Shown in pieces: positions 1 to 51,021 of a stretch of 51,021 nt of DNA. Source of the stretch: Anaerolineaceae bacterium (GTDB lineage Bacteria > Chloroflexota > Anaerolineae > Anaerolineales > Anaerolineaceae). The stretch spans positions 1 to 51,021 of the forward strand of contig PABH01000023.1 in the NCBI GenBank assembly GCA_002702705.1. Reading direction: 5' to 3'. Position 1 is the first letter of the stretch. Each line of letters opens with the position of its first letter. Below the pieces are notes generated by a model that had not been told where the DNA came from, searched no databases, and was given only the letters and a program-made list of their open reading frames with translations. Position numbers and translations under genes: made by a program.

Positions 1-655
1 GAGTAAATGTACGTTAGGGATACCCTAACCTATATAAGGAAAGAAACAAGGGAGAAATTTTCTAGTTTCTTAGTAGCGAAGCGAAGCAATCTTGTGCCCT
101 TTGGATACAGCGTACACCTTTTGATATCGCTAACAACGAATTAAGGATAAACGCTGTTAAGCCGGTTATTGAAGGTATAAGATTGCTTCAGTCGCTTCTA
201 ACGATAAAATGATCGTATATTGCCAATTACGATTCAGTTAAAAATACGAATTTTCCCATACCCGCTCCATCGCAATGACATTTTGATAGTCACCATATGC
301 TGAATGGAGGTAATGATAGTTGTGGTGATGGGTACAAGCAAACCATTATAAAACCACAAAGATGATTCGTCATTGCGAGCGAAGCGAAGCAATCTTGTGT
401 CGTTGGGTATCTGGTACTCATGTTATAACTTGTATCCATGGGTCTCTATACGACAAATTTTGGATAATCTCGATGAAAACGGAAATAGGAGCTATTAGAT
501 TGCTTCAGTCGCTTCTAACGATAAAATGATCGTATATTGCCAAATACAATTCATTTAAAAACACACACTTTCCCATACCCGCTCCATCGCAATGACAAAT
601 TGAAACAGGGGCTAACATCTTTTCCGCAGCTTAACGCACCGGACAGATAGGCAGC
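1..655. repeat. Gene-free left end with two copies of a MITE-like inverted-repeat element
   Basis: No gene is visible here. A 100-bp block at 181-280 recurs at 498-597 with scattered mismatches. The sequence GCGAAGCGAAGCAATCTTGTG recurs at 379-399 and, nearly complete, at 76-96. The second copy can be followed end to end from about 370 to 597. Its left end (CATTGCGAGCGAAGCGAAG) is roughly the reverse complement of its right end (GCTTCAGTCGCTTC, then CATCGCAATGACA). This gives a non-coding element of about 228 bp with imperfect terminal inverted repeats. The first copy has a degraded left end. Short elements with this kind of terminus are common in bacterial intergenic DNA; mobility is inferred only. 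Confidence 0.6.
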
Positions 656-1180
656 CTACGAGCGGTGCCTTGCCAGCGTCCGTGCGATCCGCACGATGTT
701 CAAAACACCATAGGTTTCTTCCACAAAATCAGCCAGCGCCAGGGTGTAATCAACCAGGTTGTTCCACTTCTTATCCCCCATCCAAACCGCGTCCAACAGA
801 ATGGATGTTTTATCATACAACTTTAACAATTTAATCTCATCCGGCTGATCCCAAATAACGTCCTGCTCCGCCTGGAAGCTGTCAAAGGTCATCCCGTGGA
901 CCAGCGCAACCACCCTTTCGTCCAGGTTATCCGGCAATGATGATTGGGTATCTTCCAATACATCATGCAGCAGCAGCGCCTGGTACCCTGGCAAGCGAAT
1001 CTCATCCGGCAGTTGGGTTTCGTGCAAAATCATCATGGCGCACCATATAGGGTGAATGACATACGGGGTTTTGCCATCCCAAAAACGGAGGGCGTCCTTG
1101 GGTTGGTTGGGATTCACCTGATGGGCATACACAGCATGACGAATCATAGTTAATAATTCTTCGTAACCGGGTTGCGTCAT
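656..1180 (-). CDS. HD-domain phosphohydrolase, small RelA/SpoT-hydrolase-like protein
   Basis: The 174-residue protein carries a conserved His-Asp pair in the string LLLHDVLEDT (about residues 69-78), preceded by YVIHPIWCA with a likely metal-ligand His. HDVLEDT is the form of the HD motif found in the hydrolase domains of RelA/SpoT and Mesh1-like enzymes, so a metal-dependent phosphohydrolase acting on a nucleotide is likely. No synthetase or regulatory domain is present. The product is predicted cytoplasmic. Its start overlaps the stop of the upstream YgjP-like gene by 4 bp, which indicates a shared transcript and translational coupling. The substrate cannot be read from the sequence. Confidence 0.75.
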   Translation of the reverse strand: MTQPGYEELLTMIRHAVYAHQVNPNQPKDALRFWDGKTPYVIHPIWCAMMILHETQLPDEIRLPGYQALLLHDVLEDTQSSLPDNLDERVVALVHGMTFDSFQAEQDVIWDQPDEIKLLKLYDKTSILLDAVWMGDKKWNNLVDYTLALADFVEETYGVLNIVRIARTLARHRS

Positions 1181-1860
1181 TTGACACCTCCTAAAAACAA
1201 TTGGCTGCCGTGTAACTTAAACCACTTGCGGCGCTCTTTATAATCCGGCATGATGGCTGCCACCCCGTTCCAAAAATCTTTGCTGTGATTCTGAAAACGG
1301 CTGTGCACCAGTTCATGTACTACCACATAGTCAATCATATCAATCGGGGCCATCACCAGCCTCCAGGGAAAACTGAGCGTACCGGACGTGCTGTAAGACC
1401 CCCAGCGGGAGCTAGCCGATGTGATTCGCACTTTTTTATATTGGAAGCCATGTTTTTTGGCATAATAAGCTACTCGTTCCGTCAAAATCCGTTTGGCCTG
1501 CACCCGGTACCATTCCTTAAAAACTTGTGCACCATAAGGCTGCAAAGAAGCGGTCATGCGGAAGGTGTTTTTTTCGAATTTGAGCGTCTCCAGAGCCTGA
1601 TTCACAATCATTAGTGGGTATAAATGACCCAAATAATAAAATTCTTCCTTTTCCACAAATAGTCTTGGCTGATTTTGTTTGGCACGGATCAACATTTCAG
1701 CTTGTTTTTTGAGAATCCAATCTTCCTGCTGCTGCACCAGTTGTTCGATGTCCTTTTTTGTAGTGCGTAACGGTGCCCGCACGATCAGTTTCCCGTCTGT
1801 CTGAACCACCAGGGCTATCGTTTTGCGTTTTGATCGGATGATTTGGTCAATTTTTGGCAT
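1177..1860 (-). CDS. YgjP-like (DUF45/WLM) metal-dependent peptidase-type protein
   Basis: This 227-residue protein has the family hallmark HELVHSRFQNHSKDFW near residue 183: an HExxH zinc site followed by a third His in an NHS..FW context. This arrangement is seen in the YgjP/DUF45 family (M48-like fold). Upstream, SSRWGSYSTSGTLSFPWRL is the typical strand before the metal helix. No signal peptide or membrane segment is visible, so it should be cytoplasmic. Length fits the family, which is about 230-240 aa. It is the first gene of a two-gene operon with the HD protein. E. coli YgjP has been linked to UTP hydrolysis; whether this copy is a peptidase or a phosphatase is unknown. Confidence 0.85.
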   Translation of the reverse strand: MPKIDQIIRSKRKTIALVVQTDGKLIVRAPLRTTKKDIEQLVQQQEDWILKKQAEMLIRAKQNQPRLFVEKEEFYYLGHLYPLMIVNQALETLKFEKNTFRMTASLQPYGAQVFKEWYRVQAKRILTERVAYYAKKHGFQYKKVRITSASSRWGSYSTSGTLSFPWRLVMAPIDMIDYVVVHELVHSRFQNHSKDFWNGVAAIMPDYKERRKWFKLHGSQLFLGGVK

Positions 1861-1903
1861 ATTTCTATTTTGCCATAGATTGAGAGATTTTGCTTTCTTT
1901 TAC

Positions 1904-2731
1904 TTATCTACCTTGTGCTAGTTGAGGGTTGATGGATGAATGAATACGGTGAAAATTTAATCCCAAAATGACCCATCCCGTGCTGATAAAAATAATTTCG
2001 ATAACATTGAACCAGATCGTCCAGATCATATAGATTAAGACAACATCTACCATCAGGGTCGTTAATCCCACCATACATAACGCAACAAAAATTTTTTTAC
2101 CCACAAAATTTTTATAATAGGCCGTTAACCCTGTTAATAAGATACCAATTGAGATTACAAAAGTCCAAGAGTTGGTAAATGGAAGAAGACGCCACTCAAA
2201 CGACATACCAATCAACGCGTGAATATGAATAAAAATGCCATAGAACACCGGCAACAACAAAACCGCCGTAAACCATGAGCCTGATCGGATAAAAAAAACT
2301 GCCAGACCCAAGATAGCGATCGCTAAGAGGAAATAAATCAGAATATCCAAATAGACGGTTGATATGGTAAACACCCGCCACAGATTTGCCTCGCTCCCCT
2401 GACTGCGTTTCAAACCATAAATTATCTTCACCAACCTGGAAACAGCAGAATACCCTCCAAACAGCATAAAAATAACAGCGCCAAAACGTGTCCATAACAT
2501 AAAAATTGGGGCTGTTTCGCTAAGCAAGTATTCATGAATCAAAGTACGGAAAAAATCTTTTAGTATCCAATAAAACAACCATGCCGGTCCCCAGGTAGAA
2601 TCCATATCTTGACAACGCTCTTCAAACATCAGTAATAACTGCTGCCCATATAGATTCCGTAATGATTGTGGATAAAATCGTAATAATCCTCGGTAAAATT
2701 TATAAATTAATCGGTTCCATTTTGAATCCAT
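1904..2731 (-). CDS. PadR-linked integral membrane protein of unknown function
   Basis: The protein is 275 aa if it starts at the internal Met at 2731 (MDSKWNRL). I prefer this start because it lies 4 nt after the padR stop and has GGGGATAAAAAG just upstream; a longer frame would start at 2779 inside padR. An N-terminal soluble stretch (RLIYKFYRGLLRFYPQSLRN, then a LMFEERCQDM-type segment) is followed by about six or seven hydrophobic segments. This N-terminal pattern occurs in membrane proteins encoded directly after PadR regulators, sometimes fused to MacB-type permeases. No catalytic motif is visible. It is probably controlled by, and co-transcribed with, the PadR gene. Confidence 0.7.
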   Translation of the reverse strand: MDSKWNRLIYKFYRGLLRFYPQSLRNLYGQQLLLMFEERCQDMDSTWGPAWLFYWILKDFFRTLIHEYLLSETAPIFMLWTRFGAVIFMLFGGYSAVSRLVKIIYGLKRSQGSEANLWRVFTISTVYLDILIYFLLAIAILGLAVFFIRSGSWFTAVLLLPVFYGIFIHIHALIGMSFEWRLLPFTNSWTFVISIGILLTGLTAYYKNFVGKKIFVALCMVGLTTLMVDVVLIYMIWTIWFNVIEIIFISTGWVILGLNFHRIHSSINPQLAQGR

Positions 2732-2735
2732 CTTT

Positions 2736-3089
2736 TTATCCCCTGTTAAATGACCCCAAAATATTTTTCTTTTGGGCAATCAGTATTTGTTTTTGTAAAC
2801 GGTTTAATTCCGCTTCCAATACCATCCGTCCAAAATGGTTTAATTTGTAATATCGACGGCGTTGATCTGTTTCTGTTGGAGGGGAAGTGGTTTCAATAAT
2901 CAATCCCGCCTCAATCATCCGTTTAATGGACCCATACAATGTGCCTGGCCCCATCGGGATCATATTGTCGGTTGAAGATTCCACTTCTTTCATAATCAAA
3001 TATCCATGTTTCGGGCCATCGGATAGAGCCAATAGTATGTGAAATACGGCTGGTGTGAGGGGCAATTGTTGGTTGATTTCAGGTTTCAT
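2736..3089 (-). CDS. PadR family transcriptional regulator
   Basis: The 117-residue protein is a compact winged helix-turn-helix protein. The segment FHILLALSDGPKHGYLIMKEVE and the later PMGPGTLYGSIKRMIEAGLI are the two classical PadR signatures (recognition helix and wing). A C-terminal helix (MVLEAELNRLQKQILIAQKK) would form the dimer interface. PadR proteins repress their own operon and release DNA on binding a small ligand. Immediately upstream lies a 42-bp near-perfect palindrome that overlaps a plausible promoter, which fits autoregulation. The membrane protein downstream is the likely co-regulated target. Effector unknown. Confidence 0.93.
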   Translation of the reverse strand: MKPEINQQLPLTPAVFHILLALSDGPKHGYLIMKEVESSTDNMIPMGPGTLYGSIKRMIEAGLIIETTSPPTETDQRRRYYKLNHFGRMVLEAELNRLQKQILIAQKKNILGSFNRG

Positions 3090-3105
3090 AAGTTGTTCCT
3101 CTAAT

Positions 3106-3147
3106 TTATTATATCCATAACAGATATATCTATTATGGATATAATAA
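3106..3147. promoter_or_regulatory. 42-bp near-perfect palindrome, candidate PadR operator
   Basis: Arms TTATTATATCCATAA (3106-3120) and TTATGGATATAATAA (3133-3147) are exact reverse complements. The 12-nt spacer is itself almost palindromic (AGATATATCT, 3122-3131). On the minus strand a promoter can be drawn with -35 TTGTAT (3164-3169), a 17-nt spacer and -10 TATTAT (3141-3146), so the palindrome begins in the -10 box. It sits 16 bp upstream of the padR start. Binding by PadR is inferred from position; the plus-strand lipoprotein gene at 3251 could also be affected. Confidence 0.6.
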
Positions 3148-3250
3148 CAGGTTTTAAATGACGATACAAGTTAAATCTTTCTGTATTTTTTATTCCCATT
3201 CCCTTTTTAATCTGCTATGTTTATAACATCAAAAAAACACTGGAGAGAAA

Positions 3251-4393
3251 ATGAAACGGTTAATTTTATTTTTGGCGATTTTATTGTTAACCCTAAGCGC
3301 GGGCTGTGCAAATAATGAATATTGGAATAACAATTATTCAGATGATGAATATTCCGATGAGGTGTATGCAGACGAGGATGAATCGTACGATTACGAAAAC
3401 GACGAATACAGTGAGGAAGATTACTACAGCGATGAAGAATATTATGCCGACGATGAAACATTGTTCGACAGTGTATTAAATTCTTGGTTGTACGACAGTC
3501 CGGAAGATTGTTACGAGGACGAATATTTTGATGAAGAAGAACAATTATGCCTGCTGCTGGATGAAAATTATGACGAATATAACGAACCCAGCATTCTCGA
3601 GGATCTGTTAACCGATGTGTTCAGCAATATTCCGCAGGGCGGTTTTGAACCGGGAGAAAACTCAGCGGAGGAAATTGAAACCAGTTATGCGGTAGACGGA
3701 GACCAATTGATCATCGAAAACAACGCCGAAATTTCAGCCGAAACATTGGCACAGCACCAACAGTTATGGTCTTATTTTGCCCGTCTGATTCCCGCCAAAG
3801 ACCGGACCATGGTTTCGATGTTCGCGATTTCCAGTGATGGCCCGGATGAAACCATGGCATGGGTTGAACCGATCAACGAGAACGATCTCTCCTCTTGGAT
3901 GCTCGTGCTTGACCCGGCTGACGCTGCCAAACCGGAAGAATTAACTTTCACCCTAATCCATGAATATGGGCATTTGTTAACCCTTAACCAGAACCAGATT
4001 ATTGTTGGGGCTGCATCTTGCAGCACGTACGAACCACAAGAAGGCTGTAGTTATGAAAATGCGTATGTAAACGCTTATTACGAACGCTTCTGGACAGAAT
4101 TGCTGCCGGAAATTTTGGATATCGAAACCGAAGAAGATGATGACCGTTATTACGATGCATTGGATGCTTTTTACCAAAAATACGAAGATCAATTTGTAAG
4201 TGATTATGCTGCCACCAACCTGGAAGAGGACATGGCCGAAAGCTGGGCCTACTTTGTGTTAAACCAGCGCCCGGAAGGGGACAGCATTGCGGAACAAAAA
4301 ATCTTGTTTTTCTATGACTATCCCGAATTGGTTGACCTGCGTGGAGAAATAATCAAGCGAACGAACTCAAACCTGCGGCGAAACAGTCCTTGA
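3251..4393 (+). CDS. Secreted lipoprotein with acidic Tyr/Asp/Glu-rich region and HExxH zinc-peptidase domain
   Basis: The 380-residue product has a lipoprotein signal (hydrophobic run ending LSAGC, lipid Cys19). Residues about 20-120 form a very acidic, tyrosine-rich low-complexity stretch built of DDEY / EEDYYSDEEYY-like units. A globular domain then contains HEYGHLL with zinc ligands His237 and His241 and catalytic Glu238. MAESWAYF around Glu330 offers a third ligand in gluzincin style. Two cysteines flank an acidic loop (DCYEDEYFDEEEQLC), which suggests a disulfide or metal loop. It has its own RBS (GGAGAGAAA) and stands alone. It is probably a membrane-anchored extracellular metallopeptidase; substrate unknown. 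The acidic region could bind calcium or act as a spacer. Confidence 0.8.
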   Translation: MKRLILFLAILLLTLSAGCANNEYWNNNYSDDEYSDEVYADEDESYDYENDEYSEEDYYSDEEYYADDETLFDSVLNSWLYDSPEDCYEDEYFDEEEQLCLLLDENYDEYNEPSILEDLLTDVFSNIPQGGFEPGENSAEEIETSYAVDGDQLIIENNAEISAETLAQHQQLWSYFARLIPAKDRTMVSMFAISSDGPDETMAWVEPINENDLSSWMLVLDPADAAKPEELTFTLIHEYGHLLTLNQNQIIVGAASCSTYEPQEGCSYENAYVNAYYERFWTELLPEILDIETEEDDDRYYDALDAFYQKYEDQFVSDYAATNLEEDMAESWAYFVLNQRPEGDSIAEQKILFFYDYPELVDLRGEIIKRTNSNLRRNSP

Positions 4394-4427
4394 TGAATGG
4401 TGTAGGGATAAAGAGCGTTTTCCCACA

Positions 4428-5189
4428 TCACACATAGTGGGTATTTAAGAACTGCTGGATGTCCATACTCAATTGATCCGGTTCTTCCAGTGCCAATAAG
4501 TGCCCACTGTGTTTATAATCCATCAGCACTGCCTGGGGAATTTGATTCGCTAAAAAAGCACTGCTCTGGAAAGGCACAACTTGATCCAAGCGTCCGGCAG
4601 CAATAAAGACTGGTTGTTTGATCTGGCTCAATCGGTTGCGGATATCAAAACGGGCGCAGGCTCGCCAATCGGTATACCACAAGCTGGGATGGGTGGATGC
4701 AGCCAGATGTTTCTCTTCCAAAACATTCTGGGCTGCGGGCGTACTCGACAATTGTTTTTTTAATTTTTGTAAGGCTACCGGCAGGGTTAACGCACTGCGG
4801 AATTCCTGCAAAAAACCGGTCCCAATGTGATAACTGGCGGCACCGGCAATAATGCCAATCCCCGCCGTGTGATCCGGTTCATCTAATGCAAACTGCATGG
4901 CAATCGCGCTGCCCATGGAATGTCCAATAAATATGGCCCGATAAAGCCCCAATCCAGCCAAAAAATTAATTAAGGGTGGGTTATACTGTTGAATGGTTTG
5001 GGCTGCCGTCCCTTTGGATTTTCCATGACCTGGCAGGTCAATCGCATATACATCATACCCTGGCAAACGCCGAATTTTGGCTGGCCAGCTCAGATGCGTA
5101 CCGCCAACACCGTGAATCAATATAATCGGTGTTTTTGGCACATCTGCCCCCTCAGACTTAATATAATAGATATCGTTTATATAGGGCAT
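4428..5189 (-). CDS. Alpha/beta-fold hydrolase
   Basis: A 253-residue protein with the full alpha/beta-hydrolase layout. The oxyanion-hole segment is ILIHGVGGTHLSW (about residues 23-35), strand 4 gives YDVYAIDLPGHGKS, and the nucleophile elbow is GHSMGSA. The acid Asp lies in GRLDQVVPF and the catalytic His in HSGHLLALEEP. There is no signal peptide, so it should be cytoplasmic. The closest general classes are esterases, lactonases and C-C bond hydrolases; the sequence does not decide the substrate. It is convergent with the upstream lipoprotein gene (34-bp gap) and lies 29 bp downstream of the sensor kinase gene, so it may share that gene's transcript. Confidence 0.9.
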   Translation of the reverse strand: MPYINDIYYIKSEGADVPKTPIILIHGVGGTHLSWPAKIRRLPGYDVYAIDLPGHGKSKGTAAQTIQQYNPPLINFLAGLGLYRAIFIGHSMGSAIAMQFALDEPDHTAGIGIIAGAASYHIGTGFLQEFRSALTLPVALQKLKKQLSSTPAAQNVLEEKHLAASTHPSLWYTDWRACARFDIRNRLSQIKQPVFIAAGRLDQVVPFQSSAFLANQIPQAVLMDYKHSGHLLALEEPDQLSMDIQQFLNTHYV

Positions 5190-5218
5190 ATTATTTTGTA
5201 AACAGAATAGGGTGGGTT

Positions 5219-7003
5219 TTAGGCTTGTAACAAATCAACCACGCCGTGTTGAATGCGTTCTACAGCTTCCTGTGTTAAAGGAATGTAGATTTGTACCCTT
5301 GTCCCCCGCTCGGGTACGGAGTCGATATGTAAAAGTCCATTGATCAGTTGTGTTCTCTCACGTAAGTTTACCATACCTAAACTGCCGCGCTGGTTGTAAT
5401 TTCCATTTACTTTATTAATATCAAAACCCACACCATTATCAATAATTTCCATCAATGCCAGGTCATTATCTTTTGGAGATAGCCGCAGCCGCACCCAAAT
5501 CAAATCAGCCTGGGCATGTTTTCGAGCGTTATTGACCGCTTCTTCCACCAGGTAAAACAATACCGTCTGTTTGTTCTGATCCAGCCGGGAAATGATCTTC
5601 TCATCTGCGTCAATCCGAACTTTTTGCTGGTAAGTGGTTTCGGTTTTATTGGCAATTGCATTTAAAGCAGCCACCAAACCTTCCGACTCCAATACCAACG
5701 GGCGGAGGGTAAACAACATATGACGAATTTCACCCGTTGTTCTGCGTGCCAGGGATTCAATCCGTTCCAATTCATCTGCCAGTTTATCCGGAGCGACTTG
5801 CATCATTTTCCGGGCAATGTTCAACCGCATGGCAATTGCGGAAACGGACTGGGTAGGGCCATCGTGCAGGTCACGCGCTAGTTTTTTCTGGGCTTCTTCT
5901 TGCGAATCAATGATCGCTTCTTTTTCCAATTGAAGCTGCTGGTAAAGCAGCGCATTTTGGATTGCGATCACGGATTGGCTGCTGATCATGGATAGCAGTT
6001 CCACTTTTTCATTGGTAAAGAAATTTGGTTCTGGATGGGCAAATAGCATCACGCCATAGGCATCCAAACCACGGGCCAGTGGTAAGGTGATAACCTGTTT
6101 ACAGGATTGCAGCGCCAGGAGAGATTTTAATTCCGGGTCTTGCAGCGGCTCGGAACAAATCTGCGGTTCACCACTCTGAATGGTATCGTACAAAACGCCC
6201 TGCGCCGCCTTGAAGGTGCGTTTTAGATCAGTAGGAGAAAATCTACGGGCATTGGCAACCATTAAGAGATCGTCTTTAAACAGAAGGACAGCACTGGTCA
6301 TCATTTCCGTTGGTTTACCCAACTCATCAAACGTCTTTTGGCTGAGGTCCAGAGTCGTATTTAATACCACTTCATAATTTAAGGTCGAACTTAAAGTCTC
6401 AATCAACTGGTAAAAGACTTTCATTCTGCCTCGTTCTTGTTTTTGAGCAATCTGCTGTAAATTCTGCCGCTGTCGCATCTCTGAAAAATACTTGTGCCTT
6501 AGACCCTTCATCAGCCGTTTGCTGCTTAACCCAAAGATGATACCCGCGGTTAAATTAAAAACAAAAATGACACCCATTGGAATTAAGATCGGTGTGGGGT
6601 CATTTTGAAAACTGGTCAGATAACTTAATCCGAATTGGATAATAGATAAAAAAGTAGCGGCTAACAAACCACCACGCCACTCATAATAAATGGCAGCGGT
6701 TAAAATGGCTAATAATCCTGCCCAGGTTAATGGACCAAGCAAGCCACCTACCATCGAATATAACATGCCACTTACCAGAATATCAACACATAAGTTGATC
6801 AAACGATGGCTTGGCATACGCACATTAATTGTCGCCAAAAGCGACATAATCACATTCCAGATGGCAGCAAAAATTAATCCAGCCGTAACTGGCCATATGA
6901 GGCTGCCGGCTGTGGTTAATGCAATTGTAATTCCCAGCAGATTAAACCAGCGAAAGGAGATCGCAAACCAATCTGCGAGAAAAGGAAGTTCCGCTTTTTT
7001 CAC
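5219..7003 (-). CDS. Membrane sensor histidine kinase with GAF domain (NarL/DegS type)
   Basis: The 594-residue kinase has about five or six N-terminal hydrophobic segments (residues 12-165) and a short helical linker. A GAF domain follows (about 195-350), then a HisKA_3 dimerisation domain with LARDLHDGPTQSVSAIA, phospho-acceptor His380. The C-terminal HATPase_c domain has its N box at VEEAVNNARKHA and a G1 box at DNGVGFD. Kinases of this class pair with NarL/LuxR-type response regulators. None is adjacent, so it is an orphan here. The membrane part resembles an integral sensor rather than a periplasmic one. The start is the first Met of a hydrophobic helix; the ligand is unknown. Confidence 0.92.
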   Translation of the reverse strand: MKKAELPFLADWFAISFRWFNLLGITIALTTAGSLIWPVTAGLIFAAIWNVIMSLLATINVRMPSHRLINLCVDILVSGMLYSMVGGLLGPLTWAGLLAILTAAIYYEWRGGLLAATFLSIIQFGLSYLTSFQNDPTPILIPMGVIFVFNLTAGIIFGLSSKRLMKGLRHKYFSEMRQRQNLQQIAQKQERGRMKVFYQLIETLSSTLNYEVVLNTTLDLSQKTFDELGKPTEMMTSAVLLFKDDLLMVANARRFSPTDLKRTFKAAQGVLYDTIQSGEPQICSEPLQDPELKSLLALQSCKQVITLPLARGLDAYGVMLFAHPEPNFFTNEKVELLSMISSQSVIAIQNALLYQQLQLEKEAIIDSQEEAQKKLARDLHDGPTQSVSAIAMRLNIARKMMQVAPDKLADELERIESLARRTTGEIRHMLFTLRPLVLESEGLVAALNAIANKTETTYQQKVRIDADEKIISRLDQNKQTVLFYLVEEAVNNARKHAQADLIWVRLRLSPKDNDLALMEIIDNGVGFDINKVNGNYNQRGSLGMVNLRERTQLINGLLHIDSVPERGTRVQIYIPLTQEAVERIQHGVVDLLQA

Positions 7004-7168
7004 AGCTTAATCATACTAAAGAAAATTTGATATAGGAACTTTTAACATTCGTTTTTATCTTGTTTTTACCGTCATGTTAAGTAGATGAAAGGTTTCTTAA
7101 TCCGATGGGTTCAATATTGGTAATCCACTTAACGCCATTTAAACCCATTCGATTGGTAAAATGAGAAT

Positions 7169-7852
7169 ATGAACCCGATCATAAATACGCACCAAATTCA
7201 TCCGGTCGGTGATTCCGCCGTGTTAATTCAACTGGGAGATCAAATAGACCTGGAAATCAACTCCCTTGTGCATGCTCTTGCCCAGGTTTTAATGAAGAAT
7301 GCTCCTCAAGGTATGGGCGAAGCCGTCCCAGCCTATACGACTGTGCTGCTGCATTACGATCCACTGTGTTTATCTTACAGCATGGTAAAAAGCTGGATTG
7401 ATGATTGTTATTTGCGCTTAACGAAAAACACCAACCGCAAAGAAAATTTAATTAAAATCCCCACCGTATATGGGGAAAGGTTTGGACCTGATCTCGAAGA
7501 TGTGGCCCGATTGAACAACTTAACTGTTTCCGAAGTGATCCGGCTGCACAGCGCTGTTGAATATCCGGTTTATATGATGGGTTTCACCCCCGGTTTTCCC
7601 TATCTCGGCGGGATGGACACCCGCTTATCTACGCCGCGGTTGGAAACACCTCGAAAAGCAGTACGCGCCGGTTCGGTTGGGATTGCAGGCTCACAAACCG
7701 GCATCTATTCAATCACTTCACCAGGAGGGTGGCGGATTATTGGTTGTACCCCGCTGGTTTTATTTGACCCGCAGCGCGAAACACCTTTTTTGATCAACCC
7801 GGGTGACCGGCTGCGGTTTATACCCATCTCCGCTCAGGAGGCCGGATTATGA
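7169..7852 (+). CDS. pxpB: 5-oxoprolinase subunit B (PxpB/KipI family)
   Basis: A 227-residue protein matching the KipI/PxpB family along its length. The N-terminal VGDSAVLIQLGDQID opens the first domain, and GFTPGFPYLGGMD (about residue 141) followed by TPRKAVRAGSVGIAGSQTGIYSITSPGGW is the family core. With PxpA and PxpC it forms the ATP-dependent enzyme that opens 5-oxoproline (pyroglutamate) to glutamate in the cytoplasm. The next gene starts inside its stop codon (ATGA overlap), which proves tight coupling. The order B-C-A is a known arrangement. The 166 bp upstream separate it from the divergent sensor kinase gene, and no clear promoter was identified there. Confidence 0.93.
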   Translation: MNPIINTHQIHPVGDSAVLIQLGDQIDLEINSLVHALAQVLMKNAPQGMGEAVPAYTTVLLHYDPLCLSYSMVKSWIDDCYLRLTKNTNRKENLIKIPTVYGERFGPDLEDVARLNNLTVSEVIRLHSAVEYPVYMMGFTPGFPYLGGMDTRLSTPRLETPRKAVRAGSVGIAGSQTGIYSITSPGGWRIIGCTPLVLFDPQRETPFLINPGDRLRFIPISAQEAGL

Positions 7853-8832
7853 CAATTGAAATCATGGAAACCGGTCCCATGGCCTCCATTCAGGATCTAG
7901 GACGAAAAGGTTTTGAACGATTTGGCGTTCCACCTTCCGGGCCAATGGATCGTTTTTCATTTATGGCAGCGAATTTGTTGGTGGGAAATCCTGTCGATTT
8001 AGCAGAATTGGAAATTAGCTTAATGCCGCTGCGGCTGTGCTGCTGGCAGGATGGACTGGCTGCTTTATGCGGTCGGGGTTTTGAACTCTATAAAAACGGG
8101 ATAAAACAACCGACCTGGACGGCGGTTAGCTTCCGCTATGGGGATGAATTGTTTTTACCATCGGTTTCCAGCGGCTGGGCAGTGCTTGCATTTTCAGGCG
8201 GTGTCATCGTACCGGAAGTGTTAGGATCTAAAGCTACCTATGCCCGGGCTGGAATCGGTGGAATAAACGGCAAAAATTTACAAGCCGGTGATCTTTTTGT
8301 GACGGGCACACCCCCCAGCGATTCAATATTCTATGCCGGGGCAAGTTTACCGGATGAAAACATACCAGAGTATCGTGACTCAATTAAAATTGGTGTGGTG
8401 TTAGGACCACATTTAGAATTTTTTTCCGAAGAAAGTATTTCTCTTTTTACCAGCACCACCTACCGGGTTAGCCTCGATTCGGACCGCATGGGCTACCGTC
8501 TGACAGGTGAAACACTCCCCTTGTTAAAACCAGCCGATATTCTCTCGGAAGGGTTGGTGATGGGTGCGATTCAAGTATCTTCTTCCGGACAGCCGATGGT
8601 GATGTTAGCGGATCGTCCGGCTACCGGCGGTTATGCCCGCATTGGGACGGTCATCTCCGCTGACTTACCCTTGCTGGTCCAATCCATTCCGGGAGAAACG
8701 AAAATTCAATTTGTTCCCGTAGATGTAGAAACAGCGCAAAAAAAGTATAAACAACAAATCAAGACGTTGTTAAATGCGGTTACAATCCCAACCTGGAATC
8801 TGCTCACAGCGTTCTCGGGTGCGTTGGATTAA
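7849..8832 (+). CDS. pxpC: 5-oxoprolinase subunit C (PxpC/KipA family)
   Basis: This 327-residue protein has the KipA/PxpC hallmarks: an N-terminal MASIQDLGRKGFERFGVPPSGPMD motif, and later DRMGYRLTG and GAIQVSSSGQPMVMLADRPATGGYARIG. The family belongs to the biotin-dependent-carboxylase-like (AHS2) domain group and works with PxpB in activating and cleaving 5-oxoproline. Its ATG overlaps the pxpB stop by 4 bp, with a strong AGGAGG 6-7 nt upstream inside the pxpB coding end. pxpA follows after 14 bp. Length is normal for the family. Confidence 0.94.
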   Translation: MTIEIMETGPMASIQDLGRKGFERFGVPPSGPMDRFSFMAANLLVGNPVDLAELEISLMPLRLCCWQDGLAALCGRGFELYKNGIKQPTWTAVSFRYGDELFLPSVSSGWAVLAFSGGVIVPEVLGSKATYARAGIGGINGKNLQAGDLFVTGTPPSDSIFYAGASLPDENIPEYRDSIKIGVVLGPHLEFFSEESISLFTSTTYRVSLDSDRMGYRLTGETLPLLKPADILSEGLVMGAIQVSSSGQPMVMLADRPATGGYARIGTVISADLPLLVQSIPGETKIQFVPVDVETAQKKYKQQIKTLLNAVTIPTWNLLTAFSGALD

Positions 8833-8846
8833 GAAAGGAAAATATA

Positions 8847-9626
8847 ATGCAGGTTGATCTGAACTGTGACATGGGTGAGGGTTATGGCCGTTACCAGATT
8901 GGTAACGATGCAGAATTGATTTCTTTGGTGACCTCTGCCAATATTGCCTGTGGATTCCATGCCGGTGACCCGTTGGTGATGCAAAATACCATCCGGCTGG
9001 CGGTCAAAAATCAGGTGGCGGTTGGCGCTCATCCGGGTTATGCCGATTTACAAGGTTTTGGCAGGCGGGTTTTAGACCTGACGGCAGAAGAAATTGAGGT
9101 TATGATCACCTATCAAATTGGTGCACTGGCAGCCGTGGCCAAAGCCAACCAAACCGAAATGGTCCACGTGAAACCACACGGCGCTTTATACAATCAGGCA
9201 GCTGCAAACCGGACGATTGCTAAAGCCATCGCTACCGCCGTTTCCAACTTCAGTAAAAACCTGATATTGGTCGGGTTGGCCGGTTCCTGTTTGGTAGAAG
9301 CCGGGATGGAAGCCGGGCTGCGTGTGGCACAGGAAGGTTTTCCCGAGCGTGGATATAACCCGGACGGCAGCTTAATTTCCCGCAGCCAACCGGGCGCATT
9401 AATTCACGACCCGCAAGCCGCGGCCGAACAAGCCCTGCGCCTGGTGAGGGATGGCATTCGAGCAGAAATCAACGGCAGCAGCGGCAGCTTTTCAGTCGAT
9501 ACCCTCTGTATCCACGGAGACTCCCCAGGCGCGGTGTTGATTACCAGCCGAATCCGTCAGGTGCTGCAAGAGGCGGGAGTGCAGATAAGGTCGGGCATCA
9601 CGCCAAAACCGAGATTTTTGCGTTAA
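8847..9626 (+). CDS. pxpA: 5-oxoprolinase subunit A (PxpA, LamB/YcsF family)
   Basis: The 259-residue protein starts VDLNCDMGEGYGRYQIGND and has ANIACGFHAGDP, AVGAHPGYADLQGFGR and VHVKPHGALYN. These are the conserved metal- and substrate-binding strings of the LamB/YcsF family. It completes the PxpABC 5-oxoprolinase. RBS AAGAAAGGA lies just upstream. The last residues (PKPRFLR) and the stop codon are written by the start of a 96-bp intergenic repeat (9605-9700) that also occurs at 11047 and 11329. The natural 3' end was therefore probably replaced by repeat sequence without harming the fold. Confidence 0.94.
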   Translation: MQVDLNCDMGEGYGRYQIGNDAELISLVTSANIACGFHAGDPLVMQNTIRLAVKNQVAVGAHPGYADLQGFGRRVLDLTAEEIEVMITYQIGALAAVAKANQTEMVHVKPHGALYNQAAANRTIAKAIATAVSNFSKNLILVGLAGSCLVEAGMEAGLRVAQEGFPERGYNPDGSLISRSQPGALIHDPQAAAEQALRLVRDGIRAEINGSSGSFSVDTLCIHGDSPGAVLITSRIRQVLQEAGVQIRSGITPKPRFLR

Positions 9627-9700
9627 GGCTCTGTTCTTAGCAAACTGTGTGCTCCTTCCATTTTGACACATCGCGAGAGTCCATCTCGGTTTTTGCTCTT
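9605..9700. repeat. 96-bp repeat R1, copy a (overlaps the end of pxpA)
   Basis: It begins AAAACCGAGATTTTTGCG and ends CATCTCGGTTTTTGCTCTT, so the termini (AAAACCGAGAT / ATCTCGGTTTT) form an 11-bp inverted repeat. Copies of the same length occur at 11047-11142 and 11329-11424, and a divergent one at 28882-28978. It may act as a bidirectional terminator hairpin after pxpA. Confidence 0.8.
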
Positions 9701-9826
9701 TACAACCGATAAGGAAAATTAACCCCACAAAGATCCCAAGTTATACATTTAATAAAATACTTACCATAAAACGGATACGATAAGTCGAATTACTGTATTG
9801 TGATTAATGACCAGGATGGTATTCTT

Positions 9827-10297
9827 ATGGACAAATATGCTGCCCCTTTCCGGCTCGCTGCAAATGAAGATCAATATGGGGAAATACGCGGCCTTGGAAT
9901 CAGCAAGATCACGTTTAAACTGACTTCACCGGATGAACACGGCGTGCTGATTTTAGAAAACACCTTTCAAACCAAGGGCGGGCCCGCCCGGCATTTACAT
10001 TATGATCAAGATGAATGGTTTTATGTCATCGATGGGGAATTTGTTTTCGAAGTCGGAACCGAAAAATTCAACCTATCGCCCGGTGATTCCTTATTTGCAC
10101 CACGGAATATACCCCATGTTTGGGCTTATATTGGAGAACAGCATTATGGAAAAATTCTGATTACTTTTTTGCCAGCCGGCAAAATGGAATCCTTTTTCCG
10201 AGAAGTGAACAAAGCCAATGCCATGCCGCCGCAAGACCCGGAACTTTGGCATAAACATGGGATGCAGTTACTTGGCCCGCCGCTTGATGTCAGTTGA
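9827..10297 (+). CDS. Cupin-domain protein
   Basis: A single-domain cupin of 156 aa from the ATG at 9827, which has AGGATGG about 8 nt upstream. A GTG at 9800 in the same frame lacks a ribosome site. Cupin motif 1 is visible as GGPARHLHYDQDEWFYVIDGEFVFEVG, with metal ligands His-His-Glu (HLHYDQDEW). Motif 2 is SPGDSLFAPRNIPHVWAY, with the fourth ligand His. It is probably a metal-binding small-molecule enzyme or sensor in the cytoplasm. It lies about 200 bp after the pxp operon across a repeat, so it is probably a separate transcription unit. Substrate unknown. Confidence 0.82.
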   Translation: MDKYAAPFRLAANEDQYGEIRGLGISKITFKLTSPDEHGVLILENTFQTKGGPARHLHYDQDEWFYVIDGEFVFEVGTEKFNLSPGDSLFAPRNIPHVWAYIGEQHYGKILITFLPAGKMESFFREVNKANAMPPQDPELWHKHGMQLLGPPLDVS

Positions 10298-10317
10298 GTT
10301 CGCGAAGTGATCATTCG

Positions 10318-10905
10318 TTATCCGGTGATCAATCGTGTTCCGCAAGCCTGACAGAACAAAGCAGTTGAAGTGTATTTCGACTCACACTTTGGGCAAACTC
10401 TTGGTAAAACAACAGGCAATACACCACCGCAGGCAAAACAATGTTCTTCTTCGTCGAGGTTTGCTGTTCCACAGAATTCACAGACCTTCGGGTTTTTTGG
10501 TGCGTTCTTCTCGCCAGCCAGCGTTAAGGTCAGCGAACAGATATCATTAATAACATCCCAAATCTGAGGGGTAATGTTTTCTTTTTGTAATTCTCCGAAA
10601 ACTTCCGGAAGTAACGCTAATAAGGAGAGTTTGTTTCCGCTGGCTGCCTGAGTTAATAAATCCCCGGCATCGGAAGCACGATCCAGCCAATCCCGATCCC
10701 GACTCATGGTCACCAATACCCCGCCATCCGTATCGGTGATATGGACTGTAGCCGGTGTGCCGTGTTTACTGCCAATCTGCACCAGAGAAGAAACCCCATT
10801 GTGGGTAATGCTGGTTCGTTTATGACGTTCGTTAAATTGCGCGGCAAGTTGGTCTGCCAAAGCGGCAGCGTTTATTTTTCCATGAAACATACGTTGTCTG
10901 CCCAT
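10318..10905 (-). CDS. Protein with C-terminal double zinc ribbon; N-terminal domain unknown
   Basis: The protein is 195 aa from the ATG at 10905, which has AAAAGGA 8 nt upstream; an in-frame Met at 10926 is less well placed. The C-terminal 55 residues hold two zinc ribbons: CEFCG...CFACG and CPKCES...CQACG. The first 130 residues form a domain I do not recognise (motif QIGSKHGTPATVHITDTDGGVLVTMSRDRDWLDRA). Such ribbon proteins usually serve as adaptors or nucleic-acid binders. It is convergent with the cupin gene (20-bp gap). Upstream lies the repeat mosaic at 10978-11640. Confidence 0.75.
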   Translation of the reverse strand: MGRQRMFHGKINAAALADQLAAQFNERHKRTSITHNGVSSLVQIGSKHGTPATVHITDTDGGVLVTMSRDRDWLDRASDAGDLLTQAASGNKLSLLALLPEVFGELQKENITPQIWDVINDICSLTLTLAGEKNAPKNPKVCEFCGTANLDEEEHCFACGGVLPVVLPRVCPKCESKYTSTALFCQACGTRLITG

Positions 10906-10977
10906 TGTGGTTTTCCTTTTAAACAATTTTCTTAAGTATAGATCAATCTGATTGATATAAATCCATTTTTAATTCGT

Positions 10978-11640
10978 TTTTTATCCCAAAGGAAACCCGT
11001 TAATGTCAAAACGAAAAGAGCAGACCTCGAGGCCGGGCGTCACCCTAAAACCGAGATTTTTGCGTTAAGGTTTCTTTTTTGGCAAATGATGCCGACCTTT
11101 CATTTTGACACATCGCGCAAGGCCATCTCGGTTTTTGCTCTTCACTCTTTCCCGTTGTTAATTGCGCCCAAAGCGGAAAGAGCAGACCTCGGGCTTTATC
11201 CTTGCACAGGATCTACAACTCTAACAAGCTATACTCGCAAAAGAGGTAACTTTGGCGATCAAAAACCCGAGGTCGGGCCGCCCCAAAAATCTCGAGATCG
11301 GAGGATTTCCGAGGTCGGACGCGCCCCCAAAACCGAGATTTTTGCGTTAAGGTTTCATTTTTGGTAAATGATGCCGATCTTTCATTTTGATACATCGCGC
11401 AAGGCCATCTCGGTTTTTGCTCTTCAATTCCGTGGTTAATTCCACCCAAAGCGGAAAGAGCAGACCTCGGGCTTTATCCTTGCACAGGATCGCCACACCT
11501 GACAAGTGATCCTCGCAAAAGAGGTAACTTTGGCGATCAAAAACCCGAGGTCGGGCCCCTCAAAAATCTCGAGGTTGAAGGATTTCCGAAGCCGGACGTC
11601 ACCCAAATAGTTAGTTATAAATTCGTTTTTTGTACTATAA
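10978..11640. repeat. Mosaic of repeats R1 and R2 filling the gap before the XRE-cupin gene
   Basis: No gene is visible. The stretch is an interleaved array. R1 copies lie at 11047-11142 and 11329-11424. R2 copies lie at 11172-11278 and 11451-11556 (each from GCGGAAAGAGCAGACCTCGG to AAAACCCGAGGTCGGG). A third short unit (AAAATCTCGAG...GGATTTCCGA) lies at about 11284-11322 and 11561-11602. R1 and R2 alternate, so the pair R1-R2 itself is duplicated with a period of about 280 bp. R2 has inverted termini (CCTCGGG / CCCGAGG). A degenerate inverted R2 copy is at about 16980-17090. Confidence 0.85.
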
Positions 11641-11668
11641 TTTTGGTATCCTTTTTTGAGGTTTTCTG

Positions 11669-12331
11669 ATGGTTAAAAGTGCATTATTCACCTGTCAAAA
11701 AGAAACTGAGCCAAAAAACACACCCCCACCCGATTCGGTGGAAAGCCTGGTTGCTTACCGTTTACGCCAGGTTCGTAAAAAACAAGGGTTATCCCTGCGG
11801 GCATTGGCAGAACGCAGCGGATTAAACGTAAACACCCTCAGCCTGATCGAAAATGGGAAATCATCCCCCTCCGTCGGCACCTTACAGCAGTTGGCGGTGG
11901 CTTTGGGTCTATCCGCATCTGTTTTTTTAGAGGCAGATAAACCCGAAAACAAACTGGTTTATGTTCAGGCTGGCTGCCGCCCGCAAATGCAAGTTGGAAA
12001 AAATCTGTTGGAAAACCTGGGGGTTGGCCTGGAAGACAATGCCGTGCAGCCGTTTGTGATGCACCTTTCTCCGGGTGAAGGCAGCGGCAAACAGCTTACC
12101 GTGCACACCGGGCAAGAATTTATTTACTGCCTCTCCGGCACCATCCGCTGCTGGGTGGAAGAACAATCTTTCCCATTAAACAGCGGTGACAGCATCTTGT
12201 TTGAAGCACATTTGCCGCACCGCTGGATCAATGAAGGACAACAACCGGCTCAAATATTATTGGTAATGTGCCCCGCCGATGCGCATGAAGCATTGGGCGG
12301 ACGACATTTTGACGGATTAATTGAACCATGA
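11669..12331 (+). CDS. XRE-family transcriptional regulator with C-terminal cupin sensor domain
   Basis: The 220-residue protein has an N-terminal helix-turn-helix of the XRE type (YRLRQVRKKQGLSLRALAER...NTLSLIENGKSSPSVGTLQQLAVAL, about residues 29-85). A C-terminal cupin follows (LSPGEGSGKQLTVHTGQEFIYCLSG, then LNSGDSILFEAHLPHRW, about 130-205). This PuuR-like layout binds a small metabolite in the cupin to control DNA binding. A start with GAGG 7 nt upstream fits. The thioredoxin-CcdA gene begins 52 bp downstream on the same strand and is the nearest candidate target. Ligand unknown. Confidence 0.92.
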   Translation: MVKSALFTCQKETEPKNTPPPDSVESLVAYRLRQVRKKQGLSLRALAERSGLNVNTLSLIENGKSSPSVGTLQQLAVALGLSASVFLEADKPENKLVYVQAGCRPQMQVGKNLLENLGVGLEDNAVQPFVMHLSPGEGSGKQLTVHTGQEFIYCLSGTIRCWVEEQSFPLNSGDSILFEAHLPHRWINEGQQPAQILLVMCPADAHEALGGRHFDGLIEP

Positions 12332-12383
12332 GAAAATTGGGCAATCCTTTTTTTCTTCCAAATCTTTCCATAAACAGGTAACT

Positions 12384-13817
12384 ATGAAAAATACACAACA
12401 AACTGGTAACAAACTTTTTAAAAGCCATTGGATTTTTTGGCTGGGTCTGGCCGTTTTGGCCGTCGTTTTATTATCCAGCCTGAGCACTCAACCTGCTCTG
12501 GCACAAGACTCAACCGGAAATCAGGCCATTATTTATATGTTCTGGGGTGATGGCTGCCCACACTGTGCTGAAGCAAAACCTTATTTTGAAGCATTAGCAA
12601 ACGAATACCCGGAAGTGGAACTGCGTTTTTACGAAGTTTGGAACAGCCAGGAAAACCAACAAAAATTTGTCCAAATGGCGAGCGCCTATGGATTTGAAGC
12701 CAAATACGTGCCAACCATTTTTATCGATGACCAATATTGGGAAGGGTTTGGCGAACAACTGAAAGGGGAGATCGACAACCTGGTAAAGTACTGCGTTGTG
12801 GCTGGCTGTAAGGATGCAGGGGCAGGCATCATTGCCCCCATGCCGACCATTTCATCCAACCCGACACCGGCTCCTACCACAAGCCCAAATGGAGACACCC
12901 CTGAAAAACCTGTTCAGGAAAACCGTACCATCAAATTACCTTTGATCGGTGAAGTAAACCTGGAAAATCAATCCATGACCGTTGCGACCCTCCTAATCGC
13001 TTTTGTGGATGGGGTAAACCCTTGTTCGATCTGGGTGTTAACCATGCTGCTGGCGCTAACCCTGCACACCGGTGACCGCAAACGGGTTTTGATCATTGGT
13101 TTTGTTTTCATTTTTATCACCGCCCTGGTGTATGCCCTCTTTATCGGCGGCCTGTTCACCTTCTTAACCTTTGTCAGTTTCATGACCTGGATTCAAGTTT
13201 TGGTGGCCGTGGTAGCCCTGGTATTCGCCCTGATTAATATCAAAGATTACTTCTGGTATAAAGAAGGGGTCTCCTTCACCATTGATGATGCCAAAAAACC
13301 AGGTTTGTTTAAGCGCATGCGCGGTCTGGTAGATAACAGCAAAAGCCTGTGGGGTTTGGTTGGGGCAACCATCGTCATGGCTGCCGGCGTTTCCCTGGTG
13401 GAATTTTCCTGTACGGCCGGTTTCCCGGTCTTATGGACCAATATGCTCGCCTCCCAAAACATCACCGGCGGTTATTTTATCTTTTTACTGATTCTCTACA
13501 TGCTGATCTACCAAATTGACGAACTGGTCATCTTTTTTGTGGCTGTTTTCACCCTAAAGGCTACTCGGTTGGAAGAAAAACACGGTCGAATCTTGAAATT
13601 AATCGGCGGCATGTTGATGTTAACCCTGGCCGGGGTAATGATCATTAATCCCAATTTGTTGAACAATCTTTCCAGCGCCCTCATCATTTTTGGGATCGCT
13701 TTTGGTGCAACCATTTTGGTGCTGGTGTTACACCGCCGCGTCTTACCCGCCTTTGGCATCTGGATCGGCACCGAGCAGCAGAATAAAAAGAAAAATAAAA
13801 AGAAAAAAGGCAGATAA
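12384..13817 (+). CDS. Thioredoxin domain fused to CcdA/DsbD-like membrane electron carrier
   Basis: The protein is 477 aa from the ATG at 12384 (AGGTAACT upstream); an earlier in-frame Met at 12321 would overlap the XRE gene and give a poor signal. A signal or anchor segment (residues 15-40) is followed by a thioredoxin-like domain with active site CPHC (Cys58, Cys61). A Pro/Thr-rich linker (about 145-170) leads to six or seven membrane helices. These hold two lone cysteines, in VNPCSIW (Cys214) and EFSCTAGF (Cys343), which are the CcdA/DsbD redox pair. The tail is a Lys/Asn string (KNKKKKGR). It should move electrons from cytoplasmic thioredoxin to the extracytoplasmic CPHC domain within one chain. 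Partners unknown. Confidence 0.88.
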   Translation: MKNTQQTGNKLFKSHWIFWLGLAVLAVVLLSSLSTQPALAQDSTGNQAIIYMFWGDGCPHCAEAKPYFEALANEYPEVELRFYEVWNSQENQQKFVQMASAYGFEAKYVPTIFIDDQYWEGFGEQLKGEIDNLVKYCVVAGCKDAGAGIIAPMPTISSNPTPAPTTSPNGDTPEKPVQENRTIKLPLIGEVNLENQSMTVATLLIAFVDGVNPCSIWVLTMLLALTLHTGDRKRVLIIGFVFIFITALVYALFIGGLFTFLTFVSFMTWIQVLVAVVALVFALINIKDYFWYKEGVSFTIDDAKKPGLFKRMRGLVDNSKSLWGLVGATIVMAAGVSLVEFSCTAGFPVLWTNMLASQNITGGYFIFLLILYMLIYQIDELVIFFVAVFTLKATRLEEKHGRILKLIGGMLMLTLAGVMIINPNLLNNLSSALIIFGIAFGATILVLVLHRRVLPAFGIWIGTEQQNKKKNKKKKGR

Positions 13818-13906
13818 CCCCCTATCCAATTCCCTGAATAATCATTCATATCTGAACTTACCACAATGTTTTTAGCTTTATCTCGTGATATTTACGATGA
13901 CTGATT

Positions 13907-13931
13907 CCCTTCTCCCAAAACCGGAGAAGGG
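13907..13931. repeat. Short REP-like hairpin
   Basis: CCCTTCTCC and GGAGAAGGG are perfect 9-bp arms around a 7-nt loop, followed by TTAGGGATGAGGG. Hairpins of this wording are widespread intergenic repeats in bacteria. There is no T-run, so it is not a classic terminator. It lies between the thioredoxin-CcdA gene and the methyltransferase gene. Confidence 0.6.
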
Positions 13932-13965
13932 TTAGGGATGAGGGCAAATTCAAAAAGGAGAATTG

Positions 13966-14679
13966 ATGGAATCAACCTATCATCCCCAGATTCACCAATT
14001 TTTGGAACTGATCCAACAACAGGACAACAAATCCCTGACCGGAAAAAAGATTCTGGACTGTGGTGCCGGGGGTAAAAACCCGCCCCTGATTTTGTTTGGT
14101 CAGAAGGGTTTGGAAAGTTTTGGGATTGACCTTTCGGCGGAACGATTGCTTATGGCAAAAGAAGCAGCCGAGAAACACGGGGTTTCGCTGAATCTGCAGG
14201 AAGGTGACATGCGTTCCCTCCCGTTTGAAGATGATTATTTTGACTTCGTGTATGAGTTTTATTCCATGTGCCACCTCCGCAAGCGGGATACCCTGATCGC
14301 AATAGAAGAGATGAAACGCGTGGTAAAACCGGGTGGGCTCATTTTTCTGGGTTTTATGACCGCGGACAGCTGGCCACTAACCGGCCGCCCAAATGAATAT
14401 AATGAATGGATTCAGGAAGAAAACGGGCAACCGACCCTACACTCTGTCTTTTTTGATGAAGAAACCTATGAATTTGTGGAAGGGTTAAAAATTCTATCCG
14501 GCGAACAAGAACGACGCTCCTTGGTGAGTGAGTTCGAATCGATGAGCCTGCAAGAGTGGATGGCAATGCACCAAGATGATTGGTTTTATGACCGGGACGA
14601 ATGGGAAGCCATGTACCCTGAACGCCTGGCAGAAGCCAACTACAGCCACCGCTTTTTTATGCTGGAAAAACAAATATAA
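13966..14679 (+). CDS. Class I SAM-dependent methyltransferase
   Basis: The product is 237 aa from the ATG at 13966, preceded by AAAAGGAG; an in-frame TTG sits one codon earlier. SAM-binding motif I is KILDCGAGGKNPP (about residues 25-37), the acidic motif is FGIDLSAERL, and motif III/IV is EGDMRSLPFEDDYFDFVYEFYSM. Post-motif VKPGGLIFLGFM completes the Rossmann core of the UbiE/Coq5-like Methyltransf_11 class. The acceptor substrate cannot be read. It is cytoplasmic and flanked on the same strand by the thioredoxin-CcdA gene and a small thioredoxin-like gene. Confidence 0.9.
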   Translation: MESTYHPQIHQFLELIQQQDNKSLTGKKILDCGAGGKNPPLILFGQKGLESFGIDLSAERLLMAKEAAEKHGVSLNLQEGDMRSLPFEDDYFDFVYEFYSMCHLRKRDTLIAIEEMKRVVKPGGLIFLGFMTADSWPLTGRPNEYNEWIQEENGQPTLHSVFFDEETYEFVEGLKILSGEQERRSLVSEFESMSLQEWMAMHQDDWFYDRDEWEAMYPERLAEANYSHRFFMLEKQI

Positions 14680-14744
14680 CCATTAAGCCAGTTTAAATTA
14701 TCCGATTTAACCTTAAACTTAATGATTAATCGTTTAATAAAAAC

Positions 14745-15053
14745 ATGCATATTCAACTTTATTATTTTGACGATTGTCCTTCCTGGAAAGTTGGTCTGGA
14801 AAACCTGAAACAGGCCATGTTACTTGAAAATATTACCGCAACGGTGGAACTGGTGCGGGTCACAACCAACGAAGAAGCCAATGCGGCCCATTTTTTAGGT
14901 TCTCCTTCTTTTGTGGTGAACGGAAAAGACCTCTGGCCGGAAGAACGAGAGACCTATTATTTAGGCTGCCGAGTATATCAAACCGACCAGGGCTTAAAAG
15001 GGGCACCTTCGATCGTTTCCTTACAAGAAAAACTGCACCAACATCTTGATTAA
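14745..15053 (+). CDS. Small thioredoxin-fold protein
   Basis: A 102-residue protein with a predicted beta-alpha-beta start (MHIQLYYFDDCPSWKVGLENLKQAM) and a single Cys at the usual active-site position (DDCPSW), where CxxC would be expected. GSPSFVVNGKDLWP supplies the cis-Pro-type loop (SPSF), and a second lone Cys occurs in YLGCRVY. This matches small thioredoxin-like proteins found near mercury/organomercurial or redox genes. A role in thiol chemistry is likely but the one-Cys site makes disulfide exchange uncertain. No clear SD is visible before the ATG. Confidence 0.75.
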   Translation: MHIQLYYFDDCPSWKVGLENLKQAMLLENITATVELVRVTTNEEANAAHFLGSPSFVVNGKDLWPEERETYYLGCRVYQTDQGLKGAPSIVSLQEKLHQHLD

Positions 15054-15151
15054 CCCCTATCTTGGTTAATTAACACCCAGACGGATTCTGTTTATTTTTA
15101 TTTTTGTGATCCGTGCGGTTGTTTTTCTTTTCGATTCACTTTATACTATAT

Positions 15152-15170
15152 CTATTCATTTAATGAATAG
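15152..15170. promoter_or_regulatory. Perfect 8-bp inverted repeat upstream of modB
   Basis: CTATTCAT (15152-15159) and ATGAATAG (15163-15170) are exact reverse complements with a 3-nt spacer, 21 bp before the modB start. It is a plausible operator. It does not resemble the known ModE box, so the regulator is unknown. Confidence 0.4.
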
Positions 15171-15190
15171 TTCGGGTTTATAGGATTAAA

Positions 15191-16033
15191 ATGACTTCTT
15201 TAACGGTAGAAAAGAAAAAAATTAATACTGCCCTGCCTTCACGAGAAATTTCGCTTAAGTTTAACAATTTCTGGTGGCTGGCCACCTTCCCCATGCTGCT
15301 GTTTATCACCTTTCCCATAGTGGCCTTATTTTTACAAGTAACCCCAACTGATTTATGGGTAAGTTTGCAGGACCCGGTTGTAGGGTTAGCCATCTCCACC
15401 AGTTTGCGAACATCCTTAACCACCACGCTTTTGACGTTTTTATTTGGTTTACCGGTTGCGCTTTTATTAGCCCAAAAGAATTTTCGTTTTTCTCGTCTGG
15501 TTGATACATTGATCGATCTGCCAACCGTCTTACCACCCGCTGTGGCCGGGATCGCGCTCTTGATGGCCTTTGGACGGGTCGGTTTGTTGGGCAGCGGTTT
15601 GTCCGATTTGGGGATCAGCCTTCCATTTACATCGGTGGCCGTGGTCATGGCGCAGCTTTTTGTTGCTGCCCCACTTTTTATTAAAGCAGCTGCCATTGGC
15701 TTCAGCTCCGTCACGCCGGAACTAAAACAGGCCGCCGCCTTAGATGGTGCTACCCGCTGGCAAACCTTTCGGTTTATTATCTTACCAGGCACTTGGACTG
15801 CCCTTTTAAGTGGTTTGGTGATGACCTGGGCCAGGGCTTTGGGTGAGTTTGGGGCAACCATCATTTTTGCAGGCAATTTTGCCGGGCGAACCCAAACCAT
15901 GCCGCTGGCCATCTACCTTGGTTTTGAAATCAACTTAAAACTGGCATTAACCCTGGCCGTAATTTTGATTAGTTTTTCGTTTTTGGTGTTGGTGCTGGTG
16001 AAACAGGTGCTGTATCCTCGTTTTACCGATTGA
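15191..16033 (+). CDS. modB: Molybdate ABC transporter permease (ModB)
   Basis: The 280-residue integral membrane protein has about six hydrophobic segments. The permease EAA loop reads FIKAAAIGFSSVTPELKQAAALDGATRWQTFRFIILP, and the C-terminal ALGEFGATIIFAGN motif is typical of ModB/CysT-type permeases. It would form the membrane channel for oxyanion uptake with ModA. modA starts 7 bp downstream, so the two are co-transcribed. Gene order modB-modA is reversed from the usual modABC, and no ATPase gene (modC) is next to it. A tungstate-specific or thiosulfate/sulfate permease is the alternative. Confidence 0.88.
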   Translation: MTSLTVEKKKINTALPSREISLKFNNFWWLATFPMLLFITFPIVALFLQVTPTDLWVSLQDPVVGLAISTSLRTSLTTTLLTFLFGLPVALLLAQKNFRFSRLVDTLIDLPTVLPPAVAGIALLMAFGRVGLLGSGLSDLGISLPFTSVAVVMAQLFVAAPLFIKAAAIGFSSVTPELKQAAALDGATRWQTFRFIILPGTWTALLSGLVMTWARALGEFGATIIFAGNFAGRTQTMPLAIYLGFEINLKLALTLAVILISFSFLVLVLVKQVLYPRFTD

Positions 16034-16040
16034 TCCGGTT

Positions 16041-16850
16041 ATGAAGCTTAAACATTGGATCATTTTTTTATTGGGATTGTCGCTGGCTGCCTGTTCAGCG
16101 CCAGCGAGCAATAAACCAACCATCTCCATTTTGGCTGCTGCTTCCTTAACGGAATCCTTTACTCAGTTAGGTGCGGTTTATCAAAAACAAAATCCTGAGG
16201 TGGAACTGGTCTTTAACTTTGCCGGTTCGCAAGCGCTAACCAACCAGATCCGCCAGGGTGCCCCGGCTGACATTTTCGCCAGTGCAAACCTGCAGTATAT
16301 GTTTACGCTGGAAAATGAAGGATTTGTTAATCCAAACACAGCCAAAATATTTGCAGGAAACCAGTTGGTAATGATTGTGCCAAAAAATAACCCGGCCAAA
16401 ATTCAACATATCCAAGATCTGGCAAAGCCCGGCATTCAACTGGTGATTGGCGCGGAAGCGGTGCCGGTTGGTTTTTATACACGCCAATTTTTAGATCAAG
16501 CCAATTCCCTTTTGGGCGAAAATTTCCAGCAGCGTGTGTTAAGCAATGTCGTTTCGTATGAAAATAATGTTAAATCCGTTCTGACCAAAGTCCGTTTGGG
16601 AGAAGCAGACGCAGGCGTGGTATACCGGAGTGATGTCATCAATGCAGGTGATGAGGTTTTGGTTTTTGATATCCCACCGGAAATAAATATCGTGGCAGAA
16701 TATCCGATCGCGGTTTTAAAAGACAGCAAAAATTCTCGAGCTGCTCAGTCGTTTTTTGATTTTGTCTTATCAGAAGAGGGACAAACCATCTTAATGGCCT
16801 ATGGTTTTAGCCCGTTGTCTGACCGTTCGTTAAGCACGCAGCAAAATTAA
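16041..16850 (+). CDS. modA: Molybdate-binding lipoprotein (ModA)
   Basis: A 269-residue solute-binding lipoprotein. The signal ends LSLAACS, giving the lipid Cys at about residue 18. The mature part has ISILAAASLTESFTQLG, FNFAGSQALTNQIRQGAPADIFASAN and GAEAVPVGFYTRQFLD, all characteristic of the ModA family (Ser/Ala residues that hold the oxyanion). The later VVSYENNVKSVLTKVRLGEADAGVVYRSD is also a family block. It captures molybdate or tungstate outside the membrane and hands it to ModB. The end of the gene overlaps a small open frame on the other strand (16830-16943). Confidence 0.93.
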   Translation: MKLKHWIIFLLGLSLAACSAPASNKPTISILAAASLTESFTQLGAVYQKQNPEVELVFNFAGSQALTNQIRQGAPADIFASANLQYMFTLENEGFVNPNTAKIFAGNQLVMIVPKNNPAKIQHIQDLAKPGIQLVIGAEAVPVGFYTRQFLDQANSLLGENFQQRVLSNVVSYENNVKSVLTKVRLGEADAGVVYRSDVINAGDEVLVFDIPPEINIVAEYPIAVLKDSKNSRAAQSFFDFVLSEEGQTILMAYGFSPLSDRSLSTQQN

Positions 16851-16943
16851 CACCGCTATCAACAGCATGGGAACACCAATGACGGCTATCGGTAAAACAA
16901 GAGCTCCAATCGCACGCCACACCGAAAACTGATTGGCTTCCTT
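16830..16943 (-). pseudogene. Possible short membrane peptide or gene remnant
   Basis: Reading the minus strand, a frame of about 38 codons beginning with TTG (GTAAGAGGAG just before) runs to a TAA at 16830-16832. It encodes a peptide with the hydrophobic core ALVLPIAVIGVPMLLIAVLILL, a good single membrane helix ending in LLRA. No ATG is present and an in-frame stop lies two codons before the TTG. It may be the tail of a decayed membrane protein, or a tiny membrane protein. It overlaps the last 21 bp of modA. Confidence 0.25.
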
Positions 16944-16979
16944 ACGCAACTCCTCTTACCTACAATCCCGGCTTCGGCA

Positions 16980-17090
16980 AGACCTCAACCTCAGGGTTTT
17001 GATCGCCAAGAGGCTCGTTTTTTTTGCAAGAAATGGTGAATAGAAAACTGGTTAATTGGCAAGGATATAGCCTGAGGTTTGCTCTTCCAA
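16980..17090. repeat. Inverted, diverged copy of repeat R2
   Basis: CCTCAGGGTTTTGATCGCCAAGAGG ... GGCAAGGATATAGCCTGAGGTTTGCTCTT is the reverse complement layout of the R2 units at 11172 and 11451. An R1-like start (ACCCGGATTTTTGTG) follows at about 17099. Confidence 0.65.
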
Positions 17091-17111
17091 AGACCAGAAC
17101 CCGGATTTTTG

Positions 17112-17668
17112 TGTTGGGCACGTAGCGACCCGTAATTCGCAAAAACGTAACACCTTTCGCCGTCCGCGTTTTTTGTTATCAATCCATGCCCGACCTACTT
17201 TTTGTTGGGCACGTGGCAATCATTCCACCATTTGAATTTTTCTCAGCTTGCAAACTTTTTTCTTGTTATTTATTCCATGCCCAACCTACTTTTGATGGTT
17301 TTATCATGACCATCGGAAGGTTTTTCGAATGGATGTTTGGTTTAATTGACCCTGATTGGTAAAACCGACCCCGTAAAAAATTGTAGGTTGGGCATGGACA
17401 ATTAAATGACAAACCCTTTTGCAAATTCGCTCAATAAAAAAGCCTTGATGTTTGCCCCGTGCCCAACGTTTTTCCAATCAAATGATTTGTTGGGCACGTG
17501 GCGACCCGTAATTCGCAAAAAACATAACACCTTTCGCCGCCCGCGTTTTTTTGTTATTTATTCCGTGCCCAACCTACTTTTTGTTGGGCACACGGCAATC
17601 ATTCCACCATTTGAATTTTTCTCCACTTGCAAACTTGTTGCTTGTTATTTATTCCGTGCCCAACCTAC
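17112..17668. repeat. Two ~180-bp direct repeats (R6) with GCCCAACCTAC ends
   Basis: Copy 1 (17112-17290) and copy 2 (17489-17668) share long identical stretches: TTGGGCACGT, GCGACCCGTAATTCGCAAAA, CACCTTTCGCCG, AATCATTCCACCATTTGAAT, and end GCCCAACCTAC. Between them lies a GTAGGTTGGGC (17383-17393), the inverse of that end. Related GTTGGGCAC...GCCCAACCTAC pieces occur at 33712-33798. No gene is supported between modA and plsC; the open frame crossing this repeat is low-complexity and unlike a protein. Downstream, 17669-17939 holds the plsC leader. Confidence 0.8.
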
Positions 17669-17939
17669 GGCAAAAGCCCAACTTCGGGATGCTCGCCCAA
17701 CCTGCTTTTTACGTATATTAAACGCAACTACTTGTGGTTTGTGTTGTTTTAACCAACAGTTGTTACCCTATGACACATGTCACAGCACCGTCACCGGGTC
17801 ATGGTATGAGGCCCACCGGTCATGTTTTGAAAGCATGCCCATTTAACCCCAAGACTATGCAAAATTGCACATGCTGGAAAAACATAATCGTTTTATATTG
17901 GTAACATACTCCAATCCCAAACTCAGGAGAACATTTTAA

Positions 17940-18632
17940 ATGCTCGAAAAACTTTTGTACCGCCTATCCCGTCCTGTTGTGAAAACCTATGTCGGGACGA
18001 TGCTCGACCTTGATGTTGAATGGAAAACACCCTTCCCCGAAGGGCCAAAAATCATCGCAGCCAACCACCCCAGCACATCCGATCCCTTTTTTGTAGCGGC
18101 ATTGGCAAACCAACAAAGCTACATCTTAATCAACCAGACCTTATTTAAGGTGCCCGTGTTTGGCAAATACCTGCGCAAATCCGGGCATATTCCTGTGGCT
18201 GCCGGAAACGGCCCCGCGGCAATGGAAGAAGCCCTCTCCCGTCTGGCTGATGGCTCAACCATTATCATTTTCCCGGAAGGTGCCCTCAGTCCCGAACGCG
18301 GCGGATTTTGCCAACCCCGCACCGGCGTGGCCCGCCTGGCCCTGGCCAGCGGCGCACCCGTTGTCCCGGTCGGCATCCACCTGGACCGCTCCCGCATCCA
18401 CGCCATCAAAACCGAAGTGGAAGGGAAAGATGAGGTTGGCCGCTGGTACATCCGCGGACCTTATAATATGACCGTTGGACGTCCACTCTTGTTCCGCGGC
18501 GATGTGGAAAACCGGCCCTATGTTCGCCAGGTATCCACCGCCATCATGCAGCATATCATTGAAATGGCTTACCAGAGTCGCCAGCGCCGGGATCAGGGCA
18601 CAACTGCCTTCCCCCTGCCGGAACTCTATTAA
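17940..18632 (+). CDS. plsC: 1-acyl-sn-glycerol-3-phosphate acyltransferase (PlsC family)
   Basis: A 230-residue acyltransferase. The catalytic HX4D box is AANHPSTSDPFF (about residue 41). The second block is the GNGPAAMEEAL region, the third is the glycerol-phosphate site FPEGALSPE, and the fourth is VPVGIHL. It acylates lysophosphatidate to phosphatidate at the inner membrane face. An interfacial N-terminal helix (MLEKLLYRLSRPVVKTYV) is present. RBS AGGAGA lies 9 nt upstream. The DegV gene follows after 29 bp, which fits a fatty-acid/phospholipid unit because DegV proteins bind fatty acids. The enzyme might act on another lysolipid. Confidence 0.88.
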   Translation: MLEKLLYRLSRPVVKTYVGTMLDLDVEWKTPFPEGPKIIAANHPSTSDPFFVAALANQQSYILINQTLFKVPVFGKYLRKSGHIPVAAGNGPAAMEEALSRLADGSTIIIFPEGALSPERGGFCQPRTGVARLALASGAPVVPVGIHLDRSRIHAIKTEVEGKDEVGRWYIRGPYNMTVGRPLLFRGDVENRPYVRQVSTAIMQHIIEMAYQSRQRRDQGTTAFPLPELY

Positions 18633-18661
18633 TTGGTTAATGCAGAACTGAGGAATAATTA

Positions 18662-19534
18662 ATGCATATTGTTACAGATAGTGGTATGGATCTCGGCCCA
18701 AAACAAATGGAGGGCATTCACATTCACCAGGTACCACTGAAGATCGAACTGGATAACAAAACCTATTTAAGCGGCGTCGATATCAATGCGGATGAATTTT
18801 ACGAATTACTCACCAAAACAGATTCCCTGCCAAAAACATCCTTACCTTCGCCCGGTGATTTTGTAGATTTATACAAAAAACTGATCGAAGAACACCCGGA
18901 AGACAAAAACATCTTTTCCATCCATATTTCCTCCGGGTTAAGCAACACCCTACAATCGGCGCAAACCGCTGCCAGTCTGGTGCCGGAAGCCGTAGTTCAT
19001 TTTTTCGACACGATGACCCTCTCCGGTGCACAGGGCTGGCAGGTAGAAGCCGCCGCCCGGGCTGCACAGGCGGGTTGGCCGGTGGAAAAAATCAAAGAAC
19101 TGGTGGGGAAGGTACGTAAGGTGACCGAAACCATCTACACCCTGCCCGATCTGAAATACCTGATCAACGGTGGGCGGATCAGTCACATGAAGGGTTTGCT
19201 GGCGTCAGTTTTACACATCAAACCGATCATCGGGGTGGATAAAACCGAGGGAAAATATTACGAACGTTCCAAACAGCCCACATTCAAACGAGCCATGAAG
19301 GGTTTGGTGAATGTAGTCGCCAAAGATATTCCCGAAGGTACCGCCATTCGGGTCCAGGCCGCATCCACCGCCAATCCGGAAGGGATCGAATTTGTGCGTC
19401 AGGAATTGAACAAACGGTTCGACTGCCACTGGCTTTCCGATTCCACCGTTGCCCCCGTATTGGGTGCTCACACCGGGCTGGGGTTGGTTGGCTTGGTCTA
19501 CGCCCCGCTGGCAGATTATCCCACCTTACCTTAA
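18662..19534 (+). CDS. DegV family fatty-acid-binding protein
   Basis: The 290-residue protein begins HIVTDSGMDLGPKQMEGIHIHQVPLKIELDNKTY, the classical DegV N-terminal strand and ligand loop. PKTSLPSPGDFVDLYKKL, IHISSGLSNTLQSAQTAA and YLINGGRISHMKGLLASVLHIKPII follow in family order. DegV/FakB proteins hold a free fatty acid in the cleft between two lobes. FakB forms hand it to the FakA kinase for incorporation into phospholipid. No fakA is present here. The position directly after plsC supports a role in fatty-acid uptake or recycling. Length (about 280-290) is normal. Confidence 0.93.
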   Translation: MHIVTDSGMDLGPKQMEGIHIHQVPLKIELDNKTYLSGVDINADEFYELLTKTDSLPKTSLPSPGDFVDLYKKLIEEHPEDKNIFSIHISSGLSNTLQSAQTAASLVPEAVVHFFDTMTLSGAQGWQVEAAARAAQAGWPVEKIKELVGKVRKVTETIYTLPDLKYLINGGRISHMKGLLASVLHIKPIIGVDKTEGKYYERSKQPTFKRAMKGLVNVVAKDIPEGTAIRVQAASTANPEGIEFVRQELNKRFDCHWLSDSTVAPVLGAHTGLGLVGLVYAPLADYPTLP

Positions 19535-19654
19535 GTATCCCGGCCTGCTGTTTTCCCACAGCGGGTGAAAACAACTGAATATTTTCGACCCTGACTAACA
19601 TCGGCTAGGGTTCTGTTTGATGTTCCTATGAAACTTTTTAATTGGAGGTAAATC

Positions 19655-21127
19655 ATGAAGGTTCTGTTTTTGTATCCCGAATTTCCGAACACATTCTGGA
19701 GTTTTAAACACGCGCTGAAATTCATTGATAAAAAAGCCAGCACCCCGCCGCTGGGTTTATTAACCATCGCCGCCATGCTGCCCGCCAATTGGGAAAAACG
19801 CCTGGTGGATGTCAACGTACAGCCCCTGACCCAGGATGACCTGGACTGGGCCGATTGGGTCATGATCTCCGCGATGGTCGTCCAGCGGGAATCTACCAAA
19901 GAACTGATCCAGCGCTGCAAAACTGCGGGGAAAATCATCATCGCGGGTGGGCCGCTCTTCACCAGCGAATATAAAGAATTTCCGGAAGTGGATCATTTTA
20001 TCCTCAATGAAGGCGAACTGACCCTGCCCCTGTTTTTACAAGATTGGGCACACGGCACCGAACAGCGAATTTACCAAAGTGACCAATACGCCGACATCCA
20101 AACCACCCCGGCACCCCTGTGGGGACTGGCCGATCTGAGCCAATACGCCACCATGTCCATCCAGTTTTCCCGCGGCTGCCCCTACAACTGCGATTTTTGC
20201 AACGTGACCGCTCTGCTGGGCCACAAACCACGTACCAAAACCGCCCAGCAGTTAATTAAAGAACTGGACGACTTGTATGCCCTCGGCTGGCGAGACCAGG
20301 TGTTTGTGGTGGATGATAACTTCATCGGTAATAAAAAGGTGCTTAAGCAAGAGGTGCTGCCCGCCCTGATCGAGTGGCAAAAAGGAAAAACAGGTATTCC
20401 CTTTAACACCGAAGTGTCCATCAACCTGGCGGATGACCCCGTCTTAATGCGAATGATGGTCGAAGCCGGATTTGATACCGTCTTTGTGGGCATCGAGACC
20501 CCTAACGAAGAAAGCCTGGCCGAATGCAGCAAAAGCCAAAACCGCAACCGCGACCTGGTGAAAAGTGTGCATGCCATCCAACGCGCCGGAATTCAGGTGC
20601 AGGGTGGTTTTATCGTCGGTTTTGATTCGGACACCCCCAGCATCTTTAAACGCCAGCTGGAATTTATCCGCGAATCCGGCATCGTGACCGCCATGATCGG
20701 CCTGTTACAAGCCCCAGCCGGCACCACACTTTACAAACGATTAAAAAAGGAAGGCCGCCTGCTGGGAGAAATGACAGGCGACAATGGCGACGGCTCCACT
20801 AACATCATCCCCAAACTTGACCTGGGCCTGCTGCAGGATGGGTACCGTTCCCTGGTACAGGATCTATATGCCCCGCGTGAATATTACCGGCGTGTGCTGA
20901 CCCTGCTCAAAAACATTGAACCGCCCAAAGTGGTCCGTCTCCTGGATAAAACCTACCTGCGCGCTTTTTTCCGCTCGGTATACCAGCTGGGGATTAAAGG
21001 CACGGAACGGGTGGAATATTGGAAACTGGTACTTTGGGCCATGTTTCGCAAACCAAAACTATTCTCCCAGGCTATCACCCTCGCCATTTACGGGCACCAT
21101 TTCCGCACCCTGGCCGATGAAATATAA
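19655..21127 (+). CDS. B12-binding-domain radical SAM protein with DUF4070-type C-terminus
   Basis: The 490-residue enzyme opens with a cobalamin-binding-type Rossmann domain (KVLFLYPEFPNTFWSF..PPLGLLTIAAMLP). The radical SAM core follows with the [4Fe-4S] site FSRGCPYNCDFCNV (Cys175, Cys179, Cys182). GFDTVFVGIETPNEESL and GGFIVGFDSD are later barrel strands. The C-terminal 130 residues resemble DUF4070, found in this family, which includes hopanoid methylase HpnP among many others. The canonical B12 His motif (DxHxxG) is not obvious, so cobalamin may be bound without a His ligand or not at all. RBS TTGGAGG precedes the ATG. The substrate, possibly a lipid given plsC and degV, is open. Confidence 0.88.
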   Translation: MKVLFLYPEFPNTFWSFKHALKFIDKKASTPPLGLLTIAAMLPANWEKRLVDVNVQPLTQDDLDWADWVMISAMVVQRESTKELIQRCKTAGKIIIAGGPLFTSEYKEFPEVDHFILNEGELTLPLFLQDWAHGTEQRIYQSDQYADIQTTPAPLWGLADLSQYATMSIQFSRGCPYNCDFCNVTALLGHKPRTKTAQQLIKELDDLYALGWRDQVFVVDDNFIGNKKVLKQEVLPALIEWQKGKTGIPFNTEVSINLADDPVLMRMMVEAGFDTVFVGIETPNEESLAECSKSQNRNRDLVKSVHAIQRAGIQVQGGFIVGFDSDTPSIFKRQLEFIRESGIVTAMIGLLQAPAGTTLYKRLKKEGRLLGEMTGDNGDGSTNIIPKLDLGLLQDGYRSLVQDLYAPREYYRRVLTLLKNIEPPKVVRLLDKTYLRAFFRSVYQLGIKGTERVEYWKLVLWAMFRKPKLFSQAITLAIYGHHFRTLADEI

Positions 21128-21187
21128 GCGGTTTCCACTTGACGATTAAGTTAATTTGGTGTATAAATTGGAGGCTAGATAGAACAT

Positions 21188-21260
21188 GCCCTCGTAGCTC
21201 AATGGATAGAGCACTTGCTTGCGGAGTAAAAGGTTGGGGATTCGAGTTCCTCCGGGGGCA
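21188..21260 (+). tRNA. tRNA-Arg, anticodon GCG
   Basis: A full 73-nt cloverleaf. Acceptor GCCCTCG pairs with CGGGGGC, D stem GCTC/GAGC, T stem GGGGA/TCCTC with loop TTCGAGT, discriminator A, no encoded CCA. The anticodon loop TTGCGGA gives GCG, reading Arg codon CGC. The anticodon stem (CTTGC / GTAAA) has one C-A mismatch at its base and one G-U pair. GCG is unusual because most bacteria use ACG modified to ICG for CGN. A terminator follows directly. Confidence 0.88.
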
Positions 21261-21267
21261 CACCCAG

Positions 21268-21304
21268 ATATGGCGGTAAACATAGGTTTATCGCCATATT
21301 TTTT
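21268..21304 (+). terminator. Rho-independent terminator of the tRNA-Arg gene
   Basis: ATATGGCGGTAAAC and GTTTATCGCCATAT form a 14-bp stem with one non-Watson-Crick pair and loop ATAG, followed by a run of six T. It starts 8 nt after the tRNA. Confidence 0.9.
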
Positions 21305-21388
21305 CTATATATGGGGGTGTGGGACGAGAGCAAAATAAACATAAAAACCCTTCCGTTGCCATTTCCGTTGCTGTTGAAAAAATATCCC

Positions 21389-21528
21389 AAAGGTGCAATG
21401 CACTTGGTTAATCATCAGCGAATTTATAGGCACGTTATGACGGTAAACCGCACCACCTTTACCAAGAAAGTGCGTTGCACCTGAAGATGAATGTCGTTTG
21501 CCCAAAGGTGCGATGCACTTGGTTACCA
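21389..21528. repeat. AGGTGCRATGCACTT hairpin repeats
   Basis: AGGTGCAATGCACTTGG (21389-21405) and the inverse AAGAAAGTGCGTTGCACCT (21463-21481) frame an element of about 93 bp. A second forward unit (AAGGTGCGATGCACTTGG) starts near 21500. The same words end the composite repeats at 21562, 24281 and 27504. No gene is visible between the tRNA and the subtilase gene. Confidence 0.7.
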
Positions 21529-21561
21529 AAGAATCTACATATCTCCTCAGTATAAAGCACC

Positions 21562-21764
21562 CCTCCCGGTGGTGAAAAACCCGATAGGCCGGTTAAAAGT
21601 CTACCCACCGGGAGGTTTGGATAAAGACTGCCTCCCGTAGGGCAAATTTTTTGGAATACCCCGATTTCCAAGGTGCAACGCACTTCTTCGCCAACACGAA
21701 ACGTATGAACCAATTGATACACACCAACGAGAAAATTGATATCAGAGAAAGTGCATCGCACCTT
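21562..21764. repeat. Composite repeat R4, copy a
   Basis: It opens CCTCCCGGTGGTGAAAAACCC, which pairs with GTCTACCCACCGGGAGG after a short loop. It continues CCTCCCGTAGGGCAAATTTTTTGGAATACC and closes with GGTGCAACGCACTT ... GATATCAGAGAAAGTGCATCGCACCTT, a second long inverted pair. Copies b (24281-24605) and c (27504-27838) repeat this order. Confidence 0.85.
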
Positions 21765-21769
21765 ACTAC

Positions 21770-21800
21770 AAAAAACTACCTGATTGACAGGTGTTTTTTT
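21770..21800. terminator. Bidirectional terminator hairpin after the subtilase gene
   Basis: AAAAAACTACCTG / CAGGTGTTTTTTT, loop ATTGA, with A- and T-runs on both sides. It sits 5 bp past the stop of the minus-strand subtilase gene. An equivalent hairpin at 24611-24636 follows the M43 peptidase gene. Confidence 0.75.
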
Positions 21801-21804
21801 GTAA

Positions 21805-24063
21805 TTATTTTATAACAAGCGGAATGAAAACTTTTTCAAGCATAATTACAGCCACAATGACAGAATCGGTATTGGAATAATTGGATACACTGGATTGGGT
21901 ATACCCTCGAACACGATATTCATACACAGCACCGCGTTCCAGCCCGGAATCCGTATAGGTAGTTTGGTTCGCTGTTACACTGTGAAGGAGGTTCCAAGTT
22001 CCGTCATTTTTTCGGCGTTCAATATGGAACCCTTCTTCGCCATTCGAGGGATCGCTCCATGTTAAGTGAGCAGTTGTATCATTTTCCAGATTAACATTCA
22101 GATTTGTGGGGGCCGGTAAGTTTTGTGTCGTCCCAGATACACCTGGCGTAAAGTCCGAATCACTATCAGTATTATAGGCACGCACACGATACCAATAGGT
22201 TGTATTGGGTGCAAGCCCTATATCAGCATAGGTCGTTAGGTCAGAAGTGGTTGTATCAATCTGAGTCCAATTTGAGCCGTTCTCAGAGCGTTCAATTTTG
22301 TAACCCTCTGCTCCCGACGCCCCTGACCATGACAAATCAATCTCGGTATCGGAGATTGTAGTTGCTATGAGGTTGCTTGGTGAGAGCAGCACTGCTTCAA
22401 ACTGGAGACAGGCTGTATTCGAAAAATCTGAAACACCACCATCATTTTGTGCGCGAACTCGAAAACAATATTCTGTACTTTCGGTTAGTTCCATGATATT
22501 GGTGCTGGTAGAATCAGCCGTGGTCGTCTTCACTTCTGTCCAATTTTCCGGTCCTAAATTACCAATATTGATTTGAATTTGGTATCCGGTTTCATTTACA
22601 GCATGGTCTTCCCAATTTAAGGTCGCCTGATCAACCGTTGATTTTTCAGCAGTTAAGTTAGTAGGTTGTGCTGGTATAAAGTGCGTGAAGGTTTCCCAGA
22701 GATCGATCCTTGGTTTGGTGATATTATTGCGTGAATCAAGAACAGAAACACCGTTATTTTTGAATAATGCCAGTAGGGTATCCACATCTAAATTGGGGTT
22801 CGCGGATTTCATCACGGCCCAGGCCCCTGCCACATGGGGTGTCGCCATGGAAGTGCCATTTTTTGATGCCAGCAAATTGTTTGGAATCGCAGAAATAATC
22901 CCTACACCCGGAGCTAGCAAGTCTAAAATATCCGCACTATTTGAAAATGAGGCAACCTGATCAGCATCCGTTGTTGCACCAACGCTAATCGCACTGCTGA
23001 TACAGGCTGGTGTACTAATCGAACTTGAATCATAATCATTACCTGACGCGATGATGGTCGCTATCCCGGCGGCACGTAAGGCATCAATGATCGCTTTTCT
23101 GGCAGTTTCCGTGCTGTCGCAGTAAGAGCTGTAACTGCCGCCCCCCAAACTCATATTTACAGAAGCAATAGAATAGGTATCACGCAGCGCATAAACCCGT
23201 TCCAGTCCTTTCACCTGATCCGAAGAAAGTGAACCAGCCCAATCATGATCAACCAATGAAAACACCTGAATTGCAAGGATATCGGCATCTTTGGCAACAC
23301 CAGTTGTGCCCGCCGCAATGCCTGCCACATGGGTACCGTGATCACACTTGCCAACCGGGCAAATCCCGCCATAAGGCATGGCGGCGTTGGATGCTGTGCT
23401 TTCTGTTACTCCGCCCGGACAAAGCGACTCTAAGGTATACACACCCGAAGAGTTGGTTGAATAACAAGCCTCTGAGACAACTTTACCGGACAGTAACGAA
23501 TGTGTTTTTTCAACGCCGGTGTCTAAAATGGCAACTACCTGTCCCGCTCCGCTGAATCCTTCAGCCCAAACATCATCCGCATTGATAATCGGCACACTTT
23601 CTGTTAAGGTAACTCGGGAAAGATTATCCTCATAAATATTTTTAACCGCGCTTGATCTGGTTAAAATGTCAAAACTGGCACGGTTTATTTGCATGGACAT
23701 AAATGGGATAAACTGAAAACTGTGAAAATTATTAACTTGCGTTTCTTGTAGTTCGGAAATAATTTGCGCTTGTTTACTGTAAATGGCTTTTTGTTGGTCT
23801 ACACCTTTAACTCCATCGATCGTTTCTAACCCGGCTTTAAATTGCACATCAAGTTCGACAATCACAGATAAGATTTCTTGCTGGTCAAATTTCTGGTTGA
23901 TTTGCTTCTCGGTTGTTGTTAGGTCCGGTGTAAAATCCGAAAAAGAATCGTTTTGTTCTGCATAAACCCGCCCATTTCCAAACAAATTCATGGAAAAAAT
24001 TAGGGAGATTAGAATCATGCATTTAAAACTGCGTATGAATTGTGAATTGGTTTTAGAAAACAT
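21805..24063 (-). CDS. Secreted subtilisin-like serine peptidase (S8) with fibronectin type III repeats
   Basis: A 752-residue secreted protein with a signal peptide (about residues 12-35, cut near VYA-EQ) and an inhibitor-like propeptide (about 55-155). The S8 catalytic domain has Asp181 in AILDTGV, His242 in DHGTHVAG, Asn342 in ASGND and Ser405 in GTSMATPH. Three fibronectin type III domains follow (about 463-560, 561-645, 646-735), each with the LxWSDxxGxEGYxIER-type core. The last eight residues, VFIPLVIK, form a tail almost the same as that of the M43 peptidase (VFLPMLIR). It is predicted to act outside the cell on proteins. R4 copies a and b lie on either side. Confidence 0.95.
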   Translation of the reverse strand: MFSKTNSQFIRSFKCMILISLIFSMNLFGNGRVYAEQNDSFSDFTPDLTTTEKQINQKFDQQEILSVIVELDVQFKAGLETIDGVKGVDQQKAIYSKQAQIISELQETQVNNFHSFQFIPFMSMQINRASFDILTRSSAVKNIYEDNLSRVTLTESVPIINADDVWAEGFSGAGQVVAILDTGVEKTHSLLSGKVVSEACYSTNSSGVYTLESLCPGGVTESTASNAAMPYGGICPVGKCDHGTHVAGIAAGTTGVAKDADILAIQVFSLVDHDWAGSLSSDQVKGLERVYALRDTYSIASVNMSLGGGSYSSYCDSTETARKAIIDALRAAGIATIIASGNDYDSSSISTPACISSAISVGATTDADQVASFSNSADILDLLAPGVGIISAIPNNLLASKNGTSMATPHVAGAWAVMKSANPNLDVDTLLALFKNNGVSVLDSRNNITKPRIDLWETFTHFIPAQPTNLTAEKSTVDQATLNWEDHAVNETGYQIQINIGNLGPENWTEVKTTTADSTSTNIMELTESTEYCFRVRAQNDGGVSDFSNTACLQFEAVLLSPSNLIATTISDTEIDLSWSGASGAEGYKIERSENGSNWTQIDTTTSDLTTYADIGLAPNTTYWYRVRAYNTDSDSDFTPGVSGTTQNLPAPTNLNVNLENDTTAHLTWSDPSNGEEGFHIERRKNDGTWNLLHSVTANQTTYTDSGLERGAVYEYRVRGYTQSSVSNYSNTDSVIVAVIMLEKVFIPLVIK

Positions 24064-24280
24064 CGCAATCCTCTCAAACAGGTATGGAAAAAGTTATAAA
24101 ACAATCATAAAAACGACTCATTAAGTGTAAGTTTGATTTTATCGAAAAATTTAAAATTTTTTTATCAAAATAGTAAAAAATAGATAAAAACACAGTAAAT
24201 ATTTCAAACATTGTTAACGCTTTTCACCTACGGTAACTTTTCACAAAATTTACAAGAAATTTAAAACAAGCCGTCAACTA

Positions 24281-24605
24281 CTTCAGAGAAAGTACATCTT
24301 ACCTTACTGCATCAACTTTTTTAAGTCTGCCTCCCGTAGGGCAAATTTTTTGAGGTTGTAGACTAACGTCTCACCTACGGGAGGATTTCCGGCACAATGC
24401 ATTCCTCCCGTTGGTGAAAAACCCATTTACGTGGTTAAGAGTCTACCCAACGGGAGGTTTGGATAAATTTTCCTCCCGTTGGAAGGATTTTTTGGAATAC
24501 CGCAATTTCCAAGGTGCAACGCATTTTTTCGCCAACATAAAACATATAAATCAATTGACTCTAGCAAACAACTAAATTGATATCAGAGAAAGTGCATCGC
24601 ACCTT
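24281..24605. repeat. Composite repeat R4, copy b
   Basis: It contains GCCTCCCGTAGGGCAAATTTTTTGAGG paired with CACCTACGGGAGG, then CCTCCCGTTGGTGAAAAACCC paired with CTACCCAACGGGAGG, then GGTGCAACGCA ... GATATCAGAGAAAGTGCATCGCACCTT. It is the longest copy, with an extra AGAGAAAGTACATCTTACCTT at the left. The sequence between the subtilase start and this repeat (24064-24280) is AT-rich leader with no gene. Confidence 0.85.
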
Positions 24606-24610
24606 ACTAC

Positions 24611-24636
24611 AAAAAACCACCCGATTGACAGGTGGT
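24611..24636. terminator. Terminator hairpin after the M43 peptidase gene
   Basis: AAAACCACC and GGTGGTTTT form a 9-bp stem around CGATTGACA-type loop sequence, with A- and T-rich flanks on both strands. It lies 26 bp beyond the stop of the minus-strand M43 gene and closely resembles the hairpin at 21770-21800. Confidence 0.75.
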
Positions 24637-24661
24637 TTTGTTTTTTATAACAGCGTCTAGC

Positions 24662-25801
24662 TTATCTTATTAACATCGGAAGAAAAACATGATCCGTATA
24701 TGGAATCAGGACTTCATACAACTGCGGGCGGTAGTTAACCAAACTGCAAATCAGGCGGTTGCTTTGTTCCGGCGTAAAATTATTCATACAATTATCGGGG
24801 GTGTAATTCATGTAATTGGTGATCGGGTCAGGCGTGCCGCAGGTGGTTGTTTGAACGCAATCATAATGGTCAATATTTTCACTGGCTGTGTCATTAATTA
24901 AATCACCCAGGGTATACCCGGTATAACATCCGGGCGGATTCGGGTAACTCTCAAAGGTATGGAATAAGCCAAAATAGTGTCCCAATTCATGGGTTAATGT
25001 GCGTCCTTCATCGTAGATACCAGCGCCGTTATCCCGCCCGCCAACAACCTCGTAAAGCACCACAACGCCATCCCAAACGGATCCGGCACTGTCCTGCGGA
25101 AAAGATGAATAACCCAAATAGCCGCTGGCGGTATTGGTGTAGATGTTTAAATAGTTGTCCGGGTCCCAACCCAAAGTTGATTTATACCCGCTTTCATCAT
25201 TGTCATTAAACCAGTTGTCATTCATGGTACGGGTAATATCCACCAATCGAAACTGCACCATGGTGTCCGTTCCGGGGGCACCCAGCGTACCGGGCAAAGC
25301 GCGGAAATCCTCATTTAAAACCGCTATCTGATCATAAATCTGTTGGTTGGTCAGGTTGCCGGTGCCATCCGACCCATAGATAATATGGAAAACAACCGGA
25401 ATTTCCAAAACAAACCCGGAGTTATATTCATCACGAATCACGGTTAACGTAAAACTACAGTCCGATAGAGCCGCTCGCTGGGCTTCCACATTTAAGGCGG
25501 AGATCGGTGGGGTACCGCAGCGTTTATTATTCTCCCGGAAAAAATCGGACTGCTGATAGTCCGCAAAATCCGCAAAAAGTTCACCCCCAGCCAGGATACT
25601 GCCATCCGCCTGAACATCAATTGACGGCGAATCTAACCGAGGCGGTGCGGGTGGATAAGGCGGCTGAAGAAAAAAATCAGCTGAATTGATTTTGTCTTTT
25701 GCCAATACCAGGCCATTTTGAACGAAAACCGGATGAAAAAAAGCCGAAACGGCGCTCACCAATAAACTAACCACAAATAAACTTGAGAGAATTGGCTGCA
25801 T
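24662..25801 (-). CDS. Secreted M43-type metallopeptidase (pappalysin/cytophagalysin-like)
   Basis: A 379-residue secreted protein with an N-terminal signal (ILSSLFVVSLLVSAVSA) and a pro-region rich in Pro (about 47-57). The metzincin catalytic domain has the zinc motif HELGHYFGLFH (His271, Glu272, His275, Gly278, His281) and a Met-turn region NYMNYTPDNCMNNFTPEQSNRL. VPVVFHIIYGSDGTGNLTNQQI upstream is the typical M43 entry strand. The C-terminus YTDHVFLPMLIR matches the subtilase tail. It is probably an extracellular protease with broad or collagen-like specificity. It is divergent from the amidase gene across a 251-bp AT-rich spacer. Confidence 0.93.
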   Translation of the reverse strand: MQPILSSLFVVSLLVSAVSAFFHPVFVQNGLVLAKDKINSADFFLQPPYPPAPPRLDSPSIDVQADGSILAGGELFADFADYQQSDFFRENNKRCGTPPISALNVEAQRAALSDCSFTLTVIRDEYNSGFVLEIPVVFHIIYGSDGTGNLTNQQIYDQIAVLNEDFRALPGTLGAPGTDTMVQFRLVDITRTMNDNWFNDNDESGYKSTLGWDPDNYLNIYTNTASGYLGYSSFPQDSAGSVWDGVVVLYEVVGGRDNGAGIYDEGRTLTHELGHYFGLFHTFESYPNPPGCYTGYTLGDLINDTASENIDHYDCVQTTTCGTPDPITNYMNYTPDNCMNNFTPEQSNRLICSLVNYRPQLYEVLIPYTDHVFLPMLIR

Positions 25802-26052
25802 AAAAATATCCTTTTATGAACAACAAGTGATAAAGATATGGGAAAGCTCATTATACAAAAAAACAAACTATACAAGAATAAAAAAACAATAAAATTTCAT
25901 TGTGAATTTGTCCTTCTTTTCTTAAAAAACTGAATTTTTGATGTTAATTTACGGATTTGATTTTTTTCGCTTATGCTATACTAAATTTATCCCACAGCAT
26001 GATTAAAAACTTCCCGATTCCCTTTTAAAATTGCTCTGATTTTGGAGAAATT

Positions 26053-27498
26053 ATGAAAAAGGTGTTTTGGGTTTTAATAACTTGTTTGTTGGTCGTGATG
26101 GTGAATGTCCCTCGTTTGGTTCAGCAAAAACCGCTGCCGGCATTTCTCGAATCTGATTTTGTGTTTCCGGAAATGGGCTGCAGCGTCTTGTATGCCGCCG
26201 ATGAAAATGTTGTCTTGGGTGGGAATAATGAGGATTTTATAAATCCCTTCACCCGAGTCTGGTTTTTACCCCCGGAAGAAAACGCCTATGGCCGGGTTTA
26301 TTTTGGATACGATGGGTTTTTGTGGCAAGGGGGTGTGAATGACCACGGGTTATTTACGGATGCTTTGGCGATGGAAGAAGGGATCACGGTAGACCAAGGG
26401 GATAAACCCTTATACCCTGGCACCCTGTCTGATAAAGCCCTGGCTGAATGCGATCGGGTGGCTTGTGTGATTGATTTGTTTTCCACCTATCATACCAACG
26501 ATGTTTGGCGTTTTTCGTTTTTGTTTGGAGATGCCTACGGTGATTCAGTAATCATTGAACCCAATGGTTTTCTTTTAAAAGAAGGGGCTTACCAGGTGGC
26601 GACCAATTTTTACCAAACCACAACCGACTCTTACCATTGTGAACACGAAGCCTGTGGGCGCTTCCGCACCGCCAGCCAAATTTTTGAAACAGCACCAAAA
26701 TTCTCTGTGGAAGTGATGCGAGAGGCCCTGGCAGCGGTCCATTTTGAGGGGTCTTCACCAACTTTGTATTCCAATATCTATGACCTCAAAAACAATCTGA
26801 TTTACCTCTATTATTTTTATGATTATGAAACCGAAGTAGTGATCGATATCGCAGCCGAACTGGCACAGGGTCCGCACAGTTACGCGCTGGCCGATCTTTT
26901 TCCAGGGAACACAGCCGCCCAAAACTGGTCAAAAAAGATGGCTGCGGATGTAAAATCCAGGCAGGATGCTTACCCTACATTCCCAGATAATCCTGCTGTT
27001 TACGAAAGCCTGAGCGGTGAATACCAGCTCACGCCTCCCGGTGCTTTTTATGATACATTATGGGTGGCAGTCGAAAATAAAGAATTGGTCTTAAAAATCA
27101 AACCGGACAAAGCCTGGCTGGATCTGACCGCCTTTGAGCCGGATTCCTTTCATCACGTTTCGATGTTTTATGACTTCACCCTGCATTTCCTGTTTGGCCC
27201 GGATGGGCAAGCACAGCAGTTTGTTTATACACAGGATGGGGAAAATTTTACCTACGTGCGCACTGGCATGGACGTTATCCAGGCAACAGAGATTCCCATA
27301 CCGACCGCCACGCTGCCAGCCACCACAGAACTAAGTCCTTTGATCGCCACCCCAACTGACCTTTCTCCCACAAACACAGTGCCAGCGGAACCATCCACAA
27401 ACCCACAACCTGCAGCAGAACGATCGGGTTTTTGGCTGGTGATTCCAGGGGTGATTTTATTTGGTGTCGTGGTTTGGATTTTAAGAAAACAAAAATAA
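26053..27498 (+). CDS. Surface-anchored Ntn-hydrolase (choloylglycine/linear amide hydrolase-like)
   Basis: The 481-residue protein has an N-terminal hydrophobic signal (residues 4-19). Then comes MGCSVLYAADENVVLGGNNEDF, in which Cys43 is the expected N-terminal nucleophile after processing. Arg and Asn residues follow in NNEDFINPFTRVWFLPP and GGVNDHGLFTDA, the core of the C45/C59 linear-amide hydrolase group. A beta-rich domain (about 315-410) lies before a Pro/Thr-rich stalk and a C-terminal membrane helix with RKQK tail, so the enzyme is displayed on the cell surface. Penicillin-V-acylase-like, bile-salt-like or acyl-peptide substrates are possible. RBS TTGGAGAAA lies upstream. No tail of the PLV type is present. 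Confidence 0.8.
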   Translation: MKKVFWVLITCLLVVMVNVPRLVQQKPLPAFLESDFVFPEMGCSVLYAADENVVLGGNNEDFINPFTRVWFLPPEENAYGRVYFGYDGFLWQGGVNDHGLFTDALAMEEGITVDQGDKPLYPGTLSDKALAECDRVACVIDLFSTYHTNDVWRFSFLFGDAYGDSVIIEPNGFLLKEGAYQVATNFYQTTTDSYHCEHEACGRFRTASQIFETAPKFSVEVMREALAAVHFEGSSPTLYSNIYDLKNNLIYLYYFYDYETEVVIDIAAELAQGPHSYALADLFPGNTAAQNWSKKMAADVKSRQDAYPTFPDNPAVYESLSGEYQLTPPGAFYDTLWVAVENKELVLKIKPDKAWLDLTAFEPDSFHHVSMFYDFTLHFLFGPDGQAQQFVYTQDGENFTYVRTGMDVIQATEIPIPTATLPATTELSPLIATPTDLSPTNTVPAEPSTNPQPAAERSGFWLVIPGVILFGVVVWILRKQK

Positions 27499-27503
27499 TC
27501 TAT

Positions 27504-27838
27504 CCCTCTCGTTGGTGAAAAACCCATTTACCTGGTTAAGAGTCTACCCAACGGGAGGTTTTGTTCAAGTCAGCCTCCCGTTGGGCAATTTTTTGAGGTT
27601 GTAGTCCTGCATTTCACCTACGGGAGGATTTACGTTGAATAGGCTGAGCATATATGAATCCCTTATATTCAGGCTTCCCTGGGTAACAAGGGCCAAATGA
27701 CCAAGGCAGTTTGCTGCACCTCGGTAATCGGGGCATCCAAATTCAGGTGCAACGCACTTTTTCGCCAACACGAAACATATAATCTGATTTACTTTAACAA
27801 ACGAGTAGATTGATATCAGAGAAAGTGCATCGCACCTT
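27504..27838. repeat. Composite repeat R4, copy c
   Basis: CCTCTCGTTGGTGAAAAACCC pairs with TCTACCCAACGGGAGG. GCCTCCCGTTGGGCAATTTTTTGAGG pairs with CACCTACGGGAGG. The end is GGTGCAACGCACTTTTTCGCCAAC ... GATATCAGAGAAAGTGCATCGCACCTT, as in copies a and b. It fills the whole gap between the convergent amidase and phosphoesterase genes. Confidence 0.85.
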
Positions 27839-27842
27839 TGTG

Positions 27843-28733
27843 CTAATATCCCCAGGCGTCCAGCGGTTGGGGGCCTTGCATAATATCCCGCACGATGCGC
27901 AGGGAACCGGAGAAATCCGGTTTGACACACCAGCGCACCAGGGCAATCTGCCCATGCCGGATTTCGATGCCGGTGATGCAGTGCGGGGAGACCACACTGC
28001 CGGTGTTAAAATAGGGCGGTTGGGCAGTTGTGGGGTAGCGCGGGCGGTGGGTATGCCCGGCGATGATCATTTTTTTCTGCTGCAGACTCCAATTGATAAG
28101 ACGTTTATCTACACGCACCGCCTTGGTGAAGTTTTTGGCGGCACTGGTGGGGTCGCTGAAGCCGAACAACTGTAAGTTTCGCCACATCAAGCGCACCATT
28201 AAGCGCCCAAACGGCCATAAAATATCGGAAACCAGGTCACCCTGGTGTCCATGCACCAAAAAAATATCACGGTCTTGGGGAGTGTAACATAATCGGATGC
28301 CGCCCACAGGTTGGATATCAGGAAAGAGGGGTCGTTTTTGTTGTATGTTTTCATCATAGTAGGCGTAGAGGGTGTTTTTTACAACGGAGGGAATGGATCG
28401 TTCCACATCGTGGTTACCATAGACCATGTGAAAACGATCTTGCATATAAAAACGGGACATCAACTCAAATACTTGTTGGTGAGCAACAAAGATTTCAGAA
28501 AAAAAGCGGTTTTTCCACAGTTCATCCCCATCCCCCAATTCAATATAGGTATATCCTTCGTTAAAATAAAACGAAAGGGCGTAATAAAAAATATTCCTGT
28601 TTTTTGCAAAATCGTCCGACCAGCCGTAATCACCGCGGTGACAATCACTAAAAATAATGATTTTTGATGAGTCGCCGATTTTTAATTTTTTTGCGTTTTG
28701 AAAAACGGTATTTAATCGTTGGGTGGCAAACAT
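27843..28733 (-). CDS. Metallophosphoesterase
   Basis: A 296-residue calcineurin-type phosphoesterase. The dinuclear metal motifs appear in order: FSDCHRGD (D-x-H), LGDGDELW (G-D-x-x-D/E), YGNHDVE (G-N-H-D), VHGHQGD and AGHTHRPRYP (G-H-x-H). FNTGSVV ends the fold. It resembles UDP-2,3-diacylglucosamine hydrolase-like and UPF-type phosphoesterases, but a Chloroflexota cell without lipid A would use another substrate. There is no signal peptide. The stop lies 5 bp from R4 copy c. Confidence 0.9.
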   Translation of the reverse strand: MFATQRLNTVFQNAKKLKIGDSSKIIIFSDCHRGDYGWSDDFAKNRNIFYYALSFYFNEGYTYIELGDGDELWKNRFFSEIFVAHQQVFELMSRFYMQDRFHMVYGNHDVERSIPSVVKNTLYAYYDENIQQKRPLFPDIQPVGGIRLCYTPQDRDIFLVHGHQGDLVSDILWPFGRLMVRLMWRNLQLFGFSDPTSAAKNFTKAVRVDKRLINWSLQQKKMIIAGHTHRPRYPTTAQPPYFNTGSVVSPHCITGIEIRHGQIALVRWCVKPDFSGSLRIVRDIMQGPQPLDAWGY

Positions 28734-28881
28734 AACCTTTCCTATTCGTTCTTATTTTATTATACGGCGCTCGGTGATTAACACCAAACGGGTTAACACC
28801 CAATTTCCAGCTTGCCCCAGGCTGATTCCTATCGGTTAAGGGCCTATGCATCCGAATTATTTCGAAGCCGGGAAACTTGCG

Positions 28882-28978
28882 AAAACCGAGATTTTTGAGG
28901 GAATCAGGCGTTTTAAGCGAACGTAGAGGGGGATATTTTTAGACATTAAAACATGGATATATCTCGGTTTTTGCTCTT
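28882..28978. repeat. Divergent R1 copy d
   Basis: Only the ends are conserved: AAAACCGAGATTTTTG at the left and ATCTCGGTTTTTGCTCTT at the right. The interior is unrelated to copies a-c although the length (97 bp) is the same. The termini are thus what the family preserves. 28734-28881 upstream holds no gene. Confidence 0.7.
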
Positions 28979-29163
28979 TTTCCAACCCTATTGTGAATGG
29001 ACACTCATCTTGAAAGATATGACCACCAGATACTACAGGTACAGCCTTATCTTTCGGAAATTTTTTTTGATTTAACATGTTTTGGTTTTAAAAACACACC
29101 TCCCATTGGGAAAATTGGCAGCAAAGAACCCTTGTTTGTCACCATCGGGAGGGATAATCACCC

Positions 29164-29513
29164 CTCCGGGAGGTTTATTATTAAAAATTGCACACAGAGG
29201 TACGGAAGCACAGAAAAAAAGATTTTCAGGTTGTTTTTTTCTCTTCTCCGTATTTCTGTTTTTCTGTGTGAGAACACACCTCCCGGAGGTTTATTATTAA
29301 AAATTGCACACAGATGTACGGAAACACAGAAAAAAGATTTTCAGTTTTTTTCTCTTCTCCGTATTTCTGTTTTTCTGTGTGAGAACACACCTCCCGGAGG
29401 TTTGTTATTAAAAATTGCACACAGAGGTACGGAAGCACAGAAAAAGACTTTCAGGTTGTTTTTTCTCTTCTCCGTATTTCTGTTTTTCTGTGTGGGAACA
29501 CACCTCCCGGCGG
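29164..29513. repeat. Three tandem 111-116-bp hairpin repeats
   Basis: Units start near 29164, 29280 and 29391. Each reads CTCCCGGAGGTTT, TTATTAAAAATTGCACACAG, a GTACGGAAGCACAGAAAAA segment, then TCTTCTCCGTATTTCTG and TTTTTCTGTGTG. Within a unit the CACACAG..CAGAAAAA half pairs with TTTTTCTG..CTGTGTG, giving a long imperfect hairpin. A fourth CTCCCGG stub begins at 29504. Translated frames across it repeat the same Phe-rich peptide and are not genes. The same hairpin words recur at 50709-50848. Confidence 0.85.
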
Positions 29514-29645
29514 TTAAGTTGAGGGCGTGGTAAATTTTATTTTCACCACCGGGAGGGTAAGTAAGGTAGGAATGGAGGTATTATTTCTCCATGCAATGGG
29601 GTTTCATCCTACGATTAAGCTATCGCCTAATAATGCTACTTTTTA

Positions 29646-30503
29646 CTATTCGTTACTTGTATCGAGAATTGGTTCGAACGTTTCACTGTTCGTTGATAAC
29701 TTTTCACTTACTAGTCGTTCTTCCTCTTTTTGTTTGCCAACCCGCAGTATCAGGTATAACACGGCGGCAGCGGTCACGATCAAAAAGGCTTCGATGATCC
29801 ACATATTGACTCCGAAAGAGCTCATCAACACCACCGCGCCATCAATCACGGCATGATACAAAACACCCAGCCAGAACCACAGTGGTTTTCGGAAAGAATA
29901 GGCCAACCAAACCATAATGGATAAGGAGATATGCAGCATGAGGGCCCCGATTCGCTCCACAGCGCCAGCCAGCGGCAAAAACCAGGGAGAGGACCAATAG
30001 GCTTGCAGTTGGGCTTGGGCCAGTTGAACTTGATCCGCAGGCAGGGGTAAGGATGCCGGGTCTGTGGCACGCAGCGCCATCATGGATACCAGGGTCACCA
30101 ACACAATACCGCCAATGATGATGGCTTCGATGCCGCCGTGGCCTGCACCCAGGGTTAAGGCAGCCCCAAAGGAATCACCCGATTTTTTGAGAAATTTATA
30201 ACCGATCCAACGAGCCGTTTCTTCAAACAGACCGGCCAATAAACCCAACACAATCGCATTAAAGTAGGGCGCAAATCCTACCGGAACATGTGGAATTAAA
30301 CCGGTGGAAAAGGCTCTGGTTAATCCATTCACGACCGGAATGTGAAAAATTTGCGATCCGATGAAGGTTAGTACACCAACCCCAAACAATTTCCAGTTGG
30401 TTTTTTTATTACGAATGATCCACCACCCCAGAAAGAGGGGGAAGAGTACGTTAAACGTGCCTGCTACGATAAAACTAACGGTTAACAATCCTGTGTTTTG
30501 CAT
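29646..30503 (-). CDS. YhfC family intramembrane metalloprotease-like protein
   Basis: A 285-residue integral membrane protein with about seven helices. The family blocks are GLLAGLFEETARWIGYKFLKKS (Glu-Glu-x-x-Arg, as in CPBP/glutamic intramembrane proteases) and GAALTLGAGHGGIEAIIIGG (His and Glu in a helix). YHAVIDGAVV near the end supplies another His and Asp. YhfC proteins are probable intramembrane proteases with unknown clients. It is the last gene of the minus-strand group with SdpI and the ABC exporter (46 bp from the permease), suggesting a linked envelope function. Confidence 0.88.
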   Translation of the reverse strand: MQNTGLLTVSFIVAGTFNVLFPLFLGWWIIRNKKTNWKLFGVGVLTFIGSQIFHIPVVNGLTRAFSTGLIPHVPVGFAPYFNAIVLGLLAGLFEETARWIGYKFLKKSGDSFGAALTLGAGHGGIEAIIIGGIVLVTLVSMMALRATDPASLPLPADQVQLAQAQLQAYWSSPWFLPLAGAVERIGALMLHISLSIMVWLAYSFRKPLWFWLGVLYHAVIDGAVVLMSSFGVNMWIIEAFLIVTAAAVLYLILRVGKQKEEERLVSEKLSTNSETFEPILDTSNE

Positions 30504-30548
30504 ATCTCCTCTTATTTTTAATTTTTATCATAAAAATATTAAATATTA

Positions 30549-31379
30549 TTATGAAGCATTCTGATATAACAATTTTTTGCGGTTAAACTGCTGGATGCCC
30601 AAAAAGAACAAAATCCCTGCTGCCAGCCAAATCACCAATCCCAATACGATCCCAATCCAGACGCTCAGGTAAATCAAACCAACAGCCTGCCCCATCACCA
30701 AGCCCAATACCAAAATCACAAGGGAACCACTGGTCTGGTAAGCACCCATAAAGGTTTGCACCCGGGTAGAAATCAAAACGGTTGCCGAAATGCCCAAGGC
30801 GGAAAATGCCGGTGTAACCCAAAATACCAAGGGGTACCATAAAGGCAGCGGGAACCAGATTGAGCCAAAAATAGACCAACCGCCAATATTCAGCACCAAA
30901 ACGTATAAAATAAAACTGACCCAGGCAATTAACACGGAAGGGATAAAGGCGGCCAGAGATTTGCCAATAAACAATTCTGCATCGGTAGCGGCTGTGTATA
31001 ACAAAGCTTCCAGGGTTTTGCGTTCTCGTTCTCCGGCAAAAGATTCAGCACTAATACTGGTAGAAGACATTAAGGGCATGATCAAAAACATAGGCGCAAA
31101 TAAGTAACCCAAAATCATTGCCATCCCCATTTGAATATCATTCATATTTGCAAATGCGGAAGCGATGCTTGGCGGAATGTTCTCAAACATCATCTGCAAA
31201 TCAGGGTCACCGGTAAAAGCTTCAGCTGTGCCAGCGGAGCCACTAACCAATAACATCACCAAAGGCATAATCACCAAAATAATGAGCGGCACCAAAACAA
31301 TCGATAATACAACAGATTTATTTTGACGCACCTCTAAAATATCTTTCCAGGCTATGATTCCAATTTTCCGCCAGTTCAT
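30549..31379 (-). CDS. ABC-2 type transporter permease (NatB-like)
   Basis: The 276-residue membrane protein starts with a cytoplasmic amphipathic stretch (NWRKIGIIAWKDILEVRQNKSVVLSIVLVPLIIL) and has six hydrophobic segments. SFAGERERKTLEALLYTAATDAELFIGKSLAAFIPS is the coupling loop of the ABC-2/NatB/CcmB-like export permeases. Its ATG overlaps the ATPase stop by 4 bp. With the ATPase it should form an exporter of sodium, a peptide or a drug-like compound. The neighbouring SdpI and YhfC genes suggest export or clearance of a membrane-active agent. Confidence 0.9.
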   Translation of the reverse strand: MNWRKIGIIAWKDILEVRQNKSVVLSIVLVPLIILVIMPLVMLLVSGSAGTAEAFTGDPDLQMMFENIPPSIASAFANMNDIQMGMAMILGYLFAPMFLIMPLMSSTSISAESFAGERERKTLEALLYTAATDAELFIGKSLAAFIPSVLIAWVSFILYVLVLNIGGWSIFGSIWFPLPLWYPLVFWVTPAFSALGISATVLISTRVQTFMGAYQTSGSLVILVLGLVMGQAVGLIYLSVWIGIVLGLVIWLAAGILFFLGIQQFNRKKLLYQNAS

Positions 31380-32317
31380 GACAGACCTCCACCATTTTGT
31401 AATTGTAAATAAATATTTTCCAAAGAAATTTCTCTTGGTTGAACCCGTATGATTCGAGCGCCGAGTTTTACAAACGTTTCAATCACTTCGGGAATGTCTT
31501 TTTCATCACGCACCGCAGCGCTGAACTCGGTATCAGAATTGATCTTTGTTTCGATTAATCCTGGTACAGCAGCACCATTAAATAAGGCAAAATCTACCGG
31601 TTCCAGGAAGGAAAAATCAACCCATAAACCAGCGCTCACCAGGCGGCGTAAATCTTGTAAACTACCCTGGGCAACACTTGTGCCCTGGCGCATCACCAAC
31701 AATCGATCACATAAACGCTGTGCTTCATCCAGGTTGTGGGTGCAAATCAAAACGGTGGTACCTTCTTTTTGGCGCACATCCGAAATTAATTCCCGCACCT
31801 GAACAGCTGCTTCGGGGTCCAGGCCAGAGGTGGGCTCATCCAAAAATAAAATTTTTGGATTGGTTAACCAGGCACGTGCCAATGCCAAACGTTGTTTCAT
31901 GCCTTTGGAATACGCACCGGTACGATCATCTGCACGTTTCGCCAGCCCAAACAAACCAAGCAGTTCCTCTGTTCTTTGCTGAACTTCAGCATCGGACAAA
32001 CCTGCCAAAACACCAAAAAAACGCAGATTTTGGCGAGCTGTCAGTCGCTCGTACAAAGCCGGTGTTTCGGTTAATACGCCCGCTTTTTCACGGATGACGG
32101 CACCCTGTGTAGCCGGGTCCAAACCAAGCACCCGAATCTCTCCTTGATTGGGTTCAAACATACCGTTTAATAAACGGACTGTTGTGGTTTTCCCCGCGCC
32201 ATTCGGCCCTAATAAACCAAACACCTCACCGCGATTTACCTCAAAATTGAGATCATTAATCGCCCTATTCTCCCCATAAAAATGGGTTAATCCTGAAACT
32301 TGCACAACCTTTTCCAT
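31376..32317 (-). CDS. ABC transporter ATP-binding protein
   Basis: The protein is 313 aa from the ATG at 32317, which follows GGAGTGGAGTGT; an upstream in-frame Met at 32341 has no ribosome site. Walker A is LLGPNGAGKTTT, the Q-loop region is LTETPALYERLTARQN, the signature is YSKGMKQRLALARAW, Walker B is ILFLDEPTSGLDPE and the switch His is in LICTHNLDEA. The last 90 residues form the extra C-terminal domain common to DrrA/NatA-type exporters. Coupled to the downstream permease by ATGA overlap. A parS-like site lies 37 bp upstream of its start. Confidence 0.95.
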   Translation of the reverse strand: MEKVVQVSGLTHFYGENRAINDLNFEVNRGEVFGLLGPNGAGKTTTVRLLNGMFEPNQGEIRVLGLDPATQGAVIREKAGVLTETPALYERLTARQNLRFFGVLAGLSDAEVQQRTEELLGLFGLAKRADDRTGAYSKGMKQRLALARAWLTNPKILFLDEPTSGLDPEAAVQVRELISDVRQKEGTTVLICTHNLDEAQRLCDRLLVMRQGTSVAQGSLQDLRRLVSAGLWVDFSFLEPVDFALFNGAAVPGLIETKINSDTEFSAAVRDEKDIPEVIETFVKLGARIIRVQPREISLENIYLQLQNGGGLS

Positions 32318-32353
32318 ACACTCCACTCCAATAAAAATCACTTTACTTTAAAA

Positions 32354-32369
32354 TGTTTCACGTGAAACA
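32354..32369. promoter_or_regulatory. parS-like ParB binding site, perfect 16-bp palindrome
   Basis: TGTTTCACGTGAAACA matches the conserved bacterial parS consensus (TGTTNCACGTGAAACA) at every position, and the palindrome extends to 20 bp (32352-32371). It lies between sdpI and the ABC ATPase gene, about 8 kb from the DnaA-box arrays. ParB spreads from such sites near the origin to segregate chromosomes. Confidence 0.85.
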
Positions 32370-32401
32370 TTCTCTACATTTCCATCCTTTAACACACACT
32401 C

Positions 32402-33049
32402 TTAAGCGGTTGGATGAATTTTTTGATAACGAAAATAAGAATAAACAATCGTAACAACCGATGTAAATAACAAAGGCGCGACTAATAACCAGATATTAAA
32501 CTGAGGAAGGACAATGCCCACAAATGCAATTAAACCGCTTATTTTAAATAACAGTCCTCCCAAACGATGGGTATCATTCCAAACCTGTTCATCCTGTAAT
32601 GTCCAGGGTGTCCGGATGCCAATAAAATAATTTGATTTTGCTTTGGCTACCAATACGCCAATATAAAACACCAAACCACCAAAAGCGGGAACCAAATAGG
32701 TTTGAAGATCAAAAGTTTTTCCTAGGTTCCAAAGAAGGGTTAATACTTGAAGATAGGCCAGAAAGAAACTAAAGAACAAAACAAACCCGTTATATTCATT
32801 ACGGAATTTCGCAATATTTGCTTTTCGTGGATCAATGGAAGGAATCAGGACCATCATTAACGTTAAGCCAATAATTATGATAGGGAGTAACCAAATCCCA
32901 ATAAAATGTGAACCATAACCATCCACCTGTCCATCTGCACCCCAGTGAACCGCCATTTGGTCTGGCATTTGGGGTTCTAGTACCAAACCCAAACCCAGCA
33001 CGGCAAGTCCCAATACGATCGCTATTATCATGGTGATTTTTGAATTCAT
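32402..33049 (-). CDS. SdpI family membrane protein (DUF1648-containing)
   Basis: A 215-residue protein with about six membrane helices. VLGLGLVLEPQMPDQMAVHWGADGQVDGYGSH is the DUF1648 block (WGxDGxxDxY). NYFIGIRTPWTLQDEQVWNDTHRLGG is the signature loop of the SdpI/YhfL group. In Bacillus, SdpI both confers immunity to the SdpC toxin and signals its presence to the repressor SdpR. Here a GntR repressor gene precedes it, and an exporter and YhfC follow on the same strand, so an immunity/detoxification role is an attractive inference. No toxin gene is seen nearby. Confidence 0.9.
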   Translation of the reverse strand: MNSKITMIIAIVLGLAVLGLGLVLEPQMPDQMAVHWGADGQVDGYGSHFIGIWLLPIIIIGLTLMMVLIPSIDPRKANIAKFRNEYNGFVLFFSFFLAYLQVLTLLWNLGKTFDLQTYLVPAFGGLVFYIGVLVAKAKSNYFIGIRTPWTLQDEQVWNDTHRLGGLLFKISGLIAFVGIVLPQFNIWLLVAPLLFTSVVTIVYSYFRYQKIHPTA

Positions 33050-33066
33050 CTTCTCTTCCTTATTTA

Positions 33067-33082
33067 TGTTTCACGTGAAACG
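33067..33082. promoter_or_regulatory. Second parS-like site, 15 of 16 bases
   Basis: TGTTTCACGTGAAACG differs from the perfect site at 32354 only in the last base. It lies 17 bp upstream of the sdpI start. Two sites 713 bp apart favour a real ParB loading region over chance. Confidence 0.75.
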
Positions 33083-33094
33083 TTCAGATAAAAT

Positions 33095-33126
33095 CAGCCA
33101 CCTGTATCTTGATTACCAGGTGGCTG
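33095..33126. terminator. Intercistronic hairpin between gntR-like and sdpI-like genes
   Basis: CAGCCACCTG (33095-33104) and CAGGTGGCTG (33117-33126) form a perfect 10-bp stem with a 12-nt loop. On the minus strand ATTTTATC follows, a weak T-run. It may partly terminate or stabilise the regulator transcript before sdpI. Confidence 0.6.
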
Positions 33127-33161
33127 TGTTTGTATTTCTTCCAAATCCATGTACACCTGTT

Positions 33162-33599
33162 TTATGGATTATGGCCTTCTTGGTTTTCTTCTTCTTGGTC
33201 GTGGGTAGGTTGATCCCAATTGCGAAGATTTCTTTGGAACACAGCCAAAATTTCTCCCGAGCTTACACCTAACTCTGACGCTTGTTCTAAATAATTTTTG
33301 GTAAGACTATCCAATTTTTTTAAATTCGATCCGGGGTAAACAACTGCTACCGGTAAGATATAGGTGCCGCGGCCGTGCTGGGTGGAGATAATGCCCGCTT
33401 CATCCAATAACCGGTATGCTCTTGCTACCGTATTAAAATTGATCTTAAGCTGCTGGGCAAGGCTGCGCACGGTTGGCATCTGGTCACCCGGCTTTAAATC
33501 ACCACGCAAAACCTGATCATAAATTTGTTCAAAGATCTGGTTGGTTATAGGAACACCCGAACGAAAATCGATTTGAATTGGAATAACAACCTCCGTCAA
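33162..33599 (-). CDS. GntR family (YtrA type) transcriptional regulator
   Basis: A 145-residue protein with a winged helix-turn-helix (TNQIFEQIYDQVLRGDLKPGDQMPTVRSLAQQLKINFNTVARAYRLLDEAGIISTQHGRGTYIL, about residues 19-82). A short helical dimerisation tail follows, with no effector domain. This is the YtrA subclass, which usually represses its own operon with ABC transporters. Its promoter holds a 13-bp direct repeat overlapping the -10 box. The downstream SdpI, ABC and YhfC genes on the same strand are the presumed regulon. Confidence 0.93.
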   Translation of the reverse strand: MTEVVIPIQIDFRSGVPITNQIFEQIYDQVLRGDLKPGDQMPTVRSLAQQLKINFNTVARAYRLLDEAGIISTQHGRGTYILPVAVVYPGSNLKKLDSLTKNYLEQASELGVSSGEILAVFQRNLRNWDQPTHDQEEENQEGHNP

Positions 33600-33602
33600 A
33601 AA

Positions 33603-33652
33603 TGTATCATTGTATTATTGTATCATTGTATATTAAAATCAAAAACTGTCAA
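33603..33652 (-). promoter_or_regulatory. Promoter of the GntR gene with overlapping direct-repeat operator
   Basis: On the minus strand: -35 TTGACA (33647-33652), 16-nt spacer, -10 TACAAT (33625-33630). The 13-mer TGTATCATTGTAT occurs twice (plus-strand 33603-33615 and 33619-33631) with a 16-bp period; one copy covers the -10 box. This fits autorepression by the GntR product. Confidence 0.65.
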
Positions 33653-33794
33653 GGGTTTAAATGAAAAATAAATTTGAATTCTCTGTGTGCTCGGAGGTGA
33701 ATTGTTTTTTTGTTGGGCACTGGGTCGATCAGCTTTCTGTGAAATTCTGACTCGCCATGCCAATAGACCACTACTAATTTAGGCCTTGCCCAAC

Positions 33795-34472
33795 CTACAT
33801 TTGTTTTACCCACTCCGGTAAACTATCCAAAAGGATCTTCATTACCATGGCCGTGCCTGATTCAAATACGTGTTTGCTGCCATAGGCTTCGCCGCCCTCA
33901 TCACTAACCAGGTCAGAAACACCCCGCAGAATCAGGCAGTGCAGGTTATTCCGCTCTGCCACCCAGGCAATCGCACCGGACTCCCAATCACCTGCAACCG
34001 CGGAGTGTTTCTCCTTTAAACCAGGAATATCCTCCGCGAGAATATCTCGATCTGCGGAAACCAACCGCATCGCTCGCACCGGCAGTGGGTAAGGCTGACG
34101 AATCCAATCCAGGTTTAAGTCGGTGCTGTAAAAACGAATAGCTTCTTCCGGGTCGCCCATCTGTTCAATGATGTCATATACCACCGTCTGTGTTGCCAGG
34201 ATAATTTCTCCCCGATTTACCAGGCCTTCAAAACCGCCGCAGGTTCCCAAATTGATAACCAGCCCCGGTGAAAAATGACAAATTGCATACTGGGCTGATG
34301 CCGCAGCGGAAATTTTTCCCCATCCACCCTGAAAAAAGATGAGTTTTTTCTGATCGATCCACTTCTCAAAATACTCCCCGTAGGGTGATTCTAAAATATC
34401 GAAAGGCCGGTAGTATTGTTTTACTTCCCGCCACTCCGTCCCGGCGGAAATAATAACCAGTATTGTTTCCAT
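33795..34472 (-). CDS. Nucleoside phosphorylase-fold nucleosidase (MTA/SAH nucleosidase-like)
   Basis: A 225-residue protein with the purine nucleoside phosphorylase/MTAN fold. IISAGTEWREV opens it, FFQGGWGKISAAASAQYAI is the glycine-rich strand, and VINLGTCGGFEGLVNRGEIILATQTVVYD is the central motif. The active-site region VAGDWESGAIAWVAERN corresponds to the ME(S/G)-type ribose-binding Glu. LRGVSDLVSDEGG holds the catalytic Asp. It probably cleaves the N-glycosidic bond of methylthioadenosine or S-adenosylhomocysteine, or a related nucleoside. Its SD (AAAGGA) lies within a perfect hairpin that also follows the upstream transpeptidase gene. Confidence 0.82.
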   Translation of the reverse strand: METILVIISAGTEWREVKQYYRPFDILESPYGEYFEKWIDQKKLIFFQGGWGKISAAASAQYAICHFSPGLVINLGTCGGFEGLVNRGEIILATQTVVYDIIEQMGDPEEAIRFYSTDLNLDWIRQPYPLPVRAMRLVSADRDILAEDIPGLKEKHSAVAGDWESGAIAWVAERNNLHCLILRGVSDLVSDEGGEAYGSKHVFESGTAMVMKILLDSLPEWVKQM

Positions 34473-34519
34473 AAAAATCCTTTCATTGTCTGGTCTATTT
34501 TACCAATGAAAGGATTTTT
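34473..34519 (-). promoter_or_regulatory. 16-bp perfect hairpin acting as terminator and enclosing the nucleosidase RBS
   Basis: AAAAATCCTTTCATTG (34473-34488) and CAATGAAAGGATTTTT (34504-34519) are exact complements with a 15-nt loop. In minus-strand reading the hairpin follows the transpeptidase stop and ends directly at the nucleosidase ATG. The SD AAAGGA lies in the distal arm. It can stop upstream transcription (T-run) or hide the RBS in read-through RNA. Confidence 0.7.
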
Positions 34520-34529
34520 ACTCGATGGA

Positions 34530-36089
34530 TCAGGCTTGAATTTCTACCACAACCCCATCCTCCGCCCATTCAAACAAACTCGCGCCGGTAGGCAGATCGG
34601 TGATGATACAGCCATAGGAAGCGGGTGTACCAAGCACACTGCCCCATAAACGCACCCCACTGGATAAAACCGGTAAACCATGAATGCCGTTCATAAAACC
34701 AGGTACGGCTTCATAGATACCCAAAAAATGCGGCATCCATAAATCCCAATTTGAGGCATAAGCGTTCACCTCATGGGTCTGCACTTGAAACACACCCGGC
34801 AAGGTGGGTGAATTGGACATACCGGTACTGATGACATGATCACTGATCATCTCACCATTTTCATATAACCACATGTGCTGTTGTGTGATATTAATCACAA
34901 TCCGTTTGTTTACGATCACCGGCAGCGGCAGCATCTCGTTTTTAGAGGGAATGGTTAAGACCTGCCCTGGCGTCAGTCCATATAAACTGGTGCCGGGGTT
35001 GGCTTCCTGAATTTTCCAATAAGGCATACCAACTTGAAAAGCAATCGAGATCAAGTTCTGCCCCGGTTGAACGGTATAGGTGGTCGATTTATGCCTTAAG
35101 ACCAGACTGAAAACTTCTCCGGTTTTCCAAAGCTCATTAATGGATTCTACGGGGGAAAGTTGTGTGATTTCCTTATTATCCAATGTACTTTCCCACTCAT
35201 CCAGATAGGCCAAAAATTGGGCTTCGTTCACATCCAGGTAAGGTTCACCATAGGGATCATCCAGGTGAATCCATTCACGTACCAAATCTTGGGGAACTTC
35301 CCATTGAATCGTTTCGCCGGTGATCGGATCATAAGCAGCCACCTTTAACGGCTTTTGATAAAAAGCGGCAATGCGGTCCAATTCTCCGGACAGATCGGAA
35401 ATCTCAGGTTGTACCGGTACCATTGATAAGGTTAAATAACCCACATTCACCACAGCCAGTGGATCTGATTCAATCAAGCTTACGGCCGCTTCAACATCCA
35501 AAGCCAGGCCCGTTTTGCCGGGAACAGCCGCCCAATCGCCATCTGCTGTTTGTACCAGCTCCGCGTTTTGAGCGGGAATATTAATGCGGTTTGCTAACTC
35601 TTGAAAAACATCCGTCGCCAGTTGGCGGTCAAAACTGACAACCGGCTGGATGGAAATTTGATTCATTCCTACAATCTGCTGTATTTGTTGGAAACCGTCT
35701 TCTCCACGGCCAACGTTAAAAGCTTCCTGTGCGGTTAAACCTGGGTCTACCCAAATACCAATATTCGGCAGGGTGACGGACCATTGGTGTTCCCCGTCTT
35801 CTACCAAAAAGTGAGGTTTCCCGTTCCAATACTGGTCAATTTCCAACGCGGCTGATTCAATGGACATATTCCCAACTGGCAGAGGGCCAACCGAAACGGA
35901 AGGAAGAACAAACTGCATCTGCTGGTAAAAAAGGACAATACCTCCCACTGCAAATAAGGCCAGAATCAGCAGGGAAATGACTGCGCCTATTAACCAGAAA
36001 TACCATTCGGTTTTTTGTTTCTTACGCCTGGCGGCGGAATTTGGATTTCTTTTTTTCTTCGGTTCAACCGTTAATTTGTCTACTGCCAT
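34530..36089 (-). CDS. Membrane-anchored L,D-transpeptidase with peptidoglycan-binding and LysM domains
   Basis: A 519-residue protein with a basic cytoplasmic start, one membrane helix (about 30-55) and a large outside part. Two tandem domains of the putative peptidoglycan-binding (PF12229-like) type come first (about 75-215), then a further beta domain. A LysM repeat follows (YTVQPGQNLISIAFQVG..TPGQVLTIPS, about 335-383). The C-terminal YkuD domain has GIHGLPV (His470) and SYGCIITD (Cys494), the transpeptidase active site. It should make 3-3 crosslinks or attach proteins to peptidoglycan, which implies a real murein wall. Length and layout match large Gram-positive-type homologues. Confidence 0.93.
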   Translation of the reverse strand: MAVDKLTVEPKKKRNPNSAARRKKQKTEWYFWLIGAVISLLILALFAVGGIVLFYQQMQFVLPSVSVGPLPVGNMSIESAALEIDQYWNGKPHFLVEDGEHQWSVTLPNIGIWVDPGLTAQEAFNVGRGEDGFQQIQQIVGMNQISIQPVVSFDRQLATDVFQELANRINIPAQNAELVQTADGDWAAVPGKTGLALDVEAAVSLIESDPLAVVNVGYLTLSMVPVQPEISDLSGELDRIAAFYQKPLKVAAYDPITGETIQWEVPQDLVREWIHLDDPYGEPYLDVNEAQFLAYLDEWESTLDNKEITQLSPVESINELWKTGEVFSLVLRHKSTTYTVQPGQNLISIAFQVGMPYWKIQEANPGTSLYGLTPGQVLTIPSKNEMLPLPVIVNKRIVINITQQHMWLYENGEMISDHVISTGMSNSPTLPGVFQVQTHEVNAYASNWDLWMPHFLGIYEAVPGFMNGIHGLPVLSSGVRLWGSVLGTPASYGCIITDLPTGASLFEWAEDGVVVEIQA

Positions 36090-36189
36090 AATGGCTTACT
36101 CCTGATGAAACCACTTAAAGTATAAGATAACATGCTTTTCCATTTTTGCATCATTGTTTAGACGTCTAACATGCAAGGATAGTTCCACT

Positions 36190-38478
36190 TTAATACTTAA
36201 ATAAGGAGAGTGTCTCGCCGTCCGAAACAATCTCCAGCCCGTTCACCGTATTTAATCCCAGCACGAAGTCTAGCGATTCTTGCTGTGGTGCGCTTTCGGG
36301 AACAATCACCAAACTGGCTTCAATGGGTAACCAATCCATAACTTCGACGGGTTGATTCAAATAAACTACCGCAGCAGGCGGCCATTTTTCCAAAACCGAA
36401 TCGGAAATATTCCCTTGGATGACCAGCATCCGAAAGTTTTTGTACCCAATTTGCATTACAGTTTGGTCTTCCTGGGCCAGTAGCATTTCAACTAGTACTC
36501 CATCACCACAATCCAACACCATTCCTTCGGAAAAAAGATCTGATGGAATATTTAATAAAAAAGCGGTTTGGTCAATTTCTTCTGCCAGGAATGTATCCGG
36601 AAAACCAGCAGCCCACAATAGCTGTTTAACTTGAAAACGTTTTAATAATAAAGGCAGGGCTGCATAATCTTGCTGTTTATCTGAGGTAATCATCACAACG
36701 TCAAGCGAACGGTCGAAAACCGAGTGAAATTCGGTGATTGAGCTGCTCATTGAATTACCATATTCACCAGGGTTGATCAGCAGGGTATTTCCAGATGGTG
36801 TTTCCACCAGAATCCCTTGTTGATGGGGCTGTCCAAATACTTCAATCTTTAATTGTCCATCAGGTTGGTGTAAAACGATATTCCATACCAGGAAAGCACA
36901 TCCAACGGACAACACGGTGGTTAACGCCGGCTGCCAGCGAGAAAATAACCAGCTCCGAAACGAAGATTTAAGGGTCAATCCAAAGATCAAAACATATAAA
37001 ATCAAAACGACAATCCAATTGATTTCTCCAAACTGGAGGGTACCCAAAGAGAAATCAGACAGCCAAGTTACCATACGGTTGGTATAAACCAGGGGAATCC
37101 AGACCACATAACTTAAGTACCGCCCCAAAAAAGGAACCACCAAACCAACCAAGACCGCAATCCCGCCAAACATCATCACAAAGGGCTGCGGCGGCAAAAT
37201 TAACGGATTAGCAATAAAAGAAGAAAGGGAAAAACTTTCAAAATGATATAAAAGCACCGGAAAGATGGTTAATTGAGCCGCCAGGGTAAACAAAAAATAT
37301 TCACCCACCGGACCGGAAATCTGTTTAACTTTATCTTCTGAAACCCAGCGGCGCATCCGGTTTTGGAACCAGTGCAGAATCTTATCCGCATACAGGATAA
37401 GCCCCAGGGTTGCCATCACGGACAGTTGAAAACCAGCATCCCATAAAAATAAAGGATTAAAAAATACCATCACCGCCACGGTGAGCAGCAGCGTAAACGG
37501 ACCGGCTTGTTTTCTGCCAATCAGACCGCCCGTCATGGACAAAGAACTCATTACGGCTGCCCGCTGCACAGCTGGTGCCGCACCAACAAAAAGGGTATAA
37601 ACCGTAATGGCCAATACAGCGAGTGCACCAGCCCACCAAACCGGCAGCCAACGGCGGAAACCCTTTAAAAAGAGGGCTGCCAATAAGGTCATATTAAACC
37701 CTGAAATAGCAATGATGTGTGCTGTGCCCGTATTCTGAAAAGCCAGCTCCAAATCATTCGGAATATCGGTTTCAATCCCCAATAAAATACCGGATAACAG
37801 TGCGGCTTCTGGCTGGGGTAAAAACTGTTGAATTTTTAGGTGAACAAACTGGCGAAAAGCATATAACCCTTGCTGAATTGAGTTTGCCTGATTTTCGGAT
37901 AAAAGCTTTAATCGCGGGAAAGCCATCAGGCTGTACACCCGGCTTCTGGCCAGATAATCACGATAGGAAAATTCTTCATTTTCCGGTGGTGTCACAAGGT
38001 CACCCGTCAAGAGCAAACGGTCGCCATAAGAAAACTCCCCCAAGCGATATTGGACCAACATTTTTCCGTTGAGCGGTTCTTTTTCTCCGTGGGATGTGTG
38101 TCGAAATTCAGCCTGAAAAACAAAACGAGAACTACGTTCTAAATTTTGAGGATCGGAAACAACCACACCTTCCACGGTCATAACACCCTGATCATTATAA
38201 TAACCAAGGTTTTTTTCTGAAAAATGGGGAAGGTTCGTTTGATATCGCCAGGCGCCCACAAATAAAGCCAGACAAAGCAGCGAAATTGGTACCGGCAGCC
38301 ATTTTCCCTTGTCTAAGGTACTTTTAATCCGTTTTCGAAGGACCACTTCTCCTACAAGGCATACAAGGCTTACGCCAGCCAAAAAAGACCAAAATAGGCC
38401 GGATCGTTTTAAGTATGCTGAAATGAGGATTCCAAACAATAACGCAACCGAGAGCCAGAAGAGAGGTAACCGCCGCAT
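36190..38478 (-). CDS. ComEC/Rec2-type competence channel with degenerate C-terminal metallo-beta-lactamase domain
   Basis: The protein is 762 aa from the ATG at 38478 (AGGA 7 nt upstream; a GTG two codons earlier is possible). N-terminal helices and a DUF4131 beta domain (about 30-190) are followed by the Competence domain with AHIIAISGFNMTLLAAL and about ten membrane helices (about 225-500). The last 230 residues align in layout with the metallo-beta-lactamase nuclease domain of ComEC (GILVETPSGNTLLINPG, LDVVMITSDKQQDYAALPLLL). The usual THxHxDH metal motif is replaced by TSDKQQDY, so nuclease activity is probably lost. It imports single-stranded DNA in transformable bacteria; comEA is not adjacent. 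Confidence 0.9.
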   Translation of the reverse strand: MRRLPLFWLSVALLFGILISAYLKRSGLFWSFLAGVSLVCLVGEVVLRKRIKSTLDKGKWLPVPISLLCLALFVGAWRYQTNLPHFSEKNLGYYNDQGVMTVEGVVVSDPQNLERSSRFVFQAEFRHTSHGEKEPLNGKMLVQYRLGEFSYGDRLLLTGDLVTPPENEEFSYRDYLARSRVYSLMAFPRLKLLSENQANSIQQGLYAFRQFVHLKIQQFLPQPEAALLSGILLGIETDIPNDLELAFQNTGTAHIIAISGFNMTLLAALFLKGFRRWLPVWWAGALAVLAITVYTLFVGAAPAVQRAAVMSSLSMTGGLIGRKQAGPFTLLLTVAVMVFFNPLFLWDAGFQLSVMATLGLILYADKILHWFQNRMRRWVSEDKVKQISGPVGEYFLFTLAAQLTIFPVLLYHFESFSLSSFIANPLILPPQPFVMMFGGIAVLVGLVVPFLGRYLSYVVWIPLVYTNRMVTWLSDFSLGTLQFGEINWIVVLILYVLIFGLTLKSSFRSWLFSRWQPALTTVLSVGCAFLVWNIVLHQPDGQLKIEVFGQPHQQGILVETPSGNTLLINPGEYGNSMSSSITEFHSVFDRSLDVVMITSDKQQDYAALPLLLKRFQVKQLLWAAGFPDTFLAEEIDQTAFLLNIPSDLFSEGMVLDCGDGVLVEMLLAQEDQTVMQIGYKNFRMLVIQGNISDSVLEKWPPAAVVYLNQPVEVMDWLPIEASLVIVPESAPQQESLDFVLGLNTVNGLEIVSDGETLSLFKY

Positions 38479-38760
38479 AACCACTTCCTGTTGGAACTTG
38501 AACTCAGATAAACTTTCCCCACCAACCCTGGAATACTAGAAGAACAAAAATGTGCATGAACAAATCCTCCTCAAGCGGGTATAATTAAATTCAACAAAAC
38601 TGAGAAGTTTGGGGTATGGTGGTCAGTAGAACAAACCTGAATTTCCACCCCGGGCATACCTGATCCATGCAGCATTGTGCTTCGTTAACAACTTCAAAAA
38701 TCAGTTTAACTTCAAAATTTTCCTTGTCAAGCAAAAAAAGGAACGAACCTGGGAGTGTGT

Positions 38761-39396
38761 ATGTATATAACGATTGAAGGTGTAATTGGCGTCGGAAAAA
38801 CAACATTAGCGCGTTTATTACAACCATCATTTCAGGCAAATATATTAATGGAAGTATTTGAAGAAAACCCTTTCCTGAGTAATTTTTATGCTGATCGGGC
38901 ATCATATGCCTTTCAAACCCAAATGTTTTTTTTGTTATCGCGGTATAAACAACAAAACCAAAATGTACCAGCTTTGTTGAGTAATGGGAACCATTTATTG
39001 AGTGACTATTCTTTTGAAAAAGATGCCCTGTTTGCACGTATTAACCTGAATGGGGATGAACTGGATATGTACTATCGTTTACATGAGGCGTTGGCTGAAA
39101 AAATCCCCTCACCGGATTTGTTTGTCTACTTACGGGCCGATACAAAAACGTTAATGCAGCGAATCGCTATGCGGGATCGACCCTATGAACGTGCCATGGA
39201 AAGAGATTATATTCAACAGCTTAACCAGGCATATGATGACTTTTTTACCCATCCAACCTTTACTACACCGGTATTGACCATTGACAGCAATAACCTGGAT
39301 TTTGTCCAAAATCCAGACGATCTCGCATTTATTGAAAATAGAATCCGTCAAACCCTGCAACTGCCTCCATTCCAACCGGAATTGCCGATGGAATAA
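38761..39396 (+). CDS. Deoxynucleoside kinase (Bacillus dGK-like)
   Basis: The product is 211 aa from the ATG at 38761, which has GGGAG 5 nt upstream; a GTG at 38755 is in frame. P-loop EGVIGVGKTT lies at residues 6-15. The nucleoside-binding part has MEVFEENPFLSNFYADRASYAFQTQMFFLLSRY, and LLSDYSFEKDALFARI replaces the DRS motif, as in Bacillus deoxyguanosine kinase. The lid RIAMRDRPYERAMERDYIQQLNQAY supplies Arg residues. It phosphorylates purine deoxynucleosides to dNMPs for dNTP salvage. A second kinase of the other subtype is at 41316-41978, making a complementary pair around the putative origin. Confidence 0.9.
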   Translation: MYITIEGVIGVGKTTLARLLQPSFQANILMEVFEENPFLSNFYADRASYAFQTQMFFLLSRYKQQNQNVPALLSNGNHLLSDYSFEKDALFARINLNGDELDMYYRLHEALAEKIPSPDLFVYLRADTKTLMQRIAMRDRPYERAMERDYIQQLNQAYDDFFTHPTFTTPVLTIDSNNLDFVQNPDDLAFIENRIRQTLQLPPFQPELPME

Positions 39397-39458
39397 GGGA
39401 AAAGAGCGGGATGATTGACCTCTTTCATCCCGTTTATAAAAAGAAAGGACACAGATTT

Positions 39459-40475
39459 ATGCGAATTACCCGCGATACCCTTCTGAAGGCTGCGAAAACC
39501 TATGTCATGCAACAAACCATGCGTGATCGCCATGTTATCTGTGTCTATCTAACTGGATCACTTATTGATGATCTTCCCTTACTTGGCGGCACAGCAGATA
39601 TTGACCTGGTTTTTGTACATGATGACACCCCGCCCGCAGCGCGAGAAATTGTCCGCTTAACCCCTACCGTGCACCTCGATCTGGCACATCATGACCAGAC
39701 GATTTACAAAGAACCAAAAAAATTACGGCTCGATCCCTGGGTAGGTTCCTATCTGATTAAAGATCCTATTGTTTTATATGGAACCCAACATTGGTTTGAA
39801 TACGTCCAGGCCATTGTCGCCTCACAATTTTCTCACCCCGAAAATGTCTACCAGCGTGCGTTCACATTGGTAGAAAAAGCACGGCAAACCTGGCTGGACT
39901 ACCAGCTCAACCCACAAGAAGCAGATATCCAACATATTTGGGCTTATTTAAAAGCATTGGAAGAAGCTTCAAACGCACTGGTTATCTTAAATGATCCGCC
40001 GTTAACGGAGCGCCGGTTTATGTTAGATTTTCCGGAAAAGGTAACAGCCTTGGGTTACCCGGAGATGGCAGCCAGCTTAATCAATCTGTTTATTCCCAAC
40101 CAGGAAATATTAAATGAAATTTCTGGTTTGATGAAGACCTGGAGCCAAGATTTAACAAAAACGGAAGATGAAAAAGATTTTCCGGTGGAACTCCACCCAC
40201 ACCGGCTAAATTACTACACCAGTGCAGTAGAAGCACTTAGTATGGACCACCCAGCAGCTGCGATGTGGATTTTATTCCGTACCTGGACTCGTTACGCCTT
40301 ATATTTTAAAGATTCACCGGAAAAGACCGAAAATTGGTTTTCTGCATTTCGTGATGCCTTATTTTTAGAGGAACATTTTAAGCAAAGGTTAGACGAATTG
40401 GACCTCTATTTAGACAAAACAGAAGAAATTATAGAAAACTGGGGAAAAACCAATGGGATCAACTTTTTAGCCTGA
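39459..40475 (+). CDS. Nucleotidyltransferase-fold protein
   Basis: The protein is 338 aa from the ATG at 39459 (GAAAGGA upstream); an in-frame Met at 39411 has no ribosome site. The N-terminal domain has the pol-beta nucleotidyltransferase signature VYLTGSLIDDLPLLGGTADIDLVFVHD, where DIDLV gives the metal-binding Asp pair. VHLDLAHHDQTIY supplies the third acid. The rest is alpha-helical, with LSMDHPAAAMWILFRTW like a substrate-binding helical bundle of aminoglycoside-type transferases. Function is unclear: adenylylation of a small molecule or protein is possible. It follows the kinase gene by 62 bp and ends just before the first DnaA-box array. Confidence 0.75.
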   Translation: MRITRDTLLKAAKTYVMQQTMRDRHVICVYLTGSLIDDLPLLGGTADIDLVFVHDDTPPAAREIVRLTPTVHLDLAHHDQTIYKEPKKLRLDPWVGSYLIKDPIVLYGTQHWFEYVQAIVASQFSHPENVYQRAFTLVEKARQTWLDYQLNPQEADIQHIWAYLKALEEASNALVILNDPPLTERRFMLDFPEKVTALGYPEMAASLINLFIPNQEILNEISGLMKTWSQDLTKTEDEKDFPVELHPHRLNYYTSAVEALSMDHPAAAMWILFRTWTRYALYFKDSPEKTENWFSAFRDALFLEEHFKQRLDELDLYLDKTEEIIENWGKTNGINFLA

Positions 40476-40487
40476 TTTGGTTTTTTC

Positions 40488-40880
40488 TGTGGATAACTTG
40501 TCTAAAACTGTGGATAACTTGATTCGAATGTGGATAAGTCATAAAAAATTCATATATATTAACAAAAGGAAACCCCTATATATAGGGGTTTCCTTTTGTA
40601 CTCTTACAAATATGGATTTTTTTGTTTTTTGTGGAAACCCTGTGGAAAAGTATTGGTTAAAAACTAACAACATATCCACACATACCCGTGGAGAAAAAAG
40701 GAGGGAAATCACCCTATATACAGAAGTCAATAAAAAAAAGGCCTGTATAAGGTGTAAAAAACAAAAAAAATTTGTGTTATCCACTTATCCACAGGCCCTA
40801 CTACAACTACGACTCATTAAACAATTAAAACTAATTGAATAAAGGTGTGGAGAAAATTCGCTGTGCCGTCTTGTGGAAAA
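40488..40880. promoter_or_regulatory. DnaA-box array 1
   Basis: Exact TGTGGATAA at 40488, 40509 and 40529 (21- and 20-bp steps, same strand). An exact inverse TTATCCACA at 40785-40793 overlaps a near-match at 40777. Near-matches lie at 40641 and 40872 (TGTGGAAAA) and 40672 (ATATCCACA). The array fills the space between the nucleotidyltransferase and spoVS genes; an open frame here is simply the repeats read through. Confidence 0.85.
40562..40599. repeat. Perfect 38-bp palindrome within the first DnaA-box array
   Basis: ACAAAAGGAAACCCCTATA is followed directly by its exact reverse complement TATAGGGGTTTCCTTTTGT, with no loop; the centre is TATATATA. It lies 25 bp after the three phased DnaA boxes. 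It could be a terminator for the upstream gene, a cruciform or a protein site. Confidence 0.85.
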
Positions 40881-40910
40881 AACCTATAAGTTGTTCGTAC
40901 AATTGCAAAC

Positions 40911-40939
40911 TTGTTTTTTACCCCCAATTCTTGTACAAT
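40911..40939 (+). promoter_or_regulatory. Candidate spoVS promoter
   Basis: -35 TTGTTT (40911-40916), 17-nt spacer, -10 TACAAT (40934-40939), 97 bp before the spoVS ATG. The AT-rich leader ends with AAGGAGAG 6 nt before the start codon. Confidence 0.45.
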
Positions 40940-41036
40940 TTGTTAAGATTACTAGTAAATTTATTGATAATCTATAAATATCTGTTTGCTTATCATTGAT
41001 CGTCAAGTTAGAAAGGGAAAAACAAGGAGAGCATTC

Positions 41037-41297
41037 ATGGACATCATTAAAGTAAAAGCAAACTCGCGTACTGCTGCTGTAGCAGGCGCCATTGCCGGTG
41101 TTGTTCGGGAACATAACCGGGCTGAAGTGCAAGCTATTGGTGCTGGCGCCATTAACCAAGCAGTCAAGGCATTGGTATTAGCCAGAGGTTATCTCGCTGA
41201 AGATGGTATTTCAGTGGTGTGTTTACCTGAATTTGTGGATGTTGATATTGACGGGAAGATTAGAACTGCTATAAAACTGGTTGTAGAACCACGCTAA
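41037..41297 (+). CDS. spoVS: Stage V sporulation protein S (SpoVS)
   Basis: The 86-residue protein matches SpoVS along its length: IKVKANSRTAAVAGAIAGVVRE, QAIGAGAINQAVKALVLARGYLA, LPEFVDVDIDGKIRTAIKLVVEPR. The chosen ATG has AAGGAGAG 6 nt upstream; a longer frame begins at 40986 without one. SpoVS is an Alba-like nucleic-acid-binding fold needed for spore coat assembly in Bacillus, yet it is conserved in many non-sporulating Chloroflexota, Deinococcus-Thermus and others. It sits between two DnaA-box arrays, so a role in DNA organisation or origin-linked regulation is plausible. It is convergent with the kinase gene (18-bp gap). Confidence 0.97.
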   Translation: MDIIKVKANSRTAAVAGAIAGVVREHNRAEVQAIGAGAINQAVKALVLARGYLAEDGISVVCLPEFVDVDIDGKIRTAIKLVVEPR

Positions 41298-41315
41298 ATT
41301 TTTCCTATTGAAGTA

Positions 41316-41978
41316 TTAATCGGTAGCTTGAATCACTTCATCCGGATTGAATATCACTTCGTCTTTTCCGGTTAGTTTTTCTTGCACCTTTTTTAAGATT
41401 AAATCCAAATGGCGGGGATGTTTTACGTAATCCAGGTCATCTGCTGGGACAGTTAAGACCGGACAAAAAGTGAAATTGGTGATCCAGTTTTCATATAAAC
41501 CATTTAACTGGGCCAGGTATTCCGATGGAATGGTTTGTTCGTAATCACGGTTACGAATCTGAATTCGTCGATTGAGTGTATCCACTGTAGCGCGTAAGTA
41601 AATAACCAGATCTGGGGGCGTTAAAAATTCGGCCAGTGTTTGATAGAGAGCAAAATAGGTTTCATAATCGCGAGCGCTCATTTTTCCTTGCAAGAAAAGA
41701 TTGCGGGCAAAAATTTCGGCGTCCTCATAAATACTGCGATCTTGAATAACAGAGCCAGCGGTGTGCAGCAGATTTTGATGAATTTTTAAACGATGAGTTA
41801 AGAAAAACACCTGTGAATTAAAACTCCAGGCTTGCATATCTTCGTAAAAATCGGCCAAATAGGGGTTTTCCGTGACAGGTTCATAAAAAGGTTCCCAATC
41901 GAGATGCTGGCAAATTAATTTTACTAAGGTGGATTTCCCCACCCCGATATTTCCTGCTACAGCAATAAATTTTTTCAT
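41316..41978 (-). CDS. Deoxynucleoside kinase (Bacillus dAK/dCK-like)
   Basis: The product is 220 aa from the ATG at 41978, which has GGAGGG 5 nt upstream; an earlier in-frame Met at 42005 lacks it. P-loop AGNIGVGKSTL is at residues 7-17. EPVTENPYLADFYEDMQAWSFNSQVFFLTHRLK binds the nucleoside, QDRSIYEDAEIFARN is the DRS catalytic motif, and RIQIRNRDYEQTIPSEYLAQLN forms the lid. This is the deoxyadenosine/deoxycytidine kinase subtype, complementing the dGK-like kinase at 38761. Its upstream region is the second DnaA-box array, so its promoter lies within the putative origin. Confidence 0.93.
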   Translation of the reverse strand: MKKFIAVAGNIGVGKSTLVKLICQHLDWEPFYEPVTENPYLADFYEDMQAWSFNSQVFFLTHRLKIHQNLLHTAGSVIQDRSIYEDAEIFARNLFLQGKMSARDYETYFALYQTLAEFLTPPDLVIYLRATVDTLNRRIQIRNRDYEQTIPSEYLAQLNGLYENWITNFTFCPVLTVPADDLDYVKHPRHLDLILKKVQEKLTGKDEVIFNPDEVIQATD

Positions 41979-42208
41979 GGTTACCCTCCATACGGTTTCA
42001 ATCACTGGCTCGGATTATATCATAGGGCCATTGGTCAAGGGGGCTATCAGGTTGGAAGAATTCTGATTTTTTTGAATACTGGGTTAGCTGTTTAGTGTTA
42101 TTGTGAGACATTTGAAGGATGCCAAGTAAATTGCTCACTTTAGATTGTCCATAACAATGCCCATATAGATTTGTTTGTTTAATATAACCCTGCTTTTTTA
42201 CCGCTAAT

Positions 42209-42695
42209 TGTGGATAACTTGTTCTAAACGGTGGATAACTGTGGAAAATCAAGCCCAATTTGTGGATAAATCTTTGGATAAGCAGTGGAAAAAACTCGAT
42301 TCCATGTGGATTAAATCATAGATACTTGTTTTTTAGGGGAGAAAGTTAGAAAAAAGTTCTTGTTTAATGATCGATAAGTTTAAACTGTGGATAACTTCCG
42401 TTAAACTGTGGAAAAACGGATTGAATTGGGGATAAAAAACGAGTTATTTGCTCCAAAATGCAGATATTTGAGTAAATAAGCCCATCTTTTTTACAGCGAA
42501 GAAAAGTCAATATAGAGTTATTTACCAAAAAAATCGGAAAAATTGTGGATAACTGGTTCAAAACTGTGGATAAAACCTTTTAACTGTGGATAACTTTTAA
42601 GATTCAGTGGAAAAAATACTTTCATCTGTGGATTGTATTTTTTTTATAAAAAAATCTCTATTTTCTGTGGATAACTGCCAGTAAACTGTGGATAA
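42209..42695. promoter_or_regulatory. DnaA-box array 2 with internal AT-rich stretch
   Basis: Exact TGTGGATAA at 42209, 42261, 42386, 42544, 42565, 42585, 42666 and 42687, all in the same orientation. Near-matches lie at 42230, 42240, 42273, 42305, 42407 and 42427. Steps of 21 and 20 bp (42544-42565-42585) and 21 bp (42666-42687) repeat the spacing of array 1. A 31-bp AT-rich tract (42634-42664) between the last two groups is the best unwinding-element candidate. No gene is seen from 42006 to 42784. Confidence 0.87.
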
Positions 42696-42736
42696 CTTAG
42701 ATTAACTGTTGAAAATTTGTCCGAATTAAAACGAAA

Positions 42737-42761
42737 ATGGACAGGATTTTAGCCTGTCCAT
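42737..42761 (-). terminator. Terminator of the ferredoxin gene
   Basis: ATGGACAGG and CCTGTCCAT form a perfect 9-bp stem with a 7-nt loop, followed on the minus strand by TTTTCGTTTTAATT. It begins 24 bp after the ferredoxin stop and insulates the DnaA-box array from its transcription. Confidence 0.75.
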
Positions 42762-42784
42762 CCCAGTTCTGTTGAATTAATAGG

Positions 42785-42958
42785 TTATGCGGGAGAGATT
42801 GCTTCGTTCGGGCAAACGTCGACGCAAGAACCACAATCCTGACACAGATCAGCATCAATTACATAATAGCCATCGGCTTCAGAAATTGCGCCTTCCGGAC
42901 ATTCACCTTCACATGCGCCACAGAGTAAACATTCATCAGCATTAATTACGTATGCCAT
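42785..42958 (-). CDS. 2[4Fe-4S] ferredoxin
   Basis: A 57-residue clostridial-type ferredoxin read directly from the minus strand. It carries the two cluster motifs [13 protein letters not shown] and [13 protein letters not shown] (eight cysteines, CxxCxxCxxxCP twice). The two halves are clearly duplicated, each beginning with an IxAD segment. AAAGGA lies about 10 nt before the ATG. It carries low-potential electrons in the cytoplasm, typical of anaerobes, for example for radical SAM enzymes or pyruvate:ferredoxin oxidoreductase. It is a single-gene unit with its own terminator, adjacent to the putative origin. Confidence 0.96.
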
Positions 42959-43137
42959 CTTTTTTTATCCTTTCGACTTCATTGTTAATCAAGGTAATCT
43001 TACTACAATAATCTGAAAATTAGAATAACACAAAAATTTTTCTTCGGGTCTTGTCTTTTGTCATATATTTCTTTGACGTTCGTAAAAGGTTTAATGATGA
43101 CTTAAATCATCTTGTTTATCTAAGAAAGGTTGAATTG

Positions 43138-44151
43138 TTAATCATAATGGATGATGGTTTCGCGGATTTCAGCCCATCGCAATGCATCAGCAATACCTTC
43201 ATTAATAGATTTTTCCGCTTTCCAGCCCAAATAACGGAATGCTGTATCGGCATTAGCGTAAGCTCCGATCACATCTCCTGGACGGGGAGGTTTATCCTGT
43301 TTATTAATTTCCTGTTCAAAAACAGATTCAAATGCGGTTACCAACTCCCGCACAGTGACACCTTTCCCGGTACCCAAGTTAATGACCAGGTACCCGTCTT
43401 CCGGATTTCCTGCCTTCTCAAAAACTTGATCGAGGTTGGTTAGGGCCATCACGTGTGCCCGAGCCAGGTCCCAGATATGGATATAATCACGGATGGCCGT
43501 GCCATCCCGGGTTTCATATTCTGTACCGGTGATGTGGAACTCCGGAATACGTCCCAAGGCGGTGTCCACCAATTTTCCTATAACATGGCTGGGATTTTTT
43601 ACATGAATGCCACTGCGCATCTTTGGATCGGCCCCGATAGGGTTAAAATATCGCAGTGCAATCCCCTTCATCCCATAAGCGATGCAAAAATCACGCAGGA
43701 TCATTTCCATCATATATTTTGTACGGGCATAGGGGCAGTTGGGGTTTAATGGAGATTTTTCTGTCACCATAAAACCTGGGACCACATCATAAATAGAGGC
43801 GGAAGAACTAAAAACAATTTTATTACAACCAACATCATGCAGGTTTTTAAATAATTCCAGTGATTTGGCTACGTTTTCCCGATAGTATAAATAGGGTTGC
43901 TCAACCGATTCCGGAACGACGATAAGTGCTGCACAGTGTAAGGTAGCTTCAATATCCGGATGTTCCTTAAAGATCGTTTCCAGTACTTGCCGGTCTGCAA
44001 TATCAGCCTGATAAAAAATTCTGCCCTTGGTAAATTCTTTTCGCCCGGTCACCAAAGAATCCAGGATGACAGGAGTATGTCCAGCATCTTCCAGTGCAGA
44101 TGCCACCGTACTGCCGATATATCCGGCACCACCTGTGATTAAAAATTTCAT
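43138..44151 (-). CDS. galE: UDP-glucose 4-epimerase
   Basis: The 337-residue protein is an extended short-chain dehydrogenase. NAD-binding ITGGAGYIGSTVA (residues 4-16) is followed by FYQADIADR, HCAALIVVPESVEQPYLYYRENV, the SSSASIYDV strand and catalytic Tyr-x-x-x-Lys in YARTKYMME. RYFNPIGADPKMRSG and RDGTAIRDYIHIWDLARAHVMAL are GalE-specific. It interconverts UDP-glucose and UDP-galactose and supplies sugars for surface glycans. Two glycosyl-transfer proteins lie upstream on the same strand (30-bp gap), consistent with a small cell-envelope glycosylation operon. Confidence 0.95.
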   Translation of the reverse strand: MKFLITGGAGYIGSTVASALEDAGHTPVILDSLVTGRKEFTKGRIFYQADIADRQVLETIFKEHPDIEATLHCAALIVVPESVEQPYLYYRENVAKSLELFKNLHDVGCNKIVFSSSASIYDVVPGFMVTEKSPLNPNCPYARTKYMMEMILRDFCIAYGMKGIALRYFNPIGADPKMRSGIHVKNPSHVIGKLVDTALGRIPEFHITGTEYETRDGTAIRDYIHIWDLARAHVMALTNLDQVFEKAGNPEDGYLVINLGTGKGVTVRELVTAFESVFEQEINKQDKPPRPGDVIGAYANADTAFRYLGWKAEKSINEGIADALRWAEIRETIIHYD

Positions 44152-44181
44152 ATTTTCCTTCTCTCGTAAAAAATAGGGGAT

Positions 44182-46251
44182 TTAAGATTCAAAGTCACAT
44201 TTTAATTGATTCAAAATAGTTTGCAAAGCGTTATTTTTTTCCGCGGAAGATTCTGTTTCGCGGTCAATACGCTGCCAAAGATTACATAAAACCGGATTCA
44301 TAATTGGTGTAATCTGAGCGGCTTCCTGACTTAATTGGAGCGCTTTGTCCCAATCATTTGTATGGGCATAACCTTCAATAAATGGTAATCGTTCCGCTGG
44401 ATCATTGGGGTTATCATCCAAAGCAAAACCCAAATCACCCAACCGTTTCACTTCAGCCCAGTCACCAAATTGTCGTGCTAAATCCGCTTTTTGGAAATAG
44501 TAACACCAATTTTCTGCAGGCTCCGGATCATATAAATAAGCGGGCAAAATAGCCCGGTTTTGTAACAAAATATAATCCGGATTAGCGAGGGACAGCACCT
44601 GGCGTACCTGAATTGGTACCATCCAATTATCTTGTTCAATTTCGGGATCTAAAACCCGAAAACAAGACGGAGGATCATAATAAATAGCAATGGATTGACT
44701 GGTGTTACCATAAAAAGTACCAACCAATAAATCATGCTCAATATTCATATCTTCGTCCAGCGTTTCAAAATCGGTGCCGATCCGAACCGAGGGATAAAAC
44801 AAAATATAGGGTATATTTTCATTATCATGGGTTGGATCATACATCCAGTTTAATGTGGATGTCAGAGAGTTATCACTAAAATATTGAAAAGGGAGTTCCG
44901 GTGCATAAAGAATCGTATTTGGTTGGATAGAAGGCATACGCCAGGATAACTGCCAGAAAAAACGACTTTGTTGTTCCCAATCCCTTTCAAAATTGATTCC
45001 ATTGCGAACCTGGACAGTTGCAGCGCCAGCAATTAAAAAAATGACCAGAGATAATCGCAGCCAGCGTTTAAAAGGTATCCAGTATAAAACACCACTAAGG
45101 AATAAACACCCACCGAATAAGTATGGAATAACAAAACGATCATTTGGAAAGTTTAATTTTAAGGGTAGGTCAGTTAACCAAAAAGCAACACCGGCGGGTA
45201 AAATGGCGAATAAACCAAAAACAACAGCAGTTATCGCCTGTTTTTTTTCCGTTTTTTCTGAATAGGGACTTAACCAGAACGTGATGATTAATAAAAAGGC
45301 TACGCCAAGACCTATCGTTAAGGTTAACAGGCTTGCAGATTTTCCAAAGGAATCTATCGAAGGAACTTGAAAGATTTTCCCCCAGGCCGCGATCAAGGAT
45401 AACCAATAGTCACGCACGATATTTAAGAAGAGCGCAGCAAGCCCGTCCAGGGGTTGATTTTTTAAGAGAGGAATTAATTTTGGAGTATAGTTTTCCGTTT
45501 GATAATTAAAAATAAAAAACCGCCAAATGCCTGCACTGAGAAAAACAACAAAATAAGGTATCCACCTGGAAAAAACAGATAAAACTCGTTTTTTCCAGGG
45601 AGTTTCTTTTTGCTGGAGCACGATGAAAAATAACACCGGGCGAAGTAGTTCAAGCAAAAAGAAATATTCCATACTAAATACGTTTACAACGCTGAGTAAC
45701 ACGGCAAGTAACGTGAAAAGAAGATTGTTTTTTGAAGTTTTAAGTGTTTTTAAGCTGAAATAAAGGGAAAAGAAAAAAGCACTCAATACCAAAAAGAAAT
45801 GCCCGAAAACAGTGGCAATAAATTGACCACCAAAGGCAGGGTAAACGACAAAAAAGAGTGACCCAACCAGTGCGGGTTCTGACCGGTCTTTCCAGAAAAC
45901 TTTTAACACCAGGTAAAGTCCCACAGAAGCAAACCAGCGCCAAAAAATTGCAAAAATTTGCCACACCCACGGTTCTTTTCCCAGGAGGGTCATATTCAGC
46001 TGATAAAACAATCCCCAAACGGGTCGGTTCGTGGAAAAATAACGGGCCAATCCACTGGATCCATATGATTCAGCAATCCATTGAATTGCTAAATCGTCCC
46101 AATAAAAGCCCAATAATGGGATAAATACACCGTAAATGAGGAGGGTTGCCCATAAAAGAAGGAATATCGGTTGGGTGAAAAAACGCAAAGCCCGTTTGAA
46201 AAATGAGATTGCTTCTTTATTCTTTGTTTTTTTGAATGATTTGCCGAACAA
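44182..46251 (-). CDS. Large polytopic membrane protein, probable GT-C type glycosyltransferase
   Basis: A 689-residue protein with about eleven or twelve hydrophobic helices in its first 430 residues and an outside C-terminal domain. Its first loop reads FYWDDLAIQWIAESYGSSGLARYFSTNRP, with an Asp-Asp pair like the catalytic loop of GT-C enzymes (PMT/ArnT type). The C-terminal 90 residues look like helical TPR-type pairs (WAEVKRLGDLGFALDDNP; WDKALQLSQEAAQITP). It starts 35 bp inside the GT2 gene end. Together with that gene it probably transfers a lipid-linked sugar to an extracytoplasmic acceptor. The activity itself is inferred. Confidence 0.7.
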   Translation of the reverse strand: MFGKSFKKTKNKEAISFFKRALRFFTQPIFLLLWATLLIYGVFIPLLGFYWDDLAIQWIAESYGSSGLARYFSTNRPVWGLFYQLNMTLLGKEPWVWQIFAIFWRWFASVGLYLVLKVFWKDRSEPALVGSLFFVVYPAFGGQFIATVFGHFFLVLSAFFFSLYFSLKTLKTSKNNLLFTLLAVLLSVVNVFSMEYFFLLELLRPVLFFIVLQQKETPWKKRVLSVFSRWIPYFVVFLSAGIWRFFIFNYQTENYTPKLIPLLKNQPLDGLAALFLNIVRDYWLSLIAAWGKIFQVPSIDSFGKSASLLTLTIGLGVAFLLIITFWLSPYSEKTEKKQAITAVVFGLFAILPAGVAFWLTDLPLKLNFPNDRFVIPYLFGGCLFLSGVLYWIPFKRWLRLSLVIFLIAGAATVQVRNGINFERDWEQQSRFFWQLSWRMPSIQPNTILYAPELPFQYFSDNSLTSTLNWMYDPTHDNENIPYILFYPSVRIGTDFETLDEDMNIEHDLLVGTFYGNTSQSIAIYYDPPSCFRVLDPEIEQDNWMVPIQVRQVLSLANPDYILLQNRAILPAYLYDPEPAENWCYYFQKADLARQFGDWAEVKRLGDLGFALDDNPNDPAERLPFIEGYAHTNDWDKALQLSQEAAQITPIMNPVLCNLWQRIDRETESSAEKNNALQTILNQLKCDFES

Positions 46252-47167
46252 GATAAATAGGTCTTCCTTTCACTTCCTGGAAAATGTATCCAATATAAAT
46301 TCCAATAAAACCAAGGGTAATTAAAATCATACCGCCGGTAATAAGCAAAATGAACATTAAAGAACTCCATCCAGGAGCTAAAGTAGATTGCTGCCCGGTA
46401 GCCCAAAAGCTGAGCACATACACTGCTTCTATGATGGCCCCCAATAAAAACAAACCACCCAGAGAAATGCTGAGGTAGAGTGGCATTAATGAAAACGAAA
46501 AAACAGCATTTAATGCAAGTTTAATCATTTTTTTTAAAGAATATTTCGAACTTCCCCCCAATCGTTTTGAAGGTACATAGGGTAAAATGACGGAACGATA
46601 CCCCATCCAGGCTACCATGCCTCGCAAAAAACGATGGTATTCACGGAACTGTTTTAAGGCATTCAGCGCAGGACGGGTCATTAAACGAAAATCAGCTGCA
46701 CCTGGGAGAATTTGCGTATTCCCAATCTGGTTGATCATCCAGTAAAACGCATCGGATGTAACTCGTTTAAAAAGGGATGCTTTTTGCGATTGGGTTCTTT
46801 GGGCGATGACAATATCATATCCTTTGTCCGCCAAACTTAGCATTTCCGGTATTAAACCGGGTGGGTGTTCTCCATCACCATCTAAGGTAATAACCACATC
46901 TGCATCCGCCTGATCCAAACCAGCGCTTAAAGCGGATTGGTGTCCGAAATTTCGGCTTAGTTCAATAACACGAACTCTTTCATCTTGGTTTACTAAGTGG
47001 GTTAACCGAATCAAAGTATCGTCTTTTGAACCATCGTCTACATAGGTAAACCGGAAAGAATGGGGCAGTGGCTCTAATGTTTCTAATAACTGATTATGAA
47101 AGGTTTCAATCGAATCAACTTCGTTAAACACCGGAATGACAAACTCAACGGTTGAAATCATTAACAC
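46217..47167 (-). CDS. Family 2 glycosyltransferase, polyprenyl-phosphate sugar synthase type
   Basis: The 316-residue protein has the GT2 fold: EFVIPVFNEVDSIETFHNQLL, YVDDGSKDDT, and the nucleotide-metal motif VITLDGDGEHPPGLIPEML. ADFRLMTRPALNALKQF and RGMVAWMGYRS are typical of GtrB/DPM1-type enzymes, and two C-terminal membrane helices anchor it. Such enzymes move a sugar from a nucleotide donor onto polyprenyl phosphate at the inner face. The downstream GT-C-like protein would then use the product outside. Overlap with that gene supports a functional pair. Confidence 0.92.
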   Translation of the reverse strand: MLMISTVEFVIPVFNEVDSIETFHNQLLETLEPLPHSFRFTYVDDGSKDDTLIRLTHLVNQDERVRVIELSRNFGHQSALSAGLDQADADVVITLDGDGEHPPGLIPEMLSLADKGYDIVIAQRTQSQKASLFKRVTSDAFYWMINQIGNTQILPGAADFRLMTRPALNALKQFREYHRFLRGMVAWMGYRSVILPYVPSKRLGGSSKYSLKKMIKLALNAVFSFSLMPLYLSISLGGLFLLGAIIEAVYVLSFWATGQQSTLAPGWSSLMFILLITGGMILITLGFIGIYIGYIFQEVKGRPIYLVRQIIQKNKE

Positions 47168-47218
47168 CTCAAAAGAGAATGTGGTTCAAACCATTATCGC
47201 TTATTTTGAAAAAACACG

Positions 47219-48013
47219 CTAACTTTTTCCATTTTTGGTTTGGTGCACAATTTCCAGCATTTTGGCATGGATGACTGGATTGGCTGCGACCATTGCATAA
47301 GGTGGGGTCAATGTAAAGGGACTTCCATCTAGTGTCGTTACGACTCCGCCTGCTTCTGCCAAAATCAGGATTCCGGCTGCCGCATCCCAGGCTTGTAATT
47401 GAATTTCCCAATAACCATCCAACCTGCCGGCCGCAACATAACAAAGATCCAATGCCGCAGAACCTAAACGTCGGACGGCTTGGGCGTTTTTAATAAAATT
47501 GGCAAAATAATCCAGATTATCGTCTTGGGTGTGGTGAACATTGTAGGGAAATCCGGTTACCAACATGGCATTTACCATTTCGGTAGTTTTGGAAACATCA
47601 ATTTTTTCTTGGTTTAAATAAGCACCCTGACCTTTTACTGCTGTATAACATTCATCCAGCATAGGGTCATATACGACGCCAAGTTGAATTTCACCCTGAT
47701 ATTGATAGGCCATGGAAACAGAAAAAATCGGGACCCCATGTGCATAATTACTGGTTCCGTCCAGCGGATCGATTAACCAGACCCCATCCTGATCACTGCC
47801 TTTTGATTTTCCGGATTCTTCACCAATAATGGTATGGTTTGGAAATTTGCCGCGAATTTGTGTAATCAGATACTCTTCCGATTTTTTATCCATCTCTGTT
47901 ACCAGGTCGATGGCACTTTTATATTGGATTTGATGTTTTTTTCCAAAGCCGTCTTTTAAGATTTGTCCGGCCGTTTTTGCCCAGACAACAACATCTTCTA
48001 ATTGTGGTTGCAT
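47219..48013 (-). CDS. Inositol monophosphatase family protein
   Basis: A 264-residue phosphatase with all family motifs: TIIGEESGKS (metal-ligand Glu), VWLIDPLDGTSNYAHGVP (D-P-L-D-G-T) and QAWDAAAGILILAEAGG (W-D-x-A-A-G). It is Mg-dependent, sensitive to lithium in homologues, and acts on inositol-1-phosphate or related sugar phosphates in the cytoplasm. Activity on fructose-1,6-bisphosphate or NADP is also known in this family. It is transcribed on the same strand as the glycosyltransferases, 51 bp upstream of the GT2 gene. A link to inositol phospholipid synthesis is possible but unproven. Confidence 0.95.
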   Translation of the reverse strand: MQPQLEDVVVWAKTAGQILKDGFGKKHQIQYKSAIDLVTEMDKKSEEYLITQIRGKFPNHTIIGEESGKSKGSDQDGVWLIDPLDGTSNYAHGVPIFSVSMAYQYQGEIQLGVVYDPMLDECYTAVKGQGAYLNQEKIDVSKTTEMVNAMLVTGFPYNVHHTQDDNLDYFANFIKNAQAVRRLGSAALDLCYVAAGRLDGYWEIQLQAWDAAAGILILAEAGGVVTTLDGSPFTLTPPYAMVAANPVIHAKMLEIVHQTKNGKS

Positions 48014-48055
48014 AAGTTTTTGTGTGTTCCTATAGTAAATTTATTTTAACAGACG

Positions 48056-48682
48056 TTAAGTCTGATTTACGTCATCCAAGCGATTTAATAACTCATCCAA
48101 CTCAGTTTGAATTTCATCCTGATCTCGTTTGGCTTGTTCTAAAAGGGTTTCAAAGGCTGGTTTTTGATCATCGGGTAAGGTTTGTAATAATCGTTCGGTT
48201 CGATGAATTTGACGAACTTTATGCTGCAATTTTTCCTCGAGCCGTTTGCGGTAGCCTTCAAAAAAATCGAGGTCGTTTAACAAATCACCTTTACTGGGTG
48301 TATCGCCGGTAAGAATTTCAGCGATGGTGAGTAATAAATTTTCCGTGTCAATTGGTTTTTCTATAAAACGTAATGCACCCAAACTGAGGGCAAACATTTT
48401 GTCATCTTGTGTGACATAGGTGGCGGAGATAAATATCACCGGAATTTGGCGGGTTGTGGCATCTTTTCTAAGGTAATGAACCAGGGTATACCCATCCATT
48501 TTTGGCATCAAAATATCCGTAATAATCAATGCCGGACGTTCCCGCTTAATCAGCTCAACGGCCTCTTCCCCATTTTTAGCAGCCAGAACCGGATATCCCT
48601 TAAAACGCAGGGTCACTTCCAATAATTCACGAACATGATTATTGTCTTCTACAATTAAAATTGGACCATAAGGAACACTCAT
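48056..48682 (-). CDS. Response regulator with C-terminal coiled coil
   Basis: A 208-residue protein with a CheY-like receiver (residues 6-125). The acidic pair is Glu12-Asp13, the phospho-acceptor Asp56 lies in IITDILMPKMDG, the switch Ser/Thr is in IFISAT and the Lys is in FIEKPID. The remaining 80 residues are helical with heptads (YRKRLEEKLQHKVRQIHRTERLL; LEQAKRDQDEIQTELDELL), so no DNA-binding output domain is present. It likely signals through dimer or partner contacts. It precedes the inositol monophosphatase gene by 42 bp. No kinase is adjacent; the orphan kinase at 5.2-7.0 kb is of the NarL type and not an obvious partner. Confidence 0.92.
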   Translation of the reverse strand: MSVPYGPILIVEDNNHVRELLEVTLRFKGYPVLAAKNGEEAVELIKRERPALIITDILMPKMDGYTLVHYLRKDATTRQIPVIFISATYVTQDDKMFALSLGALRFIEKPIDTENLLLTIAEILTGDTPSKGDLLNDLDFFEGYRKRLEEKLQHKVRQIHRTERLLQTLPDDQKPAFETLLEQAKRDQDEIQTELDELLNRLDDVNQT

Positions 48683-48766
48683 GCGTTAATTGTAACACTT
48701 CAAAACTTTTTTACAAAAATTTAATCAAAATTGTAAAGAATCTATAAAGTTGTATGTGTTCGCCAG

Positions 48767-49402
48767 TTATCGTTCAGCCTGAATTTCACCAATTAATTGG
48801 TCGTAATATGCGGAAAGAAAAGCATGTCGTTGTTCCGCTATTTTTTTGGCGGTATCGGTAAATAAACGCTCTTTTACTTTACGAAGCTTAAATAAAAATT
48901 CATGGTAGGAACTATGCGGTTCATTTTTTTCTTTTTGCCCGGTTTCCTTAAATTGAGGGGAGGGTTGGCTGTAGATTGGCTGACCAGCCTGAACGGCGTA
49001 CCCTATGGTACGGGCGACCCCAATAGCACCCAACACATCCAGCTTATCCGCATCAAATAATACCTTGGCTTCGATGGTTTGCGGGCCTTCATTATCACCG
49101 CGGAAGCGGTGTGCCCGGATGCAGTGCTGGACTGCTTCAATGTCGGTTTGATTCCACCCTTCTTCTTTTAAAACGGTTTCCGCGAACAAAGCGGAAGCCA
49201 GGTGATGGCTGAGTCGTTCCCCACTGTTGGGGTCACTGCCCTGTGAATCATGCAGCAAAGCTGCAGCGTGCACAATCGACAGATCGGCTCCTTCCGCTCT
49301 GGCCAGGCGATCGGCCATGCGGTATACCCGTTCGATATGGTCAAAACCATGGACGGGATCTTTTTCCGGGTACCAGGCACGTGCATTTTCTAAATTGATC
49401 AT
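48767..49402 (-). CDS. HD-domain phosphohydrolase
   Basis: The 211-residue protein contains HGFDHIERVYRMADRLARAEGAD and AALLHDSQGSD, giving the His...His-Asp metal site of HD hydrolases. LFDADKLDVLGAIGVARTIGY adds the final conserved Asp. It resembles the YpgQ/YedJ group, which act on nucleoside tri- or diphosphates. It is cytoplasmic, and the hutI gene starts just upstream on the same strand (its stop lies 9 bp before this start). The two may be co-transcribed but share no obvious pathway. Confidence 0.9.
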   Translation of the reverse strand: MINLENARAWYPEKDPVHGFDHIERVYRMADRLARAEGADLSIVHAAALLHDSQGSDPNSGERLSHHLASALFAETVLKEEGWNQTDIEAVQHCIRAHRFRGDNEGPQTIEAKVLFDADKLDVLGAIGVARTIGYAVQAGQPIYSQPSPQFKETGQKEKNEPHSSYHEFLFKLRKVKERLFTDTAKKIAEQRHAFLSAYYDQLIGEIQAER

Positions 49403-49410
49403 TGGATCTC

Positions 49411-50685
49411 CTAATTACCGTTATTTTGTACCACCAAATTTCCGCGTTTGAATACGGCAGTTACCTGATTGCCGCCAAATTTATATCCCAAATTGCGGTA
49501 ATCATCCGTGGATAATATGATTACATCCGCTTGTTTTCCATATTCTAGTGAGCCGATCTGATCTGCCCGACCCACGGCGGCGGCGGCGTTAATGGTTGCT
49601 GCTGCGATGGCCTGTGCTACGGTAATATTTAAGTAACGGCAGGAAAGGGCAATCACAAACTGCATATTTTCACACCAGGCTGGCCCCGGGTTGAGATCGG
49701 AAGCAATCGCCAATATTCCATTGGCTTTAATAATTTCTTTGGCAGGGGTATATTCGTGATGTCCTAAGCCAAACGGGGTCGGCGGGAGTGCAACTGCCAC
49801 GGTGTTTGATTGTCCTAATGCGTTAATATCCGCCTGAGAGGTCTTCACCAGATGGTCGGCAGAGACCGCTCCCAATTCCACCGCCAGGCTGGCGCCGCCC
49901 AGATTGTCAAACTCGTCGGCATGAATTTTTAAGGGGAACCCCAAATCCTTTGCGGTTTGTAAAACCAGTCGTGATTGTGCCAGGGAAAAAGCACCTGTTT
50001 CGCAGAATATATCCACAAACGGTTTGGCCTGGTTTTTGTTATTGATATGCCACCAATGTTCCAGGCCGGGTAAAAATTGATTCACGACGATTTGTGTAAA
50101 AGTTTCTGGATCGTCCTTATATTCCGGCGCAATCGCATGTGCTCCTAAATAGGTTGGAACCAGGTCCAATACACCTTCTTGATTCAATTCCAAAATGGCT
50201 TGTAATTGTCTCAATTCACTTTCAGCTTCCAGACCGTACCCTGTTTTGGCTTCCGCGGTCGTAGTGCCGTGCGCCAACATGTTAACCATGCGGGGCCTGG
50301 CTTCTTTTTTTAATTCCTCGATAGAAGCATTCCGTGTAGCCCGGACGGTATTGGCGATTCCACCACCGGCAGCCATAATTTCCATATAAGACTTTCCTTC
50401 AAGGCGCATCTCAAACTCAAAGGCGCGGTTGCCGATAAAGATGAGATGTGTATGCGGATCAACAAACCCTGGCAAAACCACCCGCTGCCTGGCATCAAAA
50501 CGCGGTTCATCGGGATATTTCGCCAACATTTCAGAGGTTATGCCGGTCTGGATGATTTTTCCCTCTTGTATTAAAACTGCACCATTTTCGATAATACCCA
50601 GATTTCCGAGCTGGCTTCCTCTTTGCGGGCCACCTGCAAGGGTAAGTAATTGTGATGCCGAATGAATGAGCATACGTTTTTCCAT
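49411..50685 (-). CDS. hutI: Imidazolonepropionase
   Basis: The product is 424 aa from the ATG at 50685 (GAGG about 9 nt upstream); Met codons up to 50715 are in frame but poorly placed. The amidohydrolase motif VVLPGFVDPHTHLIFIGNR gives the metal-ligand His pair, KTGYGLEAESEL and YLGAHAIAPEY follow, and FPLKIHADEFDNLGG supplies further ligands. IASDLNPGPAWCENMQ holds the catalytic Asp and KQADVIILS closes the fold. HutI opens imidazolone propionate to formiminoglutamate in histidine breakdown. The other hut genes are not in the window, so the pathway must be encoded elsewhere. Confidence 0.95.
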   Translation of the reverse strand: MEKRMLIHSASQLLTLAGGPQRGSQLGNLGIIENGAVLIQEGKIIQTGITSEMLAKYPDEPRFDARQRVVLPGFVDPHTHLIFIGNRAFEFEMRLEGKSYMEIMAAGGGIANTVRATRNASIEELKKEARPRMVNMLAHGTTTAEAKTGYGLEAESELRQLQAILELNQEGVLDLVPTYLGAHAIAPEYKDDPETFTQIVVNQFLPGLEHWWHINNKNQAKPFVDIFCETGAFSLAQSRLVLQTAKDLGFPLKIHADEFDNLGGASLAVELGAVSADHLVKTSQADINALGQSNTVAVALPPTPFGLGHHEYTPAKEIIKANGILAIASDLNPGPAWCENMQFVIALSCRYLNITVAQAIAAATINAAAAVGRADQIGSLEYGKQADVIILSTDDYRNLGYKFGGNQVTAVFKRGNLVVQNNGN

Positions 50686-50708
50686 CCTTTCCATTCCTCT
50701 AATTATAA

Positions 50709-50939
50709 AGCACACAGAAGTACAGAGATACGGAGAGGAAAGTAATTAATCATGTTTTACCCACAGTTTACATAAGCTTACATTTGATTATAGAAGAACA
50801 TTTCTTTTTTAATTATTTCTCTGTACTTCTGTAACTCTGTGTGAAATTTAAATACCTTACCTGTAATCAGAAGCACACAGAAGTACAGAGAAACGGAGAA
50901 GAAAGTAATTAATCATGTTTTACCCACAGTTTACATAAG
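50709..50939. repeat. 68-bp direct repeat and inverted arm upstream of hutI
   Basis: A block from AGCACACAGAAGTACAGAG to CCCACAGTTTACATAAG lies at 50709-50776 and again at 50872-50939 with two or three differences. Between them TCTCTGTACTTCTG...CTCTGTGTG (50818-50842) is the inverse of the block start, so copy 1 plus this arm forms a hairpin of about 140 nt. The CACACAGA/TCTGTGTG words match the tandem repeats at 29164-29513. No gene is seen from 50686 to the window end. Confidence 0.8.
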
Positions 50940-51021
50940 TGAGATTACCCCGACAAAACGGACACAGAGTTAAGAGATTGATAAAAATTCTCCTCGAACA
51001 CAACAGGAGATAAATAGCCCA

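Follow-up and report, generated by a model that had tools for sequence, protein, structure and literature searches.

The window, which is the whole 51,021-nucleotide stretch of DNA analysed here, is one entire 51-kb contig (C25) of a 74-contig, 5.89-Mb draft genome of an Anaerolineae (Chloroflexota) bacterium. It carries two deoxynucleoside kinase (dNK) genes, a conserved neighbour gene, spoVS, two arrays of DnaA boxes and two parS sites, which are listed here by position with the smaller elements of the first array, some of them named after the basal unwinding system (BUS) of Bacillus subtilis.

32354..32369, no strand: parS, exact consensus; motif search
33067..33082, no strand: parS, one mismatch; motif search
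38755..39396, + strand: second deoxynucleoside kinase gene, on the opposite side of the putative origin; Pfam PF01712, E 3e-39
39411..40475, + strand: conserved neighbour gene; no Pfam match, "NTase" being a working label only
40488..40537, + strand: DnaA-box triplet, three same-orientation exact boxes at 21 + 20 bp; box scan, the spacing recurring in relatives
40573..40618, no strand: palindrome pair A, two 16-mers (40573 and 40603) at a 30-bp interval; pair score 30.4, first box CCCCTATATATAGGGG, NrdR-box-like
40641..40680, no strand: two more one-mismatch DnaA boxes in the core, at 40641 and 40672; box scan
40709..40755, no strand: weak palindrome pair B, two 16-mers (40709 and 40740) at a 31-bp interval; score 27.0, rounded
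40777..40793, - strand: inverted overlapping DnaA-box doublet TTATCCACTTATCCACA; box scan and box scoring
40794-40797, + strand: GC spacer GGCC; BUS order as in the cited part of PMC8287927
40798-40815, + strand: putative DnaA-trio tract CTACTACAACTACGACTC; BUS order from the same part of PMC8287927
40816..40845, no strand: AT-rich stretch past the trios, candidate unwinding region; 70% AT in 40796-40845
41037..41297, + strand: spoVS; Pfam PF04232, E 3.6e-34
41316..41978, - strand: deoxynucleoside kinase (dNK); Pfam PF01712, E 1.9e-53
42209..42715, + strand: second DnaA-box array, 8 exact boxes, with several 21 + 20 triplets; box scan, trio tract not found

The initial annotation had reported 12 perfect DnaA boxes, in groups of 4 and 8 that flank spoVS and a dNK gene, and our box scan recovered all of their positions. 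The 4-box array consists of TGTGGATAA on the + strand at 40488, 40509 and 40529 and TTATCCACA on the + strand at 40785; the exact boxes of the 8-box array, all TGTGGATAA on the + strand, are at 42209, 42261, 42386, 42544, 42565, 42585, 42666 and 42687, and the window's 13th exact box lies far away, at 2667. Orientation within the arrays is mostly the same, and many boxes form triplets with a 21 + 20 bp spacing, roughly two turns of the helix. When up to one mismatch is tolerated, the window holds 49 box matches (shuffle mean 15.4, largest 25, 100 shuffles), 23 of them in the interval 40488-42695. Exact boxes number 103 in the 5.89-Mb genome, where the reversed pattern has 44 matches; at the genomic density of exact boxes, ~0.04 would be expected in the array interval, where 12 are observed. 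The window accordingly contains what is looked for at an oriC, a dense DnaA-box cluster beyond chance, and no exact-box cluster denser than the window arrays occurs among the 100 of 103 genome places listed. The next-densest clusters noted among those 100 of 103 places are two, one with four exact boxes in 72 bp (C71:30552-30623, L009 ~10552-10623), which resembles a repeat within coding sequence, and one with three exact boxes in nearly perfect 33-bp tandem repeats (C45:49580-49654, L010 ~9580-9654). The C71 coding sequence, whose C-terminal part seems reminiscent of the DnaA N-terminal domain, may be a mobile-element replication gene.

The anatomy of the 4-box array appears to be that of a complete and conserved origin, with a triplet, palindrome pairs, an inverted doublet, a GC spacer and DnaA-trios. 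At 40777-40815 we find tandem boxes, a GC-rich spacer and a trio repeat in the right order for a BUS. The trio tract at 40798-40815 reads CTA CTA CAA CTA CGA CTC, with three of six trios standard; a strict trio scan around each box found no long run owing to the non-standard trios, and the tract was then spotted by eye and tested in relatives. There, the inverted overlapping doublet, GC spacer and trio tract (e.g. CTACTATTA) usually lie ~205-275 bp past the triplet, with the distance smaller or larger in a few loci; in some loci the script took another box, the box before the trio tails being selected by box score alone. Trio tails average 2.63 of 6 standard trios over the 59 loci yielding a box (L210 and L261 among them are one genome), compared to 0.84 in random 40-mers, and at least 4 standard trios are present in 25% of the 59 loci as against 0.5% of random 40-mers.

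At up to 3 mismatches, the 21 + 20 triplet is found in 185 of 395 Anaerolineae genomes and is lacking in 210; it is also found in 111 of 300 genomes drawn from the phylum, partly the same Anaerolineae. The reversed triplet gave no matches among the rows listed for either set. Among loci collected by dNK similarity alone (the best 80), one layout recurs in many members of the Anaerolineaceae, Ornatilinea apprima (L020) and Anaerolinea thermolimosa (L031) among them: second dNK, neighbour gene, box triplet, spoVS, dNK. Boxes were missing at several spoVS-dNK loci, e.g. L024, L030 and L034. Thirty triplet loci that we fetched, at 1.6-3 kb each, divide into 11 with dnaA, 11 with the second dNK, neighbour gene or spoVS, and 8 with none of these. 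The dnaA-linked triplet is common in other families of the class; thus, judging from linkage rather than from a tree, the split between origin and dnaA probably arose along the line leading to Anaerolineaceae and a sister family.

In the window's own genome dnaA is on another contig (C16), where no DnaA-box cluster was found (7 matches at up to one mismatch in 20 kb, 6.8 expected), and we rejected an origin at dnaA because the cluster is absent there. An oriC is expected to have parS nearby, and a search of the whole genome for parS with up to one mismatch retrieved only two sites, those 8 kb from the array. These two sites (32354-33082) bracket an SdpI-family gene ~700 bp apart, likewise in several genomes of the genus; parS pair spacing in many other relatives is 30-120 bp. 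All 26 of 26 genomes searched have one to three parS sites each at up to one mismatch, the reversed control matching two of them (G011 and G061). The exact box-pair pattern is present in 14 of the 26, within ~3 kb of spoVS in 9, within 9 kb of parS in 4 and elsewhere in G039; its absence from the other 12 counts against reading the locus as an origin. We have also rejected spoVS as a fixed landmark, since G010, G091, G100 and G013 have the box pair within 9 kb of parS and spoVS elsewhere.

The window being a whole contig of a 74-contig draft, GC skew was read within it and in relatives. Within the window, third-codon-position GC skew of minus-strand genes is -0.069 on the left (15 ORFs) and +0.067 on the right (8 ORFs), with a side term of 0.068 (s.e. 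0.029) and a turn at the array; plain GC skew right of the arrays is still slightly negative, at -0.034. The same-genus contig G083:C12 has no clear turn in plain GC skew, and its third-codon side term is 0.018 (s.e. 0.011) for the whole contig and 0.042 (s.e. 0.015) for the last 150 kb, over which third-codon skew does turn. In G044, a single contig of 3.52 Mb, one origin plus one terminus fit 46 of 48 sampled 20-kb stretches; the skew switches from the stretch that starts at 304 kb to the one that starts at 324 kb, the triplet is at 326.6 kb, and dnaA, near which the record begins, is 325 kb from the switch. In G029 the fit extends to all 20 of 20 stretches sampled, and the skew switches from the stretch that starts at 641 kb to the one at 661 kb, which contains the cluster. 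The G042 switch lies 16-56 kb away from the triplet, one stretch being out of order.

The boxes, the modules and their conservation, the parS linkage and the skew switch in relatives can all be read directly from these genomes. The locus is very probably the chromosomal oriC of this bacterium, with a core mechanism that would run from triplet to doublet to trios. Points on the other side are the plain skew of the window and of G083:C12, the displaced switch of G042, the 210 of 395 genomes lacking the triplet, the spoVS-dNK loci lacking boxes and the window's own trio tract, with its three standard trios of six. The earlier suggestion of a probable oriC without adjoining dnaA is supported, by parS at 8 kb, a dnaA lacking a box cluster and the skew switch at or near the homologous cluster in the relatives sampled, and the contrary outcome named with it, a denser box cluster at dnaA or elsewhere together with a skew switch far off, was not seen, the dnaA of C16 having no cluster.

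Between the triplet and the doublet are palindromes with a C-run, an AT core and a G-run, usually paired. A pair at 30-32 bp scoring at least 27 occurs in 33 of 44 origin loci (L204 was left out as a copy of the window), compared to 6, 7, 17, 20, 11 and 11 of the 44 when six other spacing sets were tried and to a background of 0.0096 per 400 bp in 2.0 Mb of sampled sequence, an enrichment that is partly post hoc in that the palindrome matrix was written after the origin sites were seen. The other spacings guard against this, as does a reversed matrix (29 versus 1 at a score of 16 or more). Pairs are offset from the triplet by ~+44 to +47 (+35 in some), with a second pair at ~+171 to +185 in many loci. 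Pair A of the window is strong; the level of pair B is matched by four other pairs elsewhere in the window, and we have retained it as a feature because relatives carry a second pair near this offset.

The 13-base palindrome, used as the sole query, matched 67 of 395 genomes, with ~13 for the reversed control, and some genomes have many copies (G318). Among 30 loci fetched by palindrome alone, 14 have it ~0.3 kb upstream of dnaA; another 11 are triplet loci, and 5 are at neither. The window's own genome has two copies upstream of dnaA by score, and a third by eye. In dnaA-side loci such as L260, L265, L271 and L280, a strongly conserved element, ~TGGCTGAAACG then TGTTCTA, lies between palindrome and dnaA.

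NrdR is a dATP sensor, and the window core CTATATATAG fits the NrdR-box consensus acaCwAtATaTwGtgt. The operator form of NrdR, two palindromic boxes ~31 bp apart, is found at 33 of 44 origin loci and in window pair A; on the dnaA side, 13 of 15 copies are one clear site, not a pair. We put forward tentatively, and hold as somewhat on the doubtful side, that a dATP-sensing repressor (NrdR or a relative) acts inside the origin and upstream of dnaA across Anaerolineae, that the dNTP pool would gate initiation in this way, and that the element was kept by both after their separation. Just on the probable side, in our judgement, is that the palindromes are transcription terminators or operators of a regulator other than NrdR. 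The window palindrome, with A- and T-rich flanks and 19-nt arms, looks like a bidirectional terminator, and the single dnaA-side copies and the 5 of 30 palindrome loci at neither triplet nor dnaA also favour such an account. So does the whole-sequence scan: over 3.34 Mb, pairs at 30-32 bp are weakly enriched at best, with 58 as against 53 in two control sets together (~26 each). Nor did motif search find RNR or NrdR genes within the locus sequences examined, a point for the same account, so that the promoters defining such operators are absent from the comparison. Terminators, however, would leave unexplained the conserved AT centre, the 30-32 bp spacing of pairs in 33 of 44 origin loci, where the six other spacing sets reach 6 to 20, the near-fixed offsets from the triplet and the recurrence ~0.3 kb upstream of dnaA.

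Pairs elsewhere were considered as RNR operators and rejected; L178:15468 and L235:18093 are inside genes, and none of these genes is RNR. The pair at L177:271 precedes a gene that we take to be PadR-like, not RNR. Of the best 80 dNK loci, 59 were scored; a pair at the dNK promoter turned up in 3 of the 27 from Chloroflexota and in none of the 32 others. In other Chloroflexota, pairs lie 140-190 bp upstream of deoxynucleoside kinase genes at L050 9812, L053 9826 and L086 9860. One of the five loci at neither triplet nor dnaA, L259, has a palindrome pair ~31 bp apart at 1501-1550, upstream of genes that are presumably mraZ and rsmH, hinting that the regulator may reach cell-division genes too.

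The second array appears to be a genus-level feature. Six of the genus's 8 genomes carry it at this location (the window's own, G007, G055, G066, G083 and G089); it is missing from G039 and G076, and was found in none of the 12 longer non-genus loci having the first array (L020, L021, L022, L026, L028, L031, L110, L111, L112, L116, L117 and L120). The triplet module is repeated within it. The only trio-like repeat in 42001-42800, at 42778, is beyond the array, with none inside it, and its best palindrome pair scores only 26.3; on both counts the array is unsupported as an independent origin. The initial annotation had taken the bipartite arrays together as marking a probable oriC, and of this the two box clusters split by genes stand, whereas the complete conserved anatomy is in the 4-box array only. 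Its further remark that the flanked genes differ from those of known bipartite origins is borne out: spoVS and dNK lie between the arrays, and with dnaA on C16 and the window on C25 the clusters do not flank dnaA in the Bacillus/Helicobacter form. A true bipartite origin, in which both arrays are needed and DnaA at each would join them across spoVS and dNK, could draw on their like orientation, their common triplet module and the presence of the second array, at the position seen here, in 6 of the genus's 8 genomes; we consider it unlikely, because absence from G039, G076 and the 12 longer non-genus loci argues against a general need for the second array, in which, besides, no trio tract was found. 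The second array is more likely a DnaA reservoir or a helper in delivery than an initiation site. That both arrays are instead a DnaA-titration or regulatory site near parS, of the kind named datA or DARS, is very improbable, for although array 2 has extra boxes without an unwinding module, G044 and G029 have their skew switch at the homologous cluster, the 4-box core has doublet, spacer and trios, and a denser exact-box cluster was not seen in the 100 of 103 places listed.

For the origin as we read it, DnaA would first fill the presumably high-affinity triplet at 40488-40537 and then spread across weaker boxes to the inverted doublet at 40777-40793, from which a DnaA filament would extend onto the trio tract at 40798-40815. 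AT-rich DNA would then be opened, probably toward spoVS, as by the BUS in Bacillus. The 8-box array may store DnaA or aid its delivery. The core palindromes may bind a regulator, with NrdR or a protein like it as the likeliest candidate, that would couple firing to the dNTP pool, and the related site upstream of dnaA could bring the same coupling to dnaA expression.

This analysis places and dissects an origin in a large, mostly uncultured class. It also brings a caution that such chromosomes should not be started at dnaA, the skew of G044 turning ~325 kb from its dnaA-proximal record start. The triplet plus unwinding module may serve as an origin signature usable on fragmented genomes. Should the palindrome pairs be NrdR boxes, nucleotide supply would be tied directly, through DNA sites, to the replication decision, at an origin flanked here by two deoxynucleoside kinase genes. 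No earlier description of a Chloroflexi or Anaerolineae origin like this one is evident among the open-licence papers listed on the subject, nor are NrdR boxes at an origin among those listed on NrdR with dnaA, replication initiation or oriC.

Among known systems, the closest to the core is the Bacillus subtilis BUS, which in the cited part of PMC8287927 comprises two adjacent DnaA boxes, a short GC-rich spacer and trinucleotide repeats with the consensus 3'-GAT-5' (CTA on the other strand). The window module likewise has adjacent boxes, a GC-rich spacer and trios, as far as that part of PMC8287927 describes them, but it lies away from dnaA, its boxes overlap by one base, and a phased box triplet and palindrome pairs come before it. 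The origin would seem to be a known unwinding system in a new arrangement, and the suggestion that the architecture is new therefore holds for the arrangement and not for the unwinding system. As for bipartite form, the Bacillus origin, around dnaA, has gene-split clusters with the unwinding module in only one, as here. The Helicobacter pylori origin, bipartite in the cited part of PMC8235120, is similar in these respects. Compared to both, the window has spoVS and dNK between its clusters, dnaA on another contig, and a second cluster confined, in the loci examined, to a single genus.

NrdR operators, according to the cited parts of PMC2892513 and PMC9110341, have two boxes ~31-32 bp apart (PMC2892513) with conserved GC pairs at 9/18 and 40/49 (PMC9110341); the window resembles what these parts describe in its two AT-core palindromes ~31 bp apart and in the C and G nine positions apart around the core of its first box. 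Here, however, the sites are inside oriC and upstream of dnaA, not at RNR genes, the C and G runs are longer, and the dnaA-side copies are mostly single. Finally, Escherichia coli and many cyanobacteria have origins unlinked to dnaA, and in this separation of oriC from dnaA the window is like them; in contrast to those cases, relatives in the class retain the triplet beside dnaA (11 of 30 fetched loci), so that the separation looks recent within the class.
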